This document shows, piece by piece, positions 1 through 64,000 of a stretch of DNA of 64,000 nt. Positions within the stretch are counted from its first letter, which is position 1; the number at the start of each line of letters is the position of its first letter. The stretch comes from Anadara kagoshimensis (taxonomy: Eukaryota; Mollusca; Bivalvia; Arcoida; Arcidae): the NCBI GenBank assembly GCA_021292105.1, contig CM037864.1, positions 40,786,514-40,850,513 on the forward strand, written 5' to 3'. Position numbers and translations under genes: made by a program. Below the pieces are notes generated by a model. It made no database searches and was not told the DNA's origin. It worked only from the letters and a program-made list of their open reading frames with translations.

Positions 1-104
1 AAAATGATCTATGAAACATTTCCAAAATATGCCGTCAAAAACACACTTACACCAACAGTAGTTCAATTAGTTGCCATATCCGACCAGATTAAAGAGAAAC
101 GCTC

Positions 105-338
105 GACCATGTCCTTAGAATGGAAATATCAGATATACAAAGGGTAGGCTTAAGATAGACTCCACCAGGAAAGAGGAACAGATGAAGACCCAAGGAGACA
201 TGGCGGAGAACAGTCGAGAAAGAGATGAAGGAGCAGGGATGGACTTGGGGCATAGTACAGCAGATAGCACCCGCCAGACAGAGATGAAGGTCCTCGGTAA
301 AGGCCTTAAGTGCCCCAGGCACGAAGAGGACTAAGTAA
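105..338 (+). pseudogene. Relic of a non-LTR retrotransposon (LINE) 3' end
   Basis: Read in the frame starting at 105, the peptide carries the signature found at the C-terminal end of many animal non-LTR reverse transcriptase ORFs: a GHVLRM-like start (here DHVLRM), then TPPGKR, RPKETWRRTVEKEM, and a closing ALSAPGTKRTK before a TAA at 336-338. Three in-frame stops (TAG after GLR, TGA before RPKE, TGA after RQ-R) sit where family members normally have W, R and W, and each is one transition away, so the copy is dead by point mutation. The coding end runs directly into an AAGT microsatellite (332-352), the kind of simple-repeat tail seen on RTE/CR1-type LINEs. The 5' part is missing, as usual for truncated LINE insertions. 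The exact clade cannot be settled by eye. Confidence 0.8.
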
Positions 339-605
339 GTAAGTAAGTAAGTTCAATTAGAATATATCATTGGAAAGAATTAATGGAAAATGCATTTGCA
401 TAGCATATAAAAAAATTCAACTTAAAAAAAAAGCACATCAGTGAAAAACCAATATCAATCATGACTACAGATGTAATATAAATCATTCTGAATTTCACAG
501 GTAACTGGTTGTATAAAACTATCTCTACGTGTTCATATGCAAAACTCTCTCAGGTACAAATAAACTCTATCTAGTAAGATGGTTTTCTTGTAATCCAATC
601 ATTTT

Positions 606-839
606 TATAGGCAAACAACAATGACCTGTCCGTTTGACCTTTCATTATATTCATTATACAAGGATCCACCCAATACATAGGTAGAGTTAGAATTTAAAGT
701 TAATACATAAACAATGTTTGTTTTCAATGATAACGACAGAATAGCAATCTTTATTCCCTATACTTAAGTGCACTGGTCCATTATAAATATTTACCGTTAA
801 CAAAAGGTCAAGTGAACGGGTTAATGTTGTTTGCCTATA
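606..839. mobile_element. MITE-1, copy 1
   Basis: Arms 606-645 and 800-839 are inverted copies of each other. The left arm begins TATAGGCAAACAAC and contains CCTGTCCGTTTGACCTTT; the right arm is its diverged reverse complement and ends GTTTGCCTATA. Two related copies lie at 9074-9279 and 55348-55572. No coding capacity. Confidence 0.75.
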
Positions 840-1754
840 CATTCTGATACACTACCATACTATAATGAATAAATGATAACATTATCACATAGACAAGTTA
901 ACAGGCTTAAAATAAAAAGACGATCATCTTTTAATTAGGTCTGATGTTCTGTAGATGTCAAGCTTTAGAAGCGAGTATTGATGGGAAATCTAGTTTCAAA
1001 ACCTCAAAACACGCAAACTTCATTATATATCGTAAAGCTCTAAATCAAGGTTATTAAAAAATCCAATAAGTGGTATATTATTGAAGTGGGTTTTTTTTTT
1101 TAAAATCCAATGACATTAAAATTAGAGTTTAATATAAAAACATTACCTTAAGTTGTTTAACACAACTGTGCTCGTAAAACCATATTTTTCTATTTATTTT
1201 TAAATTTTATAGTTCTGTTTTTCAGACAACCATTTCCTCTCATATAGTTAGAATATATGTTACAAGAGTATAAAAAGGAATAATGACAAACCGACATGTT
1301 AAAAGACTGTATAACAGCAATATCAGCTAACAGAAATGTTGAAGAAATTTCAGCATCAAGTTTAGGACTTTTGCAAAGAAAAAACACACCTCTCTGCAAA
1401 AAAATTTACATTAAGCACACTAATTGAAAATGTGGCTGCTGTTATTAAAACATCAATAGGGAAAAAGCACATATCTGCACAAACTTTGTCTATGAAATTT
1501 TAATACCTCTTAAAACACATGAGGCATAAGATTGAATTCATTGTTTATGTAAAACTATTCATTCCATGCGATGTGATAACCCATAATTGTGCAGAACCAT
1601 CATTATGGAAGAACATTATTCAACATTCCCCATTATTCCAAGAATTTAAATGTGCACTTTTTTAATAACATCCCACACAAATGAGACATTTATTATGTAA
1701 TATGCTGGTAAAGTCCATTGGCTTTCATTTACAATGAGAAACTTGTGTAAAATA
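840..1754. other. Unassigned AT-rich sequence
   Basis: Nothing recognisable apart from short homopolymer runs. The stretch 1566-1625 weakly resembles the start of the R1 repeat at 3558 (a TGTGATAACCC core). Confidence 0.6.
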
Positions 1755-1874
1755 CAGTCAAACCTGACTATAAAATCCACCCAAGGGAACAAGTAAAAGT
1801 GGTCTTTATGGGCAGATAGCCTTTATAAGTAGGTGACCCTTATACAGAGGTGGCCTTTTAAGCAGGTTGAACTG
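1755..1874. mobile_element. MITE-2, copy 1 (TA-flanked)
   Basis: Begins CAGTCAAACCTG and ends CAGGTTGAACTG, with TA at 1753-1754 and 1875-1876. The interior has paired blocks around GTGGTCTTTATGGGCAG and GGTGGCC. The 120-bp length and TA duplication fit a Tc1/mariner-type non-autonomous element. Closely related copies are at 9425 and 19916. Confidence 0.8.
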
Positions 1875-1989
1875 TAGCAACTTCATGCATGCTTACCTGT
1901 TCATGATGGTAGACAACTATACTACTAGTTCATCATTAAAGTCTACAGCAAAACAAAAATCTGATGTCCCTATCATAAAATTCCATATA

Positions 1990-2135
1990 GAAGTCCATCA
2001 TTTTTTGACACAAAAAGTGTGAAGTTTGAGAAAACTAATCATCTATTAAAATGTGAAGTTTGCAACAAATTCCATCATTTTTTAAAAATGTGAAGTTAAC
2101 AAAATTCCTTTATCTCCTAGAAATGTGAAGTTAAT
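1990..2135. repeat. Degenerate short tandem repeat
   Basis: Four diverged blocks centred on AAATGTGAAGTT, 35-50 bp apart, some preceded by CCATCATTTTTT. Confidence 0.4.
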
Positions 2136-2438
2136 AAGAAACCCAAACAGATCTAAACAGAGAAAGAAGGATTAACAACAGCAAACTAAATTAAGTAAAC
2201 AAGCTTTAATATTTTTTTTATTTTTTGAAATGTTTTTGTTTTAAGTCACACGTTATTTAATGATATTGACTTTGCCTGACAGCTTAAAGGTATTGGAATA
2301 TAAACAATGGTTTTAATGGAACATCAAGTAATAACTCATGTTTACATAACATTTATTTGCAATACAATACGATTTCATTACCAGAGTAATGCGTAAATAC
2401 ATTTAGTGTTACCATGAATTGATATAAAGCTGTATAGT

Positions 2439-2650
2439 CTACTGTAGATATTTTGTTTAAGATTGGCAATATCAGGCATTGTTCTTCAATTCCGTAGCTA
2501 TATAAAGTTCTACTACTGTAGATATTTTGTTTAAGATTGGCAACATCAAGCATTGTTCTTTAATTCCGTAGCTATATAAAGTTCTACTACTGTAGATATT
2601 TTGTTTAAGATTGGCAACATCAAGCATTGTTCTTCAATTCCTATCTATAT
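2439..2650. repeat. 74-bp tandem array, about 2.9 copies
   Basis: Units start at 2439, 2513 and 2587 with CTACTGTAGATATTTTG and share the core GGCAAYATCARGCATTGTTC. A further half-unit appears at 3505-3561, on the far side of the transposon at 2703-3502. Confidence 0.85.
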
Positions 2651-2702
2651 GTATATGTATACAAGGTTGTGCTCAGTTTGATGGTGAAGAATTAAAGTTG
2701 TA

Positions 2703-3502
2703 CAGTTGACTCTCGTTATCTCGAACTCGACGGGGAAATGCAAAAAGTTCGACTTATCCGGAGTTCGAGATAACCGATGTTAAAAACGGCAACAAAAGGG
2801 ATGTAACTCGTACACGCCTACCGGAAGTGGCTTCCGGTTTTATCTTTTCAAACTGTATATTGCCGTTTTCTCCTCTATCGTATGTATTCAATTATGCATT
2901 TTGTTTTATAAGATTTTCTTTAATTACTCAAATCTGTCAATAACCAATTGCGCTATAGTTATTAGCCGACAAATAGTGGAGTCCGCTTTGGTCTCCATAC
3001 CAGTTTCGCTTTGTGTACTTTAATCACCCAAAGCTTCCGGTTGTATTGAGTAATGTTCTCATCACACGCTTTTCGGCAGCCATGTTCAGCTTGGCAGTAA
3101 TTATAACACCCGTTAATCTCCTTGAGGGTTTAATTACTTATGCACGGGATAATAATTAAGGGCTTAAGGAAATTGGGATTGTCATTTTAAATCAACGTGA
3201 GGCCGACAGTCAAATATTTTATTTATGTCGGAATGTGTTTTTTCTACCAAAAAATTTGTAGGCGTTGACAAATTTGATTTTCCAAAATTTGTTGTTCGAG
3301 TTAACGAGTGTAATTTTCCTAGGATTTTCATTCAAGGGGACGAAAATATTGTTCGACATATCCGATAATTCGAGATATCCGAGTTCGAGATAACCGGAGT
3401 GATTTTGGTTTAATAAAGAACAACTCTGTTCGGACTTTTTAAAAAAGTTCGAGATATCCGGTAGTTCGAGATATCCGAGTTCGAGATAACGAGATTCAAC
3501 TG
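2703..3502. mobile_element. Pogo/Tigger-like MITE (800 bp, TA-flanked)
   Basis: Terminal inverted repeats are CAGTTGACTCTCGTTATCTC on the left and the complement of CAGTTGAATCTCGTTATCTC on the right, flanked by TA at 2701-2702 and 3503-3504. The ends contain many permuted copies of GTTCGAGATAWCCG, which is typical of pogo/Tigger-class termini. There is no transposase frame. A minus-strand frame at 3533-3219 reads repeated YLELGYLEL, which is simply this terminal repeat translated. Confidence 0.85.
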
Positions 3503-3504
3503 TA

Positions 3505-3561
3505 CTAAGTTTTGAGATGGCAATATCAGGCATTGTTCTTCAGTTGGAATCACTACTGTAC
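3505..3561. repeat. Displaced half-unit of the 74-bp array
   Basis: GGCAATATCAGGCATTGTTC recurs here after the MITE, matching the array at 2439-2650. Confidence 0.7.
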
Positions 3562-3750
3562 CATGTGATAACCCTTAACATATGTGTGGAATTATCATTA
3601 TAATTGGATATGGTACAATATAATTTTAAGTTTTCCCATAAAACAATATTATTCTAGGAATTGGCAACCTAAATGTTTTTCAAAACATTCTGCATAAACA
3701 TTAAGGGGTGTTGATCACGTGGTACTGTGGCTAACCCCACTCTGTAATTA
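3558..3750. repeat. Dispersed repeat R1, copy 1
   Basis: Shares ordered blocks with 39645-39850: GGATATGG, TTTTCCCATAAAA, AACATTAT or AATATTAT, then a GTGGTACWGTGGC motif near the end. Class unknown. Confidence 0.65.
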
Positions 3751-4031
3751 AATAAGGCTGTTTTAAGATATTTCCTTTTTTAAGATAAGCGAAATCAGAC
3801 ACTTTTCCTCAATTCTGCAGTAACAGCTGATATAAACATCTTCAGACTAGATGGATTCAATTATGTAATTCATGATCAAGGTATCTGACAAATTGAAATG
3901 AGACAGGGATGCAGGTTGCATACCAATGCTGGCTGGTCTGGGGATGTTTTACAGCTGTGTAGAGATTACAGTTTATGGAGAATATAATTCACTATAACAC
4001 TGAAATGAAGATTACATTAAAAATTCCTATA

Positions 4032-4112
4032 TGAGACATATTTTTATTGGTGATTACTCTAAGAGACATATTTTATTTGTTGTTATTCTAAGAAATGTAT
4101 TTTATTGGTGGT
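4032..4112. repeat. 30-bp tandem repeat, three units
   Basis: Units read GAGACATATTTTTATTGGTG, AGAGACATATTTTATTTG and AGAAATGTATTTTATTGG, each followed by a TTATTCTA-like join. Confidence 0.7.
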
Positions 4113-4133
4113 TTATCTTACATTGCCTTTATA

Positions 4134-4425
4134 ACCACTGTGGAAGCTCTGTTGGTAGAGTGCTTGCTTGAAATGTAGGAGGCTTTGGTTCAACCCTGGC
4201 TGGGTCTGCACAAGACTTGAAAAACGGTTATGACTTGTCTTTTTTTTATTTTTTTTTTTACTAAGCAGTCTGTATTCAGAAATGGAAGTCATAAAGTTCT
4301 TCAAAAAAAAACCTTAAAAACCAATATCCATGTCATGGTATTCCACTGAGAGCATTGCAAAGGTCAAAATGTCTGCCATTGCACCTATAGCAGATGGCAT
4401 CTCAATATAAGTTGTGACAATCAAT
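4134..4425 (+). mobile_element. SINE-A, diverged copy
   Basis: Starts with a tRNA-like head (ACCACTGTGGAAGCTCTGTT, then TTGGTAGAGTG and the B-box relic GGTTCAACCC). The SINE-A body follows, broken by a T-rich expansion at 4240-4260. No clear target duplication; an old copy. Confidence 0.75.
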
Positions 4426-4802
4426 TAATCAACTTGTCTTGTTCACTTGTTTTTTTTTAATGCTCATTGTTTCATGCTCTCAGATACATTGGATATCACC
4501 ACTTTCTTTTTCTTACAAATTACTTTTTTTTGTTTAAAAACACTAAAAACAGTAATCTTTATTTATCACACTTTCAATTTAAAATGTTGTGCAAAAAGAC
4601 TATAATCTTGAACTTTCTTAAATCGATTGACAAATGGCTTTTTAACTTAAAAAACACTATTTAATTACATGCACGCACACGTGATTTTCCCTTTTTCTTA
4701 GATTTAATGTGGTTTTTAGTGCTAACATGTTTCAAACATGCAAAGGTTGAGTATATAATCTTCTTACTTAAGAACATGCAGTAGAGTCTTTACTTAAATA
4801 TA

Positions 4803-5235
4803 CAGAGACATGCAAGAATTACATATAAAACCATATATTTTTGGCCAATTTTCATGAACTTTTTGCCGTAAAATGAAAAATTTGCTGTAGTTTTTTTCCA
4901 ATAATTTTCAAAATTGTCTGTCTTATAACAGTCAAGAAAACATAAGGTGAACAGCATGATAAATTTTTAACAGCCATGTGAATCATGATTATATAGTAGA
5001 TTCCAAATTTAGAAATTTTCCATTGGATTTGAAATGTTTATCTATAAATAAACAACAGAATTCCCTATTCTAATTATTTTAAAGAGAAACTTCAACAAAT
5101 ATTACATTTAACAGTAAAAAAGTCATGGAGATTGACCAAAAAATAAATTTTTGAGAATTTTTAAAAAAATATATGGTTTTATATAGAATAAAGAAGAATT
5201 TTACAAAGTGCCCAAATATTTCTTGCATGTCTCTG
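4803..5235. mobile_element. MITE-3 with perfect 16-bp inverted ends, TA-flanked
   Basis: CAGAGACATGCAAGAA at 4803-4818 is perfectly inverted at 5220-5235, with TA on each side (4801-4802, 5236-5237). A second inverted block, ATATAAAACCATATATTTTT, lies inside. Length 433 bp, no reading frame. Confidence 0.85.
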
Positions 5236-5237
5236 TA

Positions 5238-6466
5238 GTTGAAAGTTAAAAGTACAAGTCTATTTAGTTATTTAATCTGTGGTTCCTATATGTGTTTATT
5301 TTGCCTTGTCCTCTGTTGCTTTTCTGCCATTGACTATGGTTGTGTCATATTCTAAGATTGATTGGCTGTTGCCAAGTATATACTGTTATGATACAAGTTT
5401 TTATGTTTAATATAAGCATTTTTTTATTTTCAAGAATAAATTGTACCATCAATCTTTAACATTGGAATAGACCGAGTTAATACAATTTAATTTATAAAAA
5501 TTAAATTAATTTATTATATTGAAGTAATTTGGTCAATTTTTCGTCTGCTATTATTTGTCTTAATCATAAGGGACTCATCACGTATGATTTCATTCATTGT
5601 TAAACGGCATTCATGCATATAAATTGTGCATGTTCCTCATGGTCACCTCACTTTTGATTTTGACGAGAAGGCAAGCAGATAGAAAAATCCCTCCCATAAT
5701 CCCACCCATTATAGATCAAATTTCTGCTCTTTCAGCTTTTCTCACATGACGTCATGGATTTGGAATGGATAGTGTTTAAACCGTTCATGGTATATTTTGT
5801 GGATGGAGAGATGTATTTTAGGACATTATAGCATCAGCGGAATTTATCATTTATGTGTTGTGCTCACTGGTTGCCCAGTTGATGTATCCAGAAAATGCAT
5901 ATATTGGTGGCCCTCCATATCTCTTCTTAGTGACAATTCTTAAATGTCAACGATTTAAATTATCATTGATCAGTTGTAAAATTAGTTTATTTGTCATTAT
6001 CTGTTGTTTAATCCTATTATATTTAATAAATCCATGACAAAAAAGTGCCAAATAAAAAATGCTATATTGTTGTTTTTATTTGCTTTCAAGATTGAATATA
6101 TAATAATACTATATTGGTCAGACTACAAAAAATATGTATCTGCTAGATTGTTGATGAGTCAATGTTGGGCAAAATATGGCTACATCTTCATTTTTTTTAA
6201 ATTAGTAAAAACAAGTGGGGTTGTTGGGTCTTCCAAAAAGTTATTAAACCACAACCAATTTTATCACTATATTTAGTGACCATCCAAAGTCAGGTTTATG
6301 TAAATAGTGGTTTATTTGTTTGTTGTCATGTTGTTTGTTCAGCTAATGCCTACCCTACCACCTATTCCGACTACAAATTCCAAAGGCAATATTGACAGAC
6401 AGATGTGTTGAAACTTTGACTTCCATTAGTCTCTTGTATTGAAGCTTTTGTAAAAAAGGATATGCT
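5238..6466. other. Unassigned AT-rich sequence
   Basis: An AT-rich imperfect palindrome lies near 5480-5520, and a CRE-like TGACGTCA at 5747-5754. Small plus-strand frames at 5855-6037 and 6004-6276 overlap in different frames and show no protein-like composition, so they are not called genes. Confidence 0.55.
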
Positions 6467-6496
6467 TTCTCTCTCTCTCTCTGTCTCTCTCTCTCT
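6467..6496. repeat. (CT)n microsatellite
   Basis: About 15 CT units with one interrupting G. Confidence 0.95.
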
Positions 6497-6509
6497 TGCC
6501 TTGGTTTAT

Positions 6510-6720
6510 TACTAGTGCTCAAAGGGGACATAACTCTTTTTATTTGTGCAAATCTGAAAACCCTTCACCTAGACATGATTATTGTCAAATATCTGGCCTA
6601 GTAGTTTTGGAGAAGAAGATTAAAATGTAAAGTTTATGCATGACGCATGGTACACGACGGACGGTGGATAGTAAGTGGTCCAAATAGCTCAAATCAGCTC
6701 AGGTGAGCTAATAAATGAAC
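6510..6720. repeat. Possible dispersed repeat fragment
   Basis: Contains AAAGGGGACATAACTC followed by a CAGCTCAGGTGAGCTAATAA end. Phrases of this kind recur in mollusc intergenic DNA; a similar GGGTCATAACTCC block is at 23070. Boundaries are not visible. Confidence 0.4.
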
Positions 6721-7223
6721 AATGATAAAAATAAAAACAAACTGCCAATTGTGATAAGTGTTATTGGCCTTTACAGTTTTAGTAATACAGTTAATTATGA
6801 GGCCTAATGCATCACTAGGGAGATAGGTAAGACAACTTAGACAGTTAGTGGCACATCACACATACTAATTAAGTAATATTCTAACCAATTTCCTCACTAG
6901 ACGCTATGACAACCAATTTCAAGGAATTAGCAACGGAAATCTGAAAATAGACAGTCGTAAGATTAAATCTTGATTTTGTATGTAATCATCAAACACAAAC
7001 ATGTCAGTCCTTTACATATTCTTAGACATACAAAGGTTACACATCTCTGTATAACCCATGAGTCTTATTTAGTGGAAATGCATGTGGATTTTCTTTGAAT
7101 ATCTGGCCCCAGTTTCAGAATTATTTCATCTTAGTTAAGATTGCTGTGAATGTGGAGCATAGTCTTTCTTTATAATTTCTTCCATATTGGTGTATTTTAA
7201 ATATATATTTGTACTGATAATCC

Positions 7224-7557
7224 AGTTGAGTTGAGTTGAGTAATGGTGTTTACCATCCCAGTGAAGGATATTTCACTTATATCAAGACGTCGCCAGCTAT
7301 ACGCGAAAGTGCAGAAATTTTGCCTGTGCGTTGTGCTGATGGAATTATACAGCAGGATTCTTTATCGTGCCAAATGCACAGTGACACGGGACCTCGTTTA
7401 TTTTAAGTTTCCATCCGATAAAACCATGACTTTCATTACGTAATGCCGAGTGCTTGGCAACTCACTAGTCACTACCCATTTTCAAATCTTGGGTCAGACC
7501 CAGCCGGGGATCGAACCCATGACCTCCTACTTACGGAGCGAGCACTCTACCAACTGA
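7224..7557 (-). mobile_element. SINE-A, lacking the 5' end of its tRNA head
   Basis: The tail (GTTGAGTTGAGTAATGGTG) is at the left and the tRNA-like head at the right. The B-box relic GGATCGAACCC is intact, but the copy stops at CTACCAACTGA before the usual GCTACCGCAGTGGT. The 66-codon plus-strand frame at 7243-7443 is SINE body, not a gene. Confidence 0.85.
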
Positions 7558-9073
7558 TGCTGATAATTGATAATAATTTTATAATTGACATTTAGATTAA
7601 TAGTTATTAATTTATTATTGAACTTTAGGTACACTGTAAATGGAAGAAAGTATAGTTTAAAAACATACTGAAAATATAATTGACATAATTAAAATGGAAT
7701 TGTACAGATGCCATGGCAACCATTCTGTCCTGAAGGGTTCTACTGTTATAATGCATTATAAATGTTATTCAATTAACACCTAAGGCCTAGTGTTTCATTC
7801 AAGTAGAAATGCAACCTTTGATATTAAATAAAAAAAAAATGAATTCAGATTTTTAAGAAGTACAAATTAAGTTGAACTTTTGAAATTACACTGAATTCAC
7901 AACAAGAGTGCCACTATATGCAGCAAGATATGCCTGTTTAATTTTTAGTAAAAACTGTCAGAAATGATCGCAAAAAAACCCCACAAATTTCACAGGGGCT
8001 TAACTTGAGTTATCCCCTCTTCTGGCGCACATATCCTGGTAATCATGTATACCAAGTTTGTTTTTTTTTAAATAAATAAATAAATAAATTTTAAAAAATC
8101 GAATCTAGTGTCGAAGGAGTATGTCGGACAAACTACTCAAACAGATCTAGAAACAGGTATATTTTGTGTCAAAATCACATGAAACTTTTGTCCATTTATA
8201 CTACATCATATTTTCATTTATGGACCAGGAACAACAATTTAAAATATGAAAAAAAAAACCATCAGGATTTATCTTTTCTAGAACAACTTAATAGATACAG
8301 AAGCATATCATTTGTAAAGCATTACTCTGAAAATGGAATTCTAAAATGTCAGTTATATTTTTCATGCTTTCAACATTAAATTAAGAACTCTTAAATCATA
8401 TTAAATGATAGCATAAATGAATATTTATGTTCTTTTTCAATATCCTTAAAAAGATGATTTTGACTTTTAAAGAATATGTTTAATATATGACATGTGGTAA
8501 TCAGGAATGCTCTTAAATAAGCTAAATAGGCTATGGTTTTAATGCTCTTCTTAAGGATGATTGCTACAGTACAGGCCTGTCAAAAGTTGAACACTATGCT
8601 AAGAAATTAGTGCAGAATCGGCAGCTCATCTTGGCTATATTTCGGCAACTTTTCAGCAGCTGTTTTCTATCTCTTGGAAGCTTTGTTGTCACTAGTTATC
8701 CATATATGAGTCACTCTACAGCTTTGACCATTTTTCTTAAGTTCAGTGATAATTAAACTTTCAATAGATCTGTGACTGTAGGTACACCATCTCCCAAAGG
8801 ACCCGAACATAAATGAGTTTTTCGATACATCAACACAATTGAATTTAGTCTTAAAAAGTAAATTATGTGTCGCTAAATATTGAAAAACACATTTATCAAT
8901 TTACTTAATTATAGTTTGAGTGATGAAGCAATTAGTTTTGCAGAAAATCGCCAATATTATTAGAATGTAAACAAGCTCGAGTTCTTAACAAGACTTAAAA
9001 TACTTTTTTTAGCTGTATTCTAAAGAGACAGATGATAACAAAGCAACAGCAACTATATTTTCTGTTTATTTGT
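7558..9073. other. Unassigned AT-rich sequence
   Basis: Holds an (AAAT)n run at 8071-8091 and poly-A tracts. No exon, SINE or inverted repeat recognised. Confidence 0.55.
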
Positions 9074-9279
9074 TATATGCAAACAATGTTTACCTGTTGG
9101 TTTGACCTTAACTTTAATTTTTTTTTTTGATGAATGAATTTATATTTAGGAATCATACTGGTTTGTTTTGTAAACATAACAAGAACACTAATCACTTATC
9201 TTATGTATAGTGTGGACTCTTCTATAGGGGTATTCATAATAAAAGGTCAAACAGACAGGTCAATGTCGTTTGCCTATAT
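9074..9279. mobile_element. MITE-1, copy 2
   Basis: Left arm TATATGCAAACAATG...TTGGTTTGACCTT and right arm AAAAGGTCAAACAGACAGG...TTTGCCTATAT are inverted relative to each other and match the copy at 606-839. Confidence 0.75.
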
Positions 9280-9424
9280 CTATTATATATCACAGTAATT
9301 CAGAAACAAGGAAAAACGGCTAATATTTTTTCCGCTGTTGTAAATTACATATTATGGTAAAACCTATTCATATGGCCACTTAATAACTTTGCCATTTCAC
9401 TTATTGTCACACCATTTTTAAGTA

Positions 9425-9604
9425 CAGTCATACCTGTCTATAAAGGCCACCCAAGGGAACCAATAAAAGTGGCCTTTATGGGCAGGTGGTTGTTATATAC
9501 ATGTTCAAATAATATGAATGAATAACAATTTAGATACAGTTCTACTGGCCTTTAGAAGCAGGTGATCTTTATATAGAGGTGGCCTTTAAGGAAGGGTTGG
9601 ACTG
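9425..9604. mobile_element. MITE-2, copy 2 (TA-flanked)
   Basis: Begins CAGTCATACCTGTCTATAAA and ends GGGTTGGACTG, with TA at 9423-9424 and 9605-9606. The subterminal GGCCACC is mirrored by GGTGGCC. Length 180 bp. Confidence 0.85.
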
Positions 9605-9606
9605 TA

Positions 9607-10344
9607 TCAAAATTGATATCTACCATGTAATCCTAGATTTATTGTCAAACCCTTTTATAACCTCAAAATTTTACTGAAGAAGATGGTGGTGATGAGTCAA
9701 GTTTTTACAGTACTTTAAGCTGGTTCCGGAAAGACAATGGAGCTAAATCGCCATATACTGTATATCAAACTGAAACAGCTAAAATCATTTAATTCAAAGT
9801 ACCATTTAAATAGTGTGCAATTTTATGATATTAAGAATCAAAGTAACTGAAAAGTTTAAGTCACTGTATTTGTAGCACAGAATTATGCAAACTTATGGTA
9901 ATCATGCACAGATCTACATTATAAAAATTTCCTGTTACAAGTAGGCTCTACTGACAGGAAAATACCAAAATTTATTCAAATTTATCAATTTTTCATGGAA
10001 ATTTTGCATGAATCATTGACACAAACACTGTGAGTGAAATTTCCTTCCTTAAAAACAAATTTCCAATTATAAACCATGTAAAAAAATAAATTGTCAAATG
10101 GATTTGCATTATTTAAAGTACAGCACAGTGACTGTTTTATACCATCCTTGTATTGATGGAAAATCACTGCTGTTAAAAGTTTTTGTTTTAAAATAACCTG
10201 ACCTTATAACATCATTATACATGTACTTTTAACTTTCCAATAAGAAAACTGTGATAAACATAAAAAGTTTGTGTGATTTTGATCTTTTTATGATATCAGC
10301 AATATAAACCATTACTGTCATACAAAAAATAAAAAAACAAAAAA

Positions 10345-10383
<39 letters not shown>

Positions 10384-11654
10384 ACAGTGAAGAAAGTCTA
10401 CTTTCATTTCAAAGGTTTTCTAATTCTGTCACTAAAACAGATTTGACTGGTGAGGTGGGGTATCCAAAACCCCAAACAAAGCTTAAACATTATTAATCTT
10501 GCTTATGTCCATTATATCTATTAAACTACTGCACAATCCAATGTCCATATACTGCAATTGTATTGATTTTAACATGTACAAATTATAGTTTGGGTAAAAT
10601 CACGCGGACATTTTAATTAGCACTACTTTATCATCATGGAAACAACTAAAATAAGTACACTGCTAAAATTACCATGTTTACAGTATTGTAGTAAATTAAG
10701 TTATTCTAATTTGTAACACGGAAGGTATTTTGAATGTATTTAAGAAATGACATTCTGATCGAGGTAATGCAAGATAGTACGGCAACTTTCTTTCTTTCAA
10801 TAAATATGTTGTACTCATATTTCTTTCAACTCTTGGCACTATTTGTTCCATACCTGCTCATGTGAGTTGTTTATTTTTGCCATGCGAGATCGGCATGGCC
10901 TTTAGTGATGTCATAATCAAAAGACAATCATAGAGCGTCACCCTGTAAGGAATATGTCGTCATCTTTCTGAAAATTCATACACATCAAGGGTCATGGCCC
11001 GTATTATCTTTCAACAAGAATTGCAATACAATTGCTTCTGCATGTTTCATTTAAGAGAGATACAGTCATATTGTAAATGTATTGGCTTTGACCAAGAGTT
11101 CAGTAAATCCTTTAAAACGCTCCAGTAAAACCTTAGTAACTGTTAAGATTGATGAAAGACAACTACAAAACAACTTCTTAACCCAAAGGAACCAAAGAAA
11201 ACTACAATGCCTACAGGATTTATTTCTCTCATAGATTTTCTGGAAGATTTATTTGTTATTGATGAAGACGAGCTATGGTTCAAAGCTTCAGCTTGACCAA
11301 AATAACCACATCTACAGTAAATGATTATATGTTGCCAACAGTTTATGTGATATTGCCTTTAGTGATCCTCTATAAATGCATTTGTATTCTGAAATTATCT
11401 ATTATAGCTAATTGTTTCTTTTACAAACATGAAGCATCTCGTAACCTTAATGCACTGTTGGCAACAAATAAGAGTTATGGTTCTTGAATAAGATGGTGGT
11501 AAATGAAATTCACAGGTGTAGACTGTTTGAAGACTGTTTAAAACCCTGACTCAACATCACTATTCAACAAATCATGTCTTAAAATGTTGTACATCATTAC
11601 TGCTTTAATGACCATATTTATGTTCATGGTTCCTTAAATACAGGTTACTAAAAA
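9607..11654. other. Unassigned AT-rich sequence
   Basis: Apart from the microsatellite at 10341-10384 nothing stands out. Frames at 10167-9985 (minus) and 11275-11487 (plus) are short and lack convincing splice context. Confidence 0.5.
10341..10384. repeat. (AAAT)n microsatellite
   Basis: About 11 uninterrupted AAAT units, preceded by A-rich sequence. Confidence 0.97.
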
Positions 11655-11873
11655 GTGGGATGGGTGGAGCACTAAAAAGTACAAAACCACACCAATGGAT
11701 ACTGCATTGTCATTAGATACAGTACCTTCAAAATCTAGTATATTATAAACTGTGGTGGAGCCTAAAAAAATACAACACCACACCAATGGATACTGCATTG
11801 TCATTAGATACAATACCTGTTAAAAATCTAGTATTTTATAAAATGTGGTGGGGCCTAAAAAGTACAAAACCAT
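11655..11873. repeat. 91-bp tandem repeat, about 2.3 copies
   Basis: Units start near 11664, 11755 and 11847 at GTGGAGC/GTGGGGC and share CACACCAATGGATACTGC, ATTGTCATTAGATACA and AATCTAGTAT. Confidence 0.85.
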
Positions 11874-12000
11874 GTTATTGAAGAGAATAGGTTTTGTCAT
11901 TAAATTGGGTACCTGTTCAAGAGCTTTATAATCAGAGATCCAATATGCATTCTAATGTCTTTGTTGCATTACTTTAACTACCAAGTTTACGGTTTAGTTA

Positions 12001-12351
12001 ACCATTGCGGTAGCTCAGTTGCTAAAGTGCTCGCTCCATAAGTGGGAGGTTGTGCGTTCAACCCCAACCTGGTCTGACTCACGACTTGAAAGTAGGTGGT
12101 GACTGTTCTTTCGCCAAGCACTCCACATTACGAAGTGAAAGTCATGGTTTTTTCAAACGGGAACTTAAAATAAATGAGGTCCCATGTCATGGTAGACTTG
12201 GCATGCTAAAGAATCCTGCTGTATAATGCCACCAGCACAACACAATGGCAAAATTTCTGCACCTTTGCCTAAAGTTGGTGATGTCTTGATATAAGTGAAA
12301 TATTCTTGACTGGGACGTTAAACACCATTTCTCAACTTAACTCAACTCTAT
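12001..12351 (+). mobile_element. SINE-A, full length with target duplication
   Basis: The head ACCATTGCGGTAGCTCAGTT contains an A box (TAGCTCAGTTG, 12012-12022) and a B-box relic (GCGTTCAACCC). The body is about 250 bp and ends in CTCAACTTAACTCAACTC. A 10-bp duplication, GGTTTAGTTA, flanks it at 11991-12000 and 12352-12361, so this is a complete retroposition event copied by LINE machinery. Confidence 0.92.
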
Positions 12352-13082
12352 GGTTTAGTTACTGTAATTTATTGGAATACTGAAGGAAATGTTATTTTTA
12401 ACAAGGGTCAAGGTCAATGGGATTTTGTTTACTTTTGAGCAATTTAAAAAAGTTTGTTTTGAAAAAAAAGGATAAACACTTTGATATAAGTGTTGTTTAT
12501 ATATATATCTTCTGAAAAAAGATCACTTAAAATTCCAAATATATTTCAGATTTTTCAGAACAATATGTGTTTACTAAATGCTTGTACTTTCTTTAAATTG
12601 TAACAAATAAATGCTTTCAGAAACACTTCAGACAGACTCTAGTGTTACCTAAGATAGCTCCAGCAGATGTTGGTCTGCTATGTGCATATTTTATAAATAA
12701 TTATAAAAGTAAAACACATGTTAGACAAGATTTTGCAAAATAGGTGAAGGCTATTGAGTTTCTATAAACAAAGTCTAATTTATCCTGGTAAAAGACACAC
12801 TGCATGTATACAATGTGTTGTGATCTGAGTTCTATGTGAAAAAATAATTGAAACAATTATACTGGTTTGTAATATGGTTTGAGCGAAAGCTGAACTGTGT
12901 TGCAGAAATCGTTAAGAAATACAAATTGTTTTATAATTTGTCAAAAAAAAAAAAGATTAAATGATTATGGTTAAAAATGATAATTTAGCAATAAAATGCT
13001 GGAAGATATACACCATGATAACCTGCTATCCAAGGTGAAGATTTATTGTTTTTGGACACTTCAAGTTCATTCAACAGAAAAG

Positions 13083-13200
13083 AGGCCGCGGTGGCCTAAT
13101 GGTTAAGACATCAGTCTACAAATCAAGGGTCTCTCGTCCCGATTTGCTGAAAAATTGCTAATGCGACGTTAAGCAACATTCAACCAACCAACCAACCAAT
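13083..13200 (+). mobile_element. SINE-B, short internally deleted copy
   Basis: Starts AGGCCGCGGTGGCCTAATGG, runs to GGGTCTCTC, then jumps directly to the 3' end (GCTGAAAAATTGCTAATGCG) and a CCAA tail. The B box and about 270 bp of body seen in the full copies (27611, 54770) are absent. A perfect 15-bp duplication, CATTCAACAGAAAAG, flanks it at 13068-13082 and 13201-13215, so the short form is what inserted. Confidence 0.92.
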
Positions 13201-13215
13201 CATTCAACAGAAAAG

Positions 13216-15899
13216 CATGGAAATGAGTTCAATATTTTTGTAGGAATGTATGAAATCTTTAAATGCACACAAGTACATTCAATTGCTAATGACTAGACAC
13301 ACCTAGCCTTGTAGGTAAAACATTACTGTAAGTAAAGACAATGAAAAATATCAATTTTATGAAGCATTTTTGAATACCTCTGTATAATAAACCACAGTTG
13401 AGAAAAAAACACTTCGAGAATAATAAGTATGCCAAGTTTAAATTGTTAAACATTCGCAACTTGTACACTTACATGCTAAATAAAGAAAACATATTAAAAA
13501 AGCTGTCTGTATTTGAAGTCTATATATCCAACTGTCACCTCAAGGTATTCAGATTTTGTAAGAAATTCTGAAGTCAGAAAAACCTTGCACTTTGATTCAA
13601 TCTGACTACAAACTGTGTTTAAATTAAGTTACATTTCTGAAATCTTGCAGTCTCAGTATCTAGAAGCTGTCAGATACTCGGCAGTGATTACAACTTGTAT
13701 AACATTATAATTGTGATTGACAAAGGAGAATGAAATAATTACTGATCATTTTTAGTTTAACTCCATCACTCCAAGAGTACAGTACAGTTCTATAAATAGA
13801 TGACACTGCACAACCTGTTATTGACAAATTAATTAACAGGTGTCCTACAGTCCTATGTCAGATTGTGTAAACTCTTATAATGTAGTAATGATTACTGTGA
13901 CACTGGTGCTCAATAAATTCTGATTTCTTTGTTTATTCAGATAACCAACATTTGATTTTTCTGAATATAAATTCAAAAGTGTTGATTTACTGTTTGGTAA
14001 TATTTCTGGTTCATTTTAAAATGAAACAATTTTGTTTTAATTTTTTAAACATGTTAATTTGGGAACCAATGGGAAGATTATGGCTCATGTAAAAGTACCC
14101 AAACCTTACCACCAGACTTCATTCATTTTTATATGTTTAGTGCCTGTACAGGGACTTGGTGGCCAACTTGTCTAAATATCTGGTTTACAAAACACAGTTA
14201 TTCTCACCAATTAGGTTCAGATTTTGTCAGATCCTGTGTATTAATGTTTATATATATAGGTCCAAGAGTCAATGTGTTTTTTCTGGGTACTCCAGTTTTC
14301 TCCACTATTCCAAAATTGAGCTATCATGATATAGGAGGAAAATCTTGACTGGATGTAAAACACAATTATTCCTGTTCTCCACTTGCTGGCTTTTGGGGTG
14401 TCTCAATGTGATCATGTTTCCATATGTTCTCTTGTGTTTTATATTTATCGCAGTATCTTTATCAAAGAAGAAAAATTTTCATTTGAGTCAATTAGTTTGG
14501 AAGTGGATTAAGCCGCTAGAGACTTTTTATATGTTATAAACTGTTGATATCAGATCCACCAGGAATATCATATTGTCCAGCCCCTTTGACATCTAGGCCC
14601 AGATCCAATAAAATTAATCAACCAATATTACAAAGTAACACCATTATATAACAATATGTGTGATTAATTAATAAAAAGCATTTATTTTGGTCATTTTCTG
14701 AACTTATACTAACACAATAGCATTACCATCAATGGCTGTCAAGAGTCTGTCCAGTGTGTTTTTCATTTGCCACAATGGCTTTTGTTTCAAATATCAAAGT
14801 TAAAATTTGACTTTGAAATATTTTCATGATAAATGATCAATTTTTCAACAATCTCTTATCAATTTTTAACAATCTCGTTTGCCAATTATATTTGAGAGCA
14901 ATACATGTATCACACTTTGAGATTTATAAAAGTTAAGGTCATTATGAAATTTTTTTAACATCAAATTATCATTTCAAGAGCTTGATAAACTAACGAGCTT
15001 TTTATCAGGCAATTTGGTGAAAAATGTTTTGGACCAATAAACTTAAGAATTCCTGAATTATTTGTACATGATAACAGCACAGTTATCTATGACAGTTATT
15101 GCATTTTACATAAAAACTTAATTAAGACTAGTGTCTTCACTTTATGATGCTTGTAGATCTTCTTAAAGATATAATTATCAGGAGTATGCTTCTAGCTGAA
15201 CGTATCTTATCAGGCATAGAAAGTAGCTCTTAATATTTTATATGCACTTTTTGAATTCCAGCAAGATGATTTTTATTGTTTTTGTATGTTTGGACACTTA
15301 ACTTTGATATGTGTGGACAATTTAAGTTCACTAGAGGTTTGCTCACTATCTATTATATATTGGAATTTGCAGCTGTGGAAATGAGTACTAGAATGAGGTT
15401 TAAGAAAATACACAAATGTGCAAAAATTATAAATATCCCTCAGTTGTTTAAATATTTTATATGGCTGATTTAAAATATCAGCAAGATTAAATTGGTCAAA
15501 TCCTGTGCTGCCCAGACAGCATTTCTAAAATGGAGCTCAATTCCCATTCTGGCTCTGGTAAAATGGGCCTTGGTGGTCAAATACTCTTAGACACAATGAT
15601 TTAAAAGTTCAAATTTAATGCAGGGCAGACCTGTATTAAATGAAATAAAGTTTTTCATTTTGTTTACTAATTGTAAATGATTTTATTTCAGACTGATCAC
15701 GTTCCCTGCCATTCTGGACCTAACAACCAGATCTATATACAAGTAAAATATTTTTGGCTAAGCACAAGTACCAATCACCAGTGCAAAAGGAATGACCTTA
15801 TTCTAAAACTGTTACTATATAGCAGTAGAACAAAACAAACTCCAAAACTATATGAACTATATGTATTTGAGAGAGCCAGTCTGAAAAAATAACAACCTA
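13216..15899. other. Unassigned AT-rich sequence
   Basis: No repeat family or exon recognised over 2.7 kb. Frames at 14133-14348, 14345-14539 and 15677-15892 are isolated and compositionally ordinary for AT-rich DNA. Could be intron of the minus-strand gene whose first exon is at 16989-17146. Confidence 0.45.
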
Positions 15900-16460
15900 T
15901 CCCTTACTAAAGTCCACTGATATAATGTTTTTAATGTTGAAACCAACTGTGTGATTGTAGTTCACTGTATGAAATTGTGACATAATACCATCAATAATGT
16001 ATCAAAATGATATCATATAGATTTATATCAACAAAGTATAAACATACAACTTAAATAAACAAAATTAGATGATGATACAAAATTTGAACAGAGTATCACA
16101 CTTATAAACATCAAGAAAGTATCAAATTTCAACTCTACACAAATTATGGAATTATATTATAGAACAAAAGAGTATCAACTTAACAGCTTAGATCAACAAA
16201 GCTGAAAAAATGTTACAAAGTTAGAACAGTGTATGCTTATAAACATCAACAAAGTAGCAACTGGAAATTAAACCCAAAAGGAAGTATCAGAATCATACAA
16301 AAAATCAACTTGAAACTAAAATCAACAAAGCATCAACAAAGTATCAACCTGCAACTCAAAACAATGTATCAGAATATTACCAAATATTAACAATCAACCT
16401 GCAACTTAGCACAACTGATTGAAATTATACAAGATATCAGAAAGCTATCAAATTGAGATT
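15900..16460. repeat. Degenerate tandem region rich in ATCAACAAAGTATCA
   Basis: The words ATCAACAAAG, GTATCAA and CAACTT/CAACCT recur every 30-60 bp (for example at 16029, 16113, 16250, 16330 and 16370) without a fixed period. Probably a decayed satellite. Confidence 0.5.
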
Positions 16461-16988
16461 GATACTTAAAATAAAACACTATAATATACTCCAATCATAA
16501 CAACAAATACTATAATATTGATTTAATCAGAATTTTCTGATATCATGAATATTTCTATGTCAAGTTTATTTTCACATTTTTGTAAAATATGTTACAACAA
16601 GCTATAATTTGTAGTTGTATAAACAATAAAGACTATAATTATATAGAACATCAACACAATTTGAGCATCATAAAATTTTATACCATCAACAGTCAAAGTG
16701 ACAAAAAACATAACATAAGTCTAAAAAAACATCAAAGGACACTCTTAAGTTTTCGAAGATTTTTTGTTAATCTTATAGAATTCTGTATTCAATACATTGA
16801 ATGTCTATTTACAATGCATAAAAATATTTTTTTTCATATTTTATATTACATAACACCATTAAAATGTCAATGAATATATGACATATGATTTATTTCCTAT
16901 TTGAAACAGCAGTTTAACCAAGAGCTAAATTCGATATTTTTGACAACTGCAACAACTGTAAAACAAATTTATAAAATAACCCACTTAC

Positions 16989-17146
16989 TTTTCAAGTTTG
17001 TGAAGATGTGGCATTCTGCGGGTTGGCGCTTGTGGTTGCGGTTGCGGCTGCGGTTTTTCTTTGGAAAGCATATCCTCAGTAATATTGGTCAATTTTCCCG
17101 ATCCTTCCATCTCCACTTCCTTAACGTTTTCCACTACAGATTCCAT
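16989..17146 (-). CDS. Probable first coding exon of an unidentified gene
   Basis: On the minus strand an ATG at 17146-17144 sits in strong context (A at -3, G at +4). It opens 52 codons plus two bases, ending at 16989 directly before a perfect donor GTAAGT (16988-16983), so the next exon should begin in the third codon position. The peptide starts MESVVENVKEVEMEGSGKLT. It has an acidic N-terminal 20 residues, PQPQPQPQ at residues 32-39 and a basic stretch TRRMPHLHK at 42-50. Its sequence is clearly less AT-rich than its surroundings, which supports coding. The frame stays open upstream to 17239, so a start at that ATG is possible, but that stretch is AT-rich and unlike coding sequence. I do not recognise the family, and I could not identify a matching acceptor or second exon at lower coordinates; the next exon may lie outside the window. 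Confidence 0.65.
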
Positions 17147-17849
17147 GATTTCACAGAATAATTTTAAGTAATCCAAATTTTTAAAATGAAAAAATGCCAC
17201 CTTTAAATATCCAACAATGAAATCTCTTCCATATATCAATTGTCAGTTAGCAATCAACATGTATAAATGCAAACTCCTAAAATTGCTAAAAGATTTAAAT
17301 TCTTAAAGGAATAATCATTGGAAAAAACTTCAAAACATATAATATTCAGTAAAAATGTCACTTATTTCTATATCCTATTTCAATATTCAATTTTAAGAGA
17401 ATATAAAATGTTTCCAAAAACAAGCCACATATATAAAATGTTTCCGAAAAAGCCACACAAACTGAAGTCCGATATTCAACTAGTAGTTTTTAATCCTGAG
17501 CTATTTCCACGAACAGTAAAATGTATACTGTATCGAGACTATCGAATGAACTCGATGCCAATATTATTAACTTATATAATGTTACGATGAGACCTGTTTT
17601 TATTGTATTAGGATTTAAATGAATAAAAATGATGTCAATCACGTTATAACAACCACTTCTTATAAACAACAGATTTTATCAATACACATATCGTAACAAT
17701 ACATAATAAATCAATGTAGACGACACTGCATTCTCTAACAAAATGTTAATGAATAAATTTTGATGGTACAGAATAATGCACGGTAGCAATTCATCAATAA
17801 AATACAATATCAGATTAATGAAAAAAAATACACACGCAAAATATGTGTT
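17147..17849. other. 5' flank of the minus-strand exon
   Basis: Should contain the 5' UTR and promoter, or an upstream intron, of the gene starting at 17146. I see no TATA-type box that decides a start site. A 27-bp doublet (AAAATGTTTCC plus AAGCCACA) lies at 17403-17457. Confidence 0.4.
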
Positions 17850-18020
17850 ATGAAAATGTACTATAACTAATTCATCGATGAAAATGCACTCATGAATTTA
17901 TGACAGTTTCTCTAAATACGATCTGAAGGTATAATAGCTAAAATATTGTGAATCAATGCACTACAATTTCTCTAAACAGGATCCAAAGGTACAGTAGCTA
18001 AGTCATCAATGAAATGCACC
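17850..18020. repeat. About 72-bp tandem repeat, two units
   Basis: Two diverged units share ATGCACT, TTTCTCTAAA, GATCTGAAGGTA or GATCCAAAGGTA, and TAGCTAA. Confidence 0.6.
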
Positions 18021-18284
18021 AACAGATATACGGAAAAAATAATACCGCGGTACTACTATGATCTGGCCGGTAGCTTTATAGATACGATAGTGGTAATGAG
18101 TTTAACAGAGTTCTTACTTTGATCTAGTGATTTTATCTAAATAAATATCAGATCAGGCCAGCATCCTATTTATTGTATATAATTAACTCGAATCGACTAA
18201 CATCACGAAATGAAAGACTCCTAATAAATCATCCCTATATATAACAAAATATACCATCGATATTAAACATCAATTATGATATAA

Positions 18285-19440
18285 ATTAACAACCTTGATC
18301 ACAGTTATAATAAAACAGAAATATGTATTCAAGTCGTTGTTAAGTGTCACAACATGGTTTTCTGTACAAGTCTCGGTCAGTCACTTCAATACCTGTGATG
18401 AACATGATTTATGATAATTAACAACCTTGATCACAGTTATAAAACAGAAATATGTATTCAAATCGCCATCTTATGGTTTTTTCCGTTCAAGTATAATTGG
18501 TTGGTCACTTCAATACCTGTGACGAATGTGATTTATAATAATTAACAACCATGGTTGCAGTACATTATAATAAAACATTGAAATCGGTATTTAAATCGTT
18601 GTCATTGTCACGACACATTTTATCTGGAGAAGAATAAGTCAGTCACTTGAATACCTGTGATGAACATGATTTATAATAATTAACAAACTTGATTACAGTT
18701 ATAATAAAATATTGAATTTGGTAATCAAATCGTCATCAGTGTCACGGCACAGTTTTTCTGGAGAGAAATAAGTCAGTAACTTTAATACCTGTGATGAAAG
18801 TAATTTATAATAATTTAAAAACTTGATTGCAATTATAATAAAACATTGAAATTGGTATTCAAATCGTTGTCAGTGTCACGACACAGGTTTTTTGGAGAAG
18901 AATAAGTCGGTCACTTTAATACATGTGATGAAAGTAATTTATAATAATTAAAAAACTTGATTGCATTTATAATAAAACATTGAAATCGGTATATAAATTG
19001 CTGCATTGTCGTGACAAGGTTTTTCCATAAAAGTCTAGTGGGTCACTTCAAAATCTGTGATGAAAGTAATTTATAGTTATTAAAAAAAAACTTGATGACA
19101 GTTATAATAAAACATAGAAATTTGTATTTCAATAGTCACCAGTATAATAACACAAATTTACTATAACAGAATCGGCCAGTCACTTGAATACCTGTGATAA
19201 ACATGTTTTTTAGTTATTATAAATAGGCAAATTTGTATTCAAATTGTTGTCAGTTGCATGACACAGTTTCTCTGTTGAAGTATCAGTCAGTCACTTAAAA
19301 TACTTGTGATGAACGTGATTTATCGTAAGTAAAAGGCACAAATTTGTTCTTGCATAAATCCCAAAATAAAACTGAATCTTTTTACTTATTCTAGAAAAAA
19401 CACCAGTATCATTAAAATACCCGTGATTTATCGGAACTTA
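18285..19440. repeat. Satellite with about 130-bp period, 8-9 copies
   Basis: Units begin near 18288, 18420, 18543, 18681, 18816, 18950, 19082 and 19218, with a partial copy after 19340. Each opens with an AACAACCTTGAT-like block and TTATAATAAAACA, passes a GTCACGACAC block, and closes with GTCACTTNAATACCTGTGAT and TGATTTATAATAATT. The closing block is the best conserved. The array lies 1.1 kb upstream of the minus-strand start at 17146. Confidence 0.92.
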
Positions 19441-19913
19441 ACGAGTGGCATGCTGATATGGGAAAGAGATATTGTCATCATTAGGACTTTACCGTAGATT
19501 TATATTCCTGACGACAACGAAACCATTTTTTTCTTTACTGCGGAGACAGATCAATCGCTGTAGCCAATCAAGTTGTGACCTATTTGAGGTAATTGTGTGT
19601 GGTATTATACAGAGATTCTCCTGGGATATACACTTCTTTATGATAATTAATTATAAATATAGGCTATAAGTCCTTAAAGTTATAATGATTGATTTCTGTC
19701 AGTTCATTTTTTTAAAGATTTAAAAAAAAAAAAAAAAAACACTGACATGACGTTTTTATAGTGTTTTAAAAAATCAGAATACATGTATGTTTATTTTTTG
19801 TATACCTTACATAATTTTTTTTTTAATTTATGTAAATTTTTCATCTTTCTTTTTGATTTTAGTTGCAAGCAAAATAATGCCAGAGTAAAAGACAAGAAAA
19901 TAAGACGATCAAA
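19441..19913. other. Unassigned, with an A-rich run
   Basis: Holds an A run at 19722-19739 and T-rich sequence. The frames here are short and unremarkable. Confidence 0.5.
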
Positions 19914-19915
19914 TA

Positions 19916-20088
19916 CTGTAAAGTTTATATATAAAGACCACCTGTGGGACCTGAAAAAATATGAACTAAATATGACAAATAGTCTTTATATAAATTCTTA
20001 TTACCAGTAATTGTTTTATGAAGCAAGGGGCATGGTTTCAATTGAAAGGTGGTCTTTATATAGGTGGTCACTATAGCAAGTGTTACCG
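19916..20088. mobile_element. MITE-2, copy 3 (TA-flanked)
   Basis: Begins CTGTAAAGTTTATATATAAA with AGACCACC and ends GGTGGTCACTATAGCAAGTG before TTACCG. TA lies at 19914-19915 and 20089-20090. More diverged than the copy at 9425. Confidence 0.7.
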
Positions 20089-20090
20089 TA

Positions 20091-20770
20091 ATGGTAAATA
20101 ATATTAATATGCTTAATTTGTATTTGTGGTGATTTTCGCTCAATGTGAAAATAAGTTTATGTACAGGAATAAGTGAAAAACTCTTAACTGTGACATTAAT
20201 CTCCACTTAACTCTGACCATTGTGTTCTTAGAGAAAGGTGTAATACCTTCAAGGTTCAACTTAGTTACCAAAACACAGAATACCAAATCTACCAATTCTG
20301 CCACCAAAATGGAAACAATCCCCAACTTACAGAGCAATCACTCTATCAGCTGCAAAAATGGCTTTAAATTTAAGGTGTAGCTACTGCATGTTTTTGGTTT
20401 TTTTTTTAAACATAGTCTATTGTTCTGTATAGATTTCTAGATCTATCATTATGGTGAAATGTGCGAATACAATAAAAGATACTGATACAATTTCATTAAA
20501 TTTTCATGAATATTATTGCAAAGCCATGGACAAATACTCAGGTGAACAAAATGTTAAACTCATTGTCAATGACATAAGTTATATTATAATCTAGTAGAGC
20601 AAGCTTTCAGGACAAAAGTTGTGATCATAGAACTATCAGGCAGTAAGTGTCTGGGTTATAAAATATACATAAACATTGACAGGTATAGAACTTAAGACTA
20701 TGTCATTAGATTATGGGATTTATCAGTCAAGTTGGATCTGTATTAGATTATCCCTTTACAGATGTCACCT
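20091..20770. other. Unassigned AT-rich sequence
   Basis: Nothing recognised. Minus-strand frames at 20206-19925 and 20337-20140 overlap in different frames and partly lie in MITE-2. Confidence 0.5.
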
Positions 20771-20771
20771 T

Positions 20772-21125
20772 GATAAGAATCCAGGTGTTAATATAAGTAT
20801 CCAGGTGCTAATTCCGGAATACAGGTGTAAAAACAAAAATCCAGGTGATAATACAAGAATCCAGGTGCTAATACAAGAACTCAGATGCCAATTCAAGAAT
20901 CCAGATGCTAATTCAATAATGCAGGTGCAAATTCAAGAACCCAGGTGTAAATATAAGAATCCAGAAGCTAATTCAAGAATTCAGATGCTAATTCAAGGAT
21001 CAAGATGCTATTTTAAATATCCAGGTTTAGATAAAAAAAACCAGATGCTAATTCAAGAACACAGGTGTAAATATAAAAATCAAGATGATAATTCAAGAAC
21101 CAATGTGGTTATTTAAGAACCCAGA
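20772..21125. repeat. 20-bp minisatellite, about 17 copies
   Basis: The consensus unit is ATCCAGGTGCTAATTCAAGA with 1-5 changes per unit. Three units make 60 bp, so a plus-strand frame stays open over the array (20676-21116, 146 codons) and translates as a 20-residue repeat with an IQVLIQEXRCKYKNP-like phase. I treat that frame as a by-product of the period, not a gene. Confidence 0.93.
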
Positions 21126-21297
21126 ATTATATAAATCAATCTAAATTTGGTTTAATGCTACTAAAAAAAATTTCTTTTTTCATTGGATATTAAATAGTGT
21201 AACAAATTGGTAAAATCAATTTCAAGTTTTTTCTATGAAAGCATGAAATTTGGTACACTCATACAATATATGCTAAATAAAATAGGCTAGCCCAAAG

Positions 21298-22267
21298 CAG
21301 GGCCTCGGAAACTTCAGTCGGACATTTTTTGTACAAGCAAAAAAAAAAAAAAGGTCGTCGGCACAGGGCTGTTTATGCGTTTACCGCGATTGCCAATTTT
21401 AATCCATTAATATCCATGTGCGTTATTAGACCACAATGTTTATTTCATGTGTATTTGGTGAAATCTAACTAAGACGTTTACCGCGATATGCTGTTAATAT
21501 CCACGATGCTTCATATTGCACGTCCGCCATATTGTTTACTAACAATCGTGAATTTCCGTATTCCGAGGATACACGAATTGTAATTAGAATTATGGCGAGA
21601 GGTTCTAAATAGGAATTCAGGTATCACGAATCACGATATAATGGGAACGGCTTGACAAGGTTCCAATATATTTATGTGAATGAAAAATATTAATGGCTAA
21701 TAAAATTTAATCGTGTTTCTGTATTTATTAATAAAGAAACAGTTACGAAGTGCGGAGTAGGTAATTTTCAACACCCTGCGTGGAACCTCTTAGATAACAA
21801 ACCGTCACCCTTGACCGACACTCGTTATGGCTTCCGTAATCAACACAGTTACAACCATGCACTTATTATTAAACAAACACAAGTTTAAAGAAAGTTATTA
21901 TGATTCGGACTGGGAAACAAAAGACATAGACAGTTAGACACGCGGCACGCAACTACTTAAGTCCACAGGTATTTACTGATTAATAAACAATCACCTGATA
22001 ATTAGATCGAGTTGTAGTTGACAGGTAAACACGTGGTAAGGACAATACACTTACTGTAGTGAAGTCAGGTGGAGTTTAAAAGACCGACAGACAGACTAGC
22101 GGTAGTTTACTTTTGTCGGACTGAAAACTGATTTGTCCGTTTAATATTCCTGTTGTAAAATTGAAAATGTCCAAAAACAAAAAATGTCCGACTGGCGATT
22201 TTTCACGTCGGTCAAAATAAATTTTTGTCGGACATGTCCGGCAAATATGACCATTTCCGGACCTCTG
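21298..22267. mobile_element. hAT-like non-autonomous DNA transposon, 970 bp
   Basis: An exact 8-bp duplication, GCCCAAAG, flanks it at 21290-21297 and 22268-22275. The ends are imperfect inverted repeats (CAGGGCCTCGGA against CAGAGGTCCGGA) and subterminal GTCGGACA words occur on both sides (21319 and 22230 regions). The 8-bp duplication and CAGRG ends point to the hAT superfamily. The interior is richer in CG than its surroundings and has no transposase frame; overlapping frames of 62-74 codons are incidental. Confidence 0.85.
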
Positions 22268-22744
22268 GCCCAAAGATATACTTGCAAAATAGGGCCATCA
22301 AATCTAAAGTGGTCACAAGATGACCAATGCAAGTGTATTTATTACAGTCATTATCCACAAAAAAAGCATGTTTCCTCCACTCAGTATAATTTGTGTCTCT
22401 GCTCATGAAACTAATTAATTTTTTCCCCGAAGTATATCATATACTATCATCTTACAATAGAAGATAATCATCGGTTGACTTGCTGACACTGCTAAACACA
22501 TAATTGGTAATGATGCTACTCTTGTTATGCCTAACAATGTCTCTTCCTCTTGGTAAGTTATCTCAAAGATTTTGTTCAATTTATCATCTTTTTATTTTAT
22601 ATTTCTGATGACAGTAAAATGATAAAACAAGATTTCTGATTCATTCAGCATTGACAAGCAAACATGTTCTCAGCTCTTGTCAAAGAGGATAGATTATTTA
22701 TATTAGGATATATATATTTTAGAAAAAATGAAGAGAATCATGAA

Positions 22745-23015
22745 CCTTTTATAGACATGATTAGTTGATTGAATGGGGTATGCCGTCCCAGTCTAGAATA
22801 TTTCACTGAAATTGAGACATCACCATAAGTGAGTGTGGCAGACAATTAACCTTTGCAGTGCAATCAGGACAATGAACCAGAGAGGTTCTTTAACATGCCT
22901 TGCCTACCATGAGAAGGGGCATCAGTTTTTAAGGTTTCTTTCAAAGGAATATCTTAATGCCGAGTGCTTGGCAAAGAAAAATCACTACCTATGTTCAAGT
23001 TTTGAACAAGTAAAT
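22745..23015 (-). mobile_element. SINE-A, old copy without its head
   Basis: Body blocks are in order: GTCCCAGTCTAGAATATTTC, a cleavage-prone middle, then AATGCCGAGTGCTTGGCAAAG. It ends before the tRNA-like region. Confidence 0.7.
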
Positions 23016-23945
23016 TCAGTGACAATTAGGATCCCCTGCCAGTTAGTAATTTTTTGTGGTTTGTAATTATGTTCAAAGGGTCATAACTCCCAGGAAAATG
23101 AGCAAATCAAATTGGGTTAATGATATTTGCAACTGCTACCAATGCTTTGCACTGAGTGTCATAAAATAGAGCTTTACAGTTTTGAAGGATTATCCTGAAC
23201 AAGAAGTTTCATGATGGACAAAAGGACGGAAGGAAGTTTGAATTTACTATCCCCTCTTTTCTTAAAAGGCAGATGATAAAAAACATTTGCAAATTTATAT
23301 AAAACATTCAAAAACATTACTGTATGGCATTTCTATTTTATTATTTTTTTCAGGTAAAGAATCAGATGGGTGAAATGGCATATTCATGCCAAATAAAAAT
23401 TATAATTATAAAATTATTGAATGGTGGAGGAAATAGCATTATACCCACCAAGCTTTTTTGCAAACCAGCTGACAAATATAAGAATATATTTCTCTCTAAG
23501 ATCATCATTTGATTCTGTTGTGCTGTAACAATTTGCTATCAATTTCAATCTTTTTCATTGACACATCAATGAATCTTCTGTGACACAAATTCTATTCTAA
23601 TCCATGAAAATAAATTGTAATTCCTTTCATATGAGAAATTGTCAATTTATTCTGGGCAACATTTAGTGATTTTATTTTGGGCAACAAGCAGGCACTCCAT
23701 CAATCTTTTTAATCCATGTGATTTTAAAAATATTAGTAGAAATTTACTTTGACATATTTACCACACAATAAATTATAACAAATAACTTTCCAATGACAAT
23801 TTAAATTTTTAACACATTTTAACATGAGTAAAAGCTTTACAGAACTAATTTTAGAGATTTGACTATCAACTTCTATTAAGCAATTTGAAAAGAATTTTTG
23901 TGATTATAAATGCAGATTTATTACCGTAGTGAGTTAGTTATGAAA
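23016..23945. other. Possible dispersed repeat, then unassigned sequence
   Basis: 23060-23280 carries AAAGGGTCATAACTCCCAG and a GGACGGAAGGAAG end resembling common mollusc intergenic repeats. From 23290 on only AT-rich DNA is seen. Confidence 0.4.
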
Positions 23946-23949
23946 AAAG

Positions 23950-24165
23950 TATGCTGCAAGTTTATGGACAAAAAAGCTTTTAACTTATTTCTCCAACCAA
24001 TGAGCATTAATTAAAATATATATACTGCAAGTTGATTGGACAAAAATCATTTCTGCAACCAATGGGCATCAATTAAACATAAATGTACTAAACTTTGAAA
24101 AAAATGCTGCAAGTTTATTGGACAAAAAAGCTTTTAACTTATTTCTCCAACCAATGTGATATTAG
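23950..24165. repeat. Tandem repeat, three diverged units (about 80-100 bp)
   Basis: Each unit contains CTGCAAGTTKATTGGACAAAAA and CTCCAACCAATG, or a close variant; the first and third also share GCTTTTAACTTATTT. Confidence 0.8.
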
Positions 24166-24615
24166 CTGAAAATAAATTCAGAGTCTGAACCTTATAAATG
24201 GTTTTAGCAGTTCAATCACCCTGCTTTTATTGGTGTTGTTACTGTTATGCCATGTAAGTGTAAAATGTTTGGAGGCAGTAAATATTTTAGCCTATTTTTT
24301 TCCAAAAACATAAATAAAGCTTAGCATGTGAGAATTAACACACAGATTCATTATGAAGAATACAATGGACACTGCTACAAAACATGGATAATGTATGACC
24401 TTGACCTGGTTCATGAACATTTGAAATGTGTTTCTGCAGAACACAAGTTGCGTTTCTATTGGGCTTTTTTCTTTGATTTAAACAAACTTTGTAAATTCTT
24501 GATTGTGAAACTGGAATGGAGTTGAGAAACTCATCATTGTTTTCTGAGATTATGCCGTTTGAAATGAGATATCCCGTGAGTTTTAGGCCCAATTCAAGAT
24601 TCTTTTGCTTATACC

Positions 24616-24800
24616 CAACAGGTCGATTCTGAGATGGTGGAGGAAACTGAGGTGTCTGGAAAAAACCATCAGCCTTCAACAAGCACAATGACAAACTTTC
24701 TTACTCTAGGATCTATCACGAGTGGGATTCAAACTAAAGTGGTGAGAGGTCCTGTGATCAATAAGAACATGCTTTATTTAGACTACTCATCCACCACAGT
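24616..24800 (-). mobile_element. SINE-D, copy 1
   Basis: Shares GATGGTGGAGGAAAC, TGACAAACTTTCT and GGATTCAAACTAAAGTGGTG with copies at 26290 and 57120. The B-box-like segment (reverse complement AGTTTGAATCCC) shows that the head is at the right. A minus-strand frame at 24694-24335 overlapping this copy is not a gene. Confidence 0.75.
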
Positions 24801-26285
24801 CCCTAATCTAAATTAGGTTTTAAATGCTGTTCTAAATACAGTCTGATCCTAGATTTTGTATGAATTCAGACAAGTCAATATTGATTTTAATTTAATGAAG
24901 GACATGTTTTTTTTCCTCGTTAAGCTTGTCTTCGGGCTGTATTAAAATAACTGGCTCTTAATTGATCATCATAGTCTATCTTATATGATTCAGTATAGAA
25001 ATGAAGTGGTTAGTGGGCAGATAGTCTCTTACTATCAAAACAGAGTTGTAGAAAGGTCACATTATGCCAAATACACAACCAGAGCTGCTAAAAGTACATG
25101 TAGATGTAGTTAGTAAATCAGGCTACCAGAATTTCACATTCATACCATAACTAAGATTTAACTGAACTTAAATCTGGAAAAATTGAGATCTGGTAATTTT
25201 AAAGATCACATCAAGCTTATTTTAACATTTTATTCTGTTGTCAAAACTTTTATTCTTACCTTAAAAAAAGTGCTAAAATTTGCTAAATTTAAGTAAAGGA
25301 ACATCTTAGTTGGGGAATGATATATTGTGAAACTGGAAAATTTATGAAAACTATAAATACATATTTTTGAAAGAAAAAAGAAAAGAAAAATAAATTATAA
25401 GCTTTCAAAGTGATCTATAAAATGTCACTTTAAATTCCTACATTAGCAAACTATCAACAATATTGGTCAAAAGATTTCTGAAATCTCATAGCCAGATTTC
25501 ATAGAATGTTTTGTTTTCACCCCAGATTGCATAACATTGAGCTGACTGTTCAAAGCCAAAGTGATTGCCCCCCAAAAAAACCCACAAAGATATTGGAAAT
25601 AAGCAGCAAAATCTTTACACAATTATGTACCCCTTAACCTCCACACCAACCCCTTTTTTATAACCATGCGTCATAATTTTAAAGTTTCATTTATGATGTT
25701 TGATTGTATTAAACTCTGTTTTGAGAACAAAAGAAGTTATGGGACTATAATTACATTTCCTAATGTGATGTCACTTATCTCTTGCTGTGACGTCATTGAT
25801 TGGCTGTTCCAGCAATTGGAATTGCATGTTGTACACAAGAGTGTTTTACATTTATTTCAGGATTCAAAAACAAAAATAAGATTTTCAAAAATTGCCAAAT
25901 GTAAATATAACTATTGAACTGTCTAGAAATGGCGTTTATAGTGCTATAACTTCCATTGCCGTGCTAAGCAAACTGAATAACACAAGCTAACGCTTTATGG
26001 TTAGCTTCGATAAAAGTAAATAAGACAGTTTTATCAGGTTAATTATTTACTGTTTATAGATTGTTTCAATATTCAAATCATATCTGAATATGTTTTGTGT
26101 TTTATAACTATAGTAACAGGTGTGCAATATTGAATTTTCTGACATTGAAATATGATACTAATGTTGTAAGCTTTATATTGAATCCAGGACAGTTGGGCTT
26201 CCAAACAGTGAAGGAACGGTATGGTGTAAAGTGGAATTATAGGAGTTTTAATCCTCAGTCAAGATTTTATTCACTTTTATCGAGG
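24801..26285. other. Unassigned AT-rich sequence
   Basis: A TGACGTCATTGATTGG block near 25790 (CRE-like plus CCAAT complement) and purine runs at 25370-25392 are the only notable words. The frame at 25666-25917 contains a TTTATTTCAG acceptor-like site but has no protein-like character. Confidence 0.45.
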
Positions 26286-26289
26286 CAGT

Positions 26290-26463
26290 TAATTTTGGGA
26301 TGGTGGAGGAAAACAGAGTGCTGGAGAAGACCACCGAGCTTTCGCAAGTGAACTGACAAATTTTCTCATACTAAATCTGACCCAAGTGAGATTCCAACAT
26401 AGGCAGTGAGAGGCAGTGCGATCCATAAGCTGACATGTTATACCACTCAGTTACTGAGGCCCC
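26290..26463 (-). mobile_element. SINE-D, copy 2, with head
   Basis: Reading leftward from 26463 the head begins GGGGCCTCAGTAACTGAGTG and later has GTTGGAATCTCAC (degenerate B box). The body ends at CCTCCACCATCCC. Confidence 0.8.
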
Positions 26464-27333
26464 TGAAGGAGTGTTGTGGAAACACATTACTAGACCTTTA
26501 ATGGATTTGTAAAACTTATGAAAATGTTATCTTTTGAAATAATCAAGATAATTTCCATTTTTATTGATTTTATTGTCAACATTTATATAATATCTGGGTA
26601 GTTGTGACCATTAGAAAAATAAAAATTAATGCTAAAATTAATCCTGCTCCCCATCCTCAATTTTCAACAAAATTCAGGAATTATTTTATTAAGGCCCAAA
26701 TAAACATATCATTTCATATTGTCTTCTGTTATTTTAATTTTTCCCATACCTAGGTTAAATGATTTTCAATATTTTACAAAATGCCACATAGACTGGGTAC
26801 TCTTTGTGCTTCAGAAATCAAACAATTTATTTTAGAAATTTTCAATCATTATAAACCAATAAAATTTGTTTATTATCTGTATTAGATTTTAATGAGGTAT
26901 TTTTAGTATAAAGCATGCACAGTTTTGTTACTCTGGGAATCAGATTTTTTTTTTAAATTCATAATGGAAACTTTGTTTCAGATGGGATTGAAATCAAATG
27001 AAGGCAATATTGTCTATAATATACAAGAAGTTTGATCCCCTCATTGACACATTGCAAAAATCACACAAAGTGTAAAGGTGGAATGTGTATGTTAGGAATA
27101 CAAAGTCTGCAAGACCCAATGGTGCCCCAAAATGGCTCACATGCAAGCAATGGTAAATTTCATTGAAATGCAAGGAATTGTGAGGAATGCAGATCTTAGT
27201 AATATCCACATATGAAATAGTTTCTCTTTTTTACAAATAAAGTCAAGATATGAATATGCGGACTTAGACAAAACACATCAACAGTAAAAGGTGGTATGTT
27301 ACATTAGGAATACAAAGTCTGTAAGACACAAAT
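26464..27333. other. Unassigned, with a local duplication
   Basis: 27068-27117 and 27283-27330 share GTTAGGAATACAAAGTCTG-type sequence, and 27175-27225 resembles 29425-29485 (GAGGAATGNAGATCNTAGTAAT). The later SINE and transposon insertions lie between these related pieces. Confidence 0.5.
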
Positions 27334-27597
27334 GCGCAGACATAGCCAAGTGGTACTGTCACTGGCTTTCAAAGTCAACAGTTGTGAATCTGAACCTCAC
27401 TCAGGATTTGGAAATTTCCTGAGATGATTTTCATCTCCTGCCCATATTACAGCTGTAAAAGCTCATTACTAGAGTCGTCTTTTGGATGAGATTCAAAACC
27501 CAGATCTCCAGTCTCATTACATGCTAAAAACACCTATGCAGAGTTTGAAAAAGAGTAGGTCACCTGTTGCTGCTACAGAGGATGCTTTCAATTAGAA
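27334..27597 (+). mobile_element. SINE-C, copy 1
   Basis: A tRNA-like head (A box TAGCCAAGTGG, 27343-27353; weak B box around GAATCTGAACC) is followed by GAGATGATTTTCATCTCCTG, GCTAAAAACACC and AGAGTTTGAAAAAGAGT. The end reads GATGCTTTCAATTAGAAGCA. This uninterrupted end serves as the empty site for the insertion at 58272. Confidence 0.85.
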
Positions 27598-27610
27598 GCA
27601 ATTGAAATAG

Positions 27611-27997
27611 TTAGTTAGGTTGGTTGGTTAAATGTTGCTTAACGTCGCATCAGCAATTTTTCAGCTATTCGCGACGAGAACTATTTAATTAATCTCTATT
27701 GATTAATCTATGAACAATTTTTGTGTCTGCATGTGAAGTGCGAGTGTGTTGTATGGTCTGCCTTGTACTAGCGCGCACTCAGGGCGACTTTACCGTGCTA
27801 GCTCACAGAGTCAGTACGCCGCAGACAAGCGTACCACTCCCCCAGTCCATTATACTGATACCAGGTGAATCAGTAAAGGCCAACGGTAAGGAAAATTCAC
27901 TTTCCCACATGTGGTCCGAGCGGGACTCGAACTCACAGCGGTGAGAGACCCTGGATTTGAAGACTGACGTCTTATCCATTAGGCCACCGCGCCCCAT
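27611..27997 (-). mobile_element. SINE-B, full length with target duplication
   Basis: The GGTTGGTT tail is at the left and the head at the right (A box complement CCATTAGGCCA 27977-27987; B box complement GGGACTCGAAC 27922-27932). A 13-bp duplication, GCAATTGAAATAG / GCAATTAAAATAG, lies at 27598-27610 and 27998-28010. It inserted at the very end of SINE-C. Frames at 27723-27944 and 28054-27803 are SINE body. Confidence 0.92.
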
Positions 27998-28018
27998 GCA
28001 ATTAAAATAGACTGAGTA

Positions 28019-29359
28019 CCGTATATTTCCATAGATACGTCGCAACTTTTTCACTAAATTTTAAAATTTTAAAATGCAATGCGACTTAACTAGCCGACAT
28101 TAAAATATTTTGATAATCTGTCTCGAATTTTCCAAGGCATTTTAGAAGATTGACAAACCGGAAGTTAAGGTAATTTTCTAGTTGAGAGTAAATTTTGCTC
28201 TTTATTGTATTTTTGGTATTATTATTATTTTATGTGATATATATTTTTATTATTAAATTTGACCAATAAAGTCTTTGAAATAAACAAATAATTAATTAAT
28301 TAAGGTAAGTATGAGTCTCATTTTCAAGTTGTCACGTGTAACAGAATAGCCGTCGGCAAAGAAGTAAATACCTGGTCACCTGTAATTAACTTTAAATAAT
28401 CAAGTCCTCCCGGTAACACCTCGCGTGTGTCTTGTATGTTTAATGATTGAAGCCATTCCCGATAACTTATCCATTGATATAATCGTCCATGTTTACCGGT
28501 ACCTATGTTTATATATTGAAGAAGAAAGCGCCGCCATTACAGACACTAATTTTATTCCTATGTCAGAGGTCATACGGCACTTTCGTATCTGTCGGTTTGA
28601 GTAAAAAATGTCAGGATTGGACAATTGCTGATCGGGATATTCATAAAATTTATTAATATTTAATTTGCAATTCCAACGGCATGTTTAGATTTTAAACGCA
28701 ACAAAAAATGAATACAAATTATTCTTTCACAAAAGTTCAAACAACCAGAGGTTGTCCTAGTTGTTGACCAATACTCTCGAATGCAAAACCACATGTAATT
28801 CTGAACAATATAAAATGGCGATATTTACCCCCCGGTAAGCAATAGATCGTCAACTTTAACATTATACCGACAGTCCAGTATTATAAAACCTGAAACATGA
28901 GTCTAATAACGCTATAAGCGACCCCTTGTTTAAACAAATCATGCAATACATATAGCAACCTCTGCGCATGATCAAACTTTGACTTCCTTTGTCGGTGACA
29001 ACAACATGTGAATTAACCGATCTCATGATCGGGAGCCAAAAAGTACATATTTTATTCAAGCAATACACATCGCTTGTATCCATACATATAAAAATAATAT
29101 CTACATACATGTTTAATTTACACAAGCTATTCAAACAATATTTATTAAGAAGAAAAATAATAAATAACACCGGTAAAAGCTTTTGTTTCTTTATTCATGT
29201 AATTGAAAATCAATGGCTCTTGCTGAGCAAATCTTGAATTTTCTCTTGCAAATTTTTGGCTGCGACGTATGTAGACGACCTTTAGAAAATACTGGGCGTG
29301 CTGGCCTGGGGTGGGGTGCGACGTATCTACTGGGGCGACGTATATACGGAAATATACGG
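28019..29359. mobile_element. TA-flanked DNA transposon, 1.34 kb, non-autonomous
   Basis: The ends are inverted: CCGTATATTTCCATAGATAC at the left against CCGTATATTTCCGTATATAC at the right, both followed by GTCGC. TA lies at 28017-28018 and 29360-29361. The right end has three copies of GCGACGTATNTA. The interior is not AT-extreme and carries no frame above about 100 codons. TA target and the end pattern suggest a Tc1/mariner-related class; a transposase should be sought elsewhere in the genome. Confidence 0.82.
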
Positions 29360-29361
29360 TA

Positions 29362-31605
29362 ATGTACATAAACCAAAACCAATCAAATGTTGTCCAACAA
29401 TGACTGAAGTCAAAACCTGGTATTTTTAATGAAACTATGAGGAATGTAAATCCTAGTAATACATGTATATATGAAATAATTTTGAGATACCAAATGTCAC
29501 CAAATGATTCCCAAATTTGAGTCACAATTCCATACATCAAATAATACTTTTGCACGAAAACAAACTGCATCAGAAAATTTAAGAAAAATCAGATAAAACT
29601 GTATGAGAAAAAAACTCGCACAACGAAAACATGAACTTGCATTTAGATTAACATTGGGATTGAGAAAAAAATTGTCTGTCATAAATAGCTGAAAAAATTG
29701 CTGATGTGATGTAAAACAACACTGAACCAACTAACTCAATACAGATTAAATTTAATAAAATTAAACTATTGGTAATATTAGAGTTTGTTTGTTGTTGTTG
29801 ATGTGCTCCATTGATCTGCTGAAGTTCATAAAAGTCACAGAAGGCCAATTAGATTTTATAGTAATCTTATTACAGTTGGGGAAAACCCGCGAGACGATCT
29901 GTTTAAAGCTATTTAATGCCTTCTGTTAGGTTAACTAATCACTATATACAGTATATTTCCTTCCATTGACCAGCTAATTTCCAGGAAAAGAATCCATTAA
30001 ATCCGGAGAATGATGTGCTCATTTAACACCCTATATAACACTAATAAATACTGGCTGTTTATGAGTGCCAAGTCCATCTGAGATCCGAGTCCATCTTCGG
30101 CTTCATAACCAAATAAAATAGATGTCTTCAATATGGTCATTAGAAGTATTAATGACCAAGTGATGGAAAATATATTTGTATAGTGAAGCGAGTTCATAAA
30201 TAATATTATTAACTAACGTGTGGACAGACATCTTGAAGGTTATTTCAGGCGTATAAGGCCTAATTGTCCAAACCAATTAAATCTCTGTAACTCAGTAAGA
30301 GTAAATGTTAAGGCACAAAGGTATAATTTTGAGAGAAACAGAATTCACGAAGGAAATACAATGATAAATATTAACCTGCAAGTTCAACCGGAGGGCTTGG
30401 AATATCTATTTTTAACTTGGTAAGGTTTTGGAACAGAGTGATAATCATAAAATCGGCACTTTTGGGGTTCAAATCCAGACAATCATAGTCTAAACTAATC
30501 CATTATCTTTCATTTTGGAATACCAGTAATTATCAAAGGAAAATAAAATACAAGGGGACAAATTAAATTGAAACATTGTCTGAGTGAATATTGATATTTA
30601 TCAATAAAAGAATATTACAGTCGCATTGTCGTTATTAATATTTTCATAATGTTGTTGTTAAAATTTAGTGCAGTAAGGTCATATATTATGGTACATTTTA
30701 AACCATTATCAGGCATTTTTGACACATATTGTGATTCTACAAATAGATCTTAACTGTTGGGGGAAAAACACAATTGGTTTCTCAAAATAAATAATATCTT
30801 ACAAAGTATGAGGTTTGTTCTTTTTTTATACTCATATTTTCTGTACAAAATCTATCTAAATAATGTTCGAATATGGTCATGAATTGAACATGCTTTGCTC
30901 AAATATGCATTGTTATTAATGTGTAATTAAATTTTCATTTTTCAATGTATTAAAAACCTTTTTACATTAGTTTAGCACTTGCTTAAAAAATGACTAAAAT
31001 TAATGTAGTGGAATTAGAGAGCTTTCAGAGTAAATGGAGATTTGTTTTCAATATTCTATTATGTTTTGGTGCTTAAAAATATTCAAAATTAGGATCATTA
31101 GTAAAAAATTGTATCTTATAACATGACATAATTTATCCATTTAAAAATAATTTCTATATAAAATCCTCGTTTCCAATTAGATATGCCGATAAGATGACAA
31201 CGGTTTTCAATTTGGGAAGATTATTACAATCTCTTAATCATATCCTGTTCCAGGAATCACTCGCAGGAATATAATTTTTTTAATATAAAAATTAGGTCCG
31301 GAAGGTAATCAATGGTAGATTATTATTCAGAATACATGATGTGATATTGCAGTAACATAATCACTGTGTATCAATTAATGGTCTAAAAATTGTATCTAAA
31401 TTAAATTAATTGTCAAAATTCCAGCAGTATTGAAACATTATAACACAATTGAGGTTTCCAAATTCTTAGAACATGAAACTATTTTTTTATTATATAAAAC
31501 TAATATCATTATATTGAGATGACATATACACATGATAAAAGAGTTATGGGTACCTTTTTTATCAGACAAGCATAGCCATAGCCTATTACTAATGTGAAAA
31601 AATGA
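29362..31605. other. Mostly unassigned; SINE-B tail fragment at 29690-29733
   Basis: The fragment AGCTGAAAAAATTGCTGATG followed by AACCAACTAACTC is a 5'-truncated SINE-B tail on the plus strand. A weak B-box-like GGGTTCAAATCC-type word is at 30465. The rest shows nothing recognisable. Confidence 0.5.
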
Positions 31606-31610
31606 GGACC

Positions 31611-31640
31611 ACCCACCCCCACCCCCCCCCCCCCCCTCCC
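31611..31640. repeat. Poly-C tract
   Basis: CACCCACCCCCACC followed by about 14 C and CTCCC. The minus strand is G-rich enough to form a quadruplex. Shorter C runs are at 33249-33263 and 33646-33660. Confidence 0.95.
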
Positions 31641-32395
31641 AACACACATACACATGATGTACATCCAAACAGACCTTTCAGTGATTCAGTGTAAACTTGA
31701 ACCCTGCAACCTTGATTTTTCAAGTGAAATTGAAATTTTGCAGAATGTGCAGACTTTTTGAGAAAAAAAAAAGATTTTTAGCAGAGACTGACTTTGTACA
31801 TTAGGTCACTTTCTAATAAAATGATGCCACTGGAAAAAAGTATAAAGTTTTGTAATATTTGGCTACAATCTCTGAAAAACAGGGTTTTAGTAATAATGAA
31901 TATGGCTTAGTGAAACCTTATTCAATAGTTATCAAAGCAAATAAATTGTTATTTTGCAAAAAGATTTTAAAATGATTAGTTAGCCAGCTAGATTTAGTAG
32001 TACAGATTTCAAACAAGGAAGTGTAACCAATTAATTACATTGATTCTTTAATTTTGATCTTTTGATCTTTATTAAGTCTTAAATCATTCTATTCTTTCAG
32101 TTAGATTGTAATTTGATCTTAAAATTATTCTATTCTTTCAGTTAGATTCAAATATTTGATGTTTAATCAGTCAATAATTATACAATGATATTTGCTGAAC
32201 TCACTTTGTTTCTGTCTGAATGTCTTTGTATAAATCAAGACATTTTCCTTAAATGAGGAAACAGAACAAAATATTACCACACACGTATCCAGATCAAAGA
32301 AACAGCTAATGTAGCTTTATTAGCTGATATTGAGAATTTTAGCTTTTTATTCTTTTTATTTTCTTGAAAGGAAGTTAACATGTTTAACCTAATTT
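31641..32395. other. Unassigned, small duplication near its centre
   Basis: TTCTATTCTTTCAGTTAGATT occurs in two copies about 50 bp apart (32088-32145). Otherwise nothing seen. Confidence 0.5.
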
Positions 32396-32560
32396 GTCAG
32401 GTACAAAGTTTATTTTTGTTTTTTGTTCCTCTGGGATTGTGATTTGGATTGGGTTTTTTGGGGTTTTTTTTATTTGCTTTTGGATTGTGATTTGGACATG
32501 GATTAGTATGTTTGTTTTGATAACAGTATGTATGCTAAAATTTACTCATATCATGTATAT
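32396..32560 (+). repeat. Dispersed D-repeat, 3' portion
   Basis: Shares GGATTGTGATTTGGA and a GTATGTTTGTTTT block with copies at 38190, 53690 and 61840. Confidence 0.6.
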
Positions 32561-32662
32561 CATAAAAAATCTGTGGCACTGAAATCATTTTTAAATGACT
32601 AAATTTGAATGTTCCCATGGTAATTATTATATCGATATAACATTCTATATATATTCTTCTAT

Positions 32663-32999
32663 GACTGATTGAATAGGGTTTTACGTTGCAGTCATGAATA
32701 TTTCACTTATAACAAGATGTCCACAGCTATAGGTGAAGTGGCAGAAATTTTGACCTATGCAGTATGCTCAGGACAATGTACAGAATAGTTCTTTAAGATG
32801 TCTTACCTGTCATAGGTTATTATTTATTTTGGTCTCTTCTAATAGAACCCTGTGACTTTCATATCTAAATGTCGAGTGCTTGGCAAAAGAACAGTATCTT
32901 TTTTTTAATTCTTGGTCAGACCCCAGATAAGGTTCAAACCCATGCCCTCCCACATATGGAGCAAGCTGGCACGCTATCGATTGAGCTACCATAGTGGTA
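32663..32999 (-). mobile_element. SINE-A, diverged near-full copy
   Basis: The tail end ATTGAATAGGGTTTTACG is at the left; the head complement AAGGTTCAAACCCAT and GATTGAGCTACCATAGTGGT is at the right. The 60-codon minus frame at 32992-32810 is SINE sequence. Confidence 0.85.
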
Positions 33000-33204
33000 T
33001 ATACTAATATGTTTTGCAGGTATAATGTAATATGAATTCCAATTTGTCAAAGATCATTAACATGTATAATAAGCTAAGATTACCAAAAAAAAATAATAAT
33101 AATAATATGACATTTTGAAGAAACAGTATTGATACAAAAAGTAACTTTTGATTTAAAGGTTTTAAGATTATAATGTCAACATTTAATAAATTGTCTGTTT
33201 GTTG

Positions 33205-33375
33205 CTTTCTCTCCATTATCTCTACAAGTGAGAGGTTGTGGGTTCAACCCCCCCCCCACCCCACTCAAAAAAGTTTCTGTTCTAATTTGAGAAAGTTTGT
33301 CAGTTAGGTGGGTTACTGAAGGTTGATGGTTTCTCTGGTCTCTATGGTCTCCTTCACCATTCTTCAACCAAGAAC
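33205..33375 (+). mobile_element. SINE-D, plus-strand copy
   Basis: AGAGGTTGTGGGTTCAACCC (B-box region) is followed by GAGAAAGTTTGTCAGTTAGG and CCTTCACCATTCTT, the same order as the minus-strand SINE-D copies. A C run has expanded right after the B box. Confidence 0.75.
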
Positions 33376-34384
33376 CTTAAAATTAGTGAAAAATTCTTGA
33401 CCTAGGCATGAAACTCTTATCACTCCATTCCATTCCAGACCACAATTTCAAATATTATCTTCGATCAGGTGATTGTTTTACTAGTGGCCAGCTTCCTGAA
33501 AGTATTGGTCAAGCTAACCACATTTACTTTGTGTTTCCAGGACTAAAAGTTGGGTATAAAACCCTTCATTCATAAAATCATCTAGACTTGGTTCCTAGCT
33601 AGACTGCAAACACTGCAAATTACACTATTCTCTGGGTCACAAATACCCCCCCCCCCCCCCATAAAACATGATTAGATAGATACATTGAGATTGTAGGTTA
33701 TATAATTTCTTTAGTAGACATCATGTTAAAGAGAAATTGATAAATTATACTGTTGTTTGTATTCTAAACGACAACATCAAAAGTTAATTATATAAAAATT
33801 ACCATTCAAAAATGACACATAAAGTATTCATTTTGAAATCAGCCAGACAGATCGTGTTTGAAATAACATTTATCATATGTTGGTTATTTTACTCAGCTTC
33901 AAATTACACTTTCAAACTTCTCAGAATAAGTAATCATTTTGAAATCACACAAAAAAATAATCCATTTAAGATTTTTTATGTTACATTCATCAAATACAAA
34001 AATTATATCAATTTTCTAAGTTGATTGAAGTTATTAAATCTAGAAACATTTTGAAACTAAACAACTTTGACAGAGAAGAGCTAATGATTCAATAGGTATA
34101 ATTGAATTTTATGTGCACCATGTATTCTCTACTAATTTGCTCAGGATAAATGTATTTTTATCAATTTTTCTAGAAAACTCACTTTTGATTTTATAGGTTT
34201 TTTTTTACTAAAAGTTTTTTGTAGCATAATAAAAAATTTGCATGAACATTTGAAACTAAAAGGTCGAGCCTGGAAACACAAGCCAGGTCATGTTATAAAG
34301 CCCTTTTTCTTCTCAAGGCTTAGCTAGCTTAAAACATTTATGAGTAAGCACAATTATTTCATGCCATGCATCATTATTGCCATA
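33376..34384. other. Unassigned AT-rich sequence
   Basis: Contains a C run at 33646-33660. The frame at 33812-34024 is AT-driven. Confidence 0.5.
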
Positions 34385-34524
34385 CAATATTATAGGGTTA
34401 TTGAACTGATATTGTGAAATATTGTCCCAAGTTCACTCAAAATTTGCACGATGTTGAGAGTGCAAATTTTGAGTCAACTCAGGATAATATTTCAAAATAT
34501 CAGTTTAATAACCCTTTTATTATA
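34385..34524. repeat. Near-perfect palindrome, about 60-bp arms
   Basis: The left arm (34391-34449) and right arm (34460-34522) are inverted copies around a 10-bp loop. The arms end at the loop with AAAATTTGCAC / GTGCAAATTTT and carry GGGTTATTGAACTGATATT / AATATCAGTTTAATAACCC at the outside. Could be a foldback MITE. Confidence 0.85.
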
Positions 34525-34595
34525 TAACAAAATCAATTTCCTTTACTTCTATCAAGTATTTCATCTAAAATACCATTTTGTAGTACAATACAGAA

Positions 34596-34635
34596 ATATT
34601 ACACTAGTTCGTGTAAATAAGAACTAGTGCAATAT
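34596..34635. repeat. Short hairpin, 15-bp stem
   Basis: ATATTACACTAGTTC is inverted as GAACTAGTGCAATAT (14 of 15 pairs) around a 10-bp loop. It lies 70 bp right of the large palindrome and may belong to the same element. Confidence 0.7.
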
Positions 34636-34839
34636 GACAAACAACACAGCGATGACATCGATAACAATCGTATGACGTCATAAGCAACAGCGTCATGTGA
34701 GAAAGCGTGCAGTATGAAAAAATTGATTCAGAAAACCTTGAACGGGAACAAAGTGAGCCTGCAAATATCAATATTTATTGCATGCTTACACCTCAGGATT
34801 TATCATTTAATTTCTATGCGAAGCATATATTGCTATATA

Positions 34840-36422
34840 ATAATAACGAGTATTAATGTAATGATGGATGCACCATTACAAATAAGGCGCCCAAACGAAT
34901 AAAAATCAAACCCTCTACTTAGAACTCATATTAGGAGGACTTGTACTTTTGCCGCTTTTTTCCATGTCCATGGCAACGGCTGCCATTTTGAAAATTTTAA
35001 ACCTTTAATTACGATCTACATCACTAAAAAACTGCAGGGAAACCAAATTACTTTTTGCCATTTTTAAAAGGACAACAAAATATGATCACTTTGCATAATT
35101 ACAAAATATATCATTTTTTCATTTATATGGTATTACATTATTGTAAACATGTACTTAGTGAACTTTTTTTTTCAAATACCAGGTTTCCAAACTTAAAAAT
35201 CCCTAATCAAATAGTAACACTTATTTTAATCCCAACATGGATTATTAGAAATTTTAAACTTGTACTATTCTTTTCATTTTAAGATTTGATTTTATATATA
35301 GAAGTAGTAAATGAATCCAATTGGTTGAAATTCAAACAATAGGCAAAGTTGATTGACATCGCCTATACCCAATATCACAAACCATAGTTTTGATGAGCTA
35401 ATGATGTGTTGATTTTAAATTAATCCAAGCATTTACCCATATAATGTCATATTGATAACTAAATGCAGCTACTCTATCAAATTGAATCATAAATCATGCC
35501 CTAGGGATAACTGACCATTGGTGCTGCTTATAAAACAGATTTAGCTTGAGAGCTTTTAGACATGGATCAGTGATTACTTAAGTATCCTTGACAATGAAAA
35601 TTAATGCTTATGGTTTTTTCTTAAACAAAATGATAGCAACCATCCCACCAAGAAAACTATAGTTTGAGGGTGGGGATCTCAAAGTTAGTACCTAGACCTA
35701 CCTGTCCCCACCCTCCTATTGAATGACCATATGGGTTTACTTAAGTATCAATCTATTCAACTTTTCATAAAGAATAAGAGAATATATATGTTAGGGGTGG
35801 GGATCTCAACTGATCAAAAGTTAGTACCCAGCCCCGCCTGTCCCCGTCCTCCTCTGGAAAACGCCATGGGCATTTCTTCAGTATCACTCTATTCAACTTT
35901 TAAAACAGAACTGGAAAATATATAGTTTCAGGATGGGGATATCAACCACTTAAAAGTTAGTACCAAGCCCCGCCCATCCCCACCCTGCATCAGGAATGAC
36001 CCCATAGGACTTTCTTTAGTATCACTCAATTCAACTTTTCATGCAGAACCAGAAAATATATAGTTTATGGGTGGGGATCTTAACCGTTTAAAAGTTAGCA
36101 CACTGCCCCGCCCATCCCCACCCTCCCTGATACCCCCGGGAAAATCTTTTGATACAGACTTGTACATCTTGAGACACCAATCATGAATATATATGGTTTT
36201 ATAGTACAAATATAGTATAAATAGCAAAATTGAGCATTATTGTTTTTAAGACCCCGCCCTCCTGCCCCTCCCCTAATGACCCCATGGGCATTTTACCTCG
36301 GCCTCTGGGGAAGGAGATGGGGATCAACCTTCCTGTGAAGTTTGGTTAAGATTGGACCAACGGTCTTCGAGAAATTGGTTGGACAAGTTCATGGCCGGAA
36401 GAAGAAGAAGAAGAGGAAGAAT
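34840..36422. repeat. Large tandem unit 1 (about 1.58 kb)
   Basis: Begins ATAATAACGAGTATTAATG, passes a hairpin GTAATGATG / CACCATTAC and the motif TAAGGCGCCCAAACGA (34883-34898), and ends GGCCGGAAGAAGAAG with GAGGAAGAAT. In its second half are four subrepeats of about 135 bp (starting near 35655, 35790, 35911 and 36050). Each pairs GGGTGGGGAT-like and ATCCCCACCC-like words that can fold back. No coding frame. It is repeated almost base for base in the next unit, offset 1582 bp. Confidence 0.93.
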
Positions 36423-38010
36423 ATAATAACGAGTATTAATGTAATGATGGATGCACCATTACAAATAGGCGCCCAAACGAATAAAAATCAAAGCCTCTAC
36501 TTAGAACTCATATTAGGAGGACTTGTACTTTTGCCGCTTTTTCCATGTCCATGGCAACGGCTGTCTTTTTGAAAATTTTAAACCTTTAATTACGATCTAC
36601 ATCACTAAAAAACTGCAGGAAACCTAATTACATTTTGCCATTTTTAAAAGGACAACAAAAATATGATCACTTTGCATAATTACAAAATATATCATTTTTT
36701 CATTTACATGGTATTACATTATTGTAAACATGTACTTAGTGAACTTTTTTTTATCAAATACCAGGTTTCCAAACTTAAAAATCCCTAATCAAATAGTAAC
36801 ACTTATTTTAATCCCAACATGCATTATTAGAAATTTTAAACTTGTATTATTCTTTTCATTTTAAGATTTGATTTTATATATAGAAGTAGTAAATGAATCC
36901 AATTGGTTGAAATTCAAAAATTGGCCGAAAGTTGATTGACATCGCCTATACCCAATATCACAACCTATTGTTTTGATTAGCCAATGATGTGTTGATTTTA
37001 AATTAATACAAGCATTTACCCATGTAATGTCATATTGATAACTAAATGCAGCTACTCTATCGAATTGAATCATAAATCATGCCCCAAGGATAACTGACCA
37101 TTGGTGCTGCTTATAAAAACAGATTTAGCTTGAGAGCTTTTAGACATGGATCAGTGATTACTTAAGTATCCTTGACAATGAAAATTCATGCTTATGGTTT
37201 TAATTCTTAAACAAAATGATAGCAACCAGCCCACGAAGAGAACTATAGTTTGGGGGTGGGGATCTTAAAGTTAGTACCTAGACCTACCTGTCCCCACCCT
37301 CCTATTAAATGACCATATGGGTTTACTTAAGTATTAATCTGTTCAACTTTTCATAAAGAATAAGAGAATATATATGTAAGGGGTGGGGATCTCAACTGAT
37401 CAAAAGTTAGTACCCAGCCCCGCCTGTCCCCGCCCTCCTCTGGAAAACGCCATGGGCATTTCTTCAGTATCACTCTATTCAACTTTTAAAACAGAACTGG
37501 AAATATATAGTTTCAGGATGGGGATATCAACCATTTGAAAGTTAGTACCAAGCCCCGCCCATCCCCACCCTACATCAGGAATGGCCCCATAGGACTTTCT
37601 TTAGTATCACTCAATTCAACTTTTCATGCAGAACCAGAAAATATATAGTTTATGGGTGGGATCTTAACCGTTTAAAAGTTAGCACACTGCCCCGCCCATC
37701 ACCACCCTCCCTGATACCCCCGGGAAAATCTTGTGATACAGACTTGTACATCTTGAGACACTGATCATGAATATATATGGTTTTATAGTACAAAATATAG
37801 TATAAATAGCAAAATTGAGCATTATTTTTTTTAAGACCCCGCCCTCCTGCCCCTCCCCTAATGACCCCATGGGCATTTTACCTCGGCCTCTGGGAAGGAG
37901 ATGGGGATCAACCTTCCTGTGAAGTTTGGTTAAGATTGAACCAACGGTCTTCGAGAAATTGGTTGGACAAGTTCATGGCCGGAAGAAGAAGAAGAGGAAG
38001 AATAATAATA
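36423..38010. repeat. Large tandem unit 2 (about 1.58 kb)
   Basis: Head-to-tail copy of unit 1 with scattered substitutions and one- to few-base indels. The GGCGCCCAAACGA motif recurs at 36468 (one base shorter upstream) and the four 135-bp subrepeats follow at about 37236, 37370, 37497 and 37636. It ends in GAAGAAGAGGAAG, then a TAA microsatellite in place of a third unit. Confidence 0.93.
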
Positions 38011-38132
38011 ATAATAATAATAATAAGAAACGGTGCAAAAACAATAAGTCGCCAAACTTCGTTTGGGCGCCTTAATAATAATAAGAAACGGTGCAAAAAC
38101 AATAAGTCGCCAAACTTCGTTTGGGCGCCTTA
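38003..38132. repeat. TAA microsatellite and duplicated 58-bp end module
   Basis: An AAT run (about 38003-38026) is followed by GAAACGGTGCAAAAACAATA and GTCGCCAAACTTCGTTTGGG. The module repeats after 58 bp (starts 38027 and 38085). Each copy ends TCGTTTGGGCGCCTTA (38059-38074 and 38117-38132), which is the perfect 16-bp inverse of TAAGGCGCCCAAACGA at 34883-34898. CCAAAC and GTTTGG can form a terminal hairpin. Together these look like the 3' end of a mobile element spanning about 34883-38132. Confidence 0.88.
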
Positions 38133-38189
38133 ATAACTATAGTTTTTGATGTTAGGAATAATAAGCATTCTTGGTTCCCTTTATTTTCA

Positions 38190-38455
38190 GTTTTTATTTA
38201 CAAGCGACTGGTATAGTTAGCCAAACAAGAGGTGCTTACCCTTCTGGAGTACTCGGCCTCACTTATCCCTGATGGAAAATAATTTTCCAGTTTTCAAATT
38301 TTTTACTTTGATTTTGGGATTGTGATATGGACTTGGACCGGTATGTTTGTGTTTGACTATACATGTAATAAGAAAAAATTGGTTTTGGGACTGCAATTTG
38401 GACTAAGACTGGTATGTTTTTGTTTGACTTGTATAAGAAAAAATTTACAAACAAG
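38190..38455 (+). repeat. Dispersed D-repeat, longer copy
   Basis: Order of blocks: GAGGTGCTTACCCTTCTGGA, TTTTACTTTGATTTTGGGAT, TTGTGATATGGACTTGGACC and GGTATGTTTGTG. The last two blocks are repeated once more at 38383-38425. Confidence 0.7.
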
Positions 38456-39474
38456 TAAATAAAACTTGGTGCCAGACAGATCTAATGGAGTCACATATCA
38501 ATACAATGACAAGAAACAATTTACAGCATAATAACATCTGAAGTATAGCTGTCTTCTACTGGGAATTGCACTTTATATCCTTACAGAAACCATTGCTAAG
38601 GAAAACAGGAAATGGACCAGGTGTAAAAGCCATGCATTTATAAAATCTAGATTGAATTGACTGTCAACAAAAACATAATATTGGTCTAGCCAGCCGCTGT
38701 AAATTTAATTTTTTCTAGCCAATATGAAGGAGATAGAGCTCATTAAGCCAGCAAGATGGACTGTGTATTCTTTTTAAGCATCTAAATGTGCCGTTAATGG
38801 CTGTCCTCAGACTAATATCGCAGACTGTCTTTAAGTTAATATGGCCGTTCTTGCGTAAATAGACTGATAAAGAATGCCAATGATTTAAGTCATTTACACA
38901 AGTTTACTACAAATATTCATTTGTTTTATGATAAAAAACCAATTATTTCATTGCTGATACACTAAGTGACAGGAATACTAACCCTAAAGAATTGTCTTAA
39001 ATCAACTTTTTTTTAGTAAATTTTATCATTACACAATGTAACTGTATTTGATATTCTGGAAGTTATGATTGTTGTAAAGAGAGAGCAAATAGGGTCTAGA
39101 AGTAATGGTTACTACTCTCAGTCACTGAGGACTCCTGTTTATCCACTGCTTTTTGAAGATAGAGGGGGATGTTAAATTTGAGTTTCCCTCTGTCCTTCCG
39201 TCCTTCCATCCAAATTTACTGAGGACTCCCTTTTTTAATCTGTGTCAACCAAGTATAACAAATTCAACCAAGCAGTTAAAGAGAGAAGATTATTATGGGA
39301 TTTTTATTTGGTGTTTAGTATCAATTAACCCATACAATCTACCAGTACCCTGAGCTCTCGTAAAATATCCAAGAATAAAAATAATTGCTAAAGTTAATTG
39401 ATACAGAGTGAAATGGAGTTGAATGATAGTGTGGTACGCTCACATAATATTTTTTTTACTTACATCAAAGGTAG
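38456..39474. other. Unassigned AT-rich sequence
   Basis: CCTTCCGTCCTTCCATCC at 39194-39211 resembles the terminal word of common mollusc intergenic repeats. Nothing else recognised. Confidence 0.5.
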
Positions 39475-39630
39475 ACAGTTCTGAGATGAGGGAGGAAATC
39501 GGAGTACCCACAGAAAATTACAGTTTTTCAGTGATCAAATTGACAAACTTTCTGACACTATGATCTGCTTCAGTGGGATTCAAACCAAGGCAGTTACAGG
39601 CACATCTCACTCAGAACCATTTAACTTTTA
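39475..39630 (-). mobile_element. SINE-D, degenerate copy
   Basis: GAGATGAGGGAGGAAATCGG, TTGACAAACTTTCTGACACT and GGGATTCAAACC keep the SINE-D order; the head portion is decayed. Confidence 0.7.
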
Positions 39631-39644
39631 CAATGGGTTTCGAC

Positions 39645-39850
39645 GCTGCACAACGGGATACCCTCTAACATTTGTGCGGAACACTTATTTCCAATGGATA
39701 TGGAATCGCATAGGATGACATTTTCCCATAAAAATAACATTATACCGGGAATTTGCATTGTTACCATTTTCCAAAATGTTCGGCACAAAGAGGTACTGAC
39801 CATGTGGTACAGTGGCGAACCACATTGTTTTTCACCTCTGCAATTTTACG
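39645..39850. repeat. Dispersed repeat R1, copy 2
   Basis: Matches 3558-3750 in the blocks GGATATGG, CATTTTCCCATAAAA, GGAATTTGCA or GGAATTGGCA, and CATGTGGTACAGTGGC. Frames on both strands here (39621-39975) are therefore not genes. Confidence 0.65.
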
Positions 39851-41060
39851 AATGCTCTGTAAATAAGTGCTTTATAACCATTAGGCCTCAGAGACACCTT
39901 ATCATCACAAATAACCAAGATAACAAATACGGAGAAACTTTTAAGTCTGAACACTGGTGCCAACACCTACACTAGGGATATTTGACTTCAAAAAGATGAC
40001 TTCAACTCTGGCAATATCAAATTCAAACTCATTTTTACTGTCTGGAAACTAATGATGGCATTTCTATATTTAAACATTTTAGACCTCACCCAGGTATAAT
40101 AAACCGTCTATGTTATTATTTTGTTGATAATAAAGGGTTGATATTTCCACAGTTTAATTTCAAAACTTACTTATTACAGTCTTAAAGTAATTTACATTTC
40201 CCAGTGGTCATAGGAAACATGTAATTTTACCACAGTTGAGTGTGGGCTTGTGATGTGGGTGTGTTCCTTGCAAGCACTTGTTAAAATATCAAAGTACTGA
40301 AAGTACTGAAAAAAAACAAAGGCCAACCAGACAATAATGTCACATTTTTCACATTGAATATAGACTAGTTCACCCTCGTCAACATTTTTTATCAAAATAC
40401 CTGGTCTAAAAGGTTTTCCTTTTTTGAGACAGGGTTCAGACATTTTTTTTTTAATATTGCTAATTTGCCACAAATCCCTGTTTATGGTATTAGTAATTCA
40501 AATAATTCTATATGAATAAAAGAAGGGAACATTTTCAGAGACTTGCCTAAAAATAGCAACCAAATCATGTAAAAAAGCTGAAAATCATGATTGTAGACTC
40601 ACACATCTATATTTATAGAAGTTTACAAAAGCAACTTCGCTAAAAATACTACCACTAAACTTTTCTTAATTTTTGCAAGATTAAATAGATTTCAATCATT
40701 TGTCCATCATATATCAAAAGTTCAAGGTAACTTATCAAGCAATTTACCTTTTTAGGAATTATCTCCCTTAAATATCTATTGCAGAAATAATGTAAACTGA
40801 ATCAAGAAAGGGTTATTATTCACTAAGATACTTACTAAACAACTTAAATCTTTTTAAGAATCAGTACTGATTTCACTAAAAGTTTTGTTCACTTGAATGG
40901 AGTTGTGTACATCTTTATACTTCTGTTTATTATTTTTATTTACTTTTTCACTATAATTTAAAAAATTTTGTTGTCATTTCTTGAAGAATATGAAAGACAC
41001 ATATTTAAATTTTGCAGATTCAAGGTTTAACATTTAAAGCATATTATCAGTCATAAACCA
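39851..41060. other. Unassigned AT-rich sequence
   Basis: Holds one TTATCTCCCTT word (40759-40769). The minus frame at 40473-40192 has no recognisable motif. Confidence 0.5.
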
Positions 41061-41063
41061 ACA

Positions 41064-41114
41064 AAGGCCATACTGGTTCCCTTGGGATGCCTTTATAGGC
41101 AGGTTTGATTGTAG
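41064..41114 (-). mobile_element. MITE-2 remnant
   Basis: The reverse complement reads CAATCAAACCTGCCTATAAA followed by GGCATCCCAAGGGAACC, the left end of MITE-2. The other end is missing. Confidence 0.65.
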
Positions 41115-41435
41115 TTAAAAAAATATATAATTTATATCAAAACTTCCAAATGCACTGCAACTGTCGACATTGTTGCACTCTTCAAATTCTTAATGGATGT
41201 ATTAACTGTCTTCAATGATAACAATTTCCAACCTTTTCCAAGTAACCCAGGTGTTGTACTTAGTAGGCATAATGTATACATTATTGTAAATGTTAAATCA
41301 ATAAGCCAATTTTTCCAGTCTAAACCATAAAAAGAGCACTTATACTAAGCTAATACTGTTATTTATCTGTTTATATCTTCCTGAACCAATTAGGCTTTCT
41401 ATATGTAACCTGGTATTGCATGTGGGGGAGTAAAA

Positions 41436-41735
41436 TAATTGGTTTCACATTTTCAGAAGAAAAGGGGAAAATTGGTTTCACATTTTCAGAAGAAAGGAGA
41501 ATGAGAATAATTGTTTTTCACATTTTCCATGAACGGAGGTAGTTACACAATTGGTTTCACATTTTCAGAAGAAAAAGGGAATAAAAATTAGTTTCATATT
41601 TTCAGAAGAAGGGAAGGAAAATATTGGTTTCACATTTTTAAAAGAAAAAGAAAAAGGGGTTAAATAATTGAATTCACATTTTCAAAAGAAAAAGGGAAGA
41701 GATAGTTGGTTTCACATTTTTAAGGAAAAACTACT
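41436..41735. repeat. Tandem array, 33-43-bp unit, eight copies
   Basis: Units start AATTGGTTTCACATTTTCAG followed by a purine-rich spacer (AAGAAAAGGGGAA) of variable length. The unit head is conserved and the purine spacer drifts. Confidence 0.9.
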
Positions 41736-42973
41736 GGCTAAAATATTGAAGAATTTGGACAAATTTAACATTATTTTCATCAATATTATAAAAAATTCAA
41801 AGTCATTATTGAATCCTGATGTGAATCCACCAAAATGAACATAAAACTTCTGAATTCTGTTTGACCTGTAATTGAAATTTTTTGCAATTGTTTGGTAAAA
41901 AATTACCTTATTGTTTGAGAAAGCATTTGTTTTTTTATTATCAAAAATTATTTTAACTTAGCCTTGAAAACTTCAAATTCAACAAAATAATTATTTAGGT
42001 TACATATTTTCAACTCATGCAGGTTGCCTGTATACCCAATGGTTTGTTAGTAATACTCTGTCATTGCTGATTACCATCATTGTACTAAAGGGCAAAACAT
42101 CCATCAAGAATTCAGCAAAATATTTTTTAAATTAAATCAGTTGAAACAAATCTTCTATTTAAAGTCAGATCTTGTCTGTAAGCAACCACAAAAGGGATTT
42201 ATTTAAAATTACAAGATTGTTCAATTTTACATACAGTGTCATGCAATCTATTTCCATGTGGTATTGATGCTAAAATGACTACAGCTGAATTTGATGTCTC
42301 ATGGAATCCATCACTTTAAGTAATGAGATTTGAATCCTCAAAAGTGTAGCTGTTTTGTGCAAATGAAATACTTTTACATATTAGAATTGTTTTCTAATGC
42401 TATTTCAAATTTAAACTCTTTGTTGGACTTTGATCAACTTGAATTGGAGTAAAAACTTCAATTCATCACTACCATTTGTTCAGTCAAATTTTGGCGTTAT
42501 AAAGGGGCTCAACAATAAATTGGAGGAGGCTTGTAAAGCAAAATATAAAAGAAACAATTTTTTGACTTGGAATAAGTGTGTTGACAGACGAGATATCAAA
42601 ATTATTGAAGGGCAGTAAATAATTGTTACAATAAGGTTTTACTGTATAAGCAGGATAAGGAGGATAAAGCATCCTCACTACTATACATGTAATGCATTCA
42701 GAATATTTATAGAACATTCAAGAACCAGGATATTAGAACGAATCTAGAATGCTGTTCTGCATCCCAACTTGCACTAAAATGACCTTTTACCTCAATTAAG
42801 CACAATCTAAGATGTTAGAATTGTCACAAAATTGGCAGAGAATACTGGTACACAATATTGAATATGGTAAATTATCATTGTGCAAGCATATTGACAAGCA
42901 TGAGAGTTACAGAAATACAGATCTTACAGATCAAAAACTATAACTGGGTATGTGTAGGGTTTTTAAGTAGCAA
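41736..42973. other. Unassigned AT-rich sequence
   Basis: A short MITE-2-like end (AAGGTTTTACTGTATAAGCA) near 42630 is the only repeat trace. Overlapping frames at 42430-42717 on both strands are not convincing. Confidence 0.5.
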
Positions 42974-43318
42974 CAGGGTTTGACACTAACACTAGCCCAC
43001 AAGCCCATGGCTAGTAAAAATTAGTCAGGGCTAGTGAATCTTGTATTACCAGTAGCCCGATGAGCTAGTAGTTTATCTCAAAACAATATTAGTTAATATT
43101 CTCGATACAGAGCTTTTTAGATCTAATGAATATATAATCATTATCTAAACTTTTCTACAGTGCAGGATTTTGCTATTATTTTTTTCAATTTTTGGGGGGG
43201 TGGAAGAGGGAACGGGACATGATGCAGACTACTCAACTCCAAGCAGGACTAGTGATTTCAAAGAACAACTAGCGTTAATTGTGTGCTACTGTTGAAGAAT
43301 GTTAAGTGTCAAACCCTG
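42974..43318. mobile_element. hAT-like MITE with CAGGGTTTGACAC ends
   Basis: CAGGGTTTGACAC at 42974 is perfectly inverted at 43306-43318. The direct repeat AGCAA flanks it (42969-42973 and 43319-43323). The left part has several CTAGT/CTAGCCC words and the right part ACTAGTGATT and AACTAGCG. Length 345 bp. The CAGGG...CCCTG ends resemble hAT, although a 5-bp duplication is shorter than the usual 8. Confidence 0.8.
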
Positions 43319-44640
43319 AGCAACATTGAACATATGTCAAGTCAAATTTTTCTTAAAAATATGTCTATATGAGATTTGAAGCATTATAGTATTTCTAATT
43401 ATAATGTCTCATACTGGTTGACATTATCGCAAATGTCATATTGGCCTCTCCCCCACATACAGAGAGTTAAAAACATAATTTGTTGACATTATTGGCCATA
43501 TAAATGCCATGACTGGCTCTCCAAATGTAAATAGTTTCCTATACCATGCAGATATTATATTGGATTAGTACAATATATTGTTTAGAATGTATGACATTTA
43601 TATAATCTTTAAGGACAGCTGACATTATTGGTATATATACATTGTTAAGTGAATTAAGGGTTTTGTTTTATGTATAAAATCATTTGTGCATTTGTAAACA
43701 CTAATGTCAACATATAAATTATGCAAAATATTTTCTGGAACAGATTACTGGTAATTCATCTGAACCGATGTAGTTTATAAGCTAACAAAAGTTTATTATA
43801 TCTGAACCCCATAATAAAATAGTTGATACTATTGTATTTTTTTTTTTTTTTTGTAGCAGCGAATAGCTGCAATTATGCTGATGCTGCTTTAAACAATTCA
43901 CTCACTCTTGGACAAGGTGGGGTTTATAGGAGATATATATAAAGCCTGGTATAGTATCAAACATATTGTGTACATATATGCAATAAAACCTCCCTATAAT
44001 ATTCCTCAACAATTTAAAGTCCAAAAATCCGTTCTTCTTATGTTTTTTTCTTTAGTAGTCTTCCTCAATTGATTGCTTAACTCTTTATAATGCCAAAATC
44101 TGATTTAACAAATGAATATATGAATATATATAATATATATATATATAAGTTTAGTTTAAACAAGACATCTTATTCCATTTCACAAGTACAGATGATCAGA
44201 ACCAGTATTTTTAATACTGAAAACTGTAAAATATTAGCACTTTTGGAAGTCAGATCTTTCAGCTAAAACCAAACTGCACTAAAATTACCTTTAGGACTCC
44301 GAGTACAAACAAATAGATGGTGCACTAAAATAAAGATGCGCCAAACACTTTATTAAGGAAAATCGCTAGAATATGTCTGCGCTAACATAAAGTGGTTTAA
44401 ACTCATTTCTATATAACAAATAACATCATTATCTTTTGTTTTTTATCATGGCTAGATTGTTCCAGCCTCATTATACCTTTATAAAGCTCTGACAGTCTGA
44501 AGCAGTAGAACATGCTGGCTTTATCAGTCGGTCTGTTGCTGATTGCTTAATGTTGCGTATTAAGATTCATTCAACTGTAAATGAGACAATCTTGTTAATC
44601 TCTTTACAAGAATAATGAACCTATAAACAAGTTTATATGA
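43319..44640. other. Unassigned; T run, AT microsatellite and SINE-tail traces
   Basis: T run at 43838-43853, then GCGAATAGCTGCAATTATGC (SINE-B tail-like). An (AT)n stretch lies at 44121-44147. Confidence 0.5.
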
Positions 44641-44649
44641 TGCTTATGA

Positions 44650-45110
44650 GGACACAATTTTGTTTGGCATCTATATAGAAGTCATTCAAATTATTTTTCT
44701 ATGCAGCATATTATACAATGTATATTATTTGGCATTGATATAGGTATCATTCAAAATTACACATTGTACACAATTTTGTTTGGCAAAATCCATATAAACG
44801 TCATTAAAATTATTTTTAAATGCAGTACATTTGAGGACACTTTGTTGTGAGGACAATAAACTGTATTTAATTTCATGTGTATTTATTTATAAGTATATGA
44901 AATTTAGACATTTCCGCAGTTAAATTTTTCACGTTTTTTATGCAAAACAAATGACCGCAAAATAAGCAAAAATTAGTACATCATGAATATTAGTATATTT
45001 ACAATGTACTGTTTGGCATTGATATAGATATCATTGAAAATTGTTTAACATGTGGTACATTTGAGGAAAGTTATGTTGTTTGACATCAACATAATGCTAT
45101 CTCTTGTACA
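44650..45110. repeat. Diverged tandem repeat around TTTGGCATYGATATAG
   Basis: Five blocks (about 44664, 44731, 44777, 45012 and 45083) share TTTGGCATNNATATAG, a TCATTNAAATTATTTTT-like block and GCAGTACATTTGAGGA. 44850-45000 interrupts the series. Confidence 0.65.
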
Positions 45111-45296
45111 GATTAAAAACATGGAACAAACTTTTATGTGTAAATGATAAAGCAACATTACTTTTCTATTGTATGTTAACATTTCACAATGATTGCTCCT
45201 AATAATACTCATACTAACTGGTCGTCAAAAGTTTTTAATGCTTCTCCTGATCTGGCATCTTACTTTGCACCATGTTTGAATTCTAACAAATACATA

Positions 45297-45635
45297 ACAA
45301 CTACTAGCTCAGTTGGTACAGTGTTCACTTTGTATGTGGGAGGTCAAGCTGAATCCTGGTTGGGTCTGACCAAGGCTCGAATAAAGGTAGTGACTGTTCT
45401 TTTGCCAAAACAAGCACTCTGGATTTAGAAATGGCTGTTAAGGGTCCTTGGATAGAGACCTTTAAAACCAATGTCCTGTGTCATGGCATGTGGCATGTTA
45501 AAGAACCCTCTGTGTATGTTGCCCTCAGAACAATGCAAAAGTCAAAATTTGCCACTTCACCTATAACCGGTGATGTCTGGATATAAGTTAAACATTCTTG
45601 ACTGAGCCATAAAACCCCATTCATTCAATCATACA
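45297..45635 (+). mobile_element. SINE-A, diverged copy
   Basis: The head TACTAGCTCAGTTGGTACAG keeps the A box; the B-box region GCTGAATCCTGG is decayed. The body runs to CTTGACTGAGCCATAAAACC. Confidence 0.8.
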
Positions 45636-45709
45636 AACTAGTTCTAAAAAGAAGGGTTTTATGCTTCTACTGATTTGGTTTTTCAGTTTTAACCTCATTT
45701 GAAATCTCT

Positions 45710-46045
45710 ACCACTGTGGTAGTTCAGTTGGTAGAGTGCTTGCTCCATAAGTGGGAGGTCCTGGGTTTGATCCTTGTCCGGGTCTGACCCAAGACTTGAA
45801 AGTGGGTAGTGACTATTCAGCAATCAGAATTACGAAATAAAAGTCACAGTTCTTTCGGATGGGAACCTAAAATAAACAAAGTCCCGTGTCATGGTGTGCT
45901 TTGTGCACTAAAGATCCCTGTTGTGTAATGCCATCAGCGCAACACACAGGCAAAATTTCTGCACTTTCGTCTATAGCTGGCGACATCTCAATATAAGTAA
46001 AATATTCTTTACTAGGACATTAAATACCATTACTCAACTCAACTC
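45710..46045 (+). mobile_element. SINE-A, full length
   Basis: Good internal Pol III promoter relics: A box TAGTTCAGTTG (45720-45730) and B box GGTTTGATCC (45774-45783). It ends in ACTCAACTCAACTC. The flanks CATTTGAAATCT and CATTTAAAATTT may be a decayed target duplication. Confidence 0.88.
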
Positions 46046-47321
46046 ATTTAAAATTTAATCAATGTAAATAATTTCAGGATGTGTCTTGCTTGTCGTGTAT
46101 CTTAATTAATTGACATTTTAATGCCAATACAGGAGATTATCCAAAACCTACAAAAAACATATAAAAACAGCAAAAAAACAGAAGTCAATGAATGCTATTT
46201 ATCAGATTGTCAATTCCGTCAGCTTGAAAAGGGATTAATGAAAAAAATGAAATCAAGACAAAGAATGCAAAACATGGATAGTTTTGATAAACCACATTGG
46301 TGCTGTTTTTATGGTGGTCATAAGGTTTTATCACTAATCCAGTGGACAGGAAAGATAAGCTATGTTGGTGTTGTTAATAAGGTGGTCATAGGCTTTAATT
46401 ACAAATTCAGTGTACAGAAAAAAACATTTGATGCTGTTATGAGATGGCTAAAAGATTTTTTTAATGTAAATTAGAGAAATTCTCATGTCAGTTAATTTTC
46501 ATTATAATGCATTTCAGGATATTAACATACTTTTATTTTTGTTTTGTATATTTTTGTGTTGTTGGATTATCACAAGTGCAAATGCAGTGAACTATTTTTG
46601 ACATCCTCTAATTATGGCCTGAATAAATGCAATGAATCACGTTATATCAAAATATTTACGAAAACTTATTTTGGGTATTTTTTCTCTCACAAATCTACGT
46701 AAAAATTCCCCGAGTAACAGTACTAACAATGTAAGCAAAAAGCAGTGAGATAATCCAAGCTGTGCTTGTGTCTGTAATTCTCATCGATAACAAAAACATT
46801 CAGAATGTTTATGATGTTTTATATTCAATAAAAAAAAAGAAACTGTAGTTAATTGATTGACAGTCATCAGACTAATTTTCTTTGTATCATAAATAATTCC
46901 AGCATGAAATGAAAAATTACTGTTTAAGCGTCTGTAGAAAATTAAATTTTAGATTGTTTTTCTCTCTTAATTTGCACTTTCCGTGATGAAAATAAACTTG
47001 TTGTTATAGAACACTACATTCATGTATTTCTAATTCAACTGTCTATGAAATAAATCTAATAATCCTGGGTTCAATTGTTCTTTAAGGATGGTACGACCAT
47101 AAACAGATTAGCAGATTAACTGGACCATATAAGGGCAAAGAATAATTACATAAATAATTAATAAACCTTTTTTAAATTAATGATGAAAATTCATGTTATG
47201 CTACCTGCAACATTTAAAATATCGATAAAAGGGGTATTTGAGACACAAGTTGTTAATAAAACATGTTTTTTGTATGCCGGTAGATCTTGCAATGATTCCA
47301 TACTTGATGACATAAACCATG
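46046..47321. other. Unassigned AT-rich sequence
   Basis: A 117-codon plus frame (46121-46474) contains two diverged 65-bp blocks (TTGGTGYTGTTNNTNNGGTG, then CAGTGGACAG or CAGTGTACAG) that recall MITE-2 interiors; not called a gene. Confidence 0.45.
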
Positions 47322-47335
47322 GCTACAGAATGGAG

Positions 47336-47689
47336 TGAGTGAGAGTGAGTGAGTAATGGTGTTTAACGTCCCAGTCAAGAATATTTCACTTATATTGAGA
47401 TGTCACCAGCTATAGGCGAAGGTGCAGAAATTTTTTTTCCTGTGCGTTGTGCTCATGGCATTATACAGCAGGGTTCTTTCGCATGCCAAGCCCACTGTGA
47501 CACGGGACCTCGTTTATTTTAGGTTCCCATACGAAAGAACCGTGACTTTCATTTCGTAATGCCGAGTGCTTGGCGAAAGAACAGTCACTACCCACTTTCA
47601 AGTCTTGGGTCAGACCCGGTCGGGGATCAAACCCACGACCTCCCACTTACGGAGCAAGCACTCTACCAACTGAGCTACCGCAGTGGTTA
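47336..47689 (-). mobile_element. SINE-A, young full-length copy with 14-bp duplication
   Basis: GCTACAGAATGGAG flanks it exactly at 47322-47335 and 47690-47703. A-box complement CAACTGAGCTA (47667-47677) and B-box complement GGATCAAACC (47624-47633) are intact. The tail is TGAGTGAGAGTGAGTGAG. The frames in 47461-47848 lie in this element. Confidence 0.95.
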
Positions 47690-47887
47690 GCTACAGAATG
47701 GAGGTGTAGTAACACACCAAAAGTCGTATTCCAATATATTGCAGAAGTGTTAAACTGTACTGCAATACATATTACAATGATGTCATATATCCTCTGTGTA
47801 ATCCTGTTGGAAAAAATTGTACTTATCATAAATAAAACTCATGGTTAGTTATTAAGCCTTAAATCAGTTTGAAGACCATGCAATCAA

Positions 47888-47963
47888 TGGCATTCTACCA
47901 CTGGTCACTATTAATTTATAATCTGGGATGTTTTCTACCACTGATCACTATTAATTTATAATC
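47888..47963. repeat. Short tandem duplication
   Basis: TTCTACCACTGRTCACTATT followed by AATTTATAATCT occurs twice, about 40 bp apart. Confidence 0.8.
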
Positions 47964-48687
47964 TTTTTAAAATTGAAGTTCCAATATTAAAAACTGTTGA
48001 AATTTTTGTAAAGTACTTATTATCTATCCCTGCCTTTCATTAACCTGAGTTGGTTTGCTCATTTTACTGGGAGTTATGGCCCTTTGACTAAGAGTGCCTA
48101 CTGGTGATGGGCACTATTGCTGAGTTGGCTTGTTAAAGATGCAATGGTTACTTTTCAGGATGCAATTAAAGTTATTTCTAGGTAGGACCACCAGAAAGAA
48201 CATTTTCATACATAGACATTTAATCAGATAAAAATCAATATCTCAAAAAAAATTATCTTGCACAAAAATTAATCTTCTCATCTCCTGAGAATATCCAATA
48301 CAATAACAGTTGACAAAACTACTGACCAATCAAATCTTAACTAACAGCAGACAATTTGGTTTTCTCCCCAAGAGATTTTCGCTAATATTAATTGGTCTGC
48401 ACTTGGACATTTCTTTATCTAATTATCCAATCAAATGTCTGGATATCAAAATTAATTTCCACAGCATTTTCTTGTAAACATTTTATCCAGAAAATGTGTA
48501 TGTTACACAAACCAGAACAACAAAACTCAAAATAACAAGATATCTTAATTCAATTTCACTTGAAACAGAAAACAGCATGACATGAAACGAAACAAATTGA
48601 AGCTATAAATGTTGCACGTTAAAAAAACCCTCATAGACTTACAGAGCACAAAGTAATCTTTTATCAAAAAGTGAATACTTTTCAATA
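47964..48687. other. Unassigned AT-rich sequence
   Basis: TGGGAGTTATGGCCC at 48068-48082 is a mollusc-repeat-like word; nothing else recognised. Confidence 0.5.
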
Positions 48688-48912
48688 CAGTAAATCCTTG
48701 ACATAAGGACCACCAAATAGTACCTAAGAAATATGAATTGCGCAATCAGGTAGTTGTGATATGGAGGTAATCATTTGTTTAAAATTTGAAGCAATGGGAA
48801 CTTAAAATACCTGTCTTAATGCACAGGTGACCCTTTAATAGAGGTTCTCCAAAACAACGGGTCTTAATGGACATGTGGCCTAGAAAGGTGGCTGCTATTG
48901 TAGGTTTTACTG
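48688..48912. mobile_element. MITE-2-like element
   Basis: Left end CAGTAAATCCTTGACATAAG with GGACCACC; right end GGTGGCTGCTATTGTAGGTT and TTACTG. TA precedes it at 48686-48687, but the right flank is TTA, so the TA duplication is imperfect. Confidence 0.65.
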
Positions 48913-49598
48913 TTATTCTAGAAAAAATAATGTCTGAATGTTGATTTTAAAAACATTCAGAAACAAATCAACAGCAATCAAATTGGAGACTCAAATGTTT
49001 TGTATTCAATGGAGTTGAAGAATGAAAACTTAAAGTACAAAATGTTTGGTACAAATCAAATTTCAGAGCCAAAGATGTATCACCCAGTTAAATTTATTAA
49101 ATCTGAAAATTGGCTTCATTTTTTTCACTTAGATGATTATAATGAATTTAGGCTCAAATGATGAATGATGATTGTTGAAGAATGAAAATTATCCATCTTA
49201 AAATTCCAAATTATTTAAAGTACTTGTCAAAACAATTAGATTTAAACTGCTGCAGTGTATGGAAATGTGCTGTGTCTAATAACAGCAAAATATGGCATAC
49301 CGTAATATACGACTCGTTCTGTTTTAAAATCAATAGAATATTTACGAGATTATGTGCATTATAGAACTCGTTAATTACAGCATATATTGAATAAAATTAT
49401 ATTACAGAACATTGATTTCTTACTCAGTCAGACCCTAGTGGCTTAAATGTCATTAGAAAAGGCATTGAATAAAATTATAGAGAATTCATTTTTTACTAAG
49501 GCCATGGCCTGAATGCCACAAAACAAACTGAATTTGATTTTAAACTTGGATCCTGAATGCCACTAATTGATGGTTATGGTGTTTTTCACCACAGTCAG
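48913..49598. other. Unassigned AT-rich sequence
   Basis: AAAATTATANAGAATTCATT-like and TTATATTACAGAACATTG-like lines show a weak doublet at 49385-49490. No gene. Confidence 0.45.
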
Positions 49599-49794
49599 TT
49601 GACGTATCGCCGGCCATGCCCACAATGTTCCGACACTGGCCGCCATCACGGTACCAAAGCAGTGTCACGACGTTCTAGTGTCAGTGACATCATTAAACCA
49701 CACAATTCAGGCAGAGTTTTCATTCTTTTTGCATGTCATTCAAGCATGTTGACCCTGTGTCAGAACATAGTGGGCATGGCCGGCGATCCGTCAA
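49599..49794. mobile_element. MITE-4, copy 1 (196 bp, 38-bp inverted ends)
   Basis: Left end TTGACGTATCGCCGGCCATG; the right end is the complement of TTGACGGATCGCCGGCCATG; both continue into CCCACWATGTTCYGACAC. A decayed copy lies at 60022-60228. Confidence 0.88.
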
Positions 49795-50597
49795 TTCTTT
49801 TTTGGTGGCCAAGTGATCTAAATTGAGCACTTATAATCACAGTGCCTCTCACCGCCTTGGTTTGCGTTCCCATTTGGCAGCTCCTTGTGAGAGAAAGTTT
49901 ATCAGTTTGCTTGCTGAAAATCTGCAGTTGTCTCGCGAACCTCGGCCATTCAAAAACTTACCACCTTGATATAACTTATAAAGAAAATTGACTGGGAAAG
50001 AAAAAACAACATTACTCAACTTCCATTTCCGAATGAAAATGCAAAACAACAAAACTCTTGATTATAATTCAGCAGCTCACAGAGCTATGGTTGATGCCTT
50101 TAAAGTATTTAAACATATCATTTCTTTTATTTATGGAATCGTGCAATATATATTTATCTAAATAGAATCTTAATTTCTCCCAAGTGCAATACAGAATATA
50201 ATCAAAAACTTTAAAAACGTAATGTTTTCAATTTACTGCAGAATGATGCATTCATCACTGTAAATTCTGATGTTAAGTATGATAAATGAGTTTTATATTT
50301 CAGTATTTAGTGATAAAATGCAACATCTCTGAGTAGTAACAAATTTGGTAAACAGTTTAGATGCAAGATTCTGAGCATCAAAACAAACATTTAAATATTT
50401 TATACACATGTATTATTATATGCACACATAAATGTTATAGCTGTTGGTTTTTAAATAAATTTATTTTTTATGCATTTCATAGGATTTGTTTACAACTTTG
50501 TTTAAAGTAATAGCATGAATAAAGTAAGGGAGTTTTATGGCTTCAAACTCAAAAGAAATAATGTCTCCACACAAATGTTACGTGACATCACAGGTAA
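49795..50597. other. Unassigned AT-rich sequence
   Basis: 49845-49960 (CCTCTCACCGCCTTGGTTTG, then GAGAGAAAGTTTATCAGTTTGC) is a decayed plus-strand SINE-D fragment. The remainder is unassigned. Confidence 0.5.
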
Positions 50598-50692
50598 CAG
50601 TTGAACCATATATGCATCATATCAATAATAAAAGCCACTAAACCACCTTTTTATGCTCTTTTTGGTGGTTTCTAATACAGGTTTGACTGTTT
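50598..50692. mobile_element. Small MITE-2-like element
   Basis: AACAGTTGAACCATATATGC at the left and AATACAGGTTTGACTGTT at the right are inverted; CCACTAAACCACC mirrors GGTGGTTTC inside. Confidence 0.6.
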
Positions 50693-51198
50693 AAAAAATA
50701 TATATATATATACCTTTTGTCTTTGTTGTCATGGCAATAATCAGCCACCATTCTTCTGAATATATCTGCCATATATGCCACAAAAAAGTCTTAAATTCCA
50801 ACTTGATCTTGATTCTTATTTTGCAATATTTAGTTTTAAGGATATGTCATGTCTCAATAACCTTTCAATGGATAAAAAGGACTCAATCACTGATTAAAAG
50901 GAATTTTCAACACTTGCTTATCAAATGACATAAAAATACCTGTAAAACTTTTTAGTTATACCTAATAGGGCATTAATTAATTTAAATGAGGTTGAAATAA
51001 GCTGCTGAAATTTCAAAGGTCTTTATTTGTATCATATAAACATATCCAAGAGGTTTAAATCTTTATTTATTTTTTTCTATTTAAGAAGTTTTTTATCTGG
51101 TCTATGATGATTTAAAGAATACCAGCATTAAAGTACATTTACAGTTATTGCTGTAAGCTATCAGAATTTCTAATTTTTAAAAACTTCCCGGTAAGTAC

Positions 51199-51650
51199 TA
51201 TAGTGTATAAAACTAGTTCAAAACAGGTATTTTGGTAAAATATCTTTTTGATTTCAAATTAAATATTAAAACCCAATATATCATTTTACATGAAATTTTT
51301 TGCCACATCAAGTGGTGTAATTTCAGAATTTTTGATGGAAAAACAAAAAAGTTGTTTAAGTATTCATTACTAATTTCAAATGCATGCCTCTTTGGAGATT
51401 TGTGTAGAGGGTAGAAGTTTTCAGTAATTATTGAATATTACCTGACCCATTATGCAGATTAAGATTGGGTTCATGACCTTTATAAATAGATGAAAACATG
51501 TAGACTTACATTTCAAACCTGTTCAGAAACACTAATTGTTCTATTATATGTGGATTACATATAAAAACTCCTTTTTTATTTATACCTAGATAAGAAAAAA
51601 GATATTTTACCAAAATACCTGTTTTAAACTTGTTTTCTACACTTAAATAT
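51199..51650. mobile_element. Inverted-repeat element, about 50-bp arms
   Basis: AAAACAGGTATTTTGGTAAA followed by ATATCTTTTT (left) is inverted near 51597-51630 (AAAAGATATTTTACCAAAAT, ACCTGTTTTAAAC). The outer parts match less well, so the true termini are uncertain. Confidence 0.65.
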
Positions 51651-51791
51651 ACACATTATATAGTTTTCTTCAGTATTAGTACATATGATAAGTACTAATG
51701 AGCTTAAACTAGTATATATGTCTATTCAACTCAATGTTGCCCTGAAACAATAAATTGTTTCTAGGGGAAAATTTGATGCCATTTTACAGCA

Positions 51792-52245
51792 GATTTGAGT
51801 TGAGTAATGGTGTTTAACATCCCAGTCAAGAATATTTCAACATCAGAGTTGAGTTGAGTAATGGTGTTTAACATCCCAGTCAAGAATATTTCAACATCAG
51901 AGTTGAGTTGAGTAATGGTGTTTAACATCCCAGTCAGGAATATTTCACTTACATCAAGATGTTGCCAGCTATAGGCGAAGGTGCAGAAATTTTGCCTGTG
52001 TATTGCACTTATGGCATTATACAGCAGGGATCTTTAGCGTGCCAAGCCCACCATGACACAGGACTTTGTTTATTTTAAGTTTTCATCCGAAAAAATTGTG
52101 ACTTTTATTTCGTAATGCCGAGTGCTTGGCGAAAGAACAGTCACTGCCAACTTTCAAGTCTTCGGTCAGACTCAGCCGTTAATCAAACCCACGACCTCGA
52201 ACTTACGGAGCGAGCACTCCACCAACTGAACTAATGAAATGGTTC
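51792..52245 (-). mobile_element. SINE-A with triplicated tail
   Basis: The 3' end segment (GAGTTGAGTAATGGTGTTTA to AATATTTCAACATCAGA, about 54 bp) is present three times (starts near 51792, 51845 and 51899) before the body continues once to the head (ACCAACTGAACTAATG). B-box complement is TTAATCAAACCC. Confidence 0.9.
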
Positions 52246-52555
52246 AGTTTACATTAGAGCCACTCTTTATGTGGGACTTGATTAAATGCCTTCTTTCATG
52301 GAAACATAAATGATAATCAATGTAGCAGCCAATATGGCTGCTCAATACAAATGACATGCTTTTATGATGCACACAATGTTATCTTGGTAATTATGTATAT
52401 ACCTAGTTTAGTAAAATTATCTTCAACATGCAGACATATAGACAGAGCCTTACCAAAATATATTCTGTTTCTATAAGAATGAATGTTAAAAATTACAAAC
52501 ATGTGTCAAATGTATTACATGAAGGATAAATGCTTTTCTCTCAATTTCAAAATAC

Positions 52556-52697
52556 AGCAGAACCAACTTAAAGCAAAACAATATAGCTGCTGAAAATTGG
52601 AAATAGACAGGTATTCAATTTACACACAGCAGAACCAACTTAAAGCAAAACAATATAGCTTCTGAAAATTGGGAAGACAGGTATTTAACTAATTACA
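52556..52697. repeat. 71-bp tandem duplication
   Basis: CAGCAGAACCAACTTAAAGC, then AAAACAATATAGCTKCTGAA, occurs at 52556 and 52627. Confidence 0.9.
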
Positions 52698-53445
52698 CAG
52701 GTTAACACAACAAATTTAATTTTCAGGTCTTAAAAATTGGTCCAGCTTAGACCTGCAAGTTTGTTGTTCATAAGTTCCAATGTACAAAAAGGTAGGTGGA
52801 CTGCAACATGAATTTGAATTGTCATTTACTGTTGGTCAATGTCCAATCATGTCTCAAGGCTATTTTGAAAATATAGATTCCTCAAAGTATCTTTGTTTTA
52901 TTGTTGTGACAGTAAAAGTGTGACATGAAAAGGAATTGATTCTAGCAATGTCTTTCTTAGTGATAACCTAACTTTGAGAAGGAACTTTAGTATCATTTGT
53001 GACAATGTAACAGGAAAATGAATCTAAAGCTCAAGAGTATGTTAAACCACAAATCTAAAACATCTAAAGCAGAAACTCAGAAACTGAATCATAGTTATTA
53101 ATTTTTTACTGGCTCATTATCAGATGTACTACACTACCGTCAGTAAAACTAGGTTCTTAACTTTGTACCACCAAACCAAATGTCCATAAAATCTTTTGAA
53201 ATCAAAACGCAAAGTAAAAACTTTTTCCCTTTGTAGATAATTATTTATTTTTTTACTGATAAGATGCTATACCAGAATATAGGTACCAGTATATTATTTT
53301 TTTGAAGTGAGAGTGTTGAAAGTTAAAAGACATAATATTGCTTATATAAACATCCCAATAAATACCTGCCACTTACTTGTGCTAACATTTATATTGTAAT
53401 CTCTCATCAACATCTGATGAAGCTGTATTACTTGAGGTCATACAA
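52698..53445. other. Unassigned AT-rich sequence
   Basis: No repeat family, inverted repeat or exon recognised. Confidence 0.5.
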
Positions 53446-53448
53446 GAA

Positions 53449-53669
53449 AATCTAGACTGGATACTGGGGGTGGTCCCAAATATGGACTTTGGCTACTTTT
53501 GGAGATAAAATCTAGAGTATTTATACATTTTGTTAACTTGGTAATTACTTGATGTTTTACTGGAATATCTAGGATGGGTACTAGGTGTGGACCAAAAATA
53601 TGGAACTGGGCTATTTTTGGAAATAAAATCTAAGAGTATTTATACATTTTGTTAACTTGGTAATTTTTC
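53449..53669. repeat. Tandem duplication, about 115-bp unit
   Basis: Both units carry GGRTACTRGGKGTGG, AATATGGA, TTTTTGGARATAAAATCTA, and GTATTTATACATTTTGTTAA followed by CTTGGTAATT. Confidence 0.9.
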
Positions 53670-53689
53670 TAAGTTCAATTATTATCATA

Positions 53690-53870
53690 CACAAACATAC
53701 CAGTCATAATATTCAAATCACAATCCAAAAAAACAAAGTTAAAACTTTGAAAACTGGCAAATTTACTTAAACACATGAACTTTCACCAGGGAAGTGAGGC
53801 CAGTGAGTAAGCACCTCAACTTTGGACACAGAAACATCACACCCACCAACAATACAGATATATATTACAG
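53690..53870 (-). repeat. Dispersed D-repeat, minus-strand copy
   Basis: The complement shows GGTGCTTACTCACTGGCCTC, ACTTCCCTGGTGAAAGTTCA, then GATTGTGATTTGAATATTATG, matching the order at 61840. Confidence 0.7.
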
Positions 53871-53914
53871 GTTTTGATTCAGGATAATATATGCAAATTG
53901 ATTTGGCTTTCTGG

Positions 53915-54160
53915 CCAAGATCCCAATACAGGTTACGGTTTTCCAATATGCCCTAATAGTATGGCAAAACAATCACTTCTCGGGTAAAAACGTTCTGTCC
54001 AAATCCCAATGCAGGCCAAGGTTTCCCAATTTGCCATAATAGTATGGCAAAACAATTGCTTCTACGGTAGAAATTTTCTGTCCAAAATCCTAATACAGGC
54101 CAAGGTTTCCCAATATGCCACAATAGTATGGAAATACAATGGACTCTCAGGTAAAACCAC
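53915..54160. repeat. 83-bp tandem repeat, three units
   Basis: Units start near 53915, 53998 and 54083 and share CAATRCAGGCCAAGGTTTCC, CAATATGCC and AATAGTATGGCAAAACAAT. Frames on both strands at 53953-54239 are repeat translations. Confidence 0.92.
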
Positions 54161-54569
54161 ACTTATCTGGCATTCTATGTGTTGGCAGATAGATAAACAT
54201 ATTGTTACTGAGATCTTTAAGTTATCATTTCTTTGTTAAGTTTTACATAGACTAAACATTTTGATTATCCAAATAAAAATCCTGAAAAAATGGTAACTCT
54301 TAATAGGTATATAGAACAAGATTATTGTTATACCTAGAAAGCCTTCTCATAAATACAGTTGACTTTGGCTGGGGACAATAAAAACTACTTTGTAATAAGC
54401 AAATTCTTAGTTACAAGTCCCATTATGAAATGTTTATCTCCCTTTGTTAATGGGTATTTTACAATTTTTTCTGACTCCTTTTAGAGTTTTGTAGTTTGTT
54501 TTTGTGAACACTCTTCCTAACTTTCATTATCATGATTGATTTTTTAGCATGACATCCAAACAAAGAATG

Positions 54570-54769
54570 ACCACCTTGGTGTCTCAGTGAATGGAAGGTC
54601 TTGGGTTCCAACCCCTGCTGGATTAAAAATATTGCATCTCAACATGGCACCTGATATGTAGAGGACAGAGTATCAACTGGTTTACCTGATGTCATTATAA
54701 TGTGACTGAGAAAGTGGTATGCTTGTCTACGGCATACTGAATCAATGAGCTAGCACCTTCAAGTTGCAA
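54570..54769 (+). mobile_element. SINE-B-related degenerate copy
   Basis: A tRNA-like start (CACCTTGGTGTCTCAGTGAA, GGTTCCAACCCC) and body words AATGTGACTGAGAAAGTGGT and CTACGGCATACTGAATCAAT match the full SINE-B that follows immediately at 54770. Confidence 0.7.
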
Positions 54770-55161
54770 GAGTGGCAAGATGGCCTAATGGATAAGAAGT
54801 CAGTCTACAAATCCAGGGTCTCTCACCAATGTGAGTTCGAACCCTGCTCAGATCACGTTGGAAAGAGAATTTTCCTTGCAGTTGGCCTTTAGTGGCTCAC
54901 CAGTGGCATCAGTAAAATGTGACTGGGGGAGTGGTATGATTGTCTGCGGCATACTGACTCTGTGAGCTAGCATGTTAAAGTTGCCCGGAGTACGCACTAG
55001 TTAGGCAGACCATAAAACACACTTGTACTTTACATACATGCAAAAACTTGTTCATAGATTAATCCATATAGATTAATAAAATTGTTCTTGTTGTGAATAG
55101 CTGAAAAACTGCTGATGCGACATTAATTAACATTCAACCAACCAACCAACCAACCAACCAA
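54770..55161 (+). mobile_element. SINE-B, full length
   Basis: A box TGGCCTAATGG (54781-54791) and B box GTTCGAACCC (54835-54844) are intact. The body has GTCTGCGGCATACTGACTC and a 3' region GAATAGCTGAAAAACTGCTG, then a (CCAA)n tail at 55137-55161. The partial flank match TTCAAGT (54758 and 55164) may be its target duplication. Confidence 0.9.
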
Positions 55162-55347
55162 CCTTCAAGTCACACTGTTTGTAAACCAGAACAAGACAGA
55201 TCACAAAACATGCTTGTACATCTCACACATACAGATTAATCTTCAAGAGATTAAGAAACTTGTTATGGGCTTTCACTGTTTGACTATGTACCGATATAAT
55301 TTTCTTCTTTGTTTTGCAACATTTATCTGTGACATTGTGGATGAGTG

Positions 55348-55572
55348 TATAGTGTGTCAAGTTTAACCTGGTCATTTGACCTATTATTTGAATATTAGAT
55401 CGGGCTTATAGGCTTGATTTAACTAAAGACCATAAATCATTACCATAAACACTTAGTACACAATATTTCTTATCGCCTACCCTTATATACCAACTTTATA
55501 TACTGTACCTAAATTACACAATGAATATCCCAATAAAAGGTCAAACGGCCAGGTCAAACTTGACCCACTATG
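55348..55572. mobile_element. MITE-1, copy 3
   Basis: TATAGTGTGTCAAGTTTAAC at the left is inverted as TCAAACTTGACCCACTATG at the right. The interior GGTCATTTGACCT / AGGTCAAACGGCC matches copies at 606 and 9074. Confidence 0.75.
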
Positions 55573-55698
55573 TTAGCCTGGTAAAGCATACTTTTTTACA
55601 ATACAGATCAGAAACATATGAACAAACTCACACATAAAACAAAGCATGTACATAATGGAAAACTGACAAGTAAACGAACTGACTAGTCACAATAACAA

Positions 55699-55699
<1 letters not shown>

Positions 55700-55737
<38 letters not shown>
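55700..55737. repeat. Poly-A tract (about 38 bp)
   Basis: Uninterrupted A run. The 104-codon minus frame at 55997-55683 ends in its poly-phenylalanine translation. Confidence 0.97.
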
Positions 55738-55739
<2 letters not shown>

Positions 55740-56310
55740 AGGGTAAATCAATAAGTACCCCCAATAACTATGTTGGGGACGACTTGAATATTCACATTTA
55801 TAGTTGCATTTGGAATACCATGTAGCTTTCAAACACAGAATGAAAATGATATTTTTTTGAAAAAAAAAGAAAATGTTTTTCTTTAGAAAATTATGGTTGA
55901 ATTTTATCAAGCTTTTTAGAGCTATACAGGATAAAAATGAACGTATATTAACAAAAGATTGGGTTTTTTCTACAAAAACTATTATGGATTGCACCAAGCT
56001 TTCTAGATATTTACACTAAAATCAACTTTCAGTTTTGTGTAGGAATAAGGTTACAGAGGACAAGATTTGAAGTACATGTATATTTAAATCCACTATAAGC
56101 CGGAAACCTCTTTTAGATATCTGAACCGTGGCAAATTCTCTGAGAATCTAATAATAAAATACCTGCTTTATTCAATTAAGAATCAATAACTATTTGCTAA
56201 AAATCAATATGTTATGCAGATTAAACCCTGAAAAGAAAAGGAATTATGTGATACCCTATCTGGTGTATTTCCTTAAAAAACAATGGCTGCACCAGCAAAT
56301 GGAATTCTGA
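55738..56310. other. Unassigned AT-rich sequence
   Basis: Nothing recognised. Confidence 0.5.
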
Positions 56311-56314
56311 TTTT

Positions 56315-56452
56315 ACAAAAACATAATCTGTCTCAATATATATTGATATATATATTATTCCAAATTTCCCTTTTTTATCATGAAAATATAATCTGTCACT
56401 GGGTTTAAATTGATCTGTCACTTGGCTCAAATCACAACAACGTAATCCATTT

Positions 56453-56504
<52 letters not shown>

Positions 56505-56595
56505 ATCAGCATCTCATATTTTTAAAAATTTGTATTATTCAAAATTTGCATTTTATCATGAGAACATAATCTATCACCAAGTTTACATTGATGAG
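56315..56595. repeat. Tandem duplication with an expanded (TA)n run
   Basis: Two units share ATATATTGAT, TATTATTCCAAATTT or TATTATTCAAAATTT, TTTTATCATGA and ACATAATCTRTCAC. The second unit has a (TA)n microsatellite of about 45 bp (56453-56500) where the first has a short one. Confidence 0.85.
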
Positions 56596-57119
56596 TATCA
56601 CTGAATTAAAAATTCATATTATTGAAAGTGTGTAAAATCGTCTTTGTATTTGTTATCAGTTTTCCTGAAAACTGGTTGTTTTCCTTTTTTTTTTTTTTAA
56701 CAAAAATCAATAATAGAATTTGGAATATAAAAGTTAGATCTAGTAAATTACAAAAGAGACAATTTTCTTCTGAAATTATCATACTGATGACATTTTAAGA
56801 CTTAAAAAAATGATTACAGCTTTAACAGCGATTTTTACACCAAGATTACTGAAATACATCTGTACCTAAACAATGTAGAAATTAGGTTGATTTTTTTTTT
56901 ATTGATTTTTTTTTTTTAAATTCCAGATCTAACTATGGATCTGGAACATTTTGACATTTCCTTCCTCAGGAACTCTGAAGTGCCTTATGGCTAGTGATTA
57001 TGCTACATCTTGTATCATAATAATTTTAAAAGGACTTTGATTTACTATTGTTATGTATAACTTACTGTATTTCAGTTTAGATGTTAAACATTTACAGTTA
57101 AATTGTTTTCACTTACATC
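56596..57119. other. Unassigned, several T runs
   Basis: T runs at 56685-56698, 56891-56900 and 56907-56916; no other structure seen. Confidence 0.5.
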
Positions 57120-57454
57120 AGAGTATTCGTCTTCAAGATGGTGGAGAAAAACAGAGTATTCAGGAAACCAACAACCTTCTGCAATTGAACTGACAAACTT
57201 TTCCACACTAGGATCTGTTTCCAAGTGAGATTCGAACCTAGGTGGTGAGAGGTGCCGAGATGAACCTAGGTGGTGAGAGGTGGTGAGATTCGAACCTAGG
57301 TGGTGAGATTCGAACCTAGGTGGTGAGATTCGAACCTAGGTGGTGAGAGGTGCCGAGATGAACCTTGGTGGTGAGAGGTGCCGAGATGAACCTAGGTGGT
57401 GAGAGGTGCCGAGATCCATGAGTGTGTTTAAAACTATTTTGCCGCTGAGGCCCC
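57120..57454 (-). mobile_element. SINE-D, copy with amplified B-box region
   Basis: Body: AAGATGGTGGAGAAAAACAG, AACTGACAAACTTTTCCACA. Head at the right edge: complement of GAGGCCCC and CATGGATCTCGGCACC. Between them the B-box segment has been tandemly copied (see 57226-57416), making this copy about 150 bp longer than the others. Confidence 0.88.
57226..57416. repeat. Tandem array of the SINE-D B-box segment
   Basis: Two interleaved units: GAGATTCGAACCTAGGTGGT (four copies) and GAGGTGCCGAGATGAACCT with AGGTGGT (three copies). The first contains GATTCGAACC, the complement of a consensus-like B box. Confidence 0.92.
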
Positions 57455-58012
57455 AGATGCTAAAGTGTTTTTCAATATCATAATTTACATCTTTACAAAT
57501 TTGGCAATCTATTGACTTTTAAAATTTGGGTGTTTGGGGATTGCTTCTCCTAAATATGAATATTCTTTATTGATCAAAGCTTGATGCATCATCATAAAAT
57601 TGCCTGTTGTGAGAGTAGACATTTTATTCAAAGAACTAGTGCTTACAATGCAAATCACATCTTCGATTAACCCAAGAGGTCTTAAAAACCGATCTCAAAT
57701 CCAGTTATATCATTCTGTATTAAATTTTACTGCAGCTCATGTTAAAACTTTTTATTCCCAATATCACAATATTTCTTTAAAGCATATTATTCTATAGACA
57801 TAAATTTCTATAACTCTCAGACAATGTGGCTGGATTCCCTCAACAGGGATAAATGTGACAGACCTAAATCATTAAATATGGATCAACTTTGACAAGTCAG
57901 TTGTTTTATTACAACTATGTTAGCTGGTTATAGGTGTTTTATGTCACATCAGCAATTTTTAGCTTTCAGAAATGTGAAAGTCTTTTTTTTTAAATCTTAT
58001 TATGGTTTACTT
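57455..58012. other. Unassigned; SINE-B tail trace near 57930
   Basis: TTATGTCACATCAGCAATTT at 57938-57957 resembles the complement of the SINE-B 3' end. The 65-codon frame at 57600-57797 is unremarkable. Confidence 0.5.
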
Positions 58013-58271
58013 TGGTAGACAAGGCAGAGTGGTACTGTCACTGGGTTTCGAGGTCAAGGGTTGTGTGTTCGAACCTCACTCAGGACTTGGAACTTTTCTG
58101 AGATGATTTTCATCTCCTGCCCATACTAGAGCTGTAAAAAAGTTGTTACTCAGTAGTCTTTCTGATGAGACTCAAAACCGAGGTCACGTATCTTGGTTAA
58201 TGCTAAAAACCCCTCTGTAGAGTTTGAAAAAGAGTGGATTACCTGTGACCACTACCGAAGATGCTTACAAT
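58013..58271 (+). mobile_element. SINE-C, copy 2, interrupted by MITE-5
   Basis: Head AAGGCAGAGTGGTACTGTCA with B box GTTCGAACCTC (58067-58077), then GAGATGATTTTCATCTCCTG and AGAGTTTGAAAAAGAGTGG. The sequence breaks after GATGCTTACAAT and resumes at 58615 with ATTAGAAGCAAATGAAACAG, matching the uninterrupted copy at 27334-27597. Confidence 0.9.
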
Positions 58272-58614
58272 GAGATACATTTGGCGGGAAACAGTATCAG
58301 GACCGCATCTTGTGTGCAGGACAGTAAATTACCACACACTGTTCACATTTCTATGTTGATTACGTCACCGATAACACCATTTACGTCACAATGTCTTCGG
58401 TTTTCCGGGAAGCATATTTCTTAAAAATTCATGCGTAAACAGTAAAAATATATTTAGATCTTATAATTTAAGATTAAAATGATAAGATCTAGATACATCT
58501 TTTGATTGGTGTTATCAGTGACGTAATCAACAATGAAATGTGAACAGTCTGTGGCAATTCGCTGCCCTGCAGACGCAAAGCGGTCCTGATACTGTTTCCC
58601 GCCATATGTATCTC
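58272..58614. mobile_element. MITE-5, 343 bp with inverted ends of about 110 bp
   Basis: Left end GAGATACATTTGGCGGGAAA and CAGTATCAGGACCGC; right end inverted (GCGGTCCTGATACTG, TTTCCCGCCATATGTATCTC). The arms continue inward to TTGATTACGTCACCGATAAC / GTTATCAGTGACGTAATCAA. It sits inside SINE-C; at most an AT dinucleotide is duplicated. Confidence 0.9.
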
Positions 58615-58734
58615 ATTAGAAGCAAATGAAACAGACAGAGCAACATAAACCTAAACCTTATCAATTCATGGATTTGTGAAATTGTGTCTGATTATGTTGG
58701 AATAAAGAGTGCAAGTGGAGTAATGATTTATTGG

Positions 58735-58766
58735 TTTTTTTTTTTTTTTTTTTTTTGTTTTTTTTT
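58735..58766. repeat. Poly-T tract
   Basis: About 30 bp of T with one G. Confidence 0.95.
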
Positions 58767-59811
58767 GAGACAAGTTGTAGCCTAAACCACTTTTATCTAC
58801 GTGAAAAATAGCAATCATTCATGAAAACTTTTCAGTACTGAGTAAGATGTGTTTGGGAAACACTTTGACCTAACAGGTATGTAAAGAAGGTCATAGTTCA
58901 AGGTCATCAGGTCAAAATATGGGCACAGTGATGGTAAGGTCTTGCCAAAAATTTGTACACACATCAAAATATGACAGTTTTTATGAAGTCACATAGGGTA
59001 TATGAGATCAGACTGAAATTCTAGCTTGCCAACATTTACATAATTTTTCAATTTTGACAGACCCAGTGGACTAGCAAAAATATGGACCGCTAATATTAAC
59101 AAACAGACAGACAGGCTAAAATAAAAATTAATTTATGGATTTTAAACTCTAGGACCTAGACTATTGTTTATTAATGCAGTATAAATATGCTTAATTGATG
59201 TCCGGCTTGGGGTCAATGTTCTTGTTGACGAAATGAGTCACTAAATGTTCAACAATGTCATACATAAACCAACTTCTTCAACATGCATTTAAAAACCATA
59301 TTTCTTGCAGTGCATAAAGATAAGTTAGCATGCACCAGGAATAAAATGTTCAAATCATGTATTTTCATTTATTATTGTTTACCGAGATACCAAACACATC
59401 AGTTTTGACATTAAGATACAAGATTTACAACTCTGATACATCTTTTAATGGGCGTAAAGTCCATTATATATGCCATCCCAATAAACACAAGTCTGATTTA
59501 ATAGTCCTCCTCGCTGCAGTTTAATGCATTATCTCTCGTAAAACAAAATAGTAATTTCTATTTTACACCTTTCAGGAAGTTGTCTGCGTTGGTGTCTTTT
59601 ATATAGAACAAGAGATATGGTTTACTGAATGACTATGTTATGTCCTAGACAACACGTTTTATGGCCATTTTCATTGTTCAGTTTCGTCATACAAAGTGAA
59701 GATGATGGTGATAAGTATCCAGCAATTAATCTTTATGCAGGGCTTTTCAAACAACAAAGTAATTGTAACAAGATATCTACATGTAGCCATATGTCCCCCA
59801 CAGTGGAAAAG
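58767..59811. other. Unassigned; possible dispersed repeat at 58850-59110
   Basis: GGTCATAGTTCAAGGTCATC with AGGTCAAA, and the end ACAAACAGACAGACAGGC, are phrases common in mollusc intergenic repeats. No gene seen. Confidence 0.4.
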
Positions 59812-60640
59812 TAAGTCCTATAAATCCTAAATAAATTGAGAAATCAAAGCAGTGGTAAAGTATTCACATCTACACACCATTGCAATAAACCGTATCATAT
59901 ATCAGAGCAATCTGTTTAACAGTTTCAGAAAAGTTGCTTACACAAGATCTGTCAATGTTAAATAATACTTAATATGGCAAAATCAAAACAATAGCAGAGT
60001 TTTCACATCTACAGATCATTACAATTAACCTATCCATAGCCATGCCTTTTATGATCGGACACTGGCCGCCATCACAGTACCAAAGCAACATCACTGCAAC
60101 TAATGACATACTAGTGTCAGTGACCTCATTAAATGGCACAATTCAGGCAGAGTTTTCATTATTTTTGTGTGTAATTCAAGCATGCCTGGCCATTGACAGA
60201 ACATTGTGGGTGTGGCCGGCAATCTATCAATTAACCCTATCAGAATATCAAAACGATCTGCCATGTGGTTTCAGAAGAGTTGCATACACTAGATGTGTCA
60301 ATGTTGAATTATACTAAATATGGTCTACCAAGTAAGTCCAATAACTCCTATACAAATTGATGAATTAATAATGTACACCATAGCAATTAATCCTAAATGT
60401 GGTCTTAAGCCCCATAGCTCCTACAAAAATTAATAGATCAAAACAATGGCAAAATAGTCACATCTACACATCATAGCAATACATCCTACCAAATATCAAA
60501 ACAATCTGCTATGTAGTTTCAGAGGAGTTACATACACAAGATATGTCAATACTGAATTATACTAAAAATGAAAGTTCCATAACACCTACAGAAATTGATG
60601 AATCAAAACAACAGTATAGTATGCACATCTACACAAAGAC
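59812..60640. repeat. Satellite, about 165-bp unit, four to five copies
   Basis: Recurring blocks: AAGTCCNATAANTCCTA, TGANNAATCAAAACAATGGC, CACATCTACACATCATAGCA, TATCAAAACAATCTGCTATG, GTTTCAGAAGAGTTGCATAC and GATNTGTCAATGTTGAATTA. The second unit is split by MITE-4 at 60022-60228; the third is partly deleted. Confidence 0.85.
60022..60228. mobile_element. MITE-4, copy 2, decayed
   Basis: CGGACACTGGCCGCCATCAC, CTAGTGTCAGTGAC and AATTCAGGCAGAGTTTTCAT match 49599-49794; the right end TGTGGCCGGCAATCTATCAA is recognisable, the left end is damaged. Confidence 0.8.
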
Positions 60641-60762
60641 CATTTGTCTCTATCACCCTCCAATGAACATCCTTTGTAAATAGGGATAGACTCAATCACT
60701 AAGACTACAAGATTTATGCCCCTTTAAAATATGGAGAAAATGGCAAAAAACATAAACTTTGA

Positions 60763-60814
60763 GTGGTTATCTCCCTTATGCTGTACTAGTGGTTATCTCC
60801 CTTATGCTATACTA
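60763..60814. repeat. 26-bp tandem duplication
   Basis: GTGGTTATCTCCCTTATGCT then RTACTA occurs twice in succession. Confidence 0.92.
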
Positions 60815-61164
60815 TCTTATGTAATGGAAATTTGTAAGTCAATGTTAAATAAGGTCTGTGTTATATCCCTTTCAAGAACTGGTGTATTTCCTTCCTATTA
60901 TGATTCCATCAAAACAAAAGTGAAAATAATGCCCATGTAGTACTACTTTAAGTGTTGAACTTATATTTATAAATTAGGAATTCAGCTAAATGATTAGTTC
61001 TCTAAAACATTGTAATTATAGTCACTAGTTTTCCAGGAAATAAATCTTCCAGAACTAAATTGTTTCTTCATGTTCCAGTCATTAAATCCTGAAGATCAAC
61101 TAATGATTTTAAATCATCAAAAATATATGAGAAAAAAATGGGTCAAAGACTCAATGAGCCGGGT

Positions 61165-61545
61165 TGCCATTAAGTCAGGTGCACATCTTTGATAATCTTT
61201 TGATATATAACTAAGTTTCAAAGTCTGGAAAAATGGGAAAAAAATCCTGAAATATTTCCAAAAAGTCAGATGCACATCTTCAATATTTATAGAAACATTT
61301 TTTAAAGTTTAAAGGTTTTTGATTGAAAACTGTAGGAGGAGTTCACAAAGAAGGTACCCCCAGTTCAAATACTTGCTAAAAAGTGACTAAGTTTCAAAGT
61401 CTGGAAAAATGGGGGAAAAATCTTGAAATATTTCCATCAAGTCAGGTGCACATCTTCAATATACATGTATATAGAAAGATTCTGTGAAGTTTCACGGTTT
61501 TTGGTTGAAAACTGTAGATGGAGTTGAGTTCACAAAGTTGGTACC
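61165..61545. repeat. Tandem repeat, about 190-bp unit, 2.3 copies
   Basis: Units share AAGTCAGRTGCACATCTTC, GGTTTTTGRTTGAAAACTGT, GTTCACAAAGAAGGTACC or GTTCACAAAGTTGGTACC, and CTAAGTTTCAAAGTCTGGAA. GCCCAACCGCCCGACATTCA follows the last unit. Confidence 0.88.
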
Positions 61546-61839
61546 CTATTTTCCCCGCCCAACCGCCCGACATTCACCATACTATAAACCGGATTTGCAC
61601 TCTGTGCAACCCAGCCAATAATTTTTAAATTGTTAAAAGTTGAGAAAATGGTAAAGCTCTGTTTAAAGAGAGATAACTCATTCAGATAAAATAGTACTAG
61701 CTGTTGTTTATACATTTAACTGTAAGAGTTATTTCCCTTTCAATAGGCGTGAGAATTTGATGTCTGTGTCCAGGATTGCCCTGGATATATTTGATGTCCC
61801 AAAGTTCCATGTTCCTTTCATACAATTTTGATTACACAC

Positions 61840-62020
61840 GTGGCGGGTGAAGCTAGCTAAACAGGTGGTGCTTACCCTTCCGGAGCACCCGGCCACACTT
61901 CCCTGGTGGAAGTTCATGTGTCTAACCTAACTTGCCAGTTCCAAAGTTTTTACTTTGGTTCTGGATTGTGATTCTGACATGGATAAGTATGTTTGTTTTT
62001 GATTGGAACTTTTTTTTATT
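61840..62020 (+). repeat. Dispersed D-repeat, best-preserved copy
   Basis: GGTGGTGCTTACCCTTCCGG, AGCACCCGGCCACACTTCCC, then GATTGTGATTCTGACATGGA and GTATGTTTGTTTTTG. GGTGCT and AGCACC form a 6-bp hairpin stem. Class unknown. Confidence 0.7.
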
Positions 62021-62249
62021 ATCAGCATAAGTATGTAAGATTTTGTTCAATAGAACTCTATCTTAGTGAGTGAACAGTTGGAACAGTCAATTTTTAACAA
62101 GGTAGTTATAGTTGTTTTTCTTTTATGAAAAGTGTTAAAATGTCAGTTTATATTTTGTGGGTTTTTTTTTTAAGTTACAAACCATTGTAAATATAAGGAA
62201 TGACATTTGTCATTCCTTAACTAAAGAACATTGGGGGAGAAATTGAACA

Positions 62250-62340
62250 GTCTGGGTAGCTCAGTTGGTTAAGTACTTGCCTATAGTCTGGAAGGTCCCA
62301 GGTTTGATCCTTGGTACATTCTTTCTACTTCCTGTTACAT
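62250..62340 (+). mobile_element. tRNA-like SINE head (SINE-E)
   Basis: A box TAGCTCAGTTGG (62257-62268) and B box GGTTTGATCC (62301-62310) are spaced as in a tRNA, but the 3' acceptor strand does not pair with the start. The head continues into unrelated sequence, so this is a retroposon head and not a tRNA gene. The 3' boundary is unclear. Confidence 0.65.
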
Positions 62341-62437
62341 ACTCAATGATAACAACCAGTAGCTGATGTTGAGATAAAATGCACTGCATGAGCAAGCACG
62401 GGTTGTTATGAGCAAGCATATTTACATATCCATTACA

Positions 62438-63332
62438 CAGGGTTCCCACTCTTTTCTCTTTTAAAAATTCCAGGGCTTTTCCAGGTTTTTTTAAGTTTTT
62501 TTCACACTTTTCAAGGACAGGATTTCTTGATATAACCCTAAAACCCCGAGTTTAACGTTCACGTACAAAGCCCTAAAATCACTACCACATAAGACGTCAC
62601 TGTGTGAATGATAAAGTTCTGTCCAATGATAAGACCTCGACCCACGTATCCACGCTGGTGTAAACTTAAATATTACCAACTTTGGGCACGAATGCAGAAT
62701 GTGTAAAACTTCTTCTGGTCCAAGGTAAAATATTCTCTCGATGTTTAAGAAACACAATTCTTTTAAGTTACAAATTAAGTCCGTCACTTCATAAACGTCT
62801 AATGCCGTTAGCTCTGAAAAATGTCCTTGATGTTGGTATGATACAGAAAGAAATACTAAAGAAGATTCGTCTAAATTCACCAAATCCGATTTTAAACAGA
62901 CATCATTCAATATTATTGCTTTCGGAAACTTCGTTCCTTTTACAAAGCCAAGCGTTTCTCTTGATATAAAATATTTAACAATATTAATGTTGGACCGCCA
63001 CATGGTATAAAATCTAAGTTACTTTGAAGACATTAAAACCATGACAACATCATATTATTTCTCATCAATTACAAACGCATTGATGACTTGATCGGCACTT
63101 ATAATTGTTAATACGAAAAATGAATTGGTCGTTTCCGTGTTTAGCGACTAGGAATTGTCGTGCAAGTAAGAGTTATCTCTCTTTCCCCTTACCAACGTAA
63201 CGTATCGGCAAAATTCAAGACTTTTTCCCGGATTTTTAATTTTTTTGTGGAATTCAATGGTTTTCCCGACCGGGAATTAATAAATTGAAATTCCCGGGGT
63301 TTTCCCGTTTTCAAGGATGCGTGGGAACCCTG
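62438..63332. mobile_element. Transposon-like element with CAGGGTTCCCAC ends, 895 bp
   Basis: CAGGGTTCCCAC at 62438-62449 is inverted as GTGGGAACCCTG at 63321-63332. ATTACA flanks it on both sides (62432-62437 and 63333-63338). Subterminal regions on both sides carry CTTGAAAA or TTTTCAAGGA and CCGGG/CCAGG words, a known style of animal hAT-like ends. The interior holds the leucine-rich-repeat frame at 62491-63003 instead of a transposase. Confidence 0.75.
62491..63003 (-). CDS. Leucine-rich-repeat-like reading frame inside a transposon
   Basis: This is the longest open frame in the window: 170 codons from ATG at 63003 to TAA at 62491. Residues 62-90 (FSELTALDVYEV, then NLKELCFLNIER) and 95-115 (GPEEVLHILHSCPKLVIFKF) have the spacing of leucine-rich repeats of the F-box/LRR (FBXL) and AMN1 type, in particular the HSCPKLVIFKF phrase. 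There is no F-box, signal peptide or membrane segment. The last residues (SLKSVKKT) are read from the transposon's own subterminal CTTGAAAAGTGTG, so the frame is a chimera of a cellular-looking segment and element sequence. The more GC-balanced composition supports coding origin. It may be a captured gene fragment, a retained partial exon or a pseudogene; the family name is not certain. It is divergent from the gene starting at 63649. Confidence 0.5.
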   Translation of the reverse strand: MWRSNINIVKYFISRETLGFVKGTKFPKAIILNDVCLKSDLVNLDESSLVFLSVSYQHQGHFSELTALDVYEVTDLICNLKELCFLNIERIFYLGPEEVLHILHSCPKLVIFKFTPAWIRGSRSYHWTELYHSHSDVLCGSDFRALYVNVKLGVLGLYQEILSLKSVKKT

Positions 63333-63421
63333 ATTACATATGTGAATTAATGAAAAAGGATTGAGCCATAATAAATTAATATCCAGATTTCATTACACAA
63401 CCTTCGATAAGATGTTCAGTG

Positions 63422-63500
63422 TTATCTCCCTTGGCGGCCGCCAGATGGCCTCGCTATATAAAGTCGGATGCGCATCCCCGCATCCATTCTCCAACTTGGC
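63422..63500 (+). promoter_or_regulatory. TATA-type promoter of the gene at 63649
   Basis: TATATAAA at 63455-63462 is a consensus TATA box. A start about 30 bp downstream would fall in the pyrimidine-rich CATCCATTCTCC near 63485. Upstream are TTATCTCCCTT (63422-63432) and a GCGGCCGC-containing GC block. That leaves a 5' UTR of about 160 bp before the ATG, unless an intron removes part of it. Confidence 0.7.
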
Positions 63501-63648
63501 GCGCTTCGTTCAGCTTCCGATTTAAATCCTTCATCATCCTTCGTCTCAGTGAAAAATAATCGGGAAAAAATTTAGTAATTTTGTTCTTTTCCCTGTTCTA
63601 TTATTTTTCGATCTATATTTACTATCGACGTGTCTAAGTAAGACAGGG

Positions 63649-64000
63649 ATGGCGGATAATATCAGCCTTCGTGCTGGAACAATTACAGAGTTTGAAAATG
63701 GTGTCAATCAGGATTCCGAAAACACCAATAACCTCAGAAATCCTCAAGCCAGTAAAAACATGGTAGAGAGTGAAAATCACAAGGACAAAAAATTGTCTAG
63801 TGCTAGAAAAAGTCGCAAAGACCATGCAATTTCTGAAGATGAATCGGAAAGCAGTTCAGACTCCAATTCGGAGGGGAACTCTTCAGATTCTGATTCCGAG
63901 AGTTCAGGAAACGAATCTGATAAGAACCATCGTCGCAAAGTGGTTAGGTCCGTACATTCTGAGACAATCAGTATTAGAAACGGATTTTCAGACGACGAAG
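63649..64000 (+). CDS. N-terminal part of a serine- and acid-rich protein, continues beyond window
   Basis: ATG at 63649 has G at -3 and G at +4, and the frame is open for 117 codons to the window edge. The protein begins MADNISLRAGTITEFENGVN. Residues 46-57 are basic (KDKKLSSARKSR). Residues 61-91 are a dense serine/acid tract (ISEDESESSSDSNSEG and on), full of S-x-x-E/D sites of the casein kinase 2 type; HRRKVVR at 94-100 is another basic patch; a further acidic SDDE closes the visible part. Such alternating acidic-serine and basic tracts are typical of nuclear chromatin or RNA-processing proteins, but no domain is visible yet and I do not name the family. A TATA box and GC-richer flank 190 bp upstream support a real gene start. 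The final codon is incomplete and the exon may end just outside the window. Confidence 0.85.
   Translation, partial: MADNISLRAGTITEFENGVNQDSENTNNLRNPQASKNMVESENHKDKKLSSARKSRKDHAISEDESESSSDSNSEGNSSDSDSESSGNESDKNHRRKVVRSVHSETISIRNGFSDDE

Follow-up and report, generated by a model that had tools for sequence, protein, structure and literature searches.

Units, end modules and central repeats

The locus extends over positions 34840–38136 of the window, by which we mean the whole 64-kb stretch of DNA analysed, and on the minus strand its direct repeat, subterminal inverted repeats (subTIRs), and end modules can be read as a nested pair of HINE-like elements. Its start agrees with the initial annotation, which had set the right limit at 38132; the feature in fact reaches about 38136. 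Two direct repeats in head-to-tail order, 34840–36422 and 36423–38010, show 1531 matches and 46 substitutions (26 of them transitions) in 1577 aligned positions, with 13 gap events and a K2P distance of 0.030, and BLASTN gives 96.3% over 1599 columns. The two nearly identical units noted earlier are thus real. The purine-rich GAAGAAG tract, which had been described as a junction, is present in the units, as is the microsatellite, reported by TRF as (AAT)8–9.

We refer to the contiguous 1656 bp at 36423–38078 as copy A. Copy B, also on the minus strand, consists of the body and right module at 34840–36422 and of a 58-bp left end module (LF) at 38079–38136.

The sequence TAAGGCGCCCAAACGA is found at 34883–34898, and its exact inverse occurs twice, at 38059–38074 and 38117–38132; the perfect inverted arm is 17 bp long (34883–34899 against 38116–38132). 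When a 3551-bp stretch was simulated 500 times with a Markov model, no arm exceeded 16 bp, a length reached in two cases. The right-hand arm appears twice because 58 bp at the right end of the locus are perfectly duplicated in tandem (TRF, 38015–38136). Unit 2 carries its own copy of the left arm at 36467–36481, with 15 bp shared. The LFs of copies A and B agree at 58 of 58 positions; since only about 1.7 differences are expected in 58 bp at 3% divergence, this complete agreement is unremarkable, and LF identity cannot tell the models of origin apart.

The central part of each unit is a tandem array, for which TRF gives a period of 136–138 in both units and which lies at 37267–37710 in copy A and at 35681–36126 in copy B (minus strand). 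The four subrepeats per unit reported in the initial annotation were recovered as four anchors, but not their uniform length of 135 bp: the anchor spacing is 135–138 bp, and within one unit three repeats align at 67–72%, whereas the one at 35681/37267 aligns at 44–51% under a crude segmentation. Equivalent repeats of copies A and B agree at 93–97%, which exceeds the agreement of the three well-aligned repeats within a copy, so that the array is older than the split between the two copies. About 0.8 kb of non-repeated DNA separates the central repeats from the right module.

Elsewhere in the window, at 18284–19227, there is a 134-bp tandem array of 6.9 copies, with an inverted match to several of its monomers at 19198–19224 (85–88% over 26–27 nt); this may mark a further element with a satellite-like array.

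Minus-strand reading as a probable non-autonomous Helentron

The subTIRs of HINEs measure 12–15 bp and lie 2–4 nt from the 5′ end and 38–60 bp from the 3′ end; the palindrome stands 8–35 bp from the latter, and the targets are T-rich and are not modified (PMC4067079). In Cg_HINE, the left flank is formed by a subTIR, a complementary IR, and a microsatellite, followed by a repeat array and by a right flank with a subTIR and a palindrome (PMC7492417).

The minus strand is the strand on which the ends of the locus make sense, and the first reading took the wrong one. Read on the plus strand, the left arm sits 43 bp inside the unit and a hairpin stands at the right; the bracketing by a 16-bp sequence and its perfect inverse claimed at first therefore holds as regards the inverse, at 17 bp, but not as regards its terminal position. 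On the minus strand, the order is TTAT, subTIR (38132–38116), IR (38115–38104), (TTA)n, a TTC tract, the body with the repeats of about 136 bp, the non-repeated DNA, subTIR (34899–34883), palindrome (34880–34857), and an edge at about 34840. What had been called a terminal hairpin at the right is in fact the 5′ subTIR of copy B together with its complementary IR, which pair with each other, and the 3′ palindrome lies at the other end. Copy A has the same parts on the same strand: a 5′ subTIR at 38058–38074, identified as the exact inverse of the left arm and by comparison of the LFs, an IR at 38046–38057, a (TTA)8 microsatellite at 38003–38026 (TRF and alignment), a 3′ subTIR at 36467–36481, and a 3′ palindrome at 36440–36463.

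The perfect 17-bp arms correspond to the subterminal inverted repeats of HINEs, which measure about 11–15 bp. At the 5′ end, the 4-nt TTAT precedes the subTIR in both LFs, and the IR follows after a 3-nt loop and is in turn followed by the TTA tract; it is the two copies of the LF alone that define this edge, as the two copies of the right end module (RF) define the 3′ edge. At the 3′ end, the subTIR lies 43 bp and the palindrome about 17 bp from the edge at 34840. Central tandem repeats, a common though not obligatory trait of HINEs, are present in both units.

Both hairpins are also supported by single-strand DNA folding: the 5′ hairpin at 38098–38134, folded as the plus strand, has z = −2.90, with 3 of 200 shuffles as good, and the 3′ hairpin at 34852–34884 has z = −2.82, with 1 of 200. 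A scan for the architecture (subTIR, IR, distal inverse subTIR, and palindrome) returned this locus alone in the 64-kb window, in four pairings that all read on the minus strand; in 20 Markov controls it gave no hits when the arms were set to 15 bp and 0–4 per control when they were set to 11 bp, the scan being partly fitted to the locus in that its IR minimum was lowered from 7 to 6 bp after the 7-bp version had missed it.

About 320 bp past the 3′ edge of the element, the window also contains a foldback (34389–34520) with two 61-nt arms, 87% complementary and 10 nt apart, which looks like a separate small palindromic repeat.

From these sequence features, we assign the elements with high confidence to the HINEs, the passenger form of Helentron rolling-circle transposons; they are very likely non-autonomous Helentrons of the pearl type and not a new class. 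The likeness to pearl and Helentron elements suggested by the initial annotation holds, and more strictly than claimed, once the minus strand is read. The length of the 1.58-kb unit, which had been taken as the sign of a new class, gives no ground for one, because Helitron-assigned satellite monomers of 1144, 2077, and 2091 bp are listed for Crassostrea gigas in PMC8268682.

Other classes agree less well with the locus. A canonical Helitron (Helitron1) has 5′ TC and 3′ CTRR, whereas the ends here read TTATTAAGG and CTCG(TTA)nTAT. The outer flanks share the 5-bp direct repeat TATAG; HINEs should insert without target duplication, and the repeat counts to that extent against the HINE reading, although direct repeats of at least 5 bp also occurred in 263 of 5000 random pairs. 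This chance-level match, together with arms that are subterminal and asymmetric, argues against a cut-and-paste element with terminal inverted repeats and a target duplication. The presumed inner insertion sits in a TTA/TTC tract. A retroelement tail with a stem-loop would leave the 17-bp inverse at the far end unexplained. As for an RNA gene, the 64-kb window gave no Rfam family at the gathering threshold and no tRNA in ARAGORN. Ten ORFs of the window, one of them from the unit, gave no Pfam match at the curated cut-off, which speaks against a coding element; two weak matches (E 0.07–0.09) both lie outside the unit.

Among other open reading frames, a 147-aa stop-to-stop ORF at 20673–21116 contains most of a 20-bp minisatellite, (AAGAATCCAGGTGCTAATAC)n, at 20775–21124. 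Short ORFs at 47546–47848 and 27803–28060 read ...RPGRGSNPRPPTYGASTLPTELPQ... and ...RGGLMDKTSVFKSRVSHRCEFESRSD..., respectively; readings of this type are known as spurious translations of tRNA-derived repeats, but ARAGORN gave no tRNA in the window.

The closest parallels are Cg_HINE of Crassostrea gigas (PMC7492417) and the pearl/CvA-type elements, which share with the locus the left order of subTIR, complementary IR, and microsatellite, the right order of 3′ subTIR and palindrome, and a short array of central repeats of roughly 140–180 bp. By their published descriptions, they differ in having a subTIR of 11–12 bp, against 17 bp here, and the locus is set apart by the 0.8 kb of non-repeated DNA before the right module and by its (TTA)n/(TTC)n microsatellite. 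HINE-Mo and DINE-1 (PMC4067079) have in common with it the spacing of subTIR and palindrome, the non-coding nature, and the central repeats, but not the doubled LF and the nested dimer. The Helitron2-type FoHeli elements (PMC5148889) carry an inverted repeat within the 5′ hairpin, and in the printed ends of FoHeli1/2 the loop seems to be GAA, as it is in our elements; in FoHeli1/2 the 3′ inverted repeat lies 38–51 bp from the end, a distance comparable to ours, and the short 5′ duplications of FoHeli elements, for which self-insertion was proposed, measure 31–85 nt, against 58 here. Unlike our elements, FoHeli are fungal, mostly coding, and 5–11 kb long, and their nested case is one family within another.

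Relatives of the left module

A protein-level search with the pseudo-ORF 37819–38130 showed the LF module to have numerous relatives, with E ≤ 0.01 for 472 of 1031 candidates; the readings of these relatives are DNA called as genes. Among the 120 matches listed, an inner module of QTLFGR type occurs together with a C-terminal one of PNVVWET type in 88, a share that is biased upward because the query itself held two LF modules. A loose motif count over the same 120 matches assigns two modules to 104 of them, three modules to 9, four to 2, five to 2, and a single module to 3; inspection by eye shows a second, variant module in two of these last three. The pseudo-proteins of three relatives (P0016, P0027, and P0117) read, by eye, through about five or more stacked LFs, and therefore the module can multiply well beyond two.

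Two-frame reading gives the plus-strand module of the relatives as AAGTCTCC...GGGAGACTT, against AAGTCGCC...GGGCGCCTT here, on the assumption that their inner and outer modules share one sequence. In the LF stem, one pair is changed on both sides relative to the relatives (T-A to G-C), and one pair is lost here; this single case hints that the stem may be conserved in the module.

Other comparisons gave no relatives. The unit body had none in two protein-level searches, which are a weak test for non-coding DNA, and exact patterns had no match among viral records, nor was there a match in the prokaryote records, results that say little given what these collections hold. The translated module gave 108 stretches of viral records, none of which was confirmed, and five short module strings did not occur in a literature text search.

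Origin of the dimer

On the minus strand, the locus has the order LF-LF-body-RF-body-RF. Removal of copy A (38078–36423) joins 38136–38079 to 36422–34840 and leaves copy B as an element of 1641 bp colinear with A; the end-to-end alignment of the two has 1589 matches, 46 substitutions, and 13 gaps, the largest of 14 bp in the TTA tract. Because this excision leaves such a colinear element, the insertion of one copy into another is the simplest account. The right ends of both copies share CTCG(TTA)nTAT and then diverge, B into the flank (AGCAATA) and A into TCTTCC, which is the tract that follows the microsatellite in copy A itself; the LF of copy A thus shows how the joined region of B reads without interruption. 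From the sequence of these joints, we consider it on balance probable that copy A entered copy B at the TTA/TTC microsatellite that lies close behind B's 5′ end, the tract in B that corresponds to the (TTA)8 of copy A being the presumed insertion site. A single insertion would account for all these features: one edge has two LFs, the internal joint has neither an LF nor flanking DNA, and both RFs are intact.

Several observations count against nesting and bear on what we regard as a rather improbable but serious rival, in which a single HINE-like element already had two LFs, and slippage or unequal exchange between the T-rich end tracts duplicated its body and RF locally. It is serious because the doubled LF may be inherited: the two LFs of the relatives differ between inner and outer position (88/120 matches listed), as if inherited, and if doubling is a fixed trait there, the doubled LF here needs no nesting, while a nest of two double-LF elements should show four LFs. 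TTA tracts are moreover present at both ends, and the A/B joint permits a 3-bp TAT overlap, which could reflect a microhomology join. Local duplication, however, requires a breakpoint that coincides with the 3′ edge predicted for a HINE, 43 bp from the subTIR; a joint within the TTA repeats should run directly into TTC, whereas the TA beyond the repeats is kept; and the doubled LF needs a separate origin.

Less probable still is a rolling-circle concatemer, in which replication past the right module would have produced a head-to-tail dimer that was inserted and later lost its internal LF. In its favour, the joint coincides with the element's right end, and bats and plants are reported to carry Helitrons in head-to-tail arrays (PMC5876387, PMC4067079). 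Published arrays, on the other hand, lose inner 3′ ends (PMC7492417) or show many 5′ ends and one 3′ end (PMC12628747), and what PMC8268682 describes is loss of the 3′ terminator from the circle, whereas here both RFs are intact, the internal LF is missing, and the outer LF is doubled; since it is the internal 5′ end that is absent, a concatemer needs two more events, a loss and an LF duplication. The same difference separates the locus from tandem truncated Helitrons (Xiong et al. 2016, as cited in PMC7492417, PMC8268682, and PMC12628747), which are likewise head-to-tail rolling-circle elements, but with inner copies that lack 3′ ends. Amplification by rolling circle, proposed by the initial annotation as the source of the dimer, accordingly gives way to insertion, with which the two retained 3′ ends and the two 5′ modules side by side at one edge agree. 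An artefact in which the assembly kept two haplotypes or joined copies wrongly appears highly improbable: in an outbred animal, haplotypes that differ by 3%, as the units do, could stay separate, but a haplotype misjoin would carry flank and LF into the joint, which lies exactly at the element end without either.

Under the preferred account, the insertion of copy A into copy B, an autonomous Helentron would supply Rep/helicase nicking at the left module, one strand would be copied from the left to the right module, with the 3′ palindrome acting as a terminator, and the product would insert into T-rich DNA, here the microsatellite of a sibling, giving a nested dimer. A later round that began at the outer LF and ended at the first RF would then export an element with two left modules.

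There are precedents for parts of this scheme. In Fusarium, self-insertion has been proposed for the doubled 5′ ends of Helitrons, and a nested composite has been proposed to export an element with two 5′ ends in Helitron2-type elements with 5′ duplications of 31–85 nt; the same source describes a non-autonomous copy nested inside an element of another family and three tandem Helitron copies in Metarhizium acridum, for which it leaves open insertion at the 5′ end or rolling-circle replication (PMC5148889). TE dimers arising through insertion-site preference are attributed to McGurk and Barbash in PMC12628747. Nested and tandem Helitron cases were thus reported earlier in fungi (PMC5148889), and because complex loci in which parts of Helitrons sit inside other elements are mentioned for C. 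gigas (PMC12628747, PMC11136912), nesting as such is not new. In the papers searched, we found no animal or bivalve HINE nest described base by base.

The locus in the window has the form of a self-insertion composite, and the relatives, where readable, that of an export product; we infer a link between the two from this comparison. A broader proposal, which we put forward as speculative and rather doubtful, is that self-insertion into the element's own 5′ microsatellite forms a built-in renewal cycle, in which siblings would land in the T-rich site carried by each left module, nested dimers would be intermediates, and re-export would breed elements that have two, five, or more left modules in a stack and spread as stable subfamilies. 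The readings of the relatives suggest such stacked-LF subfamilies.

Taken together, our results remove the claimed new class, which arose from misreading of the strand, and the locus seems to add one more example to a kind already known. If the nested origin is true, it would provide a same-family case, readable base by base, of the nested form proposed for Helitron-type elements with multiple 5′ ends, and it would connect, in a testable way, the preference for landing sites with element dimers and with satellite-like repeats on the kilobase scale.
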